Notes under the pieces: generated by a model
The model's input: only the letters and a program-made list of their open reading frames with translations
Told to the model about the DNA's origin: nothing
Database searches by the model: none
Assembly (NCBI RefSeq): GCF_010093595.1
Contig: NW_022985439.1
Span: forward strand, 949,713-1,013,712
Direction of reading: 5' to 3'
From: Mytilinidion resinicola
Lineage: Eukaryota > Ascomycota > Dothideomycetes > Mytilinidiales > Mytilinidiaceae
DNA length: 64,000 nt
Shown here: positions 1-64,000 of the stretch, piece after piece
Position numbering within the stretch: the stretch's first letter is position 1
Layout of the letters: each line of letters starts with the position of its first letter
Program-made: the position numbers and the translations under genes

Positions 1-2
1 TA

Positions 3-374
3 TAGTTAAGGCTAGTAAGCAATTCCTTTATATAGTTACTAATAACCGCCTAAAAAGGCTTCTTAAAGCTTATTAAAGGAGCTAAAGAAATGCTATATAA
101 AAATATGCTTATTAAAGCCCGGGTTAAAAAGCTTAAAGAGTAACTAGCAGAGATAACCAAGCGTAAAGGTTGTAAAAGAAAGCGAATCCAGACTGGCGGT
201 ATAATAGAGTATGGTACAGCAGCGTTGTACATAGCTGCTAAAGTGTCTGGAGCATCTAATCCACGGAAAAAGGTGGGTAGTAGAGATGGTGCAAATAGGG
301 CTCTACTAGCTCAACGGCGCTGTGGAAACTGTGGAGAGGCTGGGCACAATGCGCGTACGTGCAAAAAGGATTAA
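3..374 (+). pseudogene. Fot1/pogo-type transposase, decayed C-terminal end
   Basis: The reading frame ending at the TAA at 372-374 encodes a basic tail followed by a CCHC zinc knuckle, CGNCGEAGHNARTC, the usual C-terminus of fungal Fot1/pogo (DDE_1, CENP-B-like) transposases. Upstream in the same frame there are TAG/TAA stops (for example at 3-5 and in the first 150 bases), and the DNA is strongly AT-biased, as expected of an old copy damaged by C-to-T mutation (RIP-like). Only the tail is inside the window; the catalytic domain would lie to the left. The frame assignment and zinc knuckle are visible in the sequence; the family is inferred from that tail and from its usual context. Confidence 0.6.
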
Positions 375-478
375 AAAGCTTCTTCTGAATCTGATCTAAG
401 TGTGTCGTACACAAGTTCTATAGCTAGTTGCGAATAAATTGACTGCGCGCACATGGTGTTGGTTGTGCCAAGGAAAAG

Positions 479-511
479 TGGCCGGCTCGGTGGTTTGGCC
501 GGCTCGGTGGT
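479..511. repeat. Two 16-bp direct repeats, 1 bp apart
   Basis: TGGCCGGCTCGGTGGT occurs at 479-494 and again at 496-511. It lies about 105 bp beyond the transposase stop, so it may belong to the terminal region of that element, but no matching inverted copy is inside the window. Confidence 0.6.
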
Positions 512-514
512 GGA

Positions 515-640
515 ATACGTTATAAGTAATTAAAGAAAATATAAGCTATAAACTATAAAATATAAGCTATATATACTATAAAAAGTATAATATAAGCTTA
601 TTTATAAGTATATTATATAAGAGCGTTGCTGTATAATCTA
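515..640. repeat. AT-rich low-complexity stretch
   Basis: Nearly pure A/T with repeated TATAAGCTATA-like units. It is typical of RIP-degraded or simple-sequence DNA beside a dead transposon. No gene is seen between 375 and 1042. Confidence 0.6.
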
Positions 641-1042
641 ATTTTAATGGGTTAGAGAAAACGTGCACAAGGTAGTAGCGTGCACGAGCCGGTCGCCACT
701 TCTATGTGGAAATTTGTTGAAGTACTTCATGCAGTGATAAACAGGTGTACACACGGGCAGTGTACTTGATGAGTATGCCACTTTTCCCATGCCCAGGGTA
801 CCTGGCCAGTTGCATATTGTTTTGCATCGAGTATCGCGGAGTGTGGTGACGGCTGTAATATATTGATGACTCACGACGCCAAGCCCAAAACGGATAAAAT
901 ACCACACGACCCGCCAACTTCAAAATCACCGCGACTTTCGGCGCGCAAGCTCCCCTCCACCTCACACCGCCCTCACCTCCATCGCATAACCAAAATACCA
1001 CTCACGAGGAAGAGAAAGCTTCGGCGAGAAGCAGAGGTCAAC

Positions 1043-1708
1043 ATGAAGCTCGTACGGCAAGTAACCCACTCTGCTGTTCTACAGGCGGCGCCCAAGCTGA
1101 GCTTTCTACCCCAGGCTTCCCCCGCCGACCTACGAATTGTGACTGACGACTCTGGTGCTTAGATTCCTGATGAAGTGCGCAAATGAGACGGTCACCATCG
1201 AACTGAAGAATGGTACATTGGCTCTGTTCTGTTTTCTGCTCACTTCTTTCCTAGACCCTTTACTTCTAGCGTCGGCCGCAACCTCGAGGCCCGTCGCATG
1301 GCGGCATAGTACTAATATCTAGCAAACCTTTCCAGCCAAATGTTTTAGGATGTATCGGCGCAACTGACCGCGTTAATAGGCACTGTCATCTACGGCACTA
1401 TCGCCTCCGTCTCCCCCCAAATGAACACCGCTCTCCGAACAGTCAAAATGACCCAGAAAGGCCGCGACCCTGTCTCGCTCGATACCATCAACCTGCGCGG
1501 CTCCACTATCCGCTATTTCATCCTACCTGATAGTCTCCCACTCGATACGCTGCTTATTGACGACCAACCCAAACCGAAGAACAAGGCGCGAAAGGAAGCT
1601 GCGGACAGGGGCGGACGAGGCGGACGCGGTGGTCCTAGGGGAGGAAGGGGTGGTCGCGGTGGCGGAGGTGGCCGGGGACGTGGACGCGGTGGAGGGCGTG
1701 GCTTCTGA
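1043..1708 (+). CDS. SMD1: Small nuclear ribonucleoprotein Sm D1
   Basis: Core Sm-ring protein of U1, U2, U4 and U5 snRNPs, needed for snRNP assembly and pre-mRNA splicing in the nucleus. Exons by splice signals and phase: 1043-1056, 1163-1212, 1380-1708, giving 130 aa. The protein starts [20 protein letters not shown] (Sm1), continues [18 protein letters not shown] and [16 protein letters not shown] (Sm2), and ends in an RGG/GRG-rich tail from about residue 98, the site of arginine methylation in this family. Length and motif order match fungal and animal Sm D1. Exon 1 is only 14 nt, and the first intron begins GC (GCAAGT) rather than GT. The frame is continuous across both junctions. Confidence 0.93.
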
Positions 1709-2164
1709 GGGGTTGGCTTCTGAGGGGTGGGCTCGTACTGCTGAGAGATATACGGCTGTGATGCGGCTGTGGAATGGATTCACATGGTGTCTGGGGTTCA
1801 TAAAGTCACACGGAACTGATCATCGAGACCCTGAAATTATCAAAGAGGCTCGAGAATAATACAAAAAAGGACAAATTCAATCTGCAATAAGTCTGCGTAC
1901 ACGTGGGTGCCACTGTCTGAAGTCCCCTGATACATTTTCGAGAATGCGAACTAGGCGTAAGTGAGTCGTTTTGAACAGTCTGCAAACTCGCCGGGCCACC
2001 TCAGACGGTGTCATCCGCTAATACTCAGAAAAAGGAACAGTCTACTTTCTTCGCGTTTATGAGTGTACAGGACGTCCTCACGCCGCGGCCACGAAGTGTA
2101 CGCAAACCTTTGGTACAGCATTACAGGTCATAATTTAACGTACACGGTATGCCACTGCTCAAGC
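1709..2164. other. Intergenic, no gene seen
   Basis: 3' flank of the Sm D1 gene. The short open frames have no recognisable features. Confidence 0.5.
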
Positions 2165-3140
2165 TCTACTGTTGCTCGCTCGACACCACTATGAGGAGTA
2201 GCCCAGCTAGCAGTTCGCAGGCAAGTCAAGAGGTAGCCTAACTTCCACCGCATCAACCTTGATATTATATGAAGATGCTATAAGCTTCAGTGCTCCACTT
2301 TTGCTCGCTCGACGCCACTGTAAGGAGTAGCCCAGCTGGCAGTTCGTAGGCAAGTCAAGAGGTAGTCTAACTTCCACCGCATTAACCTCAACATTGTATA
2401 AAGATGCTATAAGCTTCAGGACACAGATATGACTCTTTGCAGGCTCTACTCTTGCTCGCTCGACGCCACTGTGAGGAGTAGCCCAGCTAGAAGTTAGCGG
2501 GGCAGTCAAGAGGTAGTCTGAAATCCATTACATCAACCTGGACATTGTATGCAGATGCTATTAGCTTCTGTACACGGATATAGCTGTGCGTAGGCTCCAA
2601 TCTTGCTTGCATGATACCACTGTAGGGAGTAGCCCGCCCAGCACTTAGCTCGCCAGTCAAGAGGCAGTTTAAGTTCCACTGTATCAACCTCGACATTATG
2701 TGTAGATGCTATTAATTTCCGTACATAGATATGCCTATGCACAGGCTCCAATATTGCTTGCTTGATACCACTGTAGGGAGTAGCCCGACCAGCATTTAGC
2801 TGGCTGGTCAAGAGGCAGTCTAACTTCCACTGTACTAACCTTAACATCATGTATAGATGCTACAATTTTCAGTACACAGATATTGCTCTACATGAGCTCC
2901 AGTGTTGCTTGCTTGATACCACTGTAGGGAGTAGCCCAGCCAGCACTTAGCTAGCAAGGCAAGAGGCAGTCTAACTCCCACTGCACGACCTTGAGATCAT
3001 GTATATATGCTACAATTTTCAGCACACAGATATTACTCTACACGAGCTGCAGTATTGCTCGCCTGATGCCACTGTAAGGAGTACCCCAGACGGCAAGTAG
3101 CCCAGCAGTCAATAGACAGCCTGATCTCCACTGCCTCACT
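2165..3140. repeat. Seven-copy ~151-bp tandem repeat array
   Basis: A unit containing GAGTAGCCC, a TCAAGAGG(T/C)AG block, a TCCAC(C/T) block and AGATGCTA repeats seven times. The GCCC landmark falls at 2201, 2330, 2481, 2632, 2783, 2934 and 3084 (degenerate there), so the spacing is 129, 151, 151, 151, 151 and 150 bp. The first unit lacks about 22 bp and the last is partial. Copies are roughly 70-85% alike by eye. The array stops about 10 bp before the POL2 stop codon. Minus-strand open frames of 69-105 codons inside it come from the repeat and shift frame from copy to copy, so I do not call a gene. Confidence 0.9.
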
Positions 3141-3151
3141 CCACTTACTGA

Positions 3152-6100
3152 CTACACCCCATCCACACACTCCTCAACCACACTCGCCAACATCCCCAAC
3201 CCAAAAAAGCCCGCCACACTCCCATAAACCCCCAAGCGACTCTTAACATCCTCCCTCTTCCGCGTCCCTACCCACTCCCCAGCACAAGCACAATGCTCCA
3301 TAAACTCATTCGCCCTCAGCCTCCCACACTTTCCACACTTTAGATCCTGCGTACACCACTCCACAACCATCTTCTGCACCTCCGCCACCAGCCGCTCCTC
3401 AATACGCAAGCGATCATACGGCGTATTGCACATCTCACACTTCCACTTCGGTAGCACCGGCGCCGCAGCATCCGCCTCTCTATTCGCTGCAGGAGGCGGC
3501 AGCAATTCCGCCGCGCGACAGAGGTCGAGGTCGCGGACAGCCGTGCATTCTTCGCAGACGAGACCGCGGACCCAGAGGCTGCGACTGGGATTCACAAAAG
3601 CGGCTTCGCGGCTGAATTCGCGGATTTCGAAGAGCTGGAGGAGCTCTTTGCGGAGGAGGCGGGCTTCGAGCGTGATGGTGTTGTCGAGGCTGAGGACCTG
3701 CGTTATGCTTTTCACGAGTTGAAGGACTGGGTTTGAGAGGTTGAGATGCGAGCCTGGGAGGGAGGGGAAGACCCAGTCCGAGACGAGTTCGGCGTGGAGG
3801 GACTCGGTGTGTTGACGGCGTAGGAGAGCGCCGACTTGCTTGAAGAGCGGTTTTGTGAAGGATTTGGGGAGGACTTGGGTGTTGTCGGTTGGGTCGACAG
3901 TTAGTGACCTCAGGGCTAATTGCGTCGCCCTGGGAGCGACACCATCGATGGCTGCGGGACGTTTGCGGCCGTGCATGACATCGATGAAGTCGACCACTGT
4001 ATCGTGGAACGCCGGTTGTAGCGGCGCAGGCAAAAAGGATGCGAGCTGCCAGCACATGATGGTATCAAGCTGCTGCTCGTCCGCTTCGACGACCTTAGTA
4101 CAGCCTTTACCTCCGTAGTTGAACTCATCGTACCACGCCAAGTAGTCCCAGTACTCCCGGATCTCGAGGTCTAGAAACTGGAAGAGCGGCTTCGCCTGTA
4201 CCGTCTTGAGGATGTACTGACTATACGCAAAGGCATTTCCGACCTCTGCTTTCGTCGTTTGCAGAAGCAGTCGATTCGCACTCGCGAACACGATATGCGA
4301 TCCCACGCGCCGGAAGTCCGTCATCAGTTGCTGTAGTGCTTTTCGGCTCATCATCTGTACGTAGTAATGTAGGCTTCTGTCGTATAAAAAAGACCCAGGG
4401 CTCTCCACCCATCGCACAAGATGCTGGACCATTACGTCGGCCATGTACCCTCCTCGCTCAGCTTCGTGCCACCAGGCCTTCACCATTTCGCGAAGGACCA
4501 TGATGCCGGCTGTGGCAAAAGCGTTGTCGGCGTAGATGACGTTTGTGCCGTCATTAGGGGCATCGTAAGCAGGTGCGGCAGGGTTGAATGAGATAGAGTC
4601 GGAACCTTCGGCTTCGTTGATAACGGAGGAAGAAAGAATGGTGTTGATTGCGAGATTGCGAAGGGTGAGATCAATGCAGACAGAGGAGTAAGTTCCAGGG
4701 TTATTGATAGAAGGCATTTCAACAGTCTCCATAGGAGCGAGAATCTCGTCTTTTTCATAGCCTGCATGATCAGGTTTGGGACCACCAGACCACCACAGAA
4801 CGACCTTCTCTTTCCGTAGCCGCCTCGCATAAGCAATGTCGATGAGGAAACGTGGGTCGTTGCTTTCGAGATTGCAGAGCGGGATGTCTCCATATCGAGA
4901 AAGTTCTACTAAATGTGATATCCAGGAGCCCAAGTCTAAGTAATGGGTTACAAGACGTTTTGCAACGAACGACTGCCAGCCGAGAGGAGGTAGTTGTTTG
5001 TCTGACTCGTCCGGCTTCAGGGGTAGGATCGGTAGGTCTTTGAGAATTGGGACCTCGTGAGACAGAAGATTGTGATTCTGTGATTGGATAACGAGAACCA
5101 ACGGTTTCCCTTCCTCTGTCTTCATCTTCTTGATAGCATCTCCAATCTCGAGATGCGCCTTTCGTTTGGTAGTGACTTGAACGGTCCGGAAATGTATGTC
5201 GGTTTGATAATCGAAGCACTCTTGCCACGGCTCTCCGCCAGACTCTTCCAAACGCCGTGCAAACATGTCCTTGTATATCCGATCAACGTTCGGCAGACCC
5301 TGACTATCTTTGGACTTGGTTTGAATGATGACATGGGCGGTATTCTTCGAGGTTGAGAACAAGGCAAAAATCTGTCGATCTCCAGAGCTGACGTGGTAGA
5401 GGTAGAGATATCCAAGGGAAGCCTGGCTCAAGTACGGATTTTGCGATGGCACCCGTCGGAGAGCGGACAGGTCGAATCCTTGCTCTAGACCTTTTCCAAG
5501 AACACCTTTCTGAGTCTCGTCGAAGGTGCAAATACTACCAAGTTCGAGAACCGCTCGAACGTTTAGTGGTACTTGCTTCTCGTAGACACCTTCAACACTT
5601 GGGTGATTGAATAAAACAGAGAGCTTTTTCGACTCGTTGACATATACTTGCTCAGGCATCAGAAGCTTGAACAAATGTACCGATGGATGTCCATTGGGTA
5701 GAGTGTGATTAAGGACTTTCTCTACTGAACAGCCATCGATAGACACGTCAGGTAAATCGTCTCCTCGCAGATTAAGATATATCTGCCGAGGCACAATGAC
5801 CCTCAAGATGTGAATTTTCTTGTCGATCAAGACGAAAGCTCTAACCTCTCCAGGCGTGTCGGTGTCTCGCAGTTGAATCAATTGCCACGTGCTGATATAC
5901 AACATCTCTGCCTGGTTTCTGAAGAAGCTTCCGATCGCATCCGATGAATCTGTCTGTTTCTCGCCAAAGAGCTGTCGTCTCCGCTTTCGGGCTTGCTTCT
6001 GGATCTTCCACTTCTTTTTCTGGTACTGCAGCCATCCGTTGTAGTCCTCGGTGATGGATGGCATGTATTTGGGTAAGCTCGCAAAAGGATCGGCAGGTAC

Positions 6101-9100
6101 AGCAGGTTCCGGTTGCTTTCGTTTCTGGACCATTTTCGTGACTACACCTCTCCTCGCTGCCACCGCCTGAGAGACTTGAGTCATCTTCGAACCGCCAAAG
6201 TCTTCCAGATCGAGCACCCGGTTCTGGAGAATATTGGTGTCTACGTCAACCAGAGTCTTCTTGTCAAACAGATCAGTCATCTTCTTTTGTTTCAAGACAT
6301 CGTCCTTGATCCGAATCCTTCGGGCTAGCCAGTCTGGGTGAGGAACGCGCGGAACGGGATTTTCAACTTTCTGAAGAGCTGCAGGTATCGTGATAAGCTT
6401 CTGAACCACGGAGCCGAGACGTTCCATGTAGTAGCTCCAGTCAATGATCGATCTGGGATCCATATCCCCGGGGTCTTCTTTCATCCATTTTCGTAGGAAA
6501 TAGGTCTTGACTGAATCCTCAGCAGAGAATATCGCCACAGGTATGGCTCTCTCTGTAACAGGTGAATTTTTCGGCCGAGACGAGATAATGTACTTGCAGT
6601 TCAAGCCCTTGTCCTTGATCATTTGCTCGCCAAGAAACTCTGCAAGTCTCTTTGCGGTCGTGATAGCAGTTGACTTCTGAGCTCCGTACTCCTCAAGAGT
6701 CTTGGCCATGCTCTTATTTTCGCAAATCAAGTCGATGAGCTCTTCATCAGCGAGGGTAGAACCATGCTGATCAAGCACATCTAGCCATCGATTTGCAACC
6801 TTGGCGACAGCTCCGTAAGTCTCGGTCAGAGTTGTGCCTTCCAAGAAGAATTTGAAAATTTGAGTTTGGAAGATCTTGATAAGCTTCAACTCTCCTCTCC
6901 GCTTGACCTCGAACCCTTTCAACTCAGCGAGACTGCCATCGTGGTTGAAGACTGCGTAACGCTTTTTCAAATTCTTGTCTTCTTCCTTGGAGGTGGGCAA
7001 GATCATAGCCTTATACGGACCGTCCACCTCGAAGAAGATTGTATTGTCGCTATGTGTCTCGTATCGAAATGTTTCGGGATCGACAAGGGTCTGGTATTGA
7101 TGGTTCGTGAATTTGGCATGGACGTGATGGTTCAGCATGACACAAGGATATGAGATAAACACCTTCTTGCCGTTCTTGAGTTTGAATGAGAAGTTTTCCG
7201 GAAATGTTGCGGGCAGAATACACCAGATACCGTCGGTGTCTAGTTCCAGGGGCCGTCCAATTCTGTCTACGAGCTGTCTAGCCATTTGAATGATCTTGGC
7301 TCCAGTCAAGCAAGTGACACCGGCCATTTCCATGGAGTACCAACGAGAACCCTTTCTCATAACGTAGCCGTAGAAGCTGTTCAAGATGACTTTGTGGGCC
7401 AACTGAAGTGAGTCGAACAGGATAATCATCTTCTTGGCTTCATCGATCTCTGCGCTAGGCGCACCAGCAGACTTAAGCGCATCCGTCTTACCTTTCCAGA
7501 CTTTCTGCTTGCCCTTGAAGTCATATCTTCGATCTCGGAAGTCTTTGACAGTATCAACGTAGAAGGGATTCTCTCTCTGGCAGATGATAGCCTCTTTCTC
7601 AATTGTCTTTGTGTCATGGATCTTGTGGTAGATCTTCTTGCTGTACTCCGTCAATCGTTTCTTGACTATCGTGGCTTGTTCGTCTACTGGCAGATCCTGG
7701 AAAGTCCGAACGGGGCCACTTTTATATTTTGGGGGAAACCGTTCGTTTTCTAGGGCATGCCGTATCATGTTGTACTCGTCTCGCTTAGCTGGCAAGAACT
7801 CACCTCTCCAGGACCAAGGCATCCTTCGATCGCATGTTTTGCCTGGGCGATTGAAGTCGCAGGCAGCACAATCAGCCTCTTCAATCATGGAATCCGGCTG
7901 TAATCGATTCGTCGTCATGATATTCGGATACATGGAGGCGACGTCTAGATGGTATATTGAAGGGTTTTCGCTCCTGTTAGGGGTATTCTTCAGCTTCAAC
8001 AGCTTCTCGATGATCTGACCCTTGACTTCGTCATAATTTACGATGTCCTCCACCTGTTTCTTCTCTTCTACTACAATACTGAACTTGAGGGCTGCGTCTA
8101 GATCTTCGATGAGTTCATCAATGGCAGTTGGATCTAGCACGAAGTTGCAAGGGATATCACTTCGAAAGACACCTGCTTCGATACTCTCGACATGACCTCC
8201 CACATACGTTTCTGAGTCCAGGAGATGGCCATCCCAGAAGGCTTCCTTAGGTGCTTGGTGCTTGTTCGGCAGTACGATGCCCTTCTGATACGCCTGTACC
8301 ATGAGCAACATCTCGCAAAGAGTGCCAGTCCCCTTTCGCAACACATCGTCCGGCCCAAGGGGAACGATCGTACATAGCGAGAAGATGAAGGGATGGACGT
8401 ATTTCATGTACAAGTAGTACGTAGCAACTGCATCTGAAACGGAGTATTCTGCCAACGTCTGAGGCCGTTCGCTTGCGTATGGAGTCATGAGTTCGGGGTC
8501 CAATTCGTCTGGATCGTAGCCCAATTTCGCTACAGTAACTGCTTTCAAGCCTCGACTTCCTTGTGGGAGGTAACTGTCTCGATTGACCCACGCAAAGGCA
8601 TCCATGTGTGCGCAGTAATTAGACTGGTAGATGTCTTCGCTGTTCTTCCGGAAGCCGATCTCCTGGTACATGTCGATTCCTAGAACGCTCGCCCGTGCCT
8701 CCACGAATGGCCAATCAAAAAAGTCTCCGTTGTATGTTACAATGACCGTTGGCTTTGCTTCCTTGATGTGCTCGAAGAAACGTTCTAAGAGGCCTTTTTC
8801 ATCCGGCTCGTTGAATATTATGAAAGGACCGTCGTACTCCGGCTTGGGTGTATAGTCGAAATCTGAGATATCCTCGGAGACAATCTCGCGGTTCGTGATG
8901 AGGAACCCCTGGCCATCGATCATGTATGAAATCATCATGATCTGGTCGACTATCGCATCCGGAAATTTCAGGGGGAGCTTTGTACACTCGATATCGAATG
9001 CCATAACAACGGGATCGGCGCGTTGCAGTCGCTCTTCTATGCATGTCAATGAAACAACGCCGTGTTTCGCTTCTACCGTGTACCATTTTCCAATGCGGAT

Positions 9101-10015
9101 ATCTATATGAGTTAGCCAGCCCTTGAAACCAAGCCTACGTAACCTACCTTTATCAATCGCAACCCGAACGTGGTATGGTACGTCGTACTCTCGTATATCA
9201 ACAATGAAATCGCTCGCATCTTGTATGCCATTAGGTCGTTTCTCGTAATCTTGGTCGTCGTCAAAAATATCAAAGCCAGCATTTGCACTGGAAACCATTA
9301 GCAACTAACACAATCCAACTATGGACTGAGCAGTGCTCACCTAGCAACTTCCGCATATGTATCCATCGCGTTCATCTTCTTCTTATTCTTCTCCGCCAGG
9401 GGTGTAATGACCTTCCGCACCCCCAAGAGATCTCCCACATTCGCAAACGAAAGCTTCAGGAATGTTCTCCGGTAGCCCAAAAGATGATTTGGCTGTCTCG
9501 TATCAGCATGCTCCTTATAGTGTCTCCAAATGCCCATCTCGGCGACTCACCATCTGCAAATCCTCCTTCTCGACCCGCTTCACACCCTTCACTAAGCCCT
9601 CAAAAGCTCTCCGACACCACTCCTCCACCTCTGGCTCTTTCCCCCTCTTCACCGCGACCAAGAAGTACGGATCATACTCCACCGTCGCCTTAAATGTGCC
9701 TCCGTCCTCCTCGATGAAGTAGAAGTCCACGCCGGCGCGCCCTCCAGGTACATTCTCGTCCTCCACACTGGTAGAGTGCATGTTACACAGCCAGCCGACC
9801 TTCTTACGTCCGGCATCGTACCGCGCAAAGTCCATAGACTCATCGATAGCATTCGCGAGCCGCGTCGACTCGATCTTCTCAGCTAGGGAGCTGGCTTCCG
9901 TGTTGCGGAGAGAGGAGGCGTCGATTGTCTTGGGTTTGCGGGAAGACGAGGAGTAGGAAGATTGGCCTTGCTTGCCTACGCGGCGGAAAGACTGTCCAGC
10001 GCGGCGGGGTGCCAT
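3152..10015 (-). CDS. POL2: DNA polymerase epsilon catalytic subunit A
   Basis: Leading-strand replicative polymerase with 3'-5' proofreading; nuclear replisome. Exons on the minus strand: 10015-9551, 9492-9341, 9287-9148, 9102-3152, totalling 2235 aa, the normal length. Visible in order: exonuclease motif FDIECTKLPL with D289/E291 (equivalent to yeast D290/E292), YNGDFFDWPF (Exo II), YSVSDA (Exo III), the Fe-S cysteine region CAACDFNRPGKTC, polymerase motif A DVASMYPNIM, motif B KVILNSFYGYVMRKG, motif C ELDTDGIWC, then the inactive C-terminal polymerase half and two terminal zinc modules (CEEC...CEMC and CGKC...CAC). The 45-nt intron 9147-9103 is stop-free and in frame, so naive translation reads through it. 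Removing it restores the conserved run from VRVAIDK to DIRIGKWY. The ATG at 10015 opens MAPRRAGQSFRRVGKQ, the usual kind of basic N-terminus. Confidence 0.96.
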
Positions 10016-10205
10016 GGTGTGAGGGGTGTATTGGAGCTGCGGGAGTGGATGAGATGGAGGTGTTCAAGTTAGAATTGTAGGGGTATCATTTGTGTTTGGT
10101 GTCGTGATTAGGCTTTGGAAGTGCTGAAAAAGAGAGTTCAAAGGGTGGGTATAGAGAATTGGTAGAGTGTTGAAGCAGTGTAGATTTGACGGAGGGATAC
10201 GCGGT

Positions 10206-10239
10206 GTCGCGTCGAAAGTTCAAAGTCGCGTCGGCCAAT
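10206..10239. promoter_or_regulatory. Possible MCB-like elements and CCAAT box between POL2 and COX20
   Basis: GTCGCGTCG occurs twice, at 10206-10214 and 10225-10233, 19 bp apart; read on the POL2 strand each contains ACGCGA, close to the ACGCGT MluI box of replication genes. A CCAAT follows at 10235-10239. The site lies about 190-220 bp upstream of the POL2 ATG and 310 bp from that of COX20. MBF-type control of POL2 is inferred from yeast. Confidence 0.35.
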
Positions 10240-10546
10240 AAAGTGGAAGGACCGTGCGTCCAGCTCTGAAAACGTGAATGCATGTATACAACACTCATAA
10301 AAATTGTGCTGTCTTGTTCAGAGAATGATTGTAACAGCAGTTTACGCTTAGGACATCAAGCGGGCACCTGTTATTGTTCAGTTCATCCAGAAGCTCATCC
10401 AAAGATGGATCTACCCCATCTAGCTAGCCTCTCCGCATTATATTCAGTGGACCCAGAATCTTTCAGATCAGCCCAGACGACATCACCACTCCCGAAGCAC
10501 CACCACAAATCCGCCCACAGCCATTGCCTCCACCATAACACTGGCA

Positions 10547-11213
10547 ATGGCAGACGATACTCGACAGAGCTCCCCCACTTATCCACCACCTAAGGCGGAG
10601 GATGTTGCGCAAGAAGCTGCCCGCTACCGCACGCCCGCGAACACCATGCCCGGCGGGACCGCCAACACCGCCGGGGGCGAGAAACTCGACGACGAGTCGA
10701 TGCTCACGAAAGCCGTTAAGATGATTACATGGGAGGACTGGAAGAATATTGGGAGGATGCCATGCGCGAAAGATTCGCTGATGACTGGGATATTGTCGGG
10801 GTTTGTCATGGGAGGCATGATGGGCTTGGTTGGGCGTAAGTGATATTGCTTCTATTGTGGACAGGGATCCTGCCATTTTCATTTGGGGGCTTCAGGAGGG
10901 TATTGGCTAATGAGTATGCTTCTTAGGAAACGTGTGGACTGCCTGCAACGTCTCCGTCGGCGCCTTTATGCTTTCCTCCACAGGTGGTTACACCTACTGC
11001 CAATATAGGCGGTCCATAGAACGGGATGGCTTGCGACAAGTACAAGCAGTAGCCGCAGCGAAGAAGGCTGAACACGAGGAGAAGAGACGCAAGGCGATTG
11101 CGAAGAGGAAAGAAGAAGAGCGAATCATCAAGGAGAAGCTAGAGGAAGAGAGGAGAAAGTCGTGGTCGTACTGGGCCTCGCGGAATCTGAAGTTTTGGGG
11201 CAGTGAAAAATAA
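10547..11213 (+). CDS. COX20: Cytochrome c oxidase assembly protein Cox20
   Basis: Inner-membrane chaperone for newly made Cox2 in mitochondria. Exons 10547-10835 and 10927-11213 (191 aa), joined within a CGA codon. The conserved Cox20 core is visible: WEDWKNIGRMPCAKDSLMTG followed by two membrane segments (GFVMGGMMGLV; NVSVGAFMLSSTGGYTY) and the YCQYRRSIERDGL motif. The C-terminal third is a charged, Lys/Glu-rich helix (about residues 130-175) ending YWASRNLKFWG. The start used is the first ATG in frame; it sits in a 530-bp divergent promoter shared with POL2. Confidence 0.88.
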
Positions 11214-11539
11214 AGGCATGGCTTGAATGGCGGAGGGGATGATGAATATTCATTGTACATGTCTGAGTGTATTATAGAGGCGCTGCGTACGTCAAAAGGA
11301 ACGTTTGGAATGGAGTTTTGATAAACAGGACGATTCTACTCCAACGCCATACCACATCCAATCTGCTCTCCATGCATCCAAGATAACCAATTGGGAAAGG
11401 ATGGTATCCTACAAACCCCTCAAACTAGGCGTAATCATAAAGTCGTACATGTTCATGACCATACCGGATACCCAGACACCCATGATGCCGTACATACCCA
11501 ATCTGAACCTTGTACGCCCCATTTCTACCGGATAACTCC

Positions 11540-12418
11540 TCAAGCAAATCTGACGACTCTCCTTGAGCCGTCACTTCCTGTATCGTCTGCACCCGACACA
11601 TTACCACCTCCTACACTTCCACCCCTCACGCCCATACCAACCCCTCTCGTTCTTCTCTCGCTCCGCTTCGCTCGTGCCTCTTTTGCCTCGCGGGCCCTCC
11701 ACGCCTGCACCTGCTGCCTTCTCTTCTGCGCTCTTGCATACGCCAGCGCGGGCGTGGGCCTGAATCCAACTCCATTGATTCCCGTTCCGTCATCATCAGG
11801 GTCCTGAGCCGGTCCAATCAGGTGGCCCGTGATTTCGGTGTCCTGCCAGAAAGAGTCGAGCGGCACGGGCGGGGACGGAGACTTCTTGCGTGAACGGGCG
11901 CCGGGAAAAGGCTTTGTGAGCGGATTGACATGAAGTGCGTTCGTACCACCATCGCCATACTCTTCCCCAGCTGTATTAGCCAGCGTGTTTGATGCGCCGG
12001 ATGTTTTCGTTGTCTTGGTCGTTGGCTGCGGGGTCTCTGGGACCTCTGAACATATCCGCATATTCCGAAAGCCGTCCAGCTCCCCTCGTCCGCTGTTCAC
12101 GCTGTCGCTCCTCTTCGCCCGCTTCCTCTCCTCCTTGTCCTCTGACCCGTCCCCTCCTGACCCGCCCCCAGCGCCAAAGCCAACGGATATCGGCGCCTTG
12201 ATATTCAAATCGCGAAATTGGTCTGCGACCGCCTTGCTGGGGCTGCTCTCACCCGCTCCAGGCGGTGGCGTACTCATAGGCGTGAAAGCATATTTCGCAG
12301 TAGTGGTAGTCGTTAAGCGGGGGGCGAAGGGAGCCACAGAGGCGGGGTCTGCGTTTGGATCGCGTTTGCGCTTGGGGGAGGCAGCGGACGAGGCGGCGGA
12401 GGAGAGAGTCGCCCGCAT
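11540..12418 (-). CDS. Conserved disordered fungal protein, function unknown
   Basis: A single exon of 292 aa. The N-terminal two thirds are low complexity (Ser/Pro/Thr/Gly) with a basic patch PKRKRD near residue 15 and KRAKRSD near residue 103 that could be nuclear localisation signals. The only part that looks like a conserved domain is near residues 195-255: FWQDTEITGHLIGPAQDPDD, then GINGVGFRPTPALAYARAQK and a basic helix rich in Arg/Ala. I do not recognise the family and infer no function. It is convergent with COX20 (about 330 bp between stops). Confidence 0.72.
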   Translation of the reverse strand: MRATLSSAASSAASPKRKRDPNADPASVAPFAPRLTTTTTAKYAFTPMSTPPPGAGESSPSKAVADQFRDLNIKAPISVGFGAGGGSGGDGSEDKEERKRAKRSDSVNSGRGELDGFRNMRICSEVPETPQPTTKTTKTSGASNTLANTAGEEYGDGGTNALHVNPLTKPFPGARSRKKSPSPPVPLDSFWQDTEITGHLIGPAQDPDDDGTGINGVGFRPTPALAYARAQKRRQQVQAWRAREAKEARAKRSERRTRGVGMGVRGGSVGGGNVSGADDTGSDGSRRVVRFA

Positions 12419-12844
12419 CTTTTAGGATGAAGCCGTCAGAGACATTTGGGAGGATTACATTTGCTTGGTTTGGCGGCGGGTGGGTGCGAGGAGTGAGATT
12501 TCTGTTTGCGGTGTTGCTTTTGGTGTTTGTGGACCGGACCATGCATTGATCGGCGGGCGGTCTAGACAAGTGGGGGTGGTGCCGATCTATACATTCACTA
12601 TTTCTTTATGCTCGCATGTGAGAGCCGTAGTCCAAATATGGGCATGGCATCCCTTGTTGTTGCTCCTCCTTCAATGAGATGCTGGAGCAGAAGTGCAGGA
12701 ACGCAGACCGAGAACTCGCCTCACATTCATTCTATATAAAGCCGTCCCAGCATCAAAGAAATTGTCGAAATTCAAAACCTACTTCAAACCATCCGTGCAA
12801 AAAAAGAAAAGAATTTGGAAGGTTTCCGCTACCAGTCTAATGTC
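12419..12844. other. Intergenic, no gene seen
   Basis: Promoter side of the disordered-protein gene and 3' flank of the PARG gene. A TATATAAAG-like run lies near 12732 on the plus strand, but no plus-strand gene follows it. Confidence 0.5.
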
Positions 12845-13735
12845 CTAGACGACGACATTGTTCAAGGCTCTGTAGAAGACCCCATAATTCCCAATACCCT
12901 CCTTGCCTCCTCCCTGCACATTATCGAGTACTGCAAATACAATATCCTCCCACCATCCCCCCTGAAACTCCGCCTCGCGGAACACCTCCAAGTAGCACTG
13001 AGCCACGTCTTTGGGCGGGTTTCCGAAAGCGCCACACCCTAGAGCACCCAAGACGAGCTTCGTATGCCCGTTTCGGGCAGCCATGCGCAGAGTGACCCGG
13101 ATCTTGCTCTTCATAAGCTCACGGTCGCCATTGAAAAGGTAAGTATGGTCTCTCGCCACCATAGGTCCTCGGGCCGCCGCCACCGTGAGAACAGAAGTAA
13201 CGGCGAGTTGTTTGGCGTCCGTCCCTGGGACAAGGGGTCCGTGGCCACGAGCCAGGGCATCTCGAATGATGATGACAGTAGGAGAGTAAACACTGCTGAG
13301 AGGCGGAATCGGGTAGTACTCCGGCTTGAGGGTCAGGTAGAGTGAAGATCGGTAGCACAGTGCTTCTTCTTGAGCAAGTGCACCATTCTCCCATCCACCG
13401 CCGGGACGGCGCTCGCTGGCCAGATTCAGGACGGCAACGGGCTTCCTGAAATCACCAATCGTAGTGCCCGGCTGAAGAGCAATTGCTGCGTCGAAGCTGT
13501 CTTGATCAAAGACCTTGATGCGCGTACCGAGCCTACCCGTCTCGATATCATTCTCGCCAAGTTTGTGCTGGGGGCAGGCTGACGGCTCGAGAGGCTGAAG
13601 GTCTTGAAAATGATAGCGAGTGGACGTGGTCGTGTCGATAGGCTGCAGCTGATCTAACACGAATGGCAAGAGTTTCTTGGTCTCTTGGGCGACAACTTTG
13701 AGGTCGTTGTCCTTCCTGCGCGTTGGGAAAGACAT
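12845..13735 (-). CDS. Microbial-type poly(ADP-ribose) glycohydrolase (TIGR02452 / DUF2263 family)
   Basis: Predicted hydrolase of ADP-ribose chains, macrodomain-like fold. Single exon, 296 aa, typical for bacterial and fungal PARGs. The PARG signature is intact: VLNLASERRPGGGWENGALA followed by QEEALCYRSSL (GGG...QEE catalytic loop with the two acidic residues). C-terminal macrodomain strands follow: AVTSVLTVAAARGP, and LVLGALGCGAFGNPPKDVA. The start MSFPTRRKDN is the first in-frame ATG and gives the usual N-terminal extension. Function is by family; the acceptor substrates in fungi are unclear. A PARP-like gene lies 13 kb to the right. Confidence 0.88.
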   Translation of the reverse strand: MSFPTRRKDNDLKVVAQETKKLLPFVLDQLQPIDTTTSTRYHFQDLQPLEPSACPQHKLGENDIETGRLGTRIKVFDQDSFDAAIALQPGTTIGDFRKPVAVLNLASERRPGGGWENGALAQEEALCYRSSLYLTLKPEYYPIPPLSSVYSPTVIIIRDALARGHGPLVPGTDAKQLAVTSVLTVAAARGPMVARDHTYLFNGDRELMKSKIRVTLRMAARNGHTKLVLGALGCGAFGNPPKDVAQCYLEVFREAEFQGGWWEDIVFAVLDNVQGGGKEGIGNYGVFYRALNNVVV

Positions 13736-14434
13736 TGTGAGCGAAGTAGTGTTAGTTGCTAAGGCACGCAGGGCTCCATGCCAGGTTACCTTTTTGTACG
13801 TGCACCAGGCTTTCTCGTAAAGTGAAAGGTTAAAGTCACATTCAACAGGCAGCCGTGATGCTGCTAATCCTATTGGCGTAGGGAAGGCCTGTGTGCGTGC
13901 AAGTTGGAGGCAAACATCGGGATGGAATTCACACGAAAGCTCTCTAGAACGCGAAAGCTGTTTACTTTAGAGTCATCATCTCATCTCACTTTCTACAAGA
14001 TCTCTCTAACTTCATTTTAATCGTCTATCAAACTGCATCAACAGTTCTTCGTTAAACTTGAGCAATCAAGAGTCGTATCAGCTCGTTGATTGACAGTGCG
14101 CATGAGATTAGTTGTGCTTGCTCTTCTGTCGTCCCTGCATCTCGATCAAAACTCCTTAGTAAAGCTTCATCAGACTCGTGTGCCGCTATCAGTAGATAAT
14201 AAAGTCGTATCCGACAGGTAAACTCTAGAGCTAACGAATCTGGGTTCTCCATGGAGCGTCTTTCGGCAGGTGGCATGCATGGTGGCTGAGGCTGTGCCTT
14301 CGGCGTCAAGCAGCCGCCTACGAGCTGTAAAACCTCGAGGGTTGCCTGCGCCCAATTCTTTCATTCACTCAATCCAAGCTTGCATCCTCTCTATCAACTT
14401 GACTTATTGCACAAATAATTTCAAATCATACCCT
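13736..14434. other. Intergenic; one doubtful minus-strand ORF
   Basis: Divergent promoter region. A minus-strand frame of 85 codons at 14309-14052 has protein-like composition (ends SINELIRLLIAQV) but no recognisable domain and no support beyond openness, so it is only noted. Confidence 0.4.
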
Positions 14435-15682
14435 ATGTCTTCGAGTGTCGTGACAGATGCCGGTAGGCAAATTTTGAAGAGACTCCTTGATATGTTAGAG
14501 GAGATGGATGATTTGATTCTCGGAGCATGTCGAGACGGGATGGTCTACCGTTCAAATAATGGCGTAGCGTTATCTATTCCAATCACCGAGTCGGATTTGC
14601 GTCTCCTCGAAACCTCGCGCCAAGCCTATCATAACTCGGACTACGGTCCAAGCGATATGCTTGCATACATTTCAGCCATGTCAACGTTTACAAAGAACTG
14701 GAACTCGGTCATTCTAGCAGTCCTTCGTTACCTCGCAAACACTCTACCAGCGCAGGCTCGCGAATGGAAACTACAAATGGGTAATCTTCAAACCATGGGT
14801 GATCGTGCTTGGAGGCTTGCTGTGCCAGCAAGTCAACCAATTGCTGCGGGAGGCGATGTGCGGGGTTTGAATGCTCTCGTCGACCGATTCGGTCTTTATG
14901 ATCGTCTCCTAGATCAGTTGTATGCAGACCTGGAATCGCAGCAGAGGGACAAGCTCTCAGATGAACTGAGAGATACTTCGTCAATCATCTTCTTACAGTG
15001 CCTACTCTTACTAACCGTCCAGTTAGGAATGCCATAATTGCTATAATACAGACACAAGGGCCTACGGCAGAGCTAAATCAAGATATAATCAACCTCTACA
15101 AAGCTGAGATTTGTCTTCGAAGAGGAGCGCAAGGCTTGAATACAATTTCTCAGGAGACAGAGTGCGAAGCTTCACACACAATGGCAGTAGAAGCGCATGT
15201 GGAGCCTAGCGTTGATTCGGGGAAGGTCAGTTTCCTGAACATGATTCCACCTGCCAACGTTGCCAACGTTGAATGGTTTCTGCAGTACAACTCCACCATA
15301 AGCGCTTTCATTTTCGCCATGATATTGCTATCAGCGCTTCTGGTGGCTCCCGCATTTGAGTTCTCTTCACATCAGCCGGGTACCGTCAAGGCTCGGACTT
15401 TTGGTTCTTGGCTCAGAGCTCCACCATGCAAATTCTCGGTGTGGTAGCAATCGCTTTTCGCTTGCTGTCAGCTCCAAAGCTACCCAATCAGGCCTTATTT
15501 TGGACTTAGGTGTTTATAGTTACTAGCTTCACCTGCTCGACCCTAGCGATTCCGTTTTATCCGTACTACCGACAGAGTGGAGTTCGGTGATCGCTTTCGT
15601 CGGTTCTGCAGCGCAGGTATTTGTCATCTTGCAGGCTATGTTCGAGACATCTCCAGCGGCCCCCAACCCGAAGAAAGAGTGA
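14435..15682 (+). CDS. Putative multi-pass membrane protein, structure unresolved
   Basis: Not recognised. The first frame (ATG 14435, MSSSVVTDAGRQILKRLLDM) runs to about 14997 and encodes a mostly helical soluble region of about 185 aa. A second frame (about 15052-15440) continues with similar composition and a clear membrane segment, ISAFIFAMILLSALLVAPAF. Two further hydrophobic segments follow in shifting frames (about 15440-15590, and VIAFVGSAAQVFVILQAMF ending at TGA 15680-15682). A candidate intron 14998-15051 has CTTACTAAC and TACAG but its phase does not join the two frames, so either the splice model is different or the gene is frameshifted. An upstream in-frame ATG exists at 14270. 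Confidence 0.4.
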
Positions 15683-16857
15683 TACTGGAAGACGGTATTC
15701 CGGCATTCAGGCCAGCAGATCGATATGCGGCTTAGCTACTACAGCGTTGACTTGGATGGCTTTCCTGATCAGCACACAGCGCATGCAGAAAAAGCACACT
15801 GAACGCCGAGCTTGGGCATGCAATGGTATTAATCTCAAAGGAACGTGGGCTGCATTCTATGCCACTTATTATAAAGATTATTCATATTGCGCTGACCTCG
15901 GCACGTAACGCTCAAAAGACGGCACGCAGCTAGAATACAGCACTTCCAGAACAACACCACGTCACGATGTTATCCTATCTACAACGCTCTTCAGGAACCT
16001 ACCTTATTCGTCCACTGCGTTGCTTTGTCGATCTTGAATTTTCACGCTGTAAACTCGATTCGACGCGATATGCAACGTGATGGAAAGGATGAAGCCATCC
16101 CTGCTGAATACGCAGTACGCAGCCACCCTCTACGACAAGGAAGCAACCAAAGCCCTTGTCGAAGCGAGCCCCATCTGCCACATCATCCCACCAACTTCAA
16201 CATTCAGCTCTGTCACATGGAACAAGGTCTATCCGAGGACTGGGATGAAGCTCGTCAGAGGGTCCTGATCGGGATAGCCTGATGAGTTCCTAGCCCTGGC
16301 ATCTACATAATCAAGCATCGGGGGGACCCTTGCCACGCTGTTGGACCTTTTATTCTCTCCAATCAGAATAAGATGCCGAGGGGGACCGACCAAGTCCTAG
16401 TATTTTTCCATGTAAGCGCTTGCTAATTCAAGGCCGGTACTCCGTCCGAGACTGCCGGAATAAGTCCTAGCCGAAAAATATATCCGATTGACTGGCTTGT
16501 TACTGCGATTATCAAAGCAGCTATCACCAAGAATGCACATGATCGACGCTACCATCGTGCCTCTTCACCGTCTAGGAAATTGCGGCTGGGCTCAGCCTCA
16601 AGAGCTAAAGATTAAGCTGCATTGATCTACTCGTTTTAATTTGTATGGGTACAGCATTACCTGGGACGCATGATACGTAGCATGACATTGGAGGTGGGGC
16701 TACTTTTTGGTACCCTTTGTCCCCTTACTGCTATAAAGAGCTCTAGGACGTCGACAACTCTAGATCCGTAATTGCTAACTGGGCTCTACCACTTCAACTA
16801 CCTAGGAAGTACAACTACGTCTTTTGACTTTCGATAATTTGTTCCGATACTGTCACA
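15683..16857. other. Intergenic, weak coding remnant only
   Basis: A 63-codon plus-strand frame at 16077-16268 has protein-like composition but no domain. The rest shows no gene. TATAAAG at 16732-16738 lies about 120 bp upstream of the methyltransferase ATG and may be its TATA box. Confidence 0.4.
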
Positions 16858-18265
16858 ATGTATAATCTCAATGAGAACTTTACCGAGCTGGCGGCTCAGA
16901 TTGCTTCTAGCACAGCCATCATAACCGAATATCTCAAGAAAAACGGTCTCCCCGAGCCTGATTTCACCGTCAATTCTGCAGGGGGGCTGCCGCCAGTGCC
17001 AGAAGTACAGGAAGCGCGTATGAACTTGATCGATGCTACCTCAAAACTTCGCCATCTCGCTCTCGGCTCGGACGAGCTCCTACGGACAGAATCTTTGCTC
17101 GTAAGATAGCAAGTTGAGAGACTGGGTTGATGAATTGACTAACGTTACCAGATGCACCACGACCAATCAGTCATAGACATCCTCAACCAATTCGATGTCT
17201 GGACTGCGGTCCCACACCATGGCACCGCATCAGTCGCTTCTATCGCATCGAAAACGGGAATACCCGAAGAAAAGCTACGTCGCATATTTAAGCATGCGTT
17301 CTCGATGGGACTCTTTGCTGAGACCTCACCGGGATCATGGGAGATCGTGCACACAGGAAGCTCGTCGTATTATTATAGGAACCCTTTGATTAAAGCCTGG
17401 ATCGGCCATAACCTCGAGGAGGTGGCACCAGCGTGCACCCGCCTACCCGATGCACTACGCAAGTACACTGACAGCCAAGAGCCGGCGCACTGTGCTGCTG
17501 GTGTTGCTTTCTTCCCCGACTCTCCGCCAGATGCGACGCTCTTCAGCTGGTTCGATATTGAACGCGAGGGAGAAGAGAAGGGCTGGCGGGTTCGACGCTT
17601 CGGTGATGCAATGGCGAGCTTGGCTGAGACTGGGAGTGCGAGAATCGAACACGTTAACGCTGGATTCGACTGGGATAGTCTCGGGGAGGCAACTGTTGTT
17701 GATGTACGTCTCTTCCCCACCGAATCTGCTCACGCTCATACTAACACGCTCTCAGATCGGCGGCTCTCTCGGTCATGCTTCTATCGAGCTGGCGTCCAAA
17801 CACCCCAAGCTCAAGTGTATCATCCAAGACTTCGCAGAGCTCGAGCCGCAGTCCGCCGCTCTCGTCCCCACGGAACTCAAATCGCGCGTCACTTTCCAGG
17901 CCCACAACTTCTTCGAGCCGCAACCCGTCGTTGCGGAAGTGTACTTCTTGAAACATGTCTGCCACGACTGGTCTGACAAATACGTTGTCAAGATACTGAA
18001 GCAGATCGTCCCTGTCATGAAGACGGGCTCGCGCGTCATCCTTATGGAGTTTATTGTGCCGGCGCGTGGTGCGGTGCCGGATTCGGTGGGGCGGTTCATC
18101 TCCGCGATAGACCTGCAGATGATGACACTGTGTAATTCCAAGGAGAGGACGCCGGAGGACTGGACCAAGGTCGTTAAGGAGACGGATGAGAGGTTTGACA
18201 TCAAGGCGTTTGTGCAGCCGCCTGGGAGCGCGGCCGGATTGATCGAGATTGTTTGGAAAGGCTAG
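16858..18265 (+). CDS. SAM-dependent O-methyltransferase (Methyltransf_2 family)
   Basis: Plant/fungal-type small-molecule O-methyltransferase of secondary metabolism; cytosolic. Exons 16858-17100, 17152-17703, 17756-18265 (434 aa), all junctions phase 0. An N-terminal dimerisation/winged-helix part (VIDILNQFDVWTAVP, GIPEEKLRRIFKHAFSMGLF) precedes the catalytic domain: SAM motif I VVDIGGSLGHASIELA, acidic ribose-binding region IIQDFAELEP, catalytic-base motif LKHVCHDWSDKYVVKILKQI, then RVILMEFIVP and DLQMMTLCNSKERT. All key residues are present, so it looks functional. The closest known type is the sterigmatocystin/aflatoxin-type OMT group, but the substrate cannot be told. No polyketide or peptide synthase is in the window, so it is either a lone tailoring enzyme or the edge of a lost cluster. 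Confidence 0.9.
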
Positions 18266-19444
18266 GAAGCTGATATAGGTGGTTGTTTGCTGAGAGGGCG
18301 ACAGTTTTACGAGGATGAATGAATGAAGCATTTTCGCAAATTGCCATAAAGTCAATGCCAACGTGTCTCTGCGAGTCCTTGGAAGTCAAATACTTGTGCT
18401 TATCATCATAGCTCGTCTTCAAGAGAGAGATTGATGTTAAAATAAGATTATTAGTACTTTGACTAGAGGTCTTAACGATAGACATGCTGCTCGGGACCTT
18501 CAGGGTGGTGAGACTACTAAAAAAAATAGCGCGGTGCCCGATATGTTGCTCCAAGGCTAGCCTTTAGAAAACGACCCGCAATCTGGGCTCAGCTATGGCT
18601 TTTCTTCCAAGCAAGATTCTCCTCGTGCTTCCTACTTCTGTGTATGTATATGTCCGGAATTGGCAGTCTCCGATGGTTAGACCCAGCAATGTCAGCATTG
18701 CGAGGAGTGCCATTACAAAAACCGAAACCGCGAGTGTATGCCTTTGGCATTATAGAAGGTGTGCCTCTCTTGAGACCAGATGAAGACGGTCGTAGTTTGC
18801 TTCGCATTGTTTGTGACCAACTCCTCCACTGGTATACCAGCCCAAGTTCTGTAGTCACCTCCCACGTACTTGTGCCCTGTGATCCATCATTATGCAGTTT
18901 CATCCTCATCGATAAGTCCACAAAAAGGGGTAGCCAAGGTCTGCATGCGCCTATGCATCATCGATCGCGTCTAGGAGCAGTGGTTCCGGCGTGGGAACTG
19001 TATTGCGCGACCTTTCAGCTTCGTAATCAGGAATGAACTTTCACAATCGTTTCATGACAGGATCGGCTCTTTGGCGAGTTCTTTAATATCAACGGTGCGA
19101 AGGCATCGTCGAGATGTGGGAGGCGCTAAGGAAGGAAATCGAGGCAGGTTACTAAAATCGTTGAGTCCCCCTGAAGTACCGTCAGTGAACTACTTTTCGC
19201 GCCCTCGAAGACGGAGCCCAATTTCGCGTATTGCAACTTCACTCTCCCTGGCGGAAGTAACAAGTGTTGAAAGAGGGAGCCGTCATGGGTGCAGGTGGCT
19301 GAGTTTTGAGCTTTGATGTGCGCCCCCACACCCACCCCTGCCGCTAACACACAAATGTGGAACCTCGCCCCATTCCTTCGCCACCACCTTTTCGCATACT
19401 ACATTTATGGATATTTTCTAGCCACAATCAAAATCACCCAGTAA
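18266..19444. other. Intergenic, no gene supported
   Basis: Several 60-130 codon open frames overlap on both strands (for example 18644-19036 plus) without domains or consistent codon use. I see no convincing gene. Confidence 0.45.
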
Positions 19445-19586
19445 GGTCTGTTGGTCTAGTGGTATGATTCTCGCTTAGGGTTCACCTTAAGTCGTTTGCG
19501 AGAGGTAAGCATCGTCATCAAATCACTATTCAGTACAAAAAACTAACGACCTCATCAGGCCCCGCGTTCGAGTCGCGGACAGACCC
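19445..19586 (+). tRNA. tRNA-Pro(AGG) with two introns
   Basis: Acceptor stem GGTCTGT (19445-19451) pairs perfectly with ACAGACC (19579-19585), discriminator C19586. D-arm 19454-19468 has TAGTGGTAT in the loop. Anticodon stem CTCGC (19470-19474) pairs with GCGAG (19498-19502); anticodon AGG is 19477-19479. A 16-nt intron, 19481-19496, sits at the canonical 37/38 position. A second insertion, 19505-19558 (54 nt), interrupts the variable loop between positions 45 and 46. It begins GTAAGC, has CTAAC near 19543 and ends CATCAG, exactly a spliceosomal layout. With both removed, T-stem CCGCG/CGCGG and T-loop TTCGAGT give a normal 72-nt tRNA (CCA not counted). A- and B-box sequences are intact. Confidence 0.88.
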
Positions 19587-19599
19587 TTATCTGATTATA

Positions 19600-19616
19600 T
19601 TTTTTGGCTTTTTTTT
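19600..19616 (+). terminator. Pol III terminator runs of tRNA-Pro(AGG)
   Basis: A T6 run (19600-19605) and a T8 run (19609-19616) follow the tRNA 3' end by 14-30 nt, as expected for RNA polymerase III termination. Confidence 0.7.
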
Positions 19617-20283
19617 GTGCTCTGTGGGTGTTAGGGATTGGGTGTTAGGGAGTGTGTGAGGGTGGCAGTATCTTTTTGGAGGGTGAACGGGATGGAAGAA
19701 TGATATAGGGAGCTGATACTATGGCAGTGTTACGGGCGTGTGGGTTTTTCTGTGTTCTCTTGTGAGATGCGGTTCACTTCACGTGAACAGGAGTCAACTT
19801 GCCCTGTGGAACGTAGTACAAGTCTCAACAGTTTTTTGAAAGGCAGCTTTGCTTTGTGAGGGGTAAATATATGCTTTTGCTGCAACTCTAGAGAGGAAGG
19901 ATATCTTCGAGCGATCTAGCCTCGAACTCGATCTATCAAGTTCAAATACATGTGGTATTTCCTTCAATAATAATGGTTATGACACAGTCGATGTGCATGT
20001 GACACAAGTGGACGATGCCCCGTTTGGCATAACTGCCAAATTCTTCAACCGGATCATAGGTTTATCGAGCAGTTCAAGAGCTTGTTCACGAGTGCAGAAG
20101 TGAGATGATGAAATGTATGAAACAAGAATCTAAATACTATATATACCACCACTGCTACAATACACTGTGCCGTTCTAGAGGCCCAGAAAAGGTTCGAATT
20201 TTGGGAGTTCGAAACAAACACCACTCCATGCCCCCCTTCCCATCCATCTTGGGCATTTACATCCATAGAAAAGATCTAAGGCC
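19617..20283. other. Intergenic, no gene seen
   Basis: 3' flanks of the tRNA and of the TauD-type gene; nothing recognisable. Confidence 0.5.
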
Positions 20284-21532
20284 TTACTCGGCATCTTGCG
20301 GCGCCACCGGAGCTGTATCGTTCACCTGGATACCCCCCCGCTTCTTCTCATGACTATCATGGAATGGTAGCTTCCATCCGCCCTCTGACTCCGGCGTGCT
20401 CAACCATAGACGCATCAAGTGACGGCGGGGAGCTGGTGGCGGGTAGTCCTTGTACGCAGTCCTGGCGTGAAGAACATGCTCGTTGGACAGGAACTGAATA
20501 TCGCCAATATCTAGAATCATATGCAAGCTAAGACGCACGCAGGTGTCCTCAAGGATCTGGGCGGCACGCAGCTGGGCAGGCGAGAGTGGGGGGATGATGC
20601 CGGCGTCGGAGAAGCGAGTGAGGGACTTGACGTAGTAGGGATCCCATCTAAGAGGTGTATTAGCTTTTGAAAAAGTGGAATCTTGAGTTTTCATACTTGG
20701 AATACACCCTTGGGTTCTCCCCTTTCTCCAGATAGAAGACAGACGTTTTTATCCACTCTTCCTCTCCCTTACTCGTCTCCCCTTTGCGGTCGAAATACCA
20801 TTGTGGCTTCACGAGCTCCTCCGCAACATCCGGATGCTCCTGCTGTAGAACATTCCACACATGATGTGAACTCACCAGATCACTTTCCCCGCCCTCGAGT
20901 GCCTTAGCTACGCAGAGAAGTCCCACAAGATCACTGTCGTCGGCATGGAAGAATTGACGTGCGTTCGTGCGGTAGATACGCACTTTGTCAATCTTGGAGC
21001 TGTCCTCGCCAAGGTCTTTAACGTGGCCCAGAACATGTCCGCGGCCGTTCTGGGACACGAAGTAACCTAGATAAGTTCCTAGGCCCATATACGCCACCGC
21101 GGACTTGCGGAGACCCCATTCGTCCACCGGGAAGCCTTTGAAAAGGAGGAAGCCTTTGCCATTGAGCAGCTCGTGCCTCAAGCTAGTGAGAAACTTGCTG
21201 AACTCTGGGAGTGTGAAGTTTGACTGCGAGATCCCGGTCAACGGGGTACCGGAGGCAATGAAGGCATCGGCGGCGGCGCTGATTTCAGCGATCTCGGAGG
21301 CAGAGAAGGGGTGAGTCCAGCGTTCGGGGTTGTTGGCGTAGTCGGCGGCGTCCCAGACTGTAGGACCAGTGATAGTCTTGGGGAAGGCGGAGTAGGGTTG
21401 GAGAAGGTCGTAGAGGGGAGGGTGCTGGCCGGAAGTCTTGATGCCGTCTGGGAAGATGGATTTGGGGGCGGTAGACGGAAAGGAGAGGGTATGAGGGGGT
21501 GCAGGTGCGGAGGCTGTAAGTGCTGGCGCCAT
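20284..21532 (-). CDS. TauD/TfdA-family Fe(II)/2-oxoglutarate dioxygenase
   Basis: Non-haem iron oxygenase of the taurine/clavaminate-synthase type; soluble. Exons 21532-20697 and 20647-20284 (399 aa), joined within an AAA codon across a 49-nt intron. Iron ligands are visible as FHADDSDLVGLL (HxD) and the distal His in NEHVLHARTAYKDY, followed by PRRHLMRLWLS carrying the 2-oxoglutarate-binding Arg. The middle region GKGFLLFKGFPVDEWGLRKS and the LGHVKDLGEDSSKIDKV block are typical of the fungal branch of this family. Substrate unknown; fungal relatives act on sulfonates, herbicide-like ethers or secondary metabolites. It lies about 2 kb from the O-methyltransferase on the other strand; a joint pathway is possible but unproven. 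Confidence 0.88.
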
Positions 21533-22218
21533 CGTGAAATTGGGTGTGGAGAGTGTAGGTTTGGGGGTGAATTAGATGATTGACAGCAGCAAACAGTGGT
21601 ATTGAATGTTTGTGCGAGTCTGTCCTATATTGAAAATATAATTGAGGGCAAAGAAACCACAGTAGTGTTATATATCAAAGTATGGAAATGACGCGACTCT
21701 TGCCCATCCAACAAAGGGCGTCATAACGCTTTATGAAAAAAAGCATTTTACCCCTCCATCCTTGGTACTACCGATGGCGAGATCTCCGAAGCACGATAAC
21801 GGTAGATTTGTCCATGTAACTGCGTAGGGGGATTGCGTGATTGAAACCTTGTCAGCACGAGATTGACCACTACTGGGGGGGCAATGAGGGGTCCCATTCA
21901 TGCCCCGCACCGAGCCGGACTATTCTGTGTGCCAAGCAGGACTGGAGGGTGACCTTGCCGGGTTCCTGTCGGTGGGGAATTGCTGGTGTTCGCTGAAGTC
22001 TCGGGCGTGGCACAGCCCACCATGCCGCCGGCACTTCGCAATGATGAGTCAACACCATGTTCGGTTCCGTTAGTCCTTTGGGTCCCCGGGGGGGGGGAGG
22101 TTGGAAAGGGTGGACTTTCTTAGACCAAATCATGTGACGCTGCCTTAACTTTAAGTGGCCACAATATTTGATAGTATAGATACAAGATAATTTTGTCAAG
22201 TGTCAAAAACATCAGTTC
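21533..22218. other. Intergenic, no gene seen
   Basis: Promoter side of the dioxygenase gene and 5' flank of a tRNA. A G10 run lies near 22089-22098. Confidence 0.5.
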
Positions 22219-22360
22219 GGCCCAATGGTCTAGTGGTATGATTCCTGCTTTGGGTATTACATCTCAAACCTGCAGGAGGCCCGTGAGTACACACCGCACT
22301 AATAATCTTCGAACTTGTAGCTAACAATATATACAGCGCGTTCGAATCGCGGTTGGGCCC
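22219..22360 (+). tRNA. tRNA-Pro(UGG) with two introns
   Basis: Acceptor stem GGCCCAA (22219-22225) pairs perfectly with TTGGGCC (22353-22359), discriminator C22360. Anticodon stem CCTGC (22244-22248) pairs with GCAGG (22272-22276); anticodon TGG is 22251-22253. A canonical 16-nt intron occupies 22255-22270 at 37/38. A second insertion, 22283-22336 (54 nt), lies inside the T-stem between positions 49 and 50: starts GTGAGT, contains CTAAC at 22321-22325, ends TACAG. Removing both yields T-stem CCGCG/CGCGG, loop TTCGAAT and a perfect 72-nt cloverleaf. TTTT runs at 22367-22370 and 22373-22376 can terminate Pol III. The body is nearly the same as that of the AGG tRNA 2.8 kb away; the second introns share no sequence beyond the splice signals. 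Confidence 0.88.
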
Positions 22361-23903
22361 GTTCTCTTTTGCTTTTCGGCATTCTTTTTTGCTCTTGTGG
22401 AGGTATGTACAGGGGCATTGGTGGCACAACAGCACAGGCGGCAAAGGAATGCTACTATTGGACTTGGTACTCGTATAAGCGGGGTGACGACATGGACATG
22501 CTTGTTTCCTTTACTTCACATGGAGAACCACATTTTCAAAAGTCACGGCGCGCATCTCAAGGTGCTGAGGAGTACGAGAGCAGCTCTCGAAGTCCAGTCC
22601 AGAGCAGAGCATTTCAAGTAGCGACAAGTAGCCATTATCAAACCCTTCCAGTTCACAGCCTCGAATTCTTTACATCGTGTTCAAACCGTGCATGAGATTA
22701 TAGGGCACCATAGACGCCTTCGTTACACATACAATTTACTCACGAGTACCTCCTCGAGCTTGAAGTAGAGTGTTTTCAGCCTGGAAAAGCACGCCAATCA
22801 CACTCCTTCCAATTCAAGATCTCCAATCCTTTACACCCCATGCATATCTTCCTCACTTCCACGAAGCCACTCAAACGCCGCTTTCCAGCATGCAAATCTC
22901 CCTCACATACGCCTCGATATCAATCGCAAAGCGTCTCGTTCGTAAAATCGAAGCTAATTGTCGCAGCTGGGCACCGCCTTTGTTACTGTTTGGGGTACTT
23001 CTATAGACTCTTGGAACCTCCAGCTCGATGTAAGGTAGCGGGGAGTTCGAATCCTTTGATTCTATTTTAAGGGTTACGGATCCACGGCTACACTAGTTTG
23101 GCGTCTTGATATCAGTACCGACTTTGGGATATTCTCTGGACAGACTATTCAGCTAATATAACTGATACGTGAGTGCCTTCTATCCTAATCATAGATATCT
23201 GACTTATGACACTTGTGATACTACGGCGAAAAATTGCATTCAAATTAATTCAAGCACGTTACCTCGGCATCCATCATCCCTGAGCACCTCCTCTTTCACA
23301 CTGCCATGAATGTAACACCCCCCAACCAACTGATACGAACCAGCTCACCATGCAACACACCTGGCTCTAATCTCAAAAGCCGAATATCTGCGTGATCATG
23401 AGAGGCATCATACGAAACAATTCTATATTTGAGAGGGAAACCTCCTGGATGCTGACGGCTGGCGAGTTTCGTCGGTGAAGTGGCATTACCATTAAGGCTA
23501 CGCGTTCTTCTTGTGACTGAGTAGGAAGGAAAGAATGATGAAGTGTGCGACTATGTGTTCGTCATACTGGCCCCATTTGGTGCTGCCGCGTACGACGAGT
23601 ATGTGTTCTCAACTAAACTGCCCCGTGAGATGATTTGTCCAATGTGACACCTTTGGAGAGAAGATAATGAAGCAATAAGAGAACGATTACAAAAAATACC
23701 TGCTAACCCAGTGAGCGTCAAATGTAGTAGATGAGAATGTGTGGACACTGCGAGTATGTGGAGGACGAAAACCGCCTATTATCAGTATATAAATGTTCTG
23801 ATAACGAGAGCACATGGAGGTTGCATAGCGACGGCGCAAATTGTGAAACTCGTTGGATATCACCGACGCTCTGAGACACACGCTTGTATACGTGTGTGAA
23901 GTC
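22361..23903. other. Long intergenic stretch, no gene supported
   Basis: Only short open frames. A B-box-like GAGTTCGAATCC at 23044-23055 has no A-box or matching acceptor stem around it. No domain is recognisable in any frame. Confidence 0.45.
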
Positions 23904-25178
23904 TCAGGCGTTACTACCAAGATAATCCCAAATCGCGAGCGTATGAATCTTGATCAAAGCCTTAAACTCTGCAATATCAACCGCTTCTCCACTTGCGCCC
24001 ATAGACCGAGGTGATGGTCCGATTACATAGGCAGGGATACCAAGATAGCGGTAGAACTTGCAGTCAGTCCCACCAAGCCCAGCAAGCTGTACGGGTCGAC
24101 GACCTGTGATGTGCTCCGTAGTATCGGCAATGTGCTTGGCGAAAGGGTGGTCGATACTACAATAGTTGGCGGGATTGCTAGGTGCTTCCTGCTTGGACAC
24201 AGACGCTTCCGGAAAGTCTTTCAATATGGAATATACATGATCCATGACCTCCTCTGCGAGCAGACCGATTGGAAGCCGAACGTCCGCTTCAAATACACAT
24301 TCTTCGGGGATGACATTGACCTTGAAGCCACCACGTATCGTGCCTATGTTGATCGTAGGAGCAAGTAGTATTTCAGCCGTACCAGGGCCCATGATCTCGT
24401 TGGCAACAAGGCGGACTTCCGAGCTGTCGAAGTGTTTTCGCAATTCTTCAGATAGATGTGGCGTCATGCTCTCAATTTCCAGCAGTCTTTGTATCAACTG
24501 GGCAGCTATGATGTTAGCACCCCGACTTAGCTGTGTATAGGCTCCGTTCGCTCCTTTCGTCCGGATTGTGAATGTTAGTCTTAACGTTCCTTTCTCTCCA
24601 AAGCGGATTGACTGGAGGCCCCCAGGCTCTCCGTTTATCACACAGTCCCCTCTCCATGGGGACGCTTTGCCGCCTTGTTCGAGGAGGTATCGTGTCCCCC
24701 ATTTTCCACCCGTCTCTTCATCCGAAGCAACTGTCAAAGCTACACTTCCTTTCAACTTTTGGGCCCTCTTTTTAAGCAATATGTACGCGATGGTAGATGC
24801 AGCGGTCCCGGCCTTCATATCTACTCCGCCCCGGCCATGTATTTGCAATCCATCATTATAGCCCGAGTATGGTCCACCATGCTTCCACTCATCGGGATTC
24901 CCCACAGGGTACGTATCAATGTGGCCATTGAGGACTACTCGTGGTCCAGATCTGTCTCCACCATCGAAGTCGGTCACAATATTTGGCATATGCGGCTGCG
25001 GCGCGATTGTCTCGGCGGAGATTCCATGGCTAGACAAGAAGTCGAATACGATTGAGGCGGCTTCAGTAGTATCTCCCGGTGGACTGGGACTCGCGGCGCG
25101 AATAAAAGTCTGAAGGAAGGTCAGGTATTCAGGGAAGTTGGTGTCGATTTCGGAGAGGATTTCGTGCTTGGTGGCCAT
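23904..25178 (-). CDS. M20 family metallopeptidase / deacylase (ArgE/DapE type)
   Basis: Zinc hydrolase that removes acyl or aminoacyl groups from small amides; cytosolic. A single exon of 424 aa, full length for the family. Metal and catalytic motifs are visible in order: LNGHIDTYPVG (His ligand and catalytic Asp), GRGGVDMKAG (bridging Asp), SDEETGG (general-base Glu and Glu ligand), the central lid/dimerisation domain (TFTIRTKGANGAYTQLSRGA to VFEADVRLPIG), and the last ligand region near LAGLGGTDCKFYRYLG. It resembles acetylornithine deacetylase/succinyl-diaminopimelate desuccinylase proteins of fungi; the exact substrate cannot be told. Start MATKHEILSEIDT is the first in-frame ATG and all domains follow. 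Confidence 0.88.
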   Translation of the reverse strand: MATKHEILSEIDTNFPEYLTFLQTFIRAASPSPPGDTTEAASIVFDFLSSHGISAETIAPQPHMPNIVTDFDGGDRSGPRVVLNGHIDTYPVGNPDEWKHGGPYSGYNDGLQIHGRGGVDMKAGTAASTIAYILLKKRAQKLKGSVALTVASDEETGGKWGTRYLLEQGGKASPWRGDCVINGEPGGLQSIRFGEKGTLRLTFTIRTKGANGAYTQLSRGANIIAAQLIQRLLEIESMTPHLSEELRKHFDSSEVRLVANEIMGPGTAEILLAPTINIGTIRGGFKVNVIPEECVFEADVRLPIGLLAEEVMDHVYSILKDFPEASVSKQEAPSNPANYCSIDHPFAKHIADTTEHITGRRPVQLAGLGGTDCKFYRYLGIPAYVIGPSPRSMGASGEAVDIAEFKALIKIHTLAIWDYLGSNA

Positions 25179-26676
25179 GTTGAATATATCGTATGATGAA
25201 AGAAGAGAGAACGGTATTTCTGTTGTTCAAGATAATTGAATTAACGTTGAATTAATGTGGTTAATATATACATTAATACAATTGCGTACTCCGTTGTACA
25301 CTTGAAGTCATTCCGGTTATCACTCCGAGCGCTCCGAGTATTTTACTCCGCGCGTCATTCTTTCGACAGGTTCGGCGTAGATCGTTCGAAAGATTCTTTA
25401 TTTAATTAAGAAGATAGGATTAGTATCGGAGTGAGTCTCGTGTTTTGCGGTCAAGCTCGAGGCTTTATTGATTCAAGAAGAGAAAGCGTCAACGGAGACG
25501 ACACAAAGGTAGGTAGAATGGTTCGGACCTCGGAAATACTAAAATCCGAAAGAACTCCTGTTCATCTTTTGTCTAATTCAACCTCTTAAGCTTTTCAACT
25601 TATCCTTCATATCCATCTTCTTGAAATCAATTGCAGCGTATAAATGTGCACAGTTCCTTCAACTTCTTTTTCTCAGCCTTGCAGGGGAAACGATTCACGA
25701 GGACGTCCAGATACCAAAACCGTTTTGACATCAGTCATTGTCACACTAACCAGCAGACCCCAAGGCGATGAGATGCATGATCTCAAAGCCTAAGTATGAG
25801 TCTATTGATCCTGATAAGTATGAAGGTGCAGTGCATGCCGCAAACGAGCCACCACCAGCAAACTCGTATCCCGGAAGAGGCTGTGCATGCAAGCCTCACA
25901 CTAACCATAATCGGAGCATGGAAACCTCCCCGGTACTTATTTATTGTTGCCTTCGCTTGATGTGTCTCATTATTGGCTCCAATAACCTATCGAACTTCTC
26001 AGCAAGCCATCCCATCAACACCCTTGACAAACTTTCAGCCCAAAGACCCCGAAGGCGCACTACAGCCTTCATCTTAACCCAGACGTGGCAGCATCGCCCT
26101 TTTAACCTTGTCAAGCGTTTCACATGCATTCGTCCATTCTCGTTTGTTGATGTGGGGTACAAGGCGAGTACGGAGTCTGCCTAAGTTCAATAATGGCTGC
26201 CTGCATGAATACTGCGGTTCAGCCCTCTCCATGGTGGCCCAACTTGCGACCTATCCAATGGCCTCCTAGGCCGACTCGGGTTGCCGATGACTTGAGTACC
26301 TGTCCGTCGGGCCTTGCAGCCAGTGGTTTGTGAGGAGCCTATCTCTCCGCAGCACTGTTTTAGTCAGTGCCCTGCAGCTGAGGCTAGGCTATGACTTTAT
26401 TTCAACTCTTTTCCTCAAGCCTTCTTCACTTGTCCTTCTGCTCTGCCTTTTATTGCATTTTGTTTTCTCATTGTTTGTTTTCCGTCGTTCGTAGTTAATT
26501 TAAAGTAATAAATCAGTGGCACGGTTAACTAAGCTCACTTCACGCAACCCTAGAACTCAGCCTTAGCCGCTTTAGAATCAGCAATCATCAAATCCACGGC
26601 CTTAATTTCCCACTGTGGAAACCTCAAAGGCCGCAAATACAGTTGCTGCTTAAGACCCGACACGCTGTCTACCGAA
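25179..26676. other. Long intergenic stretch, partly AT-rich
   Basis: 25200-25460 is AT-rich with repeated TTAAT motifs, and the remainder shows only short frames (for example 138 codons at 25768 plus) without domains. The PARP-like frame is open back to 26554 without an ATG, so an upstream exon cannot be excluded. Confidence 0.45.
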
Positions 26677-27648
26677 ATGGGCAGCTTCTCCCGCCCCCGC
26701 TCAAAACGAGCACAAGTCTCTATAAAAGTCATCGAAGTCAAAAACTGGAAGCACGTCCGACAATCCAAAAAGCTCAAGAAGCAAAACACATGGTACAACT
26801 GGGTCAGCGCGACCTGCTCGACCGCCTGTATCTTCATCCTGCGGCGCTCCAACCTCGAATGGAAATTCAACGTCCTCCGCCACGACCCCACTGTCATCGA
26901 CCTCCTCCTCGTCTCCATCCACGCCGCCATAAGTACAGGCCGCATGGACCTCCTCCCGGACTGCCCAATCAACAACATCACGACGCTCACAAAGGCGCTA
27001 AACGACATGCCTGCCCTCTCAACCTTCCAGACGGCCCCTGACCTCCCCCTCGCCCTCCACGGCCTCACGCTCCCCTGCAAGACCCTCCTCTCCTGGCTCT
27101 GTACCATGCAGCACGGTCTCGCGTCCCTCTCGCCAGACTCGCCCCTCCACATCCCCAGCATGGCCGGCGCCCACCAGTTCACCATGGCCACCCCCACCGC
27201 CAAACGCGCCCTGTTCAACGCCCATGTCAAGCGCGACCCCCTCACCCGCGTCGTCTTCCACGGCACCGCCATGTGCCGCCTCTACAGCATCGTCGCTACG
27301 GGGCTGAAGGTGTGCAGCGGCACCCCCCTCGAGGCGAACGGCGCCGCGCTAGGTCGCGGCATCTACACGGCACAGGAGCCGAGCGCGTCGTTGGGGTACT
27401 GCGTGCAGTCCTCGGGATGGCCAAATAGCGCGTTCAAGAACATGCGGGTGCTGTTGGGGTGCGAGATTGCGGGGTTCGGGAACAAGCACGGGCTGGGGAC
27501 GTATGTGGTGCCGGATGAGGCAATGTTGGTAGTGCGGTATGTGTTTTTGATGCCGGTGACGCAGGTGGTGCCGGGGAGTTATTTGCTGGGGGAGGAGTTG
27601 ATGGGGAGGTATGGGATTATTAAGGGGACGGTCGGGGTGGCTGCTTGA
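26677..27648 (+). CDS. PARP-like ADP-ribosyltransferase (PARP6/8/16 type)
   Basis: Predicted mono-ADP-ribosyltransferase. Single exon, 323 aa from ATG 26677. The C-terminal half carries the PARP fold: VVFHGTAMCRLYSIVATGLK with the catalytic His, then GAALGRGIYTAQEPSASLGY with the Tyr, then GLGTYVVPDEAMLVVRYVFL. In PARP1 the catalytic Glu (E988) precedes an equivalent YIVYD-like strand; here that position is Thr, giving H-Y-T rather than H-Y-E. The known PARP6/8 and PARP16 groups also lack this Glu and only mono-ADP-ribosylate or are inactive. The N-terminal 150 aa are helical with two Cys and no recognised domain; fungal relatives are often fused to a ubiquitin-conjugating domain, which is not seen here. 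Codon use is very GC-rich. Confidence 0.78.
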   Translation: MGSFSRPRSKRAQVSIKVIEVKNWKHVRQSKKLKKQNTWYNWVSATCSTACIFILRRSNLEWKFNVLRHDPTVIDLLLVSIHAAISTGRMDLLPDCPINNITTLTKALNDMPALSTFQTAPDLPLALHGLTLPCKTLLSWLCTMQHGLASLSPDSPLHIPSMAGAHQFTMATPTAKRALFNAHVKRDPLTRVVFHGTAMCRLYSIVATGLKVCSGTPLEANGAALGRGIYTAQEPSASLGYCVQSSGWPNSAFKNMRVLLGCEIAGFGNKHGLGTYVVPDEAMLVVRYVFLMPVTQVVPGSYLLGEELMGRYGIIKGTVGVAA

Positions 27649-27946
27649 TGATTGTTCATTTGTTATATTTGGAGTAAAGGGGGGTATAGGGGTTCTGCGA
27701 AAGCGGAGTGTGGCGGCGGGCATAGAAGACTCACAGCATAGCATAGCTCGTTTGAGTATCATGAATCATGACTTTAGTTCATTCATTCAGCTGTCTCGAG
27801 ACGGACGCTGTCACGCCTAGAAGCCATAAGGGGAAGTGACGCCGCCTATTCCATCCCATTCCATATCAAGTGGACAAAACGAACTTTCACCCACAAGATA
27901 CTACAGAGCATACCGTGCCCATGCTTTTGGGAATCCTGGCGCCCGC

Positions 27947-29017
27947 TTAGACATCAATCGCATCAACCGTAACGCCCTTTATCCAAGTATACTGCATGAC
28001 CCTAGCCACCTCCTCGGCCGACTCATGCGAGACCAGCGAAGCAACGAGGTACAGACTAGCATCGAGGCCCGCAGTCACACCACCAGTGGTGATAACGCGC
28101 ATGCCTCCCAGCGGCATGCTCGCGCGCCTCGCAATCGACTCGCGGCGCCGGCTCTCCTTCCACGCGTTGCTGCCCTTGCGCGCGATGCTCTTCCGCCTCG
28201 CGTGGCCCGCGGCCACGCCATCTGGCCGCTTGCGCACGATGTATGGGTTCTCGTCCGGGTTCTCGCCCAGGTCGAAGCGCGCGTTGTTGACGACGTAGCG
28301 CTCCTCCATGACGTCGGTGCGCTCGGAGAGGTCGCGGGTGGAGGCGTTCTGGCAGAGTGTCTCGAGGCGGGTGTAGTAGTCGGGGTGGGTGGTGGCGGCG
28401 AGGCCTTCGAGGAGGCCCTGCTCGGCGAGGAGGAGGGAGCCGGTGGAGACGGCGAGGATGGTGCGCTCTTTGGCGGGGTTCTTCTCTTGGACGTCGACCC
28501 ACTTCTTGATGAGGGCGAGCTGGGGTTGTTAGAATGTGTGTATAAGGAGGGTTTTGGTATGTATGAAGAGGGCTATCGAGGGGTGAAAGGAAGGATACGC
28601 GTACAGGCTCAGCTTTGGACTGGATGATCTCGTTGGTGAGACCGCCGGGGACTACGAGCACGTCGTATTCTTCAATGTCTTCGGTAGCGTCCTCGTAGTC
28701 CATGTCGGCTTTGAGGGTGGCGCCTTGGGCGGACTTCATGGCGGCAGCATTGCCAACGAAGCTGCATTCGAAGGCCTTGGTAGCTGTATATGGGTTAGTA
28801 AAGAAGAAAACTCATGTGTATATAGCTCAATTGATGAAGTATATGAAGGGTTGAGGTCATATAGAAAAGAGTGCTTACCAGTGTCCTTGGTGTTGTGCTG
28901 AGCGCGAGACAAGACCTCGAGCGGACCGACTACGTCTAATGCCTCAAAGTCTGGGTACAACACAAAGAGAACTTTGATGGTCTCAGGAGACCCGTTCTCG
29001 TCCGCAATTGCACTCAT
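27947..29017 (-). CDS. DJ-1/PfpI superfamily protein lacking the nucleophilic Cys
   Basis: Class I glutamine-amidotransferase-like fold related to isonitrile hydratase. Exons 29017-28879, 28783-28605, 28519-27947 (296 aa). Visible: VLFVLYPDFEALDVVGPLEV with the conserved Glu, YDVLVVPGG, and the nucleophile elbow, which reads ILAVSTGSLLLAEQGLL. The family has Cys at the first elbow position (CTG); here it is Ser. A 50-residue basic insert (RKRPDGVAAGHARRKSIARK and onward, with repeated RRRES/RKS) lies before the GGMRVITTGGVTAGLDASLY block. The rest of the fold is intact, so it may be a non-catalytic or altered member. It is convergent with the PARP-like gene (about 300 bp between stops). Confidence 0.85.
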
Positions 29018-30308
29018 TGTGACGGTTGATGTTTGTTTGATGGAAGGTGATAGCTGGGGGATGGAAGCAAGGAGAGACGGGGGGAGACGAGGAGTAAGCT
29101 CGAGGTGAGGGGTCCAAAGACACCGTGACCAAAGCAGATCACCTGCTCGTGGTGCCATTCGTGTGCCATTGACCATTCCACCCCTGCCCTTGAGCTTCCC
29201 CGCATTCAACCCTTAGTACGTGGGCGTTTTAGCGCAATGATGTCAACCTGGGTGCTCTCAAGCGCAGCGCCATGGGTTTAAGAGAGCAAACGGGCAAGAC
29301 CACAAACAAACTAGGAGCCTCCTGTACTGCACGAAGTAAAGCATTAATTAAAATATGAACCATCATCGATTGTAGCATCCAAACGCTGTCTAGATACACA
29401 TAGCTCAAAGCCTGGTACGAGCTAGTGCCCCGCGTCCCACTTTTCTAGCATCCGGATTTAGCTAGAGCGAGCGGAGATCGTCTGAGCTAGCAGGCGGAGA
29501 TCATCCCAACTTCTTCAACACCATGCGTACGCCCTACTACCCGCAATCAAAATGCTTCATCTGGACAACAGTTTGCTGCATTTCACAGTACACCTTTTCG
29601 CAGCCTCGAATTGAAGTGGTGAGGGAGCCTCTTCACGTATGTACACGTGGCCAAATACCATCAAATTCTGAGAAACATGAAGTCTACTTCTTGAAGACAT
29701 ACTCCAGGTTCTGATTCTCGTACAAGTTTCGATGTTTCCGCAGTTCTCGCCGAGACCTACAAGACTCCATATTAGTATTAGGCTTCAAGGATAAGGTACA
29801 CCAGAAAGTTGCCTATTGATGGACTTCAGCGTTGGCTTGCTCCTTACAAAGGTAAGCTGATCCCAACTTTTCAAGGCCACCTCATGCTCCTACTGCGTCT
29901 TACTGTACCGCGATGATCAGATTCAGCTGCAAGTATGCTTCTGTGTGCATCGTCCGCTTTGGCAGCCCAGTCCCCACCCTCCCTGACCTCTTCCGAAGCA
30001 GCTGTATCCTCCGTGACCTGCAATACCCTCATCTCTCGCTCGACCTTTTCCAAAGCAGCTGTGTCCTCCAAGCCATCTTTAACGTCTTTGCCGAACTTCT
30101 CTCGCTTCGCCTAAGAGCGCACGAGATACTCATATAGACAATATTCCCAGTTGTGAAGCGGTGACAGAAGTGAAGTGAATGTAGCGCAAAGCCGTATGTG
30201 GCTCGTGCACTCCTGTTTTGATCTCCTCACCTACACCTCTAGCTCACCACGAGCCTCAGCATACCTACCTACCTAAAAGCCTTACTCCCAACCACCCAGG
30301 GGTGCCGC
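29018..30308. other. Intergenic; short internal duplication near 30000
   Basis: No gene supported. Between about 29990 and 30075 a unit reading TTCC(G/A)AAGCAGCTGT(A/G)TCCTCC occurs twice, about 57 bp apart, in an otherwise featureless region. Confidence 0.4.
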
Positions 30309-31037
30309 ATGATGTCGAACGGTCAGACATCTGTGAGCTCGCCAGAGCAAGCCAGGTATGTTCAAATAACGATAGTTTCGCTGACGTTGCTAACCAAAGC
30401 CAGAGCATATGGCAAGCCCATCGAGATCCTAGTCGGTACTGACGAGACCTCGTTCTATATTCACGAAGGAATTGTTCGTGCCTCGTCCAAGTTCTTCGAT
30501 AATGCCCTAAAGCCGGGTTGGGTCGAATCCAAAGAGCGCTGCGTACGACTTCCCGAAGACGACCCAGATGTGTTCTCGATATATCAGGAGTGGCCCTACT
30601 CGCTTCAGATACGTGTTGGCGCCAAAGAAATAGCTGAACTGTACGTGGTGCTATGCAAAGCCTACTGCCTCGGAGAGAAACTTATGGACTGCAACTTCAA
30701 AGACGCCATCATCAACGAAATCATTCGCAACACCAAGGTCGTGATTGACGGCGAGATATATTTTCCGGGCGACTGGGCAATAAAACTCTCGTACGAGGGC
30801 ACCACTCATATCTCGCATCTCCGGAAACTGCTGGTGGACTTCCTCGTCTACGAGGCAGAAGGTAGCTGGTTGTCGAAAGGTTCGATGGATGTTTTGCCGA
30901 AAGAGTATTTGTTCGACATCGCCATTGGTATGACTAACGCACGTGATGAAGTACCTGCAAAGGCCCCGTGGAAAGACGAGTCGCAAGTCAAGGCTCTTTA
31001 CCACTCAAGGCGCGAGGAGAAGGACAGCCGCAAATGA
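30309..31037 (+). CDS. BTB/POZ domain protein
   Basis: Probable protein-protein interaction protein of the large fungal BTB family; partner unknown. Exons 30309-30355 and 30404-31037 (226 aa). The 48-nt intron (GTATGT, GCTAACC, CCAG) is stop-free and in frame; removal joins EQAR to AYGKPIEILVG. BTB signature: FYIHEGIVRASSKFFDNALK, CVRLPEDDPDVFSIYQEW, then LYVVLCKAYCLGEKLMDCNFKDAI and the family tail HLRKLLVDFLVYEAEGSWL and LPKEYLFDIAIGM. Two decayed paralogues lie at about 38.2 and 39.2 kb, the second with an intron at the same place. Confidence 0.82.
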   Translation: MMSNGQTSVSSPEQARYVQITIVSLTLLTKARAYGKPIEILVGTDETSFYIHEGIVRASSKFFDNALKPGWVESKERCVRLPEDDPDVFSIYQEWPYSLQIRVGAKEIAELYVVLCKAYCLGEKLMDCNFKDAIINEIIRNTKVVIDGEIYFPGDWAIKLSYEGTTHISHLRKLLVDFLVYEAEGSWLSKGSMDVLPKEYLFDIAIGMTNARDEVPAKAPWKDESQVKALYHSRREEKDSRK

Positions 31038-31296
31038 GGCGGAAGACCCTTACGGGCAGCAGACGATGGAGGTTCTCTTGGCTAGCCAGCGGTGGGATAA
31101 TACTCTCTACATTTGAAGACCTTGCAGAAGTGCTTACAGTGGGCTGACGACAACTGGGGTACTCTGAACAGTCCACAAATCACCCCAATAAACGAGCATG
31201 CATCTCGCTCAGATCTTTGAAAGCATATTGAAGCACCCTGACAGTGACATGAAGTGCACACAGACTAACCTCCTAACACCGCACCCTCTCGAAACC

Positions 31297-31974
31297 TCAC
31301 AACATCAATCCGGCCACTAATCCACCGACCCCTCCCTCTTCTCCCTCACCAACCTCTCCAAACTCATCCTCACACTCCACCTTACATACTTCGTCTCCAC
31401 CCTCCTCGCAAACCCCCCGACAAGCCCCTAGTATCACTCTCCCCATCCAACGGATGATGATGCCCAAAAATCGGCGGCTGAACCGTGACACACGTTTTCT
31501 CCCCTCTCCTCCTTTCCTCCTCCTTTTCTCCTCCTCTACCGCCTCCTCCTTCGCCGCGAGTACCTCCTCCCCTGGGAAGTCAACATCCTCACCATCAGAC
31601 CCCGCACACCACATCCCCAACTCGACATCCCAAATCCGCTGCCAGTTCTTCAGCCCATACCGCTGTAGCAGGCGGCGCGCGCCGCGCTGGCTGATGGCGT
31701 ACGCGACGGTGCAGAGGGCGCCGCCGGTGGCGCAGTGGTAGGCGCGGGTGTGCGGAGGGTGGGATTTCCCAAACAGGTCGGGCGGGCCAAAGGGGTGGGC
31801 TTTCAGATACTTAGGGGCGGAGACGGCGGGGTCGTTGGATGTGGCGAGGAGAAGTTTTTTGGGGCTTCGGAGAGGTGGACGGTGGTGGCGAGCGAGGGAA
31901 GCTGACGCCCGCAGATATGTAACGTCTTCGCAAAGTTTAGTTGGGGCCGATCTGCAGAGTCGCGGTAAGCACAT
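31297..31974 (-). pseudogene. Glycosyltransferase family 25-like C-terminal relic
   Basis: The frame contains a recognisable GT25 block, GALCTVAYAISQRGARRLLQ then RYGLKNWQRIWDVELGMWCA, with an upstream HTRAYHC element. The N-terminal nucleotide-sugar-binding half of the family is absent: upstream DNA (to 32200) holds no continuation. The C-terminal part (after residue 130) is a low-complexity Glu/Lys/Arg/Gly run unlike the family. Most likely a truncated, decaying copy; an expressed short protein cannot be excluded. Confidence 0.5.
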
Positions 31975-32220
31975 ATATTCGACGACCTATGTGCGTGCAC
32001 TACGTTTGTAATATATGTGCATGCCTTGGAATCACACTTACGGGCGCGAGACACGGCTAGAAAAGTCGACTATTAGATAATATCTTCTCTCTTTGTATAT
32101 CTAGGTACTCTTTTGCCACTGCATGTGACGTTTCAAAATGTCTCGAAAACCTGACCGAGATGGGAGGTAATCGTTTTGAGGAGTCCATGACCCCCCTCAT
32201 GCAACCTCAGATGGCGGTAC

Positions 32221-34749
32221 CTAGAAGAAATCAAGGTTGAACACGTCTTCGAAGAAGTTGTTTGCCTCCAAGCCTGACTGAGGAGGAAACGTATTGAGTA
32301 TATCTCCAAAGTCCACATCGCCGGCATTAGCATACCAAGGATACTGGTTGATCAGGCTGAGGCTGTCTCCATTGCCGTCAAACTGTACTGGGTTCAATAA
32401 ATTTGGTGCGGATGTCGATCCGTTAGTATCTGGTATGGGGTTTGCGAGCGCTATATCTGTGCTGAACGGAGATTGAAATATCGATCTGTTGTCCCGTTTC
32501 TGGCGTTTGTTCGGTAGATATACCTGGACGCTAGGCGTAGCGTTGCTAGCATTCGTTGCAGTTTGACCACCGGGCTGTTGTTCATTCTTGTCTGGCTTTC
32601 GGCCACGGTCCTTAGATAAGGTAGAAAGCAAATGGATTCCGTGTGTGGCTATAGCACTGTTCGGAAACTTTTGCAGGGTATTAACGGCAGCCTGAACTAA
32701 GGCCAAATGTTCCTTAATTTCTGGGCTGTCTTCTTCCGGTCGGTTCAAGATATCCAGTACGAGATTGATACAAGAAGTGACCATGAAGGCCTGCTCAATC
32801 CAGAAACACGGACTTGATTCTCCGTAAGACTTTTCCATTGTGTGGATGATATTCTTCGATGCGGTAATGGTCGCCCATCTTGAGAAAGCGTATCGTGGTT
32901 CTGAGAAGCTCCGTCCCAGAAAGAACTGGTTGACCTTGATTATCTTATGATTATGGGAGAGTTCTACGCCACGATTAGCCCACCGAACCCATTGATGACT
33001 AGAACCATCTTCAGGGCTGGTTGGTTTGAATTTGGGTGCCTCCGCGTACAAGGCGCGCATCTTAGAATCGTATCTGAGCACTACGTCGTACTCTGCCTCG
33101 GCGTTTTGGGCATCTTGTAAGGCCTCAAAAAACTCTACATTTAGCTGCGCGAGTTTATTTAAGTGGTTGTTGTAGTGAGTGATTCCTGGCACCCCTTTCG
33201 CCAGAGGTTTCATTGTCTCATCATCGTAATGGAGAGGCGCTGTCGTGGTAAAGTGTCGCTTCTGTATTGAGTACATTCTCGTCGTGGTAGTGCAGAACCA
33301 GTCTTGTCTAAGGATTAGCTCATGTGATAAATAGGAGTAATGGGAGTATATCTGACCTTGCCCACAGAGATGCCACCACACCCGTCGGCCAGTTTCTCTT
33401 TGAATGATCGCCTCGCGCTGGGTCGGTGTAAGAACTTGCCCAGCCCGATCAAGCTCTGGCTCTGCGTCCTTGCCTATCCTGTGGTAACTGAGGCCTCTAG
33501 CTATAGTGATTGATACGCTTAAAAGCGAGAGCTGTTGTTTCGAGTATCCTAGGACGTGCGCAGATAACGACGATGTCGCTATAGCTTGTATCGTGTAAAG
33601 GTGGTACTTTGACGTGTATTGCCCTATAATCAGACTCGCGATGATCGCGTGGTACCATTGCCTGCTCAGCCTGTCCTTCTCCGGTTTCGTGAGACGCCAC
33701 GTGTAAGTAACGGTGTCGGGGGCGCATAAAGAGCTGCCTGCAAGGACGGCAAAGAGGAGCGCTGTCCACCTCCAGTCCAAATCTCGAATCTGAAGTATTC
33801 GACAGTCCTTGTAGACCTTTGTCAACTCTTCACGGAAGGCCGGTCCATGGAAGGAGCCGTGATGCCACAACAAGTGATCCTCATGGTAATGCACCATCGC
33901 GAAAACTTGCTCTCTTGAGGGTATAAGTGACTGAAGATAGTTCACCTCAGCCAACTGCGCAGGTGATGAGAGGGGGCCAAGATCGTTAGACAAATCTTCA
34001 TTTGTTTGCCAAAAGTTGTTTCCAAGATTGAGAACTCTGCTGTCCAGAGCTCTCTCAGCAAAATTGCCATTAATGTTGAATTCGGACAGTTTTGCCTGCC
34101 CCCAAGTAATGAATTCAAGATCTGGACCCCGTGCAGGGGCGGGAGATGGATTGGCGGTCGCCGATGTCTGACCAGTTGTATTTGATACGAGAGGGGGGGA
34201 TGTTTGTGATGTTTGTGACGTTGTGTCCGTTACGACAGGCGTCGGGTAACCAGCTTGCGCCGAAGGACTCTCTTTCTCGCCATCTGCCTTCGTTGACGGA
34301 TACTTCCGATGAATTCGCGGATCGTATCCATCTGGCCATTCGGTCGTACATATGCTAGCCTCACCGTTTTGGATGCATCTTCCACAAGGACTGTCGAGAG
34401 TAAGTACGACACACTCAAGGTTTAGTACAATAGTAGGTCATGAATCTGTGTACACTATATTAACACTGCTTGGTTGCTCTCTTCATTGCCGAACGCCACT
34501 GTCTAAAACAGGCTACTTGAGGAGCTGGTGGATTTTCAGCTTCAGAAACCTGCACCGAATCTTGTCTCGACGAACTTTACATCCAGTCCAGACTCTTGAA
34601 ACCAGATTGAAGCACTCCAAGCAGTGGTAACGTGTACACAAATCTCAACGCAACCATCGTACAACGGGTTTTAGGAAGGCTTACATGTTTCGATCGCATT
34701 TCTGCCGCCTCATAGAGCATCTCGTACAAGTATTTCGTTTCTTAGGCAT
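32221..34749 (-). CDS. Zn2Cys6 fungal transcription factor
   Basis: Nuclear DNA-binding regulator. Exons 34749-34685, 34390-33357, 33302-32221 (726 aa). The tiny first exon encodes MPKKRNTCTRCSMRRQKCDR and half the binuclear zinc cluster. After a 294-nt intron, exon 2 restores it as IPCGRC...SIC, completing CX2CX6C...CX2CX6C, followed by a linker (DPRIHRKYPST). The middle homology domain includes YLQSLIPSREQVFAMVHYHE, RRVWWHLC and DWFCTTTTRMYSI; the tail is acidic and Phe-rich (ANNFFEDVFNLDFF), a likely activation region. Intron 33356-33303 is 54 nt, stop-free and in frame; removing it restores the HLCGQDWFC junction. The next gene on the same strand is an MFS transporter, a common regulatory pairing. 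Confidence 0.9.
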
Positions 34750-34950
34750 GGCAAGTACGGACGAAACGACAACAATGGAAGATAGACCGAGAGTGTGGAG
34801 CATGCAGAGGTATCAAGGGTATGAGGGGACTTTGTACGAAAATCGGCCGACGAGCGTAACCAGGGGGGCCAAGATTAGTCAACTTTCGGTGTCGGCTTTA
34901 AAGAAATCGCGGACCTCACTGCCAAGTCAACATCACGTGATTATTTTCAT

Positions 34951-35196
34951 GCAGCTCAGGCACCTGAGCAGAATTCCTGGACCACCGCTGACTAAGTCAA
35001 CCTCTTGATGCTTTTCTAGCACAACGTAACGTTGAAATGATTTTCTAAAAGCTAGCCAAAAGACTCGAAATTGGTGTTCAAGCTCTCCTAGCAACTTTAA
35101 ACTCGTTTCATTCACGTCGTGTTGAGAAATACTATTGATGTTGCTGCACGGGCCATTTGAAGTGTTCCACGAATTCTGCTTAGGTGCCTGAGCTGC
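34951..35196. mobile_element. MITE-like element with ~34-bp terminal inverted repeats
   Basis: The left end starts GCAGCTCAGGCACCTGAGCA (34951 onward) and the right end, read on the minus strand from 35196, starts GCAGCTCAGGCACCTAAGCA. The ends match at about 31 of 34 positions, through GAATTC and TGGA.CAC. The 246-bp body has no coding frame of note. No clear target-site duplication is seen, so the family (hAT-like by the CAG start) is a guess. It lies between the transcription factor start and the MFS transporter stop. Confidence 0.75.
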
Positions 35197-35429
35197 CAGA
35201 GAAATCCGATCGTCATGTCAAAGTATCTTTTGAGATGAAATGTGTGGGGAGTTGGTTGCGTTGATGGCTCTAGAATATAGTACATGATGAATTCCCTGGA
35301 AACTCCAGTCCAGTCTTTCCCGTGACGACCATTAAGAGAATGATGCAAGTCGCTCTGCGTGAATTACTCCAATCTAGTTTGTGTCTATCCTACCTCTCGG
35401 GAAGACAATTGTCCGCCTCTTTGGAAAAA

Positions 35430-37096
35430 TTAAACCTTTGTAACCAGCTTGAACCCCACCAGTGTCGCCCTCGCAAGTACGAACATGGCAGCACCAGCCA
35501 TAAGGAACACTCCGGCATATATCTGCGCTCCTGTGAAGCTGCCATTCTGACTGTTCACAATGGCGCCGGCGATGGGGCTTGCTACTAGACCAGCAATACT
35601 CTGAGAGAAGACCCATGTTAGTAAAGCACTTTTCAATCGAAGGAGTAGCTGTTCTTACCAGTACTGCGAACAGTAGACCACTGCGGACCCCAATGTCCTC
35701 GACTTTCGAGATCTGCGCGACCTGGCCAGGTGCGAGTGACACGAACGCGCCAGAAGTGAAGCCATATAGGGCGGCGAACGCGATTAGAGCAGCGTTGTTG
35801 GATGCAGGGAGCCAAAGAGCGAGCGTAAATAATCCGGATAAGAAGGAGGTGACGATGTTTAGGTTGTAGCGTCCCCACTTGTCTGCAAGGATACCGGGGA
35901 TGACACGGCCGAAAATGCTGACACAGGTATTAATATGGCTTTACAGAGCGGCGAGTGCTTTTGGGCGAAGGGGATCTTACCTGGCAGCATTTAGGATTGG
36001 GATCAAGTATGAAGCAAGTTTCGGGCTCATCCCGTTCTCCAGCGCTTGTGTTTCGATGAAGTTGATTGGGATGAAGAGACCCATGAAAAAGAGCCAGCAG
36101 GCAAGCGTTAGCACAGAGTATTTGAGTTCCTTGAAAGGCGTGATAAACTGCATCCACTTGAACTCCCTCTTCTTCGGAGGCAGTCGCGATTTGATGGTGA
36201 GGTTCGCGATGATCAGCATCCCGAGGATCATGAAAGCTACTATACTAGGGAGAGAGTCAGCACGAAGTGTGTGCTGCGATTATACCGGTTGAGAACATAC
36301 CGCATGGACCACGCAAATCCGACCTCGTTGATAAGATGATTGACCATGATGGGAAAGATGACACCACCGAGTGACGAGCCAGCAGCCTAGTTATATTCAT
36401 TAGAATGAGACCTGAGTAATCAGCAGGTCGTAGCTTACCATGATACCAAAAGCCGCGCCACGCTTTTTGAAGAACCAAGTTGTCACCGTGCCGACACATG
36501 CATTGAATATGCAATTGAGTCCCAGAGGACTACAGATCCCTTGAGCGAGAAGAATCTGATAGTAGGTGCTCGATAATGAGGTCATCATTAAGCCGAACAC
36601 GTGTAGAAAGCTTCCCACTGCAAGCAGCTCCCTGGGACCCCTATTGTCGTAGACGTATCCAACAAAGGGGCCCATAATAAACATCATGAATATCTCCAAT
36701 GATGGTATCCACGCAACTGTCGCAGTTAGCAATGATCGATGAACACATCCGATGTGCCTTACCTTCAGACGGGGTATAGTCCTTGAGTTGATGGGTTTCA
36801 TAATAGCTTTGGAAGACACCGATGGCATTCAGCCATCCAAAACTGCAGAACATGCCACAGGCTGCGCCTGCGACCACAAGCCACGCTTCAAGACCTCCAT
36901 CTGGGAACTGTGACGGGTGCCAGGGATTTTTCGAGTGATCCGGTGTACCCTCTTCCACAATTTGTGAGTTCGCTTGAGTGCTCTGCTGGACGGCTATTTT
37001 CTCGGGATCTTGAAGAGGGGTTCGGTTACCCGAGTTGACGGTTGAGTCAATCGAAAGCTGGGATTTTGACCCGATGTCATCCGATTTACGTTCCAT
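35430..37096 (-). CDS. MFS transporter, monocarboxylate (MCT)-like
   Basis: Membrane solute porter, probably for a monocarboxylate or similar acid. Six exons on the minus strand: 37096-36763, 36716-36439, 36386-36301, 36244-35981, 35917-35659, 35600-35430 (463 aa); all junctions keep frame. A hydrophilic N-terminal tail (about 65 aa) precedes [20 protein letters not shown], the MCT signature region. The loop [20 protein letters not shown] follows, then the central segments ([18 protein letters not shown]), the loop [11 protein letters not shown], and [18 protein letters not shown] in the second half. About 12 membrane segments can be counted. It probably exports or imports a metabolite under control of the neighbouring Zn2Cys6 factor (inference). 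Confidence 0.9.
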
Positions 37097-38186
37097 GTTG
37101 CGGGAGGGAAATATAGCTGTATGTATGCTGAAAGGGATATATGCGACAAGAAAAGAAGCAATAGAAAAAGGGAAACGAAGAAGATGGAAGACGGCAAATT
37201 AGTAGTTGATGATGGCATTTTATCAGATGGAAAAGCGTTCATATATGTCTGCTGCTAGGGGTTTAGTATGGGGCTAGTCTCGCTGCGTTCTACGATGCGG
37301 TAGCGAAGGCGAGGGTCGCGCCCGAAGGCCGACCGGACTTGGGGTTGTACGAAAAGATGGCCAGCCGTCCCCGAGGCGATGTCCGCAGTCAACTCCTGGT
37401 GGGAGATCCACACCTCAAGCTTTCCAGGAGCTAATTGCGTGTAAACACGGCTTTATTAATCCTCTCTGCCAGTTGTCCGCGACGAAGGCGAGTATCACCG
37501 CAAACACCGATCGTTCAATTCGCGTCGTCCGTCTTTGGAGGAGTGTTGAGTAATCTCCGTATGTGCCTTCGTACTCCACGTCCATCCACAGCCCGGAGAA
37601 CGATCTTTCAGCCCACTACAAGCAATCTCTTGTTTCGTCATTCTTGAAGACTCACTTCTGCGCGTCAGACTACTAGATGTTGTGCTAGAGAGACCTGATT
37701 GTTAGGAGTCTGACGTGACGCCGTCAACGATGTGACGCGTTCGGTCATGTTGTCCATTGACAACCCTAGCAGGGCATTTGTGCACCGACATCATGACTTC
37801 GACGCGAGTTTGAAGCCGCGAGTGACGAGTTAACTTGACGAGGCAGCCACCTTCATTCGCCCGGCGAAGATGTTCGCAGTGAATGTACGGCTGAGAAAAC
37901 ACTATGGAAGGCAAGCATATCTATGCATGATCCTTGACGTCCTGTTGTCACTTTCTTAGCTAAATCTTCCTCCAACCACTGGGAAAGTCCTTCCAGTTGC
38001 TGCAAAGCCGTCATGTTAGCCTAATGATAATCCTCTTATACTCTCTCCATGTTTTTCTCATGATCCAGTAGCAATCGATGAGCTGTCACACCTAGAACGC
38101 AAGATGGTGAAGTCGTGGCGAAGTGAAGTGAAAGCGTCCGCGGCTAGATCCGCACGGCTGCTACTCCATCAAAAAGTTCGCATCAG
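37097..38186. other. Intergenic, no gene seen
   Basis: Promoter region of the transporter and 5' flank of a BTB relic. No domain in any frame. Confidence 0.5.
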
Positions 38187-38609
38187 CGACTTTTCGCCGA
38201 GAAAGTACAAGATGTGCAGTGCAAGAACGATGTGCTCGACGAAATTCGAGACCTCGCGAGAAAGAAGAGAGAAGGCAAATGGGCACGCCTGATTCCAGCA
38301 CAGGATATCATTGCCATTATCTATAATGGCGCAGCAGGATCTTGTCCCGGAAGGCGTCTCATCATCGACTTCTTCGCACATCGGAATATCAGTAAGTTCC
38401 TCGGCACGGAAGACTACAACACATATCCTGCGGAGTTCCTCTGGGACGTTATCGTTCGCCTGCATCAAGTGCGGCCATCAGCCTTGGAAGATCCAACCGA
38501 AAAGAACGATAAGTCAAGCTATCACGAGCCGGTCGATGACGAGAGCAAAAGTATCAACGAAGACAAGCAAGGCGACCAATCCAAGTCAGTCAACGGAGCT
38601 TCAAAATGA
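38187..38609 (+). pseudogene. BTB-family protein, C-terminal fragment
   Basis: The frame reads RLFAEKVQDVQCKNDVLDEI, then RLIIDFFAHRNISKFLG and YPAEFLWDVIVRLHQ, matching the C-terminal half of the BTB gene at 30.3 kb (KLMDCNFKDAIINEI; RKLLVDFLVY; LPKEYLFDIAI). The BTB fold itself is missing upstream and no start or splice site supplies it. Probably a truncated paralogue; a polar tail (DDESKSINEDKQGDQSKSVN) follows. Confidence 0.65.
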
Positions 38610-39189
38610 AAGTCTCTTTGGATGAGAACGAAGGTTTGCTCGGAGAGCAAGGCTGTGGGATTTGACCATGAGGAATGAACACATGGACGAGGGCAGAGCG
38701 GGACAGTCTATTGGGAGATATCATGCTGCAATAAATATAAAAAGCTCATTAAAACAGGCTTTTTCCGATGGTAGCCCAACTCTCAATGAGAACAGAATTC
38801 AATGCCCGATGTTTGCTACTCTTATATTATTCACTGGTGTACAAAGAGCAACGAAATCACAGATAGCTCCCAAGAATCTCGAAATCTGCGTTGCTAAATT
38901 CACGATCCTTTCCGCCCATCGTGAGTACTCTGTATACAAGGGACGCCGCGGATTCCCTTCCAAGAATGCTAATGGTACTTAGGGAGTGTAATGAAATCTA
39001 CGGTAATGGAACGGTGGTGTACCATGGTAAACAATGTCGCCACAGCCATATTTTATTCTCTCTTCCCACACAAGACTTCCCTTCCCATCAGCATTGTTTC
39101 TTTCATAATGCTACCAAGATCAACCACTGCTTTTTCTCGTTTCATAACAGCCAGAGAGCTTCCGTTAATTCCCATCGCGAATCTCAAGC

Positions 39190-40007
39190 ATGCGCCCCAC
39201 CGACATCAAAGACTCCATCGTGCGCCACGTGAAATACTTCCGGTCCGTCAGCCTTCTCAGCCATCACTTCCCACCCCTAACCTATCATCGCTCACAGAGG
39301 CGAAGTCATCGAATTCCGCGTCGACGAGTACCCAGCCCAGCAATCCTTCTCAGTCCACGAGCGCATCCTCCGCAAGAGCTCCTCAAAATTCATCCGAGCC
39401 GCCCTCAACGGACGCTGGAGGGAAAATCAGACGAGCGCCTCATCACCTTCCCAACCGACGACCCCGACGTCTTCGCCCTCTACGTCGGCTACCTATATAT
39501 AGGCAAAATCGCGCCGGAATTGACTCACCTAGAGCCACGCCCTGGCGACAATAACGCCGAGGGAAACGTCGCGGATACTGAGGACGACAGCGACGTGGAG
39601 GCAACCAAGCCCAAGATCTGGGGCGGCGCCATAGTCGAGCTCCTCTGCGATCTCTACATCCTCGGCGACAAGCTGATGGATGTTGCCTTCCGAAACACGG
39701 TATTGGACGCGCTCGTTGAGTTCTACAATGCCTAAAAAGCGCCGATACTGCCGTACGGTGCTGTCGGGACGATATACGAAGCGACGACTAGCTCCAACGC
39801 TGCTAGACGGCTGTTTGTCGATGTGATGACGGACATGGCTTCAAGTGAGACGGTTCGGAAGATGAAACGAGAGAGTTTCCGGAGGAGTTCGTGTGGAATG
39901 TTATGGTTAGCTTCGTGAATATCTGTGGCAAGAAGCCTGGATGTGTGGCGAATTCGCTAGACTTGCAGAAGCATCAGGAGGATGAGGGGCGCAATGGGAA
40001 AAAGTAG
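39190..40007 (+). pseudogene. BTB-family protein, frameshifted and interrupted
   Basis: A full-length BTB paralogue can be followed through breaks. Exon 1 (MRPTDIKDSIVRHVKYF, from 39190) joins across an intron (about 39243-39297, CACAG end) to GEVIEFRVDEYPAQQSF and RKSSSKFIRAALNGRW. A one-base frameshift near 39420 leads to DERLITFPTDDPDVFALYVG and LGDKLMDVAFRNTVLDALVE. An in-frame TAA at 39733-39735 interrupts NA/KAPILPYGAVG. A further frameshift near 39880 precedes EFPEEFVWNVMVSFVNI, ending at 40007. The intron lies at the same position as in the intact BTB gene. At least three lesions make a functional protein unlikely. Confidence 0.75.
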
Positions 40008-40326
40008 TGGTCTCTGCTCAAGAAAATCCGCGTGCTTGGTTGGAGAAGCTTGGGAGAGTGATGAATTGATGGAGGCGGATTTTTTTTAGTTTCAATTCGA
40101 TGTAGTCTGCCTTTCATGAACTGCTTGTTTAGCTCCAGTGCGGGAGAGTGGAACGCCTTGCAATTCCGCTATAAAGGTTACAAGTAGTGTAAGTACAAAG
40201 ACATTGAATTTGTAACGCAGCACTGTGCTCGTCAATGGCAAGACACACGGAAACAAAAAACGTTGGGGCCCTTAAGGATAAGTATACCAGGAAAAGGGAG
40301 AGGATATCATTATAAAGGAAATTATA
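40008..40326. other. Intergenic, no gene seen
   Basis: Region between convergent genes; nothing recognisable. Confidence 0.5.
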
Positions 40327-41343
40327 TCATTTTGCTGGGTTATGCTCGACAATCGCTGGTAACTTATAAGTCCTTTGTGGCATTCCTGATATTCCGGTGT
40401 TCAGAGCCGCTGCTATGTTCTCAATATCGGTTGGACTTGTTCTACAGCATCCCCCGACGAGACGTGCGCCCTGTCTCCGTCCTTCGATGACCAGGTCTGC
40501 TACCAAAGCAGTCTCTGAGAGCTTGCTGTCCCATGTTTTGGTAACCGCATCAAACCGCTCTCCCGAGTTCGGGTAGGCAACCAGGGGCTTCGATGTGTGC
40601 TCTTTCCAAACTCCTAAAGCTGGGGCCAGTAGAGTCGTTGGTATGCAATTCATGCCCACTGCTACCACCTGGGGTGAAGAGTTCAGGGTTTTGAGGACGT
40701 CCTCCACTGGTGTACCATCCGATATGTGGCCCGGGTCTCGCAGAGAGAACGACATCCAAGCTGCGGCCTCAGGGAACTCTTCGGAGAGTAGCTCGAGCAG
40801 AGCAGACGCTTCTGAGAGCTTTGGGAGAGTCTCGCATGCCAACAAGTCGACGCCTGCGTCCACCAAAGCCTGTATGCGAACTCGGTGAAAATCCTTCATG
40901 GCCTTCGTGCTAACATCATAATCTCCAGTGTATTCTGACCCGTTCGCAAGGTAGGCTCCATATGGACCTACGCTCCCGGCTACTAGTAGCGTTCGAGCGT
41001 ATTGAGGAGGGACGTTGAAGAGTGCGTCTTCTCTAGCCTGCTTCGCGAGGTCGACGCTCTTCTTTATTAGGGCAATGGACGTGTCTTCGTCGAGTCCGAG
41101 GTGTTCGTTGAAGCCCTGGGGAGTAGCCTGGTAGCTACAAGTGATAGCGATGTCAGCTCCGGCACGGTAGTAGTAGAAATGTATGTCGCGTATCAGAGAC
41201 GGATGCGTCACGAGAGCTCCAGCACTCCATACTGGGGAGGATATATCTAGTCCGCGAGCCTCGAGTTCTGTCGCAAGAGCGCCGTCGAGTATTATAGTCG
41301 TCTTTTCTGCCAGAAGAGCGGCTACTGGGTCGCGGAAGGGCAT
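40327..41343 (-). CDS. Homocysteine S-methyltransferase (Mht1/Sam4-like)
   Basis: Transfers a methyl group from S-methylmethionine or AdoMet to homocysteine, making methionine; cytosolic. A single exon of 338 aa from the ATG at 41343. The frame is open a further 52 codons upstream with an ATG at 41499, but that extension is unlike the family. The barrel start ILDGALATELEARGLDIS, the substrate region DLLACETLPKLSEA, and zinc ligands in VGMNCIPTT and LVGGCCRTSP (Cys, and the Cys pair) are all present. It shares a 309-bp divergent promoter with the CSC1-like channel gene. Confidence 0.9.
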   Translation of the reverse strand: MPFRDPVAALLAEKTTIILDGALATELEARGLDISSPVWSAGALVTHPSLIRDIHFYYYRAGADIAITCSYQATPQGFNEHLGLDEDTSIALIKKSVDLAKQAREDALFNVPPQYARTLLVAGSVGPYGAYLANGSEYTGDYDVSTKAMKDFHRVRIQALVDAGVDLLACETLPKLSEASALLELLSEEFPEAAAWMSFSLRDPGHISDGTPVEDVLKTLNSSPQVVAVGMNCIPTTLLAPALGVWKEHTSKPLVAYPNSGERFDAVTKTWDSKLSETALVADLVIEGRRQGARLVGGCCRTSPTDIENIAAALNTGISGMPQRTYKLPAIVEHNPAK

Positions 41344-41652
41344 TGTGGAATTGTTGTAGCATTCTGAATCACGCGTGTCAAAAACCACGGCAGGTGGCAC
41401 AGACCAATAAATAGCTTCAGACGTCATTGCTCTTTCGGTGAACTTAGAGCTTGCTCTCCAGCTGCGCCTTGCTATTCCATCAACTCTTGAACAAAACACA
41501 CTGCTGAAAATCCTCTTCAGGCCCCATTCCTACACCATTAGACCGCACACGAGCTTCTGCCATGACGTCTGTGTTGTTTCAGATTATCCAGCTCTAAGCG
41601 TCCTGCAAGGCTGCCGTCGCCTCCTCCCTACATATCATCAACACGTCTACAT

Positions 41653-44600
41653 ATGGCTTCACAAGCATTCTTCGGCCCAGATGGCATCGGTTCAAGAATT
41701 ATGGAAGACTTTGAACCATATACTAAGGACAAAAAGGTATATTTATTAGCTTTTTTTGAGCATCTTCCTCCATGCTTTCCATCAATTTCCATACATTCGT
41801 TTTTACGGATATATTCCTATGAAAGAGCCTGCCGAACGCCTAGTCGGAACTTCTTTGCTATTACTGTATCTAGACTTCCCTCTCGGGTGCCGTTAATGTC
41901 GTTTCTTCATGCGCCTAAGTCCCTGCTTGGGCACATTATATTGCAGAGTCAAAGATTAATTGAGATCTAGCTTCCGGGCTCGACGTCGTTGACTGCGATT
42001 CTTTCAACACTCGTCCCAACGGTCGCGACTGCTGTCTTGTTCTTAGCTATCTTCGTCCTTATCCGGGACAGATACCGCAGAATATACATGCCCAGGACCT
42101 ACATCGGCGTTGTTCCAGAGAAGTGAGTGTACTAGAGACTTTGAAGCTATGCTCATCACTGACTCTCCGAGGGACCGAACACCGTCTGCAAGTCGATCAC
42201 GGTTCGATTGGATGCACACTTTCCGAGTTGTTGACGACAAGTTCCTGCTTCAACATCAGTCAATCGATGCATATCTATACCTGAGATTCCTTCGGACCAT
42301 CATCTTCATATGCTTTGTAGGAGCTTGTCTTACCTGGCCGATACTGATGCCGGTGAATTACACGGGAGACGGGAAGGCGAAGCAATTGGACAGGATTGCT
42401 ATAGGAAATATTGCCAAAGCCAAAAACGGCCATCTATATGCGCATGCTGTGATAGCATGGGTCTTCTTCGGTAAGGGTGATGCTGTACAAACGTAAGGAG
42501 AAACTCGCTCATTTACGTTCCAGGCTTCATCATGTTTTTAGTAGCGCGGGAACGCATATGGCTTGTCGGCCTACGCCAAGCGTGGCACCTGGCTAAACCG
42601 AACGCTACTCGGCTATCGTCCCGGACTGTTCTGTTTCTTTCTGCTCCGAAGTCTGCTCTCGACGAGAACAATCTGCACAAAAACTTTAGCAACAACGCTA
42701 CTAGACTCTGGCCCGTATCTAAAGCTGAAGCTTTAGAAGCTCTAGTGTCAAGCCGCAATTCAAAAGTCGAGGAGTTGGAGAGTGCTGAGCTCGAACTATC
42801 GAAGAACGCGAACAAAAAAAGGCTGCGAGCCAATAGAAGCCAGGGAAACGGAGAAGCGCCAGACTATGCTGGCCTTCCAGACGTGGTCAAAACGTCATTA
42901 AGACCAACCAAATACCTAACTAAACCTGCGGGGAAGAAAGTTGATAAGATCGAGTGGTTAAGAAAGCAAGTGAAGGAGAAGGCATCCGAAGTTGAAGAGG
43001 CTCGCAAGTCTCATACCGCACCGGACAGCCACATCAACTCGGCGGTATTTGTCGAGTTTACAACACAGTCTGCCGCCCAGAAAGCATATCAACAGCTTCC
43101 GTCCTCCAAAATACTCGCCATGAACCCAAGATACATTGGCGTATTACCAAAGGAAGTGATCTGGGACAACTTGACTATCCACCCAGCCAGTCGCATCTCG
43201 CAGGGCTATATTGCAAATGCTCTCGTGGCGGCCACTATCATCTTCTGGACCATTCCAATCACAGTCATAGGAGCGATCTCTAATATTGAGTATCTCACAG
43301 ACAAAGTCAAATTCCTGGGATTCATCAATAACCTACCAGCTCCAATCCTTGGCCTCCTCACCGGTTTACTGCCTCCCTTTTTAACGAGTCTCTTCGTTTC
43401 CTATGTTCCCAATATTTTCCGATGTAAGTGAACTATACAAAGACAATAACTGCACGCTAAGCCATGATCAGGGATTGCTAAGTCAAGTGGTCAACCTACG
43501 AACACGCAGGCTGAGTTGAAGGTTCAAAATTGGTACTACGCCTTCCAATTCATACAGGTCTTTCTAGTCACATCTCTGTCATCCGCGGCCGCTGCCGTTG
43601 CTACGCAAATTGCCCAGAATCCAGCCGGGGTACCGGAAATGCTCGCCAGGCAAATACCCAAAGCTTCAAATTTCTACTTGACGTACATCATACTTCAAGG
43701 AACGGCCTCCGCAGCGAAGAATGTTTTGAATTACTCGGACCTTTTCTCGTACCTCTTTTTCGACTATTTCATGGACAAGACACCCCGTCAGAAGTACAGT
43801 CGGTACACCAGCTTGAAAGGCATCGGATGGGGCAACGTATATCCTAAGTTCACAAACATTGCGATCATTGGTAAGTAAATTCAGACATCAATTTCTTCTC
43901 GCTGCTTTGTCTAATCTCTTCTAGCTATCGCCTACGCCTGCATTGCTCCTCTAGTCCTCGGATTTGCGGCCATTGGTGTCTTCTTCTACTATCTCAGCTA
44001 CCGGCACAACCTGCTCTTCGTGATCCAGACCAAAATTGATACGAGAGGCGAATGCTATACTCGTGCCCTCCAACAACTTCTCACCGGAGTCTACGTAGCA
44101 GAACTCTGCCTCATCGGTCTATTCGGCATCCACAAAGCCACCGGACCACTCGTGATGACCGCTATTCTCCTCGGTGTCACCATCATCTACAATATCACCA
44201 TGAATTACCAACTCAGCCCACTCGAGAAGTACCTCCCGGCTGATCTCGAAGCCGCAGACGAGGACGCCGAAGAAACTCCGCTGCTATCGGCTGCCGAAGA
44301 AGGAAACGTCCCGTCTCGTGTCCAGCGTGTCGGCCAGGAGATGAGAGTCCCGAAGCAAGTTGTGGATCCTATCGCGCGGTTCTTTGAGCCTCACATCTTC
44401 GCCTCGCACAAGGCGATGAAGACCTGGCTTTTGGATGATGGCGGCACAGGTGATGAGGTACAGGAGTATTCGGAGGACGATGTCAAGAACGCCTATACTA
44501 ATCCGGCGTTCACATCTAAAACACCTAAAGTGTGGTTGGCAAAGGACGAGATGGGGGTGAGCAAGATCGAGGTTGAGGAGAACGAAGCCGCGGGCATCAG

Positions 44601-44700
44601 TGCAACGGATCAGGGTGCTTGGCTAGAGGGCAAGAAGGTCAGGTGGGACGAGGACGACTTTCCGAACGTGCCTCTTTATAAGGTGCCCGTCAAGTACTGA
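41653..44700 (+). CDS. CSC1/OSCA/TMEM63-family channel (DUF221, Rsn1-like)
   Basis: Membrane protein of the osmosensitive calcium-permeable channel family. Six exons: 41653-41736, 41971-42122, 42172-42470, 42524-43423, 43472-43870, 43925-44700; 869 aa with every junction in frame. N-terminal membrane segment (STLVPTVATAVLFLAIFVLI), RSN1 N-terminal domain (FLRTIIFICFVGACLTWPIL), a cytosolic loop with FVEFTTQSAAQKAYQQL and RYIGVLPKEVIWDNL, then the seven-helix DUF221 core (FWTIPITVIGAI, FLGFINNLPAPILGLLTGLL, NWYYAFQFIQVFLV, YSRYTSLKGIGWGNVYPKFT) and an acidic C-tail. Exon 1 encodes 28 aa and intron 1 is long (234 nt), so the precise start is the least certain part. Confidence 0.92.
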
Positions 44701-45559
44701 TAGGTATGGGTGGACATCACTGAATATAACTCTCACGAGTGTGAAGGAAGACTGAGTTTTTGACTGAATTGAAGGCGTGGGTATAGCGCGACAGCTCTCT
44801 TGTATGCCTCCTCTCGCTTTCTCTACCTATTACGGTAATTGAACGAGAAAAAGTCTTTATCCTACATCACCTAACCGTTGCCTCTTTTTGATACGCAATC
44901 GGTCTGACCTGCACGCCCTGTCGGTCGAACCACTTCTTCCTCGTCTTCGGCGTGCTTATACCTCCAAAAATGTAAGCCTTTCCACATCGATCACTTCGTG
45001 TCATCCGCTTCTCCACCCTCGTCTTGGTCAAGCTTGTTCCGTCAGAAACTCAGGCGACCTCACAGCGACGTGTTCGTCTCTTCTCCTCATATGATTCTGT
45101 GTTTGGTATCCTGCCCTCAAGTATTCTTCTTTCCAACCTATACTCCTTGTTTTCCGCTTCCTTAGTCCAATGCCACTAGTCAAAGTTCAGTTTCTCTCGC
45201 CGAACGGAGCCATCCACCCACATGCCCTGACACTAGAAGCGATGTAGGTAACGAGGGCAACCTGGACCGTAGCGATGTAGAATGATGCTTATGTCTTGTG
45301 GGGTTCCGAACTATCAAAGAGGTGCATTCCAAAAGTGCTCTGTGGTAATCGCGAGTTGATTTAGCGGTGCCTCGTGGCGCGTGGTGGAACAAGACCTACT
45401 GCGACGAAGCTAAGGGGCAGATGAATGATCGTCGTGACGGTAAAGACGAATAGGTATTGGTTGATTGCTGTGCCTTTCTGGGCCTCGAGGACTGAGGTGG
45501 CATCGAAAAACTGCCATGGCAGTGTAAGTCATTAGGAAAGGAAGGCATTGATTGGGCTT
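44701..45559. other. Intergenic, no gene seen
   Basis: 3' flank of the channel gene; only short frames without domains. Confidence 0.5.
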
Positions 45560-45895
45560 ACTCCATCGTAGAGACTTTTTCGCCTCCTCTGTCTCTTTTG
45601 TGACTATATCATGAAGCAGCTTCTCGTTCTTCTGCTGGCAGGAAACCAGTGTCTTCCAATTTGTAAAGATTATGGCCTCGTCGATATCGAGGTCGGTTTC
45701 GGGCATGACATCATACTAAATTTCCGCGGCGCGCGATCGCGTTCCCAGACCGACCCCCTTCTACTACTACTCGAGATCGCTGACATTTTCCACAATCCAG
45801 TCTTTCATGCTGCGCAGCACCTGCAGACTCTTAAAGTCCTGCTTACAGCCATCCAGCGAGGTATCAAACACGCGTTGGCCTTTTTCCTTAAAAAA
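45560..45895 (-). pseudogene. Possible gene fragment, family unknown
   Basis: Two minus-strand pieces have protein-like, helical composition: about 45895-45767 (ends KDWIVENVSDLE before stops) and 45706-45560 (starts MPETDLDIDEAIIFTNWKTL). They could be exons separated by a poorly defined intron whose acceptor would be TTTAG near 45717. The flanks contain A11 and A14 runs (about 45889-45899, 45951-45964). I do not recognise the family; a decayed fragment of a larger gene is the likeliest reading. Confidence 0.3.
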
Positions 45896-46162
45896 AAAAA
45901 GATCCCCCCCATCATCGCGACTCGAACTCCAGCTAGCCGACGAGGACTCAAAAAAAAAAAAAAACATCACGGGGCAAAAAGTTCGTCGGGCCGAGCCCTG
46001 CACTACATCTTTGTCGTGTGGAAGGTCGTGTTACACCAGAGGCTGGATTCCAACCCAGCCATCGGGGCGACTTACGTGGTGCCCACGGACGGGCACCGAT
46101 GGCGCTATGGGGGAAGTCTCGGAATTTTTGGAAATATATACCTAGGTAGATTGAGTGGAGTC

Positions 46163-46290
46163 ATGTTTACCTCCTAAATCACGTTCCCCTACTATCTTAA
46201 TCATGTTCAACCTGCCAAGTCACCTTCACCTGCTAAATGGCCGATTACCTGTTAAATCACGTCCACCCACCCCACCACATTCACCGGTTC
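46163..46290. repeat. Degenerate ~20-bp tandem repeats
   Basis: Five to six loose copies of a unit like CGTTCACCTGCTAAATCA follow one another (for example TTTACCTCCTAAATCA, TTCACCTGCTAAATGG, ATTACCTGTTAAATCA). No gene is seen between 45896 and 46775. Confidence 0.5.
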
Positions 46291-46775
46291 AATGGACGCC
46301 ACCTTTGCCGACACAAAACCCAAACAAGCACCTGCATACATTGACTTTCTCAACCCTCCCAACCCCCTCCCAGAAATTTTTGGTCTAGGACGTACACCAC
46401 CCTTCAAGCACGACGTACAACCACAATTAGAAAATCGAGTTACCTCCCAATGCTGACATCAGCGGCCTTCCAAGTCTTCTCGTCTTTAAACCAGTAGGTC
46501 ACGTGCATCTCGGATTCCGGCGCGCAGGGCTACCTAGCGGGGGATGCGTGTAGTGCAATAGGTAGTGCACCTAGCAACAACCTTCACGACAAACTCAAAC
46601 GACATGGGCTTAACTAAATACTGCATAATTGATGCAGCATATTCATTCCACACCAACCCGTGTGCTACCAGTATCAACAATGCAGCCTCCCTCACAGAAC
46701 CCGTGAGAATGCAACCATTTTAACCCATGCCTTCCTCGACTCCCCTAACGGAAACCTTACCATGGCCCTTTTGCT

Positions 46776-48698
46776 TTATAGCATGACAACGCCCACTCCA
46801 CGCATATTCTTCTCGCTGGGTAGGTTCCGCATGTCTAGCCCGCCGGGCACGGGCGCAGTCCGGTAGTTGAAGAGGTAGTAGTTGAGCTGGCCGTCGCCGG
46901 CGCCGAACTTTTGTTCTTCGAGGAAGAGGGGGTTATCCAGGAGGGTTAGGGCGTTGAAGACGTCGAATTTCTCCTGGGGAGGGGGTCAGTACAGATCACG
47001 AAGGCTCTAAAGACAAGACTAATGTGACAAGAGAAAGGGGACGGGGGGAAGGGTTTATACTCACGTTTTTCGCCAGGATCAACGCATCCTTGATTAGCGC
47101 GTTCAACTTCGGCCTCAGCAGCGTTTTATCCTTCTCAAACGCCGTCTCGGTCGCATAGTAGTACAGATACGCCGCCCGCACAACCTTGTGCTTCTTGTGG
47201 TTGATGACCGTGCTCTCGAGCGAGTAGAAGGAGACGTAGTCCGTGATCTTCTTCGTTTTAGGGTCCTCCACAACGTACGACCACACGACTTGCTCTGCCA
47301 CAGTCTTGGACGGCAGAAGCCAGTGTTCTACCTCTTCCCGTGTGAAGATCTGCGCCAGCTGCATTGTTTCTAGGTAGCGTTTCAGCAGGTCGAGAACGCT
47401 GTCAATGTCTTTCTTCTCCATTGCACGGAGGCCTGGTAGGGTGGTCTTTTCGGGGAGTTTGTATTTGATGACCTGCCGCTGCTTTGTGCTGCCGGGGGGC
47501 AGATGCGAAAACTTGCACTCGTATAGCTTCTCCCAGTCCAGTGCTCGGTGGAAGTACCGGCACGTTGAGATTGGCGTGGGGATGAGCACGCCGGCGGTGT
47601 AGATGGCCTGGAAGATGTCCTCCACGTAGCAGCGGCGGGTGATCTCCTTGATGAGAACCGGAGCGAGACGTTTCGATCGGAGCTTCTTGTGGACGACTAG
47701 GAAGTTGACTTCTGAGCAGTGGAGGAGCTTTTGTCGGACGCGGAGTTCGACGGGGATCGCAGAGATGAATGCTACGAGCTTGCCTGATGCTGATGCTCGG
47801 ACACCAACGTGCCACTCCTTTTTCCAACCTGGAGACTTGAGAGCCCTGTCCTCGTCGTCAGTCCTATCATACTCATGCATGATATACAACCTACCAATCC
47901 AAGAACGACCTCGAGTAATTGAACCTAAACTGCGCATCATCGTCCTCCACATAATGTCCCGTCAGCAACTCATACGTCTCATCCAACTACGCCAACACAT
48001 TAGCCCAATTCCCAAAACCCCAAACCGCCCCAACCACCCCCCCCCCCGCAATCCAAACATACCTGCTTCTCATCCTCCAAATCCATCGTCACCCACTCAA
48101 ACCCGGGATACATCTGACTCGGCTCCTTGGGCACCCTCTCCACATCGATCTCCTTGATCGGCCCATCCCCCTGCTCCCCGCCCGCCTCCTCAAACTTGGT
48201 CACCGGCTGCGTGTTCCAAAACGCATGGCTCGCCATGTCCTTCCTGTTCTTCCCCCCCGGCGCCGTCCCCGTCAGCACGTCGCTCACCGTCAGCTTCCGC
48301 AGCAGCTCCTGCACGCTGCTCGCCGTGCCCGCCGCCTGCGCGTCCATCTCCTGCGCCAGCGCCGGGTTCGTCTCGAGCAGCGCCGCCAGCTGCTCTTTGG
48401 ACAGCCGGTCGCCGATTTCCCCCGCGTCCTTGTTGTCGCCGGCCGAGGATTTGCCCCTCAGCGCCGCCTTGAGCTTGCGCTTCTTGCTGCTGCTTTTTTT
48501 GGCGCTTTTCGAGGCGGCGGCGGCGACGTCCCCCCCGTCGAGGGTGTTGGGCGTGGGCTCCTCGTCGTCGCCGCTGCTAGCGCCCGAGTGGGCGTCTTCG
48601 ATGGTTGCGGAGGGGGGGTTGGTGGATTCGGCGATGGCGGCCGCCGCGGCGGCGCCTGAGGCGGAGGACTCGCTCGGTTTGGATTCTTGGGCGGGCAT
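46776..48698 (-). CDS. NMT1: Glycylpeptide N-tetradecanoyltransferase (N-myristoyltransferase)
   Basis: Attaches myristate from myristoyl-CoA to N-terminal glycine of proteins; essential in fungi, cytosol/ribosome associated. Exons 48698-48063, 47986-47895, 47845-47065, 46973-46776 (568 aa). The N-terminal 120 aa are Ala/Ser-rich with a Lys tract ([11 protein letters not shown]) as in other ribosome-binding NMT tails. Then [63 protein letters not shown], the acyl-CoA site [20 protein letters not shown], the [13 protein letters not shown] region, and the invariant C-terminus GVGVVML whose terminal carboxylate is the catalytic base. The start at 48698 gives [10 protein letters not shown]; an upstream in-frame ATG (48830) looks non-coding. 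Confidence 0.95.
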
Positions 48699-49293
48699 TG
48701 TGGTGGATTGGGGGTTGTCGAGGATGGGTGTTTGGAGCGGGTTGTGGCGGGGGCTTCGAGGTTGGTGGTGCCTGGGGAGATGCCAGGTGGTGAAGCTGAT
48801 GGTGGGATGGTGGGGCTGACTGGGGTTCAATTCGAAGTGACATCAGGGTCCAAATTCGAGGAATGTTGGAATTGAGAATTGAAAGCCTATAGAATAGATG
48901 TGCTATGTATTAGGACTTATCGATTACAATTACCGTGTTGTTTTGTGCCTTCTGAGCCAAAAGGACTCTGGGCGTCCCCAAATTCATTTCACGGAGTGGA
49001 ATACTGTAGCACAGCAATATAGGTCGACTCTAGCATAGAATCACGCTAGATTAAGGTAGACAGTATCTATCTACATCCCTTCTGTCTCTCTCCACCGATT
49101 ATTTACGCCAACCTTACGTTGACCACCCCCTATAATACACAGCTCAAAGCCTCGTCTCATGCCCCGTAATCTCATCAGAAGAAAGTCCAATCTCTTCAAG
49201 TCGTGGCCACGTATACACAAAAATTCCTCACTCGCTGAAAATCAAAAAAGATTAGCTCCATCACATAGTCCTCTTCATATCTTGCTTTTCTTC
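48699..49293. other. Intergenic, no gene seen
   Basis: Promoter side of NMT1 and 3' flank of the next gene; nothing recognisable. Confidence 0.5.
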
Positions 49294-50662
49294 TCATCCA
49301 CTTCTCGGCTCCTGCCCGTGCAACGATGCAACACTCCTCCCCGCTTCAGGCGTCGGCGGCTCCTGCGTAACATGAATCGACGGCAGACGCTCGAGATTTG
49401 GCAGCTGCGGCGCACGCGTATTCACAGGGCTCGTGTAGGGCGGTGCTTCCTCCCACGCTCCGTCATCATAGTTCGGGGGACTGACATGCGGGATATCGGT
49501 GTCAATGCCGGGTGTGGGTGGTCCCTGGCTAATAGACCTCGACCGCGACTCTTGCAACGAGATGACTTCGAAGTCGTCTCCCGCACTCGTACCGGTGGTC
49601 GTTCGCTGCGCAGAGGGGAAATCATACTCATCTGACGCCCGTGTCGAGGCTGTCATAATCGACGACGCCGACGGGCCACGGTAGTGCGTATTCAGTGTAG
49701 AAGCTGTTTGACTCCCGCCCCCAATAGACGCCGAAGAGTCGAGGAGCGGACGAACATCGCTCTCCGTTGAGTTGGCGCGCAGCCGCGTGCCATCGTGCCG
49801 CTGGACACCGAGCTCGGCATATTGCACGCTGGAGACGCGGCGCTCGCGGGCTGCGGCTGCGGCCTGGTGTTCAGCGATGAGGGTCTGGGAGGCATTCTGT
49901 GACGCGGCGCTCTCGGCGCGCTGGCGGAGCTCCGCAACGGCATGGTGGTCGCCCCTTGCGCGGGCCTCGCGTCTGAGTCGTCTGCGTTCCTCACGCTCGC
50001 GCTGTTCGGCTCGGCGCGCGAGGCGAATCTGGTAGAGAGAGGCCATCTCGTCTTCTCGTCTCTGCTCTTCCTCGTCGTTGGTTTCGGGGAATTCGAGGAC
50101 GGTGTCGACGCCGCCGCGCTCGCCTTCTCGCGCTAGGATGCGTTCGTTCTCGCGAGCTGCGGTGGAGTATGAAGGAAGCGTCATGACGCTGCGGACTGAG
50201 GTATTCCGGTCGACGGTAGCAGCGGCGGCGGCCGTAGTGTCGTCGTTCGTGGACGCTGTCATCTCCCGGTCACGGCTTGCAGCCCGTCCACTTTCAGGCT
50301 CTTGAAGCCGGTCCGAGTACTCATGGCTTCTCTTCCACGGCGTCCAATTCCACTTCCATTTCTGTTTCTTCTCTGCTTTCGGTGCAGCTATAGGCCCCGC
50401 ACCCTCTCTTGCTCTTCTCGCTTTGAATTTGTTACGATTCGCGCGGATCCGGGACCATACGACGAAGCCGACAATGAGGAGAATAAGAACGACGACCACA
50501 ACGACAGAGATCTGAGCACGGTTAGTATTGGCCCTCTGTTGCTATCTCAGAGGCTCTGAAAAAGCGGTAGCTTACGACGACGGTCTTGGCACTGTTCCCG
50601 CTGGTCTTGACAGCCCGCTTGGCACTCGACGAGTCTTCGTTGCGAACTACGGGTATCCGCAT
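49294..50662 (-). CDS. Single-pass membrane protein with disordered cytosolic tail, function unknown
   Basis: Exons 50662-50576 and 50511-49294 (434 aa), joined in phase 0. A short N-terminal stretch (about 29 aa) leads into one strong membrane segment, VVVVVVLILLIVGFVVW (about residues 31-50), followed by basic RANRNKFKARR, predicting a cytosolic tail. The tail has a charged coiled-coil-like part (RREDEMASLYQIRLARRAEQ and REREERRRLRREARARG, about 160-200), then Ser/Thr/Pro-rich disorder with PPNYDDGAWEEAPPY, PPxY-like motifs that could bind WW domains of ubiquitin ligases. Family not recognised. An in-frame ATG at 50758 would add 32 polar residues. Confidence 0.72.
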
Positions 50663-51480
50663 CGTTTCCGCGGACCTTGAAGCACGATCATGCAAAGGAG
50701 GTCTTTGTATCGGTCTCTCTCGATCGGTCAGACAGGGAAGATCCGGGAGCTGTGGCAATCCAGCCTAGGCGGGTTGGAAGCTCGGTACTCCGAAGGCGAA
50801 TTGGTTGGTTCGAGAGTTCGAGAAGTGTGATAGGAGGACAAAGGGTTTTCGAGATGCCAATGCTGTCAGTGTCTTGTGTAGGAACAGGTGCTGGTTGCTG
50901 GGCCCTCAGAAGTGGAGTTGTTGAACCATGGAAGTAGCCGGGGTGCTCGGGGCTGACGGTGGCTCAGCACGCTGGCATAGAGACGACGGGAACCTTGGAA
51001 ACCTTGGAAGTGGCTGCAAGAGGCGGCTGTGTCGAGGCCGCTAGAGGTGGGCTGATGCGCACGCGTAGAGTTAAGTATCCTCTTGCGAGCGATTCATCGC
51101 TGATGTGAGAGTATAGGCAAGTTGGACAGCGAGTGCACCGTGGAGAGGATTCCAGATCGCAGTAAGCTCCAGGCTCGTGAGAGCCCTCGGTCAGCTTTGA
51201 GCGTCCCTCTTCTGCCCAGGGCTATTTTGGGCGGGTGAAGCGAACCGGCGACAATGGGTAGCTCTGCGCCCGCTGATTGGCTCCCGCCGCCACCTTTATA
51301 AGCGCTGCCTCTTTCAGGGTTTGCAGGTGGAGAATTACGCGCACCCTGGTGGGTATCGCGGCACATGTGATTGCAAACTATATAGCAAGAAACATACTTC
51401 ATATACTTCGTAAATGCGCCCTTTCCACTTCTTCGCCCAATACACACGTTCGGTTTCATGCTTCCAAGCATCAGCCACAA
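50663..51480. other. Intergenic, no gene seen
   Basis: Several overlapping short frames on both strands with no domain. Contains the promoter of the membrane-protein gene. Confidence 0.5.
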
Positions 51481-53078
51481 TCAAATCCTCTTGTCCAGCT
51501 TCTTCAGGAACCGGCCCACGCCCTTTTCGATTTTCTCGGTGCGGCGCTCGAAGTTACCTGGCTGTACGCCCGGACCGGGCCCTATCACAGCAGGCTGTTT
51601 CCCGTGATTGGCCTCGCTTTCCGTGGGTCTGTAGAGCTGCGTGTGCATGGAGTTGTGGATGCCGTACTGGTCTGCTGTTTGACCGTAGGCATACTGCGGA
51701 TGCGCTCCCTGGGGAGGGAAGCCCGGTGACTGTGCAGCCGGATAGCCTGGAGCTGGAACGTAGCCCGGTGTCATCTGGCCAGGCGTTGGCGGGTGGCCCG
51801 GGGACTGAACAGGAGCGTATCCAGGCGATGCTGGATAGTTGGCGTATTGCTGGGACACGGACGCAGGCATAGTCGCTTGACGATGTATGCCGGGCTGCGG
51901 TGGCGCTTCTTGGGGAGGCGGCGCGAATGAATGAGCGTAGCCTTGGCCCTGCGGAGGACCGGCGCTCGAGCTCTGTGGGGGTGGTGGTGGAAACGACCCA
52001 GACGTGTTTGATCGTTGAATACCGGGAGCGGGCGGTCCTGGGAAAGTTTGAGTGGGCTGTCGTGAAGGCGGCCCAGGCATATACGGTTGGTTGGTAGCTT
52101 GAGGCGCAAACGAGTTCTGGTGGTAAGGCGGAGCGCCGAATTGGCCCTGATGGTCACTAATTGCCGCTGCAGTCAAACCAGTCCCAGCTTCTGCGTCAGG
52201 TGGAGGAGGAGTCTTCTCGCGGTGGGCTATAGGTTCCGGTGCTGCAGGAGCGGCGGGATTGTATGCCATGGGCGCGAAGCTTGCGGGAGCCTCATGCTGC
52301 GGCCCACTGGCTACGGTACTAGCCGGAGTGGGTACAGTCGGTGGCCCATTGAACGACTGCGTTGTGCTGATACTAGCACTCCGAGCCGGGTAGTTTCTTG
52401 AGATTGCGGCTTGTTCTAGCTTCTCCACTACCGGGCTCATAGTAGTATCTCTATGCTCCTGGGGAGCTGTCGAAACAGCAGTCGGCGCTTCAAGGATCTG
52501 TAACTGATGAGGCTGAAGAACCCTCTTCAAAGAATCAAGGAACATGGTCGCATCGTCAGCGGTCCAGAAGTAGAACTCCACAGTATGCAGTCTATACATG
52601 TATTTGCCGTCGTTCCGAGGATCTGGAGCCGGGAGGTGCCACTGAGACAGGTCTTGCTGTGGGCTCGAGGACGCACTTTTCCCTTGGCCCCGGAAGGCAT
52701 CGACTGTGATGGTGAAGAGAGTAGGATGCTTATATGATTGCTCGACTCGCACCGAGTCAGTGACTGCCAGATTCGAAGTCATGTCAGCCGAGTTCTCTTA
52801 ATGCATGCCAATAGAGCAACTCACAGCCAGAGAAGGCAGTTTGCTCAGGTGTCCCAGCATGATTTGCTACCTCCAGCCTCCCTCGCTGGTGGATAGGGTT
52901 ATGGTAGAGGTATACATAGGAGGACTTGTCAAAGGCATGGTGGGGAGGCTTTGCGGAAGGCGGGCTGAAGAAGTAGTGAACGTCCGCGAAGCTGCATCCT
53001 ATTAGCACAAGAACTTGCTAGCTTCACTTTTAATACATACAGCGTCAACAAAGACACTTCCCCCGGCTGTTGAGGCAT
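51481..53078 (-). CDS. Conserved fungal protein with N-terminal domain and Pro-rich tail
   Basis: Exons 53078-53041, 52991-52825, 52763-51481 (495 aa). The longest open frame begins at an ATG that lies inside intron 2 (52824-52764, GTGAG, CTGAC, GGCAG), so its MTSNLA start is not real. The spliced N-terminus MPQQPGEVSLLTLFADVHYF joins VYLYHNP, RLEVANHAGTPEQTAFSGF and TDSVRVEQSYKHPTLFTITV, then MYRLHTVEFYFWTADDATMF and a helix LDSLKRVLQPHQL. This looks like one globular beta-rich domain of about 150 aa (PH-like by appearance only). A Pro/Gln/Tyr/Gly-rich disordered region (residues 160-450) with PGYAP-type repeats and a basic tail (RRTEKIEKGVGRFLKKLDKR) follow. Function unknown. Confidence 0.78.
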
Positions 53079-53556
53079 GCTGTGCTCGTTAAGGTAAGAT
53101 GTGAAGGCTGAAGATATCGACCACGCGAAGCAGAGCACAAATCACGAAACAAGCGCACAACAGGAGACAGAGAAACAAACTCGCAGGAAGAAATGCAGAC
53201 GTTAGCCGCGAGGTATTAACAGCGCCGATATCAACATATATAACATCTAGTGGAATTGCATCGTTCTATTTCAAGACCGTCGCGTCGGAAGCGCCCAAGA
53301 GGCCCAGCGGCCAATCGCGGGAGTTCAGCGGGCTCGAAAGATTTCTACGCATCCACGACCCTCACGACACCACCGCACCCCCATCCCAATTGGCCACTCT
53401 GCGCGCCTTACCCATCCTCGCCGCCATCACTGCTGCATCTCCGACCTCATCGTCACCCACAGCGCGCCCCAGCACCTTCGCGCGGGGAGGTCGCCAGGCC
53501 CGGAAGGGCTCCCTACGCACTCCCGCCTTCACTCATCCTATAATCTACCACCCACA
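53079..53556. other. Divergent promoter region
   Basis: Lies between the Pro-rich protein gene and the mitochondrial ribosomal protein gene. Open frames here (53250, 53390 plus) look like 5' leader sequence. Confidence 0.5.
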
Positions 53557-54561
53557 ATGTCGCTCGTCAACCTCGCCGCCGTGTGCTCGCACCTCCAGAA
53601 CGCCTCCAAAGCCCGCCTGGGCCTGACCTCGATTCCCGTCTCGAAGCTGCACGTCGCGCTGATGCTGGGCCTACAGAAGCAAGGCTTCATCTCCAGCGTA
53701 ACGCTCGGCGGCCCCGCACCGCCTAAACCAGTGCTGCTGCAGAAGCCCCCGAAATACCGCGGCACCCCCGAAGAGCGAGAGGCAAAAAACCTGGCGGAGC
53801 AGCTGCGGGAGGCACGCAAGCTGGAGCGGCGGCAGAAGAAGGGGTATCTGCTGAATGCGAGGCAGCTCGAGAAGGTTATTGGAAGCAATGAGGTTGCTAG
53901 ACGGGTGAAGGAGAAGAGGGCTGCGCTCAGAGCCGCGGGGGTAGAAACGCCGGTTGAGACAAAAGTTGAGCAGGAAGAGGATGGCGAGAAAGTCATGGGT
54001 ATCGCCGAGATCGTAGAACGGCTGAATGCTTTGGGCTTCGACGAGACGGGAACCAAGCCAGATATCTGGCCCGAGTCGCTCCGCGATGCGTATCCGGCAC
54101 CGCAGGCTGCGGTCCGCTCCGCGTTGTTGGAGGCGTGGGTAGCTAAGAATCCCGAGATGGCGAAGGCAGCCGCGCCTGCGATTCTACAGGCGGCAGAACA
54201 AGCGAAAATTGAAGCACAAGAGGAAGCAACTCCAGAGGTAGCCTGGGGTAGGGCCCCAGAGTGGTCGTATAAAGAAATCGTCCCCGCGAACCCTGGACAG
54301 CGGCGGCTGTGGGTTGGACTGAAGTACTGGAAGAACGAGCCCGTGTTGAACAAGATGAACCTAGTCAGCAAGCCGACGAGGCGGATATGGGTGAACTCGG
54401 ACGATTTAGCGAAGATCACGAGAGGGCGCGAGTCGGCGTTCGTGAAGGGGTTGACGAGGACGGGGGAGTGCATGTTTGTGACGACGGATAAGGGGATTAT
54501 GGAGGCGAGGGAGTGTGTGGAGAGGAAGCTTGGGGGTATGGTGTTGTGTAGGGTGATATAA
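53557..54561 (+). CDS. MRPS8: Mitochondrial small-subunit ribosomal protein uS8m
   Basis: Component of the mitoribosomal 37S subunit. A single exon, 334 aa. The N-terminus MSLVNLAAVCSHLQNASKAR and SKLHVALMLGLQKQGFISSV is the uS8 N-domain; the C-terminal domain, LWVGLKYWKNEPVLNKMNLV, SKPTRRIWVNSDDLAKITRG and the final MEARECVERKLGGMVLCRV, is typical S8. Between them lies a 160-residue charged insertion rich in Glu/Ala/Lys, which is common in filamentous fungal uS8m. No classical N-terminal presequence, as usual for this protein. Confidence 0.93.
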   Translation: MSLVNLAAVCSHLQNASKARLGLTSIPVSKLHVALMLGLQKQGFISSVTLGGPAPPKPVLLQKPPKYRGTPEEREAKNLAEQLREARKLERRQKKGYLLNARQLEKVIGSNEVARRVKEKRAALRAAGVETPVETKVEQEEDGEKVMGIAEIVERLNALGFDETGTKPDIWPESLRDAYPAPQAAVRSALLEAWVAKNPEMAKAAAPAILQAAEQAKIEAQEEATPEVAWGRAPEWSYKEIVPANPGQRRLWVGLKYWKNEPVLNKMNLVSKPTRRIWVNSDDLAKITRGRESAFVKGLTRTGECMFVTTDKGIMEARECVERKLGGMVLCRVI

Positions 54562-54994
54562 CAAGGATAAAGGTTTGGAGACTAGATCGCTTGTATCATA
54601 TTGCATTTCTGGGTGTTCATACACAGGGAAGGCATATGTTAGATGTAGTGTAAGAATATCAAAAGGCTTGAAAGCGAGCCCACTCTATACATAGCCCAAA
54701 GTCTTTCTGAGAAATGTTTCGTTGAAAGATACCAGAAGTCTATGGTACACCCTAAATATCCGATATGAAAGCCGTTTTGGTACATCATGCAACCCATTCC
54801 GTCCTTTCCAATGACCAGTCCGATACTGAACCCAAAAGAAAAACGCCGTTAGTCCAGGATTACCCCCTAGATCCCATACCATGCTCGAATAAAATATTTC
54901 ATAATACAAATCTTCCCTATCATCTCGTTCCCGGGTATCATCTGCTTCTCACGAAATGTAAAAATGTTCCTCAAATCAGAAAGGATCCCCAAGC
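54562..54994. other. Short intergenic region between convergent genes
   Basis: No gene or repeat seen. Confidence 0.5.
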
Positions 54995-57868
54995 CTACAT
55001 CATTCCTCCCTCGGTGGAAAAGTATGTGTCCCTCCTCCCAGGTGTTCGCAGTGGCGAGCGAGCGGGAACATGAGGCGGGTAGAGGCCCTGATCAATACTG
55101 ACGTCCCTGGGCATCGGATCTGGAGTCCGACTCCCCAATTTTGCCTCCCCGAACTCGAAGCCCTTGTACTCGTCCAAGCGACTGTAGTCCGATGCCCTTG
55201 CAATATTGATGCGATCGTAGTCCGGCGACCTCCCAACGTCGATGCGGTCAGGCTGCCGCGCCTTCACAGAGTCCACGCGCTCGCGCTGCTTCTCCGGCGC
55301 ACGCTGGTTCTCTCTTTGCGTTGTTATGGCATCCAGCTCTCTCCGGATGGTGTCCTGAGCCTCGAGCTCTTGGACCACGTTGGGACGGGACTCATCCCAG
55401 TCCCGCTGCCAGCACCAACTAGCTAGTTGTGAGGCCTCGACCATGCCGTGTGCACTAGTTGTTTCCCACGGTGGAGTGCGCTTGAGGTCAGCGCAGAGAA
55501 AGTATTGCACGCCCTCCGAGTACTTAAGGCCCTGCGTGTCGACGGAGAGTTTAGAGAGGACTTGGAGGACGCCGTAGAGGAGGACCCATCTGCCGAGACG
55601 AGATTCGCGAGGCGAGACGCCTTTGAGGTCTGCCGCGAGCTCAAATTGCTCGAAATAATCGATAAGAGCGTTGCCTAGGCTTTAAGTTAGTTCTGGTTAG
55701 AGAATAGGGTGAAGGATGACTGACCTGCAAAGGAGACCCCAAGCCTCTGGATGTTGGTGGCATCGCTGAAGACAATAGACAGTTGAAGATGGGTCTTCGC
55801 GTCCTTGGTGGGGTCGTTTTTTGATTTCTTCAGCGAACTAAAGAAGTTTTTCTTTGCTTGAGCTTTCGGTGCGTTGACGAAGCGTGGGAGAAGTGGATAA
55901 GGATGCGGGATATGTAAATATCCGTGTCTGTTGTCGAAGCCGACCAGCATATCAGTCAGAGGCAAGTCGGCAGAATCAGCCTGGAATTCTTCCTCTGGGT
56001 CTTGATTGCTCATTTGCCATTTCTTTCCAGGTCTTTCTTCTTGTGAGTCCCAGACGACTTCGCGGTTTACGAGGTAGTCGTATAAAGCACCAAAGTCGTT
56101 TTGTAGACTTTGTATGGCTTTCCGTTTTAGCCATCCTTTGTTGGGGCTTGGCGGCCACGCTCCATACGCCTCTACGAAGAAATTGAGGAGGAACTGTCGA
56201 AACGCTATGAAGCTCTTGAAAATTGGGTTGTTCGCAGAATTCTTTGGGTCCTCCCACATGTCGGAAAAATCGAACGTAGATAACCTCTCCTCAGCTTCTA
56301 GGGTCCTTAATTTTAATGCATTAGCAGACATGCCTAGGTTCCGCCTGGTGACGGGCGATAGTCGCCTGAATTCAGGCATTGCTTCAACATCGGGGCCCAT
56401 CATGCCAACAAGGTGAACAAACGATTCAATGTACCCAGCGTCCCATCTGATTGTGTCTTGCTCCGCCCATGCTAATAGACTGAGTGCACGTCGACGACTG
56501 TTTCTCAAGTCGTCAAGTTTCCGGCTAGACAGGTATTGGGTAATCATCTGGACACTCCGCATTCGAGCGCTCGTCTGGGAATGCTCATTGTGATCAAGGT
56601 CGTACATGACCTCAATCTCCGGCTGCAGTGTCGAAAGCATCTCGAATAAATCTCTGCCCACAATTGGCTGGTTCTGCAAAATGGCCAAAAAATTGCGCAC
56701 TGCTACATGATGCAACCGTTGATCTTGAACAGACCGCATATGGTCTGGTGCTGTGAACCAAATCTCATGCGTCGGCCGAGTTGGTTCGCGATCATAGAAC
56801 GATCCAGTCTCTTGGGAGCTCCCGGCTGTAGAAGCCGGGGGCGTTGGGCCATTGGCGCCATTCTGCACGTTACGGCGGCCTCTAGAATCCGCGGAATAGT
56901 ATCCTCCATTCCTTGATGAGGATCGAGTAGGTGGCGCCTGCATGTAGTGATCTTGGAAGCCCTGGGAAGACAGGTGTCCTGGGTCTATCCCATCCGGAAG
57001 ATACCTTGAATTTGTATTCAGACTCGAGTAGCGAGCTCCATAAGTCGATGATTCGGGACTCATGGGAGGTGTCATTTCATCCTCAAAAGAGTCAATTGCA
57101 CCGAAACTTAGTTGATTCGTAAGCCAAGAAGACCCTGAAGACTCGAGCGCGTCGTAACGAACGCGAAGCTGGGGCTGTGGGTTATCGTCGTTGGCTTGCT
57201 CCTCTTTGAAATATATCAACACGCTTCCATTTTGCATTTCTTCGTCCTGTAAATCATGAGCTGCTGAGATTTACAATGCACCCTTCAGAGTAACTTACAT
57301 ATTGGAAGCCGCGATAGGGGCGGACGCCATGATCATTTCCATGCCAGATGGTGAAGTTTGCCCAGCTTCTGTCCGTTGCACCAGCGAGGAATGAGGATGA
57401 ATCCGCTCTAGAGGATGAGTTGGCTCTTCCCAAGAAGGGCGGCGCAGAGCCGCCCTTTTTGATCGGAACGCCACCTCCTCGTCCTCTTGGAGCCTTGGTC
57501 TCTTTCCCTTTAGCCGTATACTTGGCCTTTTCTTTCGCGGAGGAGGTAGTAGAGATAGAGTTGGAAGACGAGGTGGTGGAACGGTGGAAGGGCCTGAAGT
57601 CGCCGGAGGTAGACGAAGTGGTGGTGCCGGTCCGGGAGGGTCTCATGGGTAGGTTCGTCGAAGGCAAAGAAGAGGCACTCGTGATCTGCGACACGGCGCG
57701 CGAAGTATGGCTGGTCTGTGGTTGCGGAGAGTCGTAGCCGCCCCAGCTGCTAAAGGCGGTTCCGGGACGAGGAAACGAGTCGGCATATTGTTTCGCGGCG
57801 GTTTTCTTCTCTTTCTTCTCTATGTCTTTGGCAACAGCCTTGCGGCTTCGGGCGCCCCGTGCGGACAT
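54995..57868 (-). CDS. Large conserved fungal protein of unknown function
   Basis: Exons 57868-57299, 57246-55725, 55674-54995 (923 aa). The N-terminal 150 aa are basic/Ser-rich and disordered (MSARGARSRKAVAKDIEKKE). A compact domain straddles intron 1: WANFTIWHGNDHGVRPYRGF joining NGSVLIYFKEEQ and LRVRYDALESSGSSWLTNQL, then a polar linker. The helical core starts at EIWFTAPDHMRSVQDQRLHH, with FLAILQNQPIVGRDLFEMLS, LLAWAEQDTIRWDAGYIESF, SFIAFRQFLLNFFVEAYGAW, and runs on to the NALIDYFEQFELAADLKGVS and WVLLYGVLQVLSKLSVDT regions. The C-tail is charged with repeated D(Y)xR motifs. It resembles fungal proteins annotated only as domains of unknown function; I assign no role. Confidence 0.82.
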
Positions 57869-58250
57869 GGTCAATCAGGCACAGAAATTTGGAGAGTTGG
57901 CGACAGACAGAAAGAGACGACGAGAGGATGGACAGGGAGATCTCAGCTGACGCACGGAAGCTTGCGCGGCTGTGACACGTTCCTGAGTCTATATGCACTT
58001 CATTCGGTGGTGAGGCCCCGGGCTGATTTGATTGGAAGTCGGGGAGTACACGGGCGGAGGGCTGAATGCACACAGATAATAAAGTTGTTTGGCACTGTCC
58101 GCTCCGGCCAGGTTGCTAGACAGCGAAGATACGCAACCTTCACCATGACATATTTTAAAGGACAGCGGGGAGGGGGGCAGAGAGGGCAGGCCGAACATCA
58201 GTGAGGTGGTAAGCTGTTAAATGAAATATTCTGGAGTATCCTTGTATGCA
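57869..58250. other. Intergenic, promoter side of the 923-aa gene
   Basis: No gene or repeat seen. Confidence 0.5.
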
Positions 58251-58627
58251 TTAGAGCTTTTTGGAACAGCGCTTGGGCCCGAAGACGCGGTAACGGTTGA
58301 CCATCTCGCACCCGCCGTCTTCTGATAAGGCCCCTCTGCCGGTGCCGCGACACTGCTTTCGGTGTCAACGCCGCCTGCTTACCGCGAAAAGGACATCAAA
58401 ATCGTGACCATCGCGGATGGCACCTAGCCCGCAGGTTCCGCCGGGCGCCACAGGGGCATGGTGAGTTGTCTTCAAAGTGGAAGTGTTTCGGGGACGGAGA
58501 AGGCACACAAGACTCACGCATCGTTTGCCAAGAGTCAGCGCCCCCAAGCACTCGCCGCGGCCAAGGGGGGGTCGCGAACGCCTCGACCGCTGCGATAGCA
58601 TGGGCCCTGGCCGCCGGGGGGACTCGG
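58251..58627 (-). CDS. Possible small cysteine-rich protein, exons unresolved
   Basis: Three minus-strand pieces look coding but need splicing. GRGECLGALTLGKRC ends at a GTGAG donor (about 58517). The next piece, APVAPGGTCGLGAIRDGHDF, ends near a GTAAGC donor at about 58381. The last, CRGTGRGALSEDGGCEMVNR then YRVFGPKRCSKKL, stops at 58251-58253. Together they show six Cys in small-secreted-protein style spacing. The last donor and acceptor would give a very short intron (30 nt) in the required phase, and no signal peptide exon was found upstream, so the model is incomplete and could be wrong. Confidence 0.28.
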
Positions 58628-59690
58628 TTTGGGCCCGAGGTAAGGCGTAAGCAGCCTTGTTAACCCTCCGTCTTGCTCCCTTGGCCTGCATGGAATGCAA
58701 TGCGCTCTCTGTACAGGCCCGGACGAGTACGAGGGGATACACTAACCGCCATCCTCGATGCTGGGTAGCTGCAGCACTGCAGAAGTACGCACTGGGAGAG
58801 TGTCTTAGCAGGCACGGCACGTCGAAACAAGCAGGCGGCCGCCAGAAGGAGCAAAGCAGCCAGCGCTACTAACCGATCCGCACCGGGGTATCGAGCATCG
58901 AGCAGTGCACTGCTGGCGCGGGATGCCGGCGGAACGAATGGCGTGAATGCAGGCGGCAGGTCGCCCGGGCCACAAGGGGGAAAGGAGTGCATGTCCAACG
59001 GTCGGCGGATTTAAGGATCCCATCAGATAGGCGACGGGGGGGAGTACATAATGAAAGTATTAACACTCGGCTAAAAAAAACGACTATCCTGCAAATCTTT
59101 GAGTAGCATGAATGATGAGGACGATCATGAGCATATAAGAGGGGGGGGAAGGCAAATGAGAGACCTCCTCGCCCCAATGCGGCAGGGCACGTCCCCGCGT
59201 CCAATTCTGCATTGGCGAGGCAGCCCAGCATGGACGAATTGACCCTGGCGACGCTGTGTGGGGTGTTGTGTTGCTTTTGCGTCGCAGGGCCGGTGTGGCG
59301 TCGTGGAGGTTGGGAGCCGGGTGGCTGGAGACCGGTCACGTGCCCGGCTCATGTGGCGGGGGCTCCCAGCCCTCTCCTGCCCCGCAAACTTGCTCCGTGG
59401 GCCTGGGAGCACCTTAAACCAAGTTCCCATCCCGACAACCTTGCCAACGTCGCCTTGGACACTCAATCTCGTCGAGCTCCCAGCCTCCTCCAGCGCCTCC
59501 TACCTGCGCAATTTCCTGCAGTATAAGGCGCTACCTGCCACTCCTCCCGCCCGCTCATCGCGCAGCTCTCTCTTCCTCGCCGATCGACCCCGCTGCCATC
59601 GTCACCCAACCGTGGTCAACGTCGATCAGACCCACCATCGCATCTCCATCCAGACCCTGAGACCCCAGCGTACCACTCGCTACCGCCAAT
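58628..59690. other. GC-rich intergenic stretch, no gene supported
   Basis: Overlapping frames up to 235 codons on both strands lack domains and reflect high GC. Contains the promoter and leader of the MARVEL gene; the plus-strand frame from 59258 overlaps that gene in another frame. Confidence 0.45.
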
Positions 59691-60367
59691 ATGTCTATCG
59701 CAGGCTTCTCGTTCTGGTTCTGGCGCATCATGGAGATCATCACCCTGATCCCGACGCTGGGCATGCTGTCCTACTTCGTGCATGCCTACACGGAGTCGAA
59801 CTCACTCACACCCGCCTCCATCCTGGTGCTGTTCATAGTGTCAGTGCTGGGGGCAGCATGGACCGTCGGGACGCTGTTCCTGTACGCCCGCGCGAGGCAC
59901 TCGGCCAGCTTCGTCGCATTCGTCGACCTGCTCTTCATCGGCGCCTTCATTGCCGGCGTGTATGAGCTGCGCGGCATCGGCAAAGCCAACTGCACCCATT
60001 TCACGGCTGGCGGCTTCTACTTCGATCTGGGCCCGTTGGGGTACATTGGACGCAACTCCGGGAACAAGTGGGCAGTCAATACAAACAAGAACTGCGCCAT
60101 GCTGAAGGCGTCGTGGGCGTTTGGAATCATGAATTGCATCTTCTTTGCATTCACCTTCGTAAGTTCGAACCCAATGCTTTGTAAATCGACCATCTTACTA
60201 ACAAGCCGTAGTTCTTCGCTCTCCTCGTCCACCGTCATCACCGCGACGACCGTGTCGTAGTCAAGCGCGAAAGCAGCCACACTTCTCGTCGCACCCAGCG
60301 CGGTCCCTCTTCCCGCAGCCCGCGACGATCGCACCACAGCAGCAGGAGGAGCCACTACGTCGTCTAA
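59691..60367 (+). CDS. MARVEL-domain membrane protein
   Basis: Four-pass membrane protein of the plasma membrane/eisosome or vesicle type. Exons 59691-60158 and 60212-60367 (207 aa), phase 0. Membrane segments: WRIMEIITLIPTLGMLSYFV, ASILVLFIVSVLGAAWTVGT, SFVAFVDLLFIGAFIAGVYE, and SWAFGIMNCIFFAFTF joining FFALLV across the intron. Between segments 3 and 4 there is an extracellular-type loop with two Cys (ANCTHF, KNCAML), as in fungal MARVEL proteins. The C-terminal tail is short and Arg/His/Ser-rich. Skipping the intron would truncate segment 4. Confidence 0.87.
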
Positions 60368-60789
60368 GCTTCAGCCGACGCTAGCAATTTCGTAAGGCTT
60401 TGGGATCTAGCGCAGGAACTGGAGGGTAGGGATCTGAGAAGGGATGGGAGATGCAGCACTGCAAATACTTGCACATAAATCTGTCTATACTGCGGCATCA
60501 CAACTACCGTTGGGTTACCGACGGCTATGAACACTGTTACGAGGTTACGAACGACTCTTTCTTTACTCTTTTAAAGCGATTTACCCTATACCCCACTACT
60601 ACAAATTCGATAACTATTCAAATCACACATATTGCAACATCAGACCAATTATGAAACAATCCACCTAAACTGAAGTTTATACCTAACAACTATCTAGATC
60701 GTGGTCACTCGGTAAGGGATCAGGTTAACATTAAGAATTCGCTATTGAGTCTCCCTCCACTAAACCCCGCGATCAAGGTAACTTCCATA

Positions 60790-61395
60790 GCATCAAGAAG
60801 CATATAGAGGAGCCAGGCCCTGCGATTCTCACTGTTCTGGCGTAATATTGCATCGCATCCCAAACTGGACCATCGAATTATATCCGCTCGATTCCCACTC
60901 TCTTTCGGCATGCCAAGTCTCTGACACGCTAAACCAGGCCATAGACTCGAGGTAAATCACAGTGCGTTGAGATGTATGAACGGGAGCCAGTCCGTGCGAT
61001 CTCCAGTCGATTTCGGCATGTTATTGACGAGCGCGCTAAATCGAACCTTCGAGTCTACCTTGAAACGTTGTGAGAATGGGAGCTAGTCCGGCATTTAGAA
61101 CCCAAGTCAAGAGAGTGTGATATAGGTCCTAATATAGCGAGCCTTTGTGCATCCTCCTGACGCTCGACCTGATTTTCTGTCTCTTTTAACATGTAGTATC
61201 CGCTACACTCTGAATCAGATCTCGGAATCGGGGGAGATTACAGTGCTTCAAGATGTATAAAGGGGAGCCAGTCCGTGCGATTTGGGGCTGGTTTTGGCAT
61301 ATTATTGGAAGAGATTGGCAATTGGACCATGGAAATGGGACAATACTAAAAAGCATAAACGGAAGCCAGTCCGCTTTCTAGATACCAGTTCAGAA
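60790..61395. repeat. Degenerate tandem array with alternating spacing
   Basis: The core G(G/A)GAGCCAGTCCG or close variants recurs at about 60810, 60984, 61080, 61265 and 61363, so gaps are 174, 96, 185 and 98 bp. This looks like a ~275-bp higher-order unit containing two half-units. The 60950-61120 and 61230-61395 units align well (CAGTGC..T..AGATGTAT, then the core, then TTTTGGCAT.TTATTG). The array ends about 20 bp from the stop of the alcohol dehydrogenase gene. 60368-60789 holds no gene. Confidence 0.75.
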
Positions 61396-61416
61396 TGGTG
61401 TCTTCTACGACTGTAT

Positions 61417-62540
61417 CTACAACACCCTCGCATCTTCCCCCGCCCACGCCCTCCTTATTAACTCCCTAACCGGCTCACTCTCCACCGGCCTCGGATTGTA
61501 ATACGGATTCGACACCGCAATCTCCGCCGCCTTCTCCACATCCTCCTCCTTCATCCCATAATCCTTCAACGCCCGCTTCACGCCCAGGCTCTTCAGCAAC
61601 ACGTTCAGCCCCTGCACCGCGTCCCCCTCGCTCCCCGGCAGCACCGCCGCCAGCTTCGCCATCACCTCCGGAATCGCAGGCGCATTGTACGCTAGCGCGT
61701 GGGGCAGCACGATCGTGTGGGTCTCCGCGTGGGGGAGGTTGAAGGACCCGCCGAGCGTGTGGCAGAGCTTGTGGTGCAGCGCCATGCCGACGGTGCCTAA
61801 GCAAGTCGCGCATAGCCAGGCGCCGTAGAGGGCGGAGGAGCGTGCGGAGGCGGACGAGGGGTCTTTTACGAGGATCGGGAGGGAGGAGGCGAGCGCGCGG
61901 ATACCGTCGAGGGCGAGGAGGTTCACGACGGGGTTGGTGTTGCGGGCGTAGAGGGCTTCGACTACGTGGGGTTAGCCATGACGGTTGTAAAGGAGAGGGG
62001 AGAAGGGTACGGACCCGCGTGTGCAATGGCATTGACGCCGCTCGTGGAGCTCAGCCCCGCGGGCAGCGTCATGGTGAGGTCCACGTCGTAGATGACCGTC
62101 CCCGGGAGGATCTTGGGATCAGTGCGAGTCGTCTTGCGGCCGTCGGCCGTTTCCCCGAGGATCGGGGTCATCTCGCTGCCCGCATACGTCGTCGGGATGC
62201 AGACATGTGGCAAGCCGGTTCTTATGCTAATGGCTTTCCCCAGCCCAATCGTGCTGCCGCCGCCAATTGACACGATGCTGTCTGCTTTCTGCGCCTTGGT
62301 GTACTCGAGCGCTTTATCCGTGATGTGCGTCGGCGTGTGCATGGTAGCCTCGCTGAAGAGGCCTGCAATCTTGCCATTGAGGATCTTTTTCAGGACATCT
62401 GCTTGATCGGTCTGCTGAGGGGTGCTGAGGAGCAATGGCGCGGAAACGTTCAGGCGGCCCAGTTCTGCTGGGAGCTTTTGAATGCTGCCACTGCCGAAGA
62501 CGACGCGGGCTGGGTTGGCGTTGTATTCAAAAGCGTCCAT
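61417..62540 (-). CDS. Iron-containing alcohol dehydrogenase / maleylacetate reductase
   Basis: NAD(P)H-dependent reductase of the Fe-ADH family, most like maleylacetate reductases of aromatic (hydroxyquinol) degradation; cytosolic. Exons 62540-62015 and 61961-61417 (356 aa), joined in a GTC codon. Cofactor site DSIVSIGGGSTIGLGKAISI, PTTYAGSEMTPILGE, and metal-site region SSTSGVNAIAHAVEAL, then GMALHHKLCHTLGGSFNLPH with the histidines AETHTIVLPHA. The length is typical of maleylacetate reductase, and the NAIAHAVEALYA to HHKLCH spacing fits. No hydroxyquinol dioxygenase is in the window, so the pathway is inferred from the family only. Confidence 0.9.
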
Positions 62541-63176
62541 GGTGAGGATATGGAGGAGGGAATGTGTGGGGCCAAGGGTCTAAGAGTTTGCAAAGTTTGT
62601 AGAGAAGCCATTGTGGGCTGGCGTTGGGTTTGTAGACGGATGAACGTGGTGTGGAGAAGGGTGGGCTCGGAGGACGTGAGAGTCGGCAAAGCGTTCTGCC
62701 CTGGCAGAAGCTTTCTCCCCTGCTCCATAAATCATCGAGTCACGCCCACACCAACTTTGCCAATGTTCATTATTGGGCTCAATCGCTTGACGGGTGAATT
62801 GATGGCGCAATTGCGTAGCTACCATCACGTTTCATTTAGCCATACGTAGAAGGCTTTTCTCAGAGCCTGTGAGCCTTCAGATTGCCGCAGCTTGAGAGTA
62901 TCAAACTCCCATGAACATCGTAGTACTCAGACTTAGTGATTTTCCTCCGCCCTATTACTTGCTTGAATTCTAGCTACCGCAGGCGATTCCTTAAGTCCTA
63001 GCCCCAAGGTAACGGAAATAGATGTATCCACTAAGCAAGTATCCGTATTTCATTCCATCAGCTTCGCTCTACGGCTTCTTCTTCTCTTGCCTCGCGATAC
63101 TCTAGAGCCTATCAAAAAGGGGTGGTGTGCGTGTGGCAACAGCCGCATTCATTCAAGTCCATGGTGTCTGGGTCCG
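62541..63176. other. Intergenic, no gene seen
   Basis: Promoter side of the dehydrogenase gene and 3' flank of the edge gene. Confidence 0.5.
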
Positions 63177-64000
63177 TCACAAATCACTCTCGTGCCCACT
63201 AAACGATGTCCACCGCCGAAACTCTTCTTCATATTGCTCTCTAGTAACGCTCCTTGGCTCGTCGAAAGGGGGATCATACGACAATAGCACTCCCCACTCC
63301 TCAAACTCGTCTCGCAGCTCATCCATCCAGTCCCAAGGATACCTCATCGAAAGCGCCAGCTCCGTAGCTTCGGCGCCTTCTCTCGCAATCGGCGTTGAAA
63401 ATTGCGCGTTGGCAAGAAACCAGATATACACCAGCTTCAGCGGACACCCGCACGCGAGCACTGTCTTTACGAACGTACGCAGTGCGTCTGCCTCTGACTT
63501 CTGGAACGAGTCTAGGGAATTGAGGTCCTGTTCGATACCGAAGTGCCACGTGAAGCTGCGCAGCTTCGGAGCAGCCAGGAGCAAAGCATGGTCACCAAGG
63601 GTTTCGCGGTGAGCAAGAGCGGGGAGGCTGAGGATTTCTAGTTTGGGGTAGCCTGTCAGATCCAGGCGGTTGTCCACGTTGCCTTGATCTCCGATGTACA
63701 GGCTTTTCAATGTTGAGCGGTGAGGTTCCAGGAACCCTTGAAACAGCGACAAGGACCATGCGTCCTTGTCTGGATGAAATGTAAGGTTCTCAAGTGCCTC
63801 CAGCCAGCTGAGGAAGGCAGCGAAATCTTGCGAGCTACCTCTGAAGTCGTGGATGTTGAGGTCCATGATGGGGGGGATGCGGTCTTTGAGCCAGACCGCG
63901 TCGTGGATGTTGCTGGATGAGAATGCGAGGCAGCCAACGATGTGCAGACGGCGGAGAGCTGGAAAGCGGTTGTCAGGTTTGAATAGTCTTTCCATGAAGA
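63177..64000 (-). CDS. F-box/leucine-rich-repeat-like protein, 5' end outside window
   Basis: The open frame runs from the stop at 63177 to the right edge. It contains spaced leucine-rich elements typical of fungal F-box-associated LRR proteins: FPALRRLHIVGCLAF, LENLTFHPDKDAW, STLKSLYIGDQGN, YPKLEILSLPAL, APKLRSFTWHFGIEQDLNSL. The C-terminal WTSFSGHESDL follows a charged helix. The in-frame ATG at 63995 is probably internal; the F-box itself would lie beyond the window. Family placement is by repeat appearance only. Confidence 0.6.
   Translation of the reverse strand, partial: FMERLFKPDNRFPALRRLHIVGCLAFSSSNIHDAVWLKDRIPPIMDLNIHDFRGSSQDFAAFLSWLEALENLTFHPDKDAWSLSLFQGFLEPHRSTLKSLYIGDQGNVDNRLDLTGYPKLEILSLPALAHRETLGDHALLLAAPKLRSFTWHFGIEQDLNSLDSFQKSEADALRTFVKTVLACGCPLKLVYIWFLANAQFSTPIAREGAEATELALSMRYPWDWMDELRDEFEEWGVLLSYDPPFDEPRSVTREQYEEEFRRWTSFSGHESDL

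Follow-up and report, generated by a model that had tools for sequence, protein, structure and literature searches.

In nuclear genomes, tRNA introns are described as residing exclusively between positions 37 and 38, with exceptions in algae (excerpt of PMC3978253). Additional tRNA introns outside this site, sometimes several per gene, are described for archaea, Cyanidioschyzon merolae, and the nucleomorph of Guillardia theta (excerpt of PMC4090602). These are read as targets of an endonuclease—of the bulge–helix–bulge (BHB) type—or are inserts of 3 to 24 nt whose mode of removal is unknown. Introns of the mRNA type have been encountered in structural RNAs as well: nuclear rDNA of lichen-forming ascomycetes bears such introns, reported to be removed by the splicing machinery of the mycobiont (PMC8527467), and spliceosomal introns are described in fungal U3 snoRNA, a small structured RNA (PMC5832005). 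According to the latter paper, from 2017, U3 and U6 are the only small structured RNAs for which frequent interruption is known.

The U6 snRNA of Schizosaccharomyces pombe and other fungi, which carries a spliceosomal intron too, is itself a part of the spliceosome, whereas the host RNA described here is a tRNA. U6 was reportedly surveyed by Canzler et al. in 2016. In the dothideomycete ascomycete Mytilinidion resinicola (genome of 47.1 Mb in 44 contigs), we find tRNA genes whose inserts—in contrast to the archaeal, algal, and nucleomorph introns—show GT or GA at the 5' end, a branch motif, and a final AG, and lack a full BHB motif. The lichen rDNA introns differ in that they reside in a Pol I transcript and in rRNA rather than tRNA, and U3 is not a tRNA either. 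Furthermore, unlike U6, six of the 11 interrupted tRNA genes additionally have a 37/38 intron (9–19 nt). Such ordinary eukaryotic introns, also present in each of the three Pro genes found here, lie in the anticodon loop only and carry no spliceosomal signals (0/36 here). No earlier report of spliceosomal introns in nuclear tRNA genes was found among the matches listed for titles and abstract starts of the open-licence literature, where such a report could be missed.

The window, i.e., the whole stretch of 64,000 nucleotides that was analysed (G000:C3:949713-1013712), also encodes the catalytic subunit of DNA polymerase epsilon as a single reading frame of 2050 codons (3152–9304, − strand). 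Protein matches assign the genome to Dothideomycetes and, further, to M. resinicola: a protein assembled from reading frames of the window matches one of this species at 100% along 99% of its length. Neither ARAGORN at default settings nor Rfam at gathering scores reports a tRNA in the raw window. The tRNA-Pro(AGG) gene is organized as follows (window coordinates):

19445..19586, + strand: tRNA-Pro(AGG) gene with two introns, 142 bp
19445..19480, + strand: exon 1, tRNA positions 1–37
19481..19496, + strand: ordinary 37/38 intron, 16 nt, without spliceosomal signals
19497..19504, + strand: exon 2, positions 38–45
19505..19558, + strand: spliceosomal-type intron, 54 nt, GTAAGC..ACTAAC..CAG, between positions 45 and 46
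19559..19586, + strand: exon 3, positions 46–73, with the B box inside
19600..19605, + strand: T6 run after the gene, likely the Pol III terminator

The insert reads GTAAGC...ACTAACG...TCAG and places the branch A 12 nt before its end. Removal of both introns yields a mature tRNA of 72 nt with 7/7 acceptor, 3/4 D, 5/5 anticodon, and 5/5 T-stem pairs. ARAGORN reports no tRNA for the raw gene, whereas tRNA-Pro(agg) is called once the 54 nt are taken out. The coordinates and the two-intron anatomy that had been proposed for this gene in the initial annotation hold; its description as a perfect 72-nt tRNA-Pro holds for the length, while "perfect" is slightly generous given the D-stem. Free folding with the insert in or out did not return the textbook cloverleaf in either case and does not separate the hypotheses.

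At a distance of 2.8 kb lies a second interrupted Pro gene, which is absent from the initial annotation:

22219..22360, + strand: tRNA-Pro(TGG) gene with two introns
22255..22270, + strand: 37/38 intron, 16 nt
22283..22336, + strand: spliceosomal-type intron, 54 nt, GTGAGT..GCTAAC..CAG, between positions 49 and 50 (T-stem)
22367..22370, + strand: T4 run 3' of the gene

For the raw Pro-TGG gene, ARAGORN offers an alternative reading as Pro with one intron of 61 nt. Compared with the two-intron reading, this fit weakens the anticodon stem (4/5 versus 5/5) and the T-stem (4/5 versus 5/5) and expands the variable loop from 5 to 14 nt. Three Pro genes in the genome—one each for AGG, TGG, and CGG—match a 28-nt pattern taken from the proline 5' half when three mismatches at most are allowed. 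Pro-CGG, on contig 10, has the 37/38 intron only and is the sole one of the three without an extra intron; an insert-free copy of Pro-AGG, which would have turned the interrupted gene into a candidate pseudogene in the initial annotation, was sought with this same pattern and is not among them. A DNA search with spliced Pro-AGG matched its own gene only, and it has to be regarded as insensitive because it missed Pro-TGG too.

On the genome level, an Rfam tRNA search combined with pattern searches yielded 45 assigned tRNA genes and five further stretches that could not be assigned. The Rfam search was repeated at E 10, whereby 63 of 1387 candidates were scored; of the pattern places, 16 of 31 were inspected in one search (eight fetched, eight already in the set) and nine of 24 in another, and every place was inspected in three further searches. 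The gene list is thus incomplete, and copy numbers are lower bounds; within it, no gene was found for Met, Tyr, Glu, and Val-AAC. The five stretches outside the 45 (L045, L060 2188-2336, L097, L107, and L118) are odd, long-introned, degenerate, or truncated. L045 and L107 are degenerate and tRNA-like, with similar 5' ends and T-arms, and are perhaps pseudogenes; L118 (G000:C1:2259330-2259530) is the 5' part of a tRNA-Asp gene, truncated and inverted, about 2.9 kb from an intact Asp gene (L119).

Eleven of the 45 assigned genes are interrupted by spliceosomal-type inserts—12 in total, spread from the D-stem to the T-loop. Since the later pattern searches were aimed at missing isotypes and thereby enriched for interrupted genes, 11/45 is not an unbiased rate; among the assigned Rfam hits alone, the count is 5/34 (35 less L045). 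The inserts are distributed as follows:

Pro-AGG: 54 nt, 45/46
Pro-TGG: 54 nt, 49/50
Arg-ACG1: 51 nt, 52/53
Arg-ACG2 (L130, G000:C9:1351470-1351680): 56 nt, 55/56
Arg-TCT: 53 nt, 53/54
Ser-AGA (L043/L046 pair with Ser-GCT1): 51 nt, 52/53
Ser-GCT1 (L043/L046 pair with Ser-AGA): 52 nt, 52/53
Ser-GCT2 (L082, G000:C25 from about 56733 on, + strand), two inserts, without a 37/38 intron: 49 nt at 30/31 and 50 nt in the variable arm
Ala-TGC (L036/L074, G000:C4): 49 nt, 10/11
Asp1 and Asp2: 56 nt each, variable loop

After splicing, all 11 genes fit the cloverleaf with 7/7 acceptor, three or four of four D, 5/5 anticodon, and 5/5 T-stem pairs and carry the expected anticodon. ARAGORN names 10 of the 11 spliced genes as expected; Arg-ACG2 is called Cys(aca), with its 9-nt intron placed one step off. 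On the 11 raw genes—with introns of up to 150 nt allowed—it finds nothing in seven, misnames Ser-GCT2 and Asp2, and assigns one long intron to Pro-TGG (the 61-nt reading) and to Asp1 (as Asp, 70 nt). A set of tRNA genes of this kind would suggest that, in other fungi too, interrupted tRNA genes escape the gene finders.

How far the cloverleaf itself fixes the insert ends was assessed for nine genes, Ser-GCT2 and Ala-TGC not among them, by counting the deletions that restore the best cloverleaf with motif rewards turned off. Arg-ACG2 allows for a single register, which is GT..AG, and Arg-TCT for two, one of them GT..AG. Ser-AGA and Ser-GCT1 have five and four registers, respectively, each with one GA..AG, and exactly one GT..AG is found among the 12 registers of Arg-ACG1 and among the 13 of Pro-TGG. 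In the variable-loop genes, 236 (Pro-AGG), 243 (Asp1), and 240 (Asp2) deletions are equally good—for Pro-AGG, two of the 236 are G[TA]..AG—and, hence, the structure does not decide the ends there. They rest on the splice signals, with which in view they were picked, and on the loops of insert-free relatives: AGGCC in Pro-CGG and AGAC in Asp3. Read with a single 69-nt intron, Asp2 scores 51 versus 55, with an anticodon stem of 4/5 and a variable loop of 10 nt; more generally, the one-intron readings of Pro-TGG, Asp1, and Asp2 require an anticodon stem that is less well paired (4/5 in the fits) along with a variable loop of 10–14 nt.

The inserts are uniform in their signals. All 12 end with AG; 10 start with GT and two with GA; their lengths range from 49 to 56 nt, and each bears a branch motif (CTAAC in 10, CTAAT in two) with the branch A 9–14 nt before the end. 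In random sequence matched to the inserts in base composition and length, GT together with a placed CTRAY and AG occurs at a frequency of 1.3e-4. As a control, 36 fitted 37/38 introns of the same genome—one of which, in Asp L119, was fitted in the wrong register—show a GT start in two cases, an AG end in two, CTRAY in one, and the combination G[TA]..CTRAY..AG in none. The pattern CTAAY..AGGTTCGANYC occurs at seven places, three of which are tRNA inserts, and its reversed control at nine.

For comparison with the mRNA introns of the host, eight introns from two genes of the window were used, five taken from the annotated protein and three placed from tblastn ends. They measure 48, 49, 49, 53, 54, 76, 91, and 234 nt, five of the eight thus falling between 48 and 54 nt, and six contain a CTRA-type motif with the A 9–13 nt before the end; of the other two, one has weaker motifs only and one has none. 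In end dinucleotides, branch distance, and length—which lies within the range of the host mRNA introns—the tRNA inserts correspond to U2-type introns, which start with GT and rarely with GC or GA. CTAAC proper is found in 10/12 tRNA inserts versus 0/8 mRNA introns (Fisher p 0.0007, a post hoc comparison on a small sample), which may reflect selection of the tRNA inserts for strong branch sites. The two GA-AG inserts, in Ser-AGA and Ser-GCT1, start with GAAAGT, and the junction reads CAG|GAAAGT. GA-AG sites with an AG upstream and an A downstream are described for two animals (excerpt of PMC7072748).

These two GA-type inserts have their position and first seven letters in common, and the pair does not stand out in a similarity test of all inserts. 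In this test, the notion of a mobile introner family was assessed on 66 pairs of 11 tRNA inserts (that of Arg-ACG2 not included) and one U6 insert, compared outside the motifs, and it was rejected: no more than two pairs stood out—the two Asp inserts (z 5.4) and one Ser/Asp combination (z 2.6)—so that nothing points to a recent burst of inserts. The U6 insert of 51 nt, GTACAC..ACTAAC..CTAG, is of the type seen in the tRNA genes and belongs to one of 17 U6 copies above the cut-off (L126, G000:C1:2369760-2369910, − strand). Of the uninterrupted copies, 14 are each preceded by TATATAT and possess a T run, 12 of them with the ACAGAGA box; two more copies (L127 and L128) have neither T run nor ACAGAGA box and look defective. 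The idea that the uninterrupted copies are retrocopies proving splicing was dropped, as these 14/14 resemble real genes in their TATATAT and T run. Some uninterrupted copies show a GTTCGA-like stretch just downstream.

Taken together, the 54-nt insert of Pro-AGG is very probably a genuine U2-type spliceosomal intron in a functional nuclear tRNA gene and part of a genome-wide set. The anatomy, the signals, the restored tRNA, the recurrence in 11 genes, and the lack of a detected insert-free copy for five isoacceptors are read directly from the DNA. The spliceosomal interpretation, already put forward for this insert in the initial annotation, has withstood the tests run and is supported by 11 more inserts in the same genome.

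One alternative is that the interrupted genes are pseudogenes—disabled by inserted introns or intron-like sequence, with intact copies elsewhere doing the work. Insertions in the D- and T-arms of eukaryotic tRNA genes are described as mostly affecting one of many synonymous genes and as supposed pseudogenes (Yoshihisa 2014, excerpt of PMC4090602), and here, too, one Asp gene—the third—and Pro-CGG are without a spliceosomal-type insert, in a copy search that is incomplete. Against this, every gene found of Pro-AGG (one), Pro-TGG (one), Arg-ACG (two), Ser-AGA (one), and Ser-GCT (two) carries an insert, and no insert-free gene for any of these was found within the searches made. The exons of 11/11 genes supply full acceptor, anticodon, and T stems, and those of Asp1 and Asp2 are identical even though their inserts have diverged by substitutions and indels that spare the branch and both splice sites. 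Random insertions, moreover, would not all show G[TA]..CTAAY..AG at 49–56 nt. Within the searches made, a set of disabled genes is very unlikely. Removal by a protein endonuclease, namely a tRNA splicing endonuclease that is unusually permissive, together with a ligase—as proposed for the noncanonical introns of Cyanidioschyzon and archaea—appears more improbable still. It would draw on the archaeal introns at 30/31, 45/46, 53/54, and further sites and on the noncanonical introns described in red-algal and nucleomorph tRNAs (excerpts of PMC4090602 and PMC3978253), and a central helix of 4 bp is possible in some register at four of the 12 junction pairs. Yet the full BHB motif occurs at none of the 12 (shuffle mean 0.17 per set), so that a BHB-type endonuclease intron at a noncanonical site was rejected as a candidate, and the 37/38 introns of this genome do without the GT/AG and branch signals (0/36). 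No role of these signals is known for an enzyme of this kind. Human TSEN, in addition, is described as reading the mature tRNA body including the D- and T-loops (excerpt of PMC10539383), which many of the inserts disrupt.

Transcription bears on a further alternative, namely that the inserts are spliceosomal and the interrupted genes are transcribed by Pol II or by read-through instead of Pol III. As a rule, splicing by the spliceosome goes together with Pol II. In line with this, the insert of Arg-ACG2 interrupts the B box within the T-loop and that of Ala-TGC lies in the A-box region—where the final AG of the intron stands in the place of A9 and G10 of the A box—and a TATA-like box (TATA[AT], 28–39 nt upstream) is present in only four of the nine interrupted genes for which the upstream sequence spans 45 nt or more. 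This rate, however, resembles that of uninterrupted genes (five of 10 checked, 26–45 nt upstream). All 11 interrupted genes are followed by a run of at least four T within 21 nt, no T run within the inserts is longer than four (Arg-TCT; two or three in the others), and GTTCRANNC is intact in 10 of the 11. Splicing outside Pol II also has described precedents in U6 and rRNA (excerpts of PMC8917221 and PMC8527467). Transcription by Pol II or read-through is very unlikely as an explanation for the set as a whole.

For spliceosomal introns in Pol III transcripts, the following sequence of events can be proposed from the gene anatomy. Pol III would transcribe Pro-AGG by means of the A and B boxes within the gene and stop at the T run. 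The spliceosome would then remove the second intron, with U1 at GTAAGC, U2 at ACTAAC, and CAG as the 3' site. Only after removal of this insert could the whole cloverleaf form; end processing would follow and, finally, the tRNA splicing endonuclease would act on the 37/38 intron. Human TSEN is described as needing the mature tRNA body, sensing the D- and T-loops (excerpt of PMC10539383), which fits a spliceosome that acts first.

The spliceosome is likely an obligatory tRNA-maturation enzyme in M. resinicola: all genes found for Pro-AGG, Pro-TGG, Arg-ACG, Ser-AGA, and Ser-GCT would need it, and in several of them the endonuclease would act thereafter—two unrelated machines on one Pol III transcript. 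Paralogues are interrupted at different sites, at 52/53 and 55/56 in Arg-ACG and at 52/53 versus 30/31 plus the variable arm in Ser-GCT, which points to a repeated gain of spliceosomal introns. The machine that splices mRNA is probably required for producing some components of the translation apparatus, a role not known for it. With tRNA genes that break the known intron rule, translation would come to depend on the spliceosome, and such genes would offer a clean system for studying the spliceosome on uncapped Pol III transcripts and the entry of introns into new genes.
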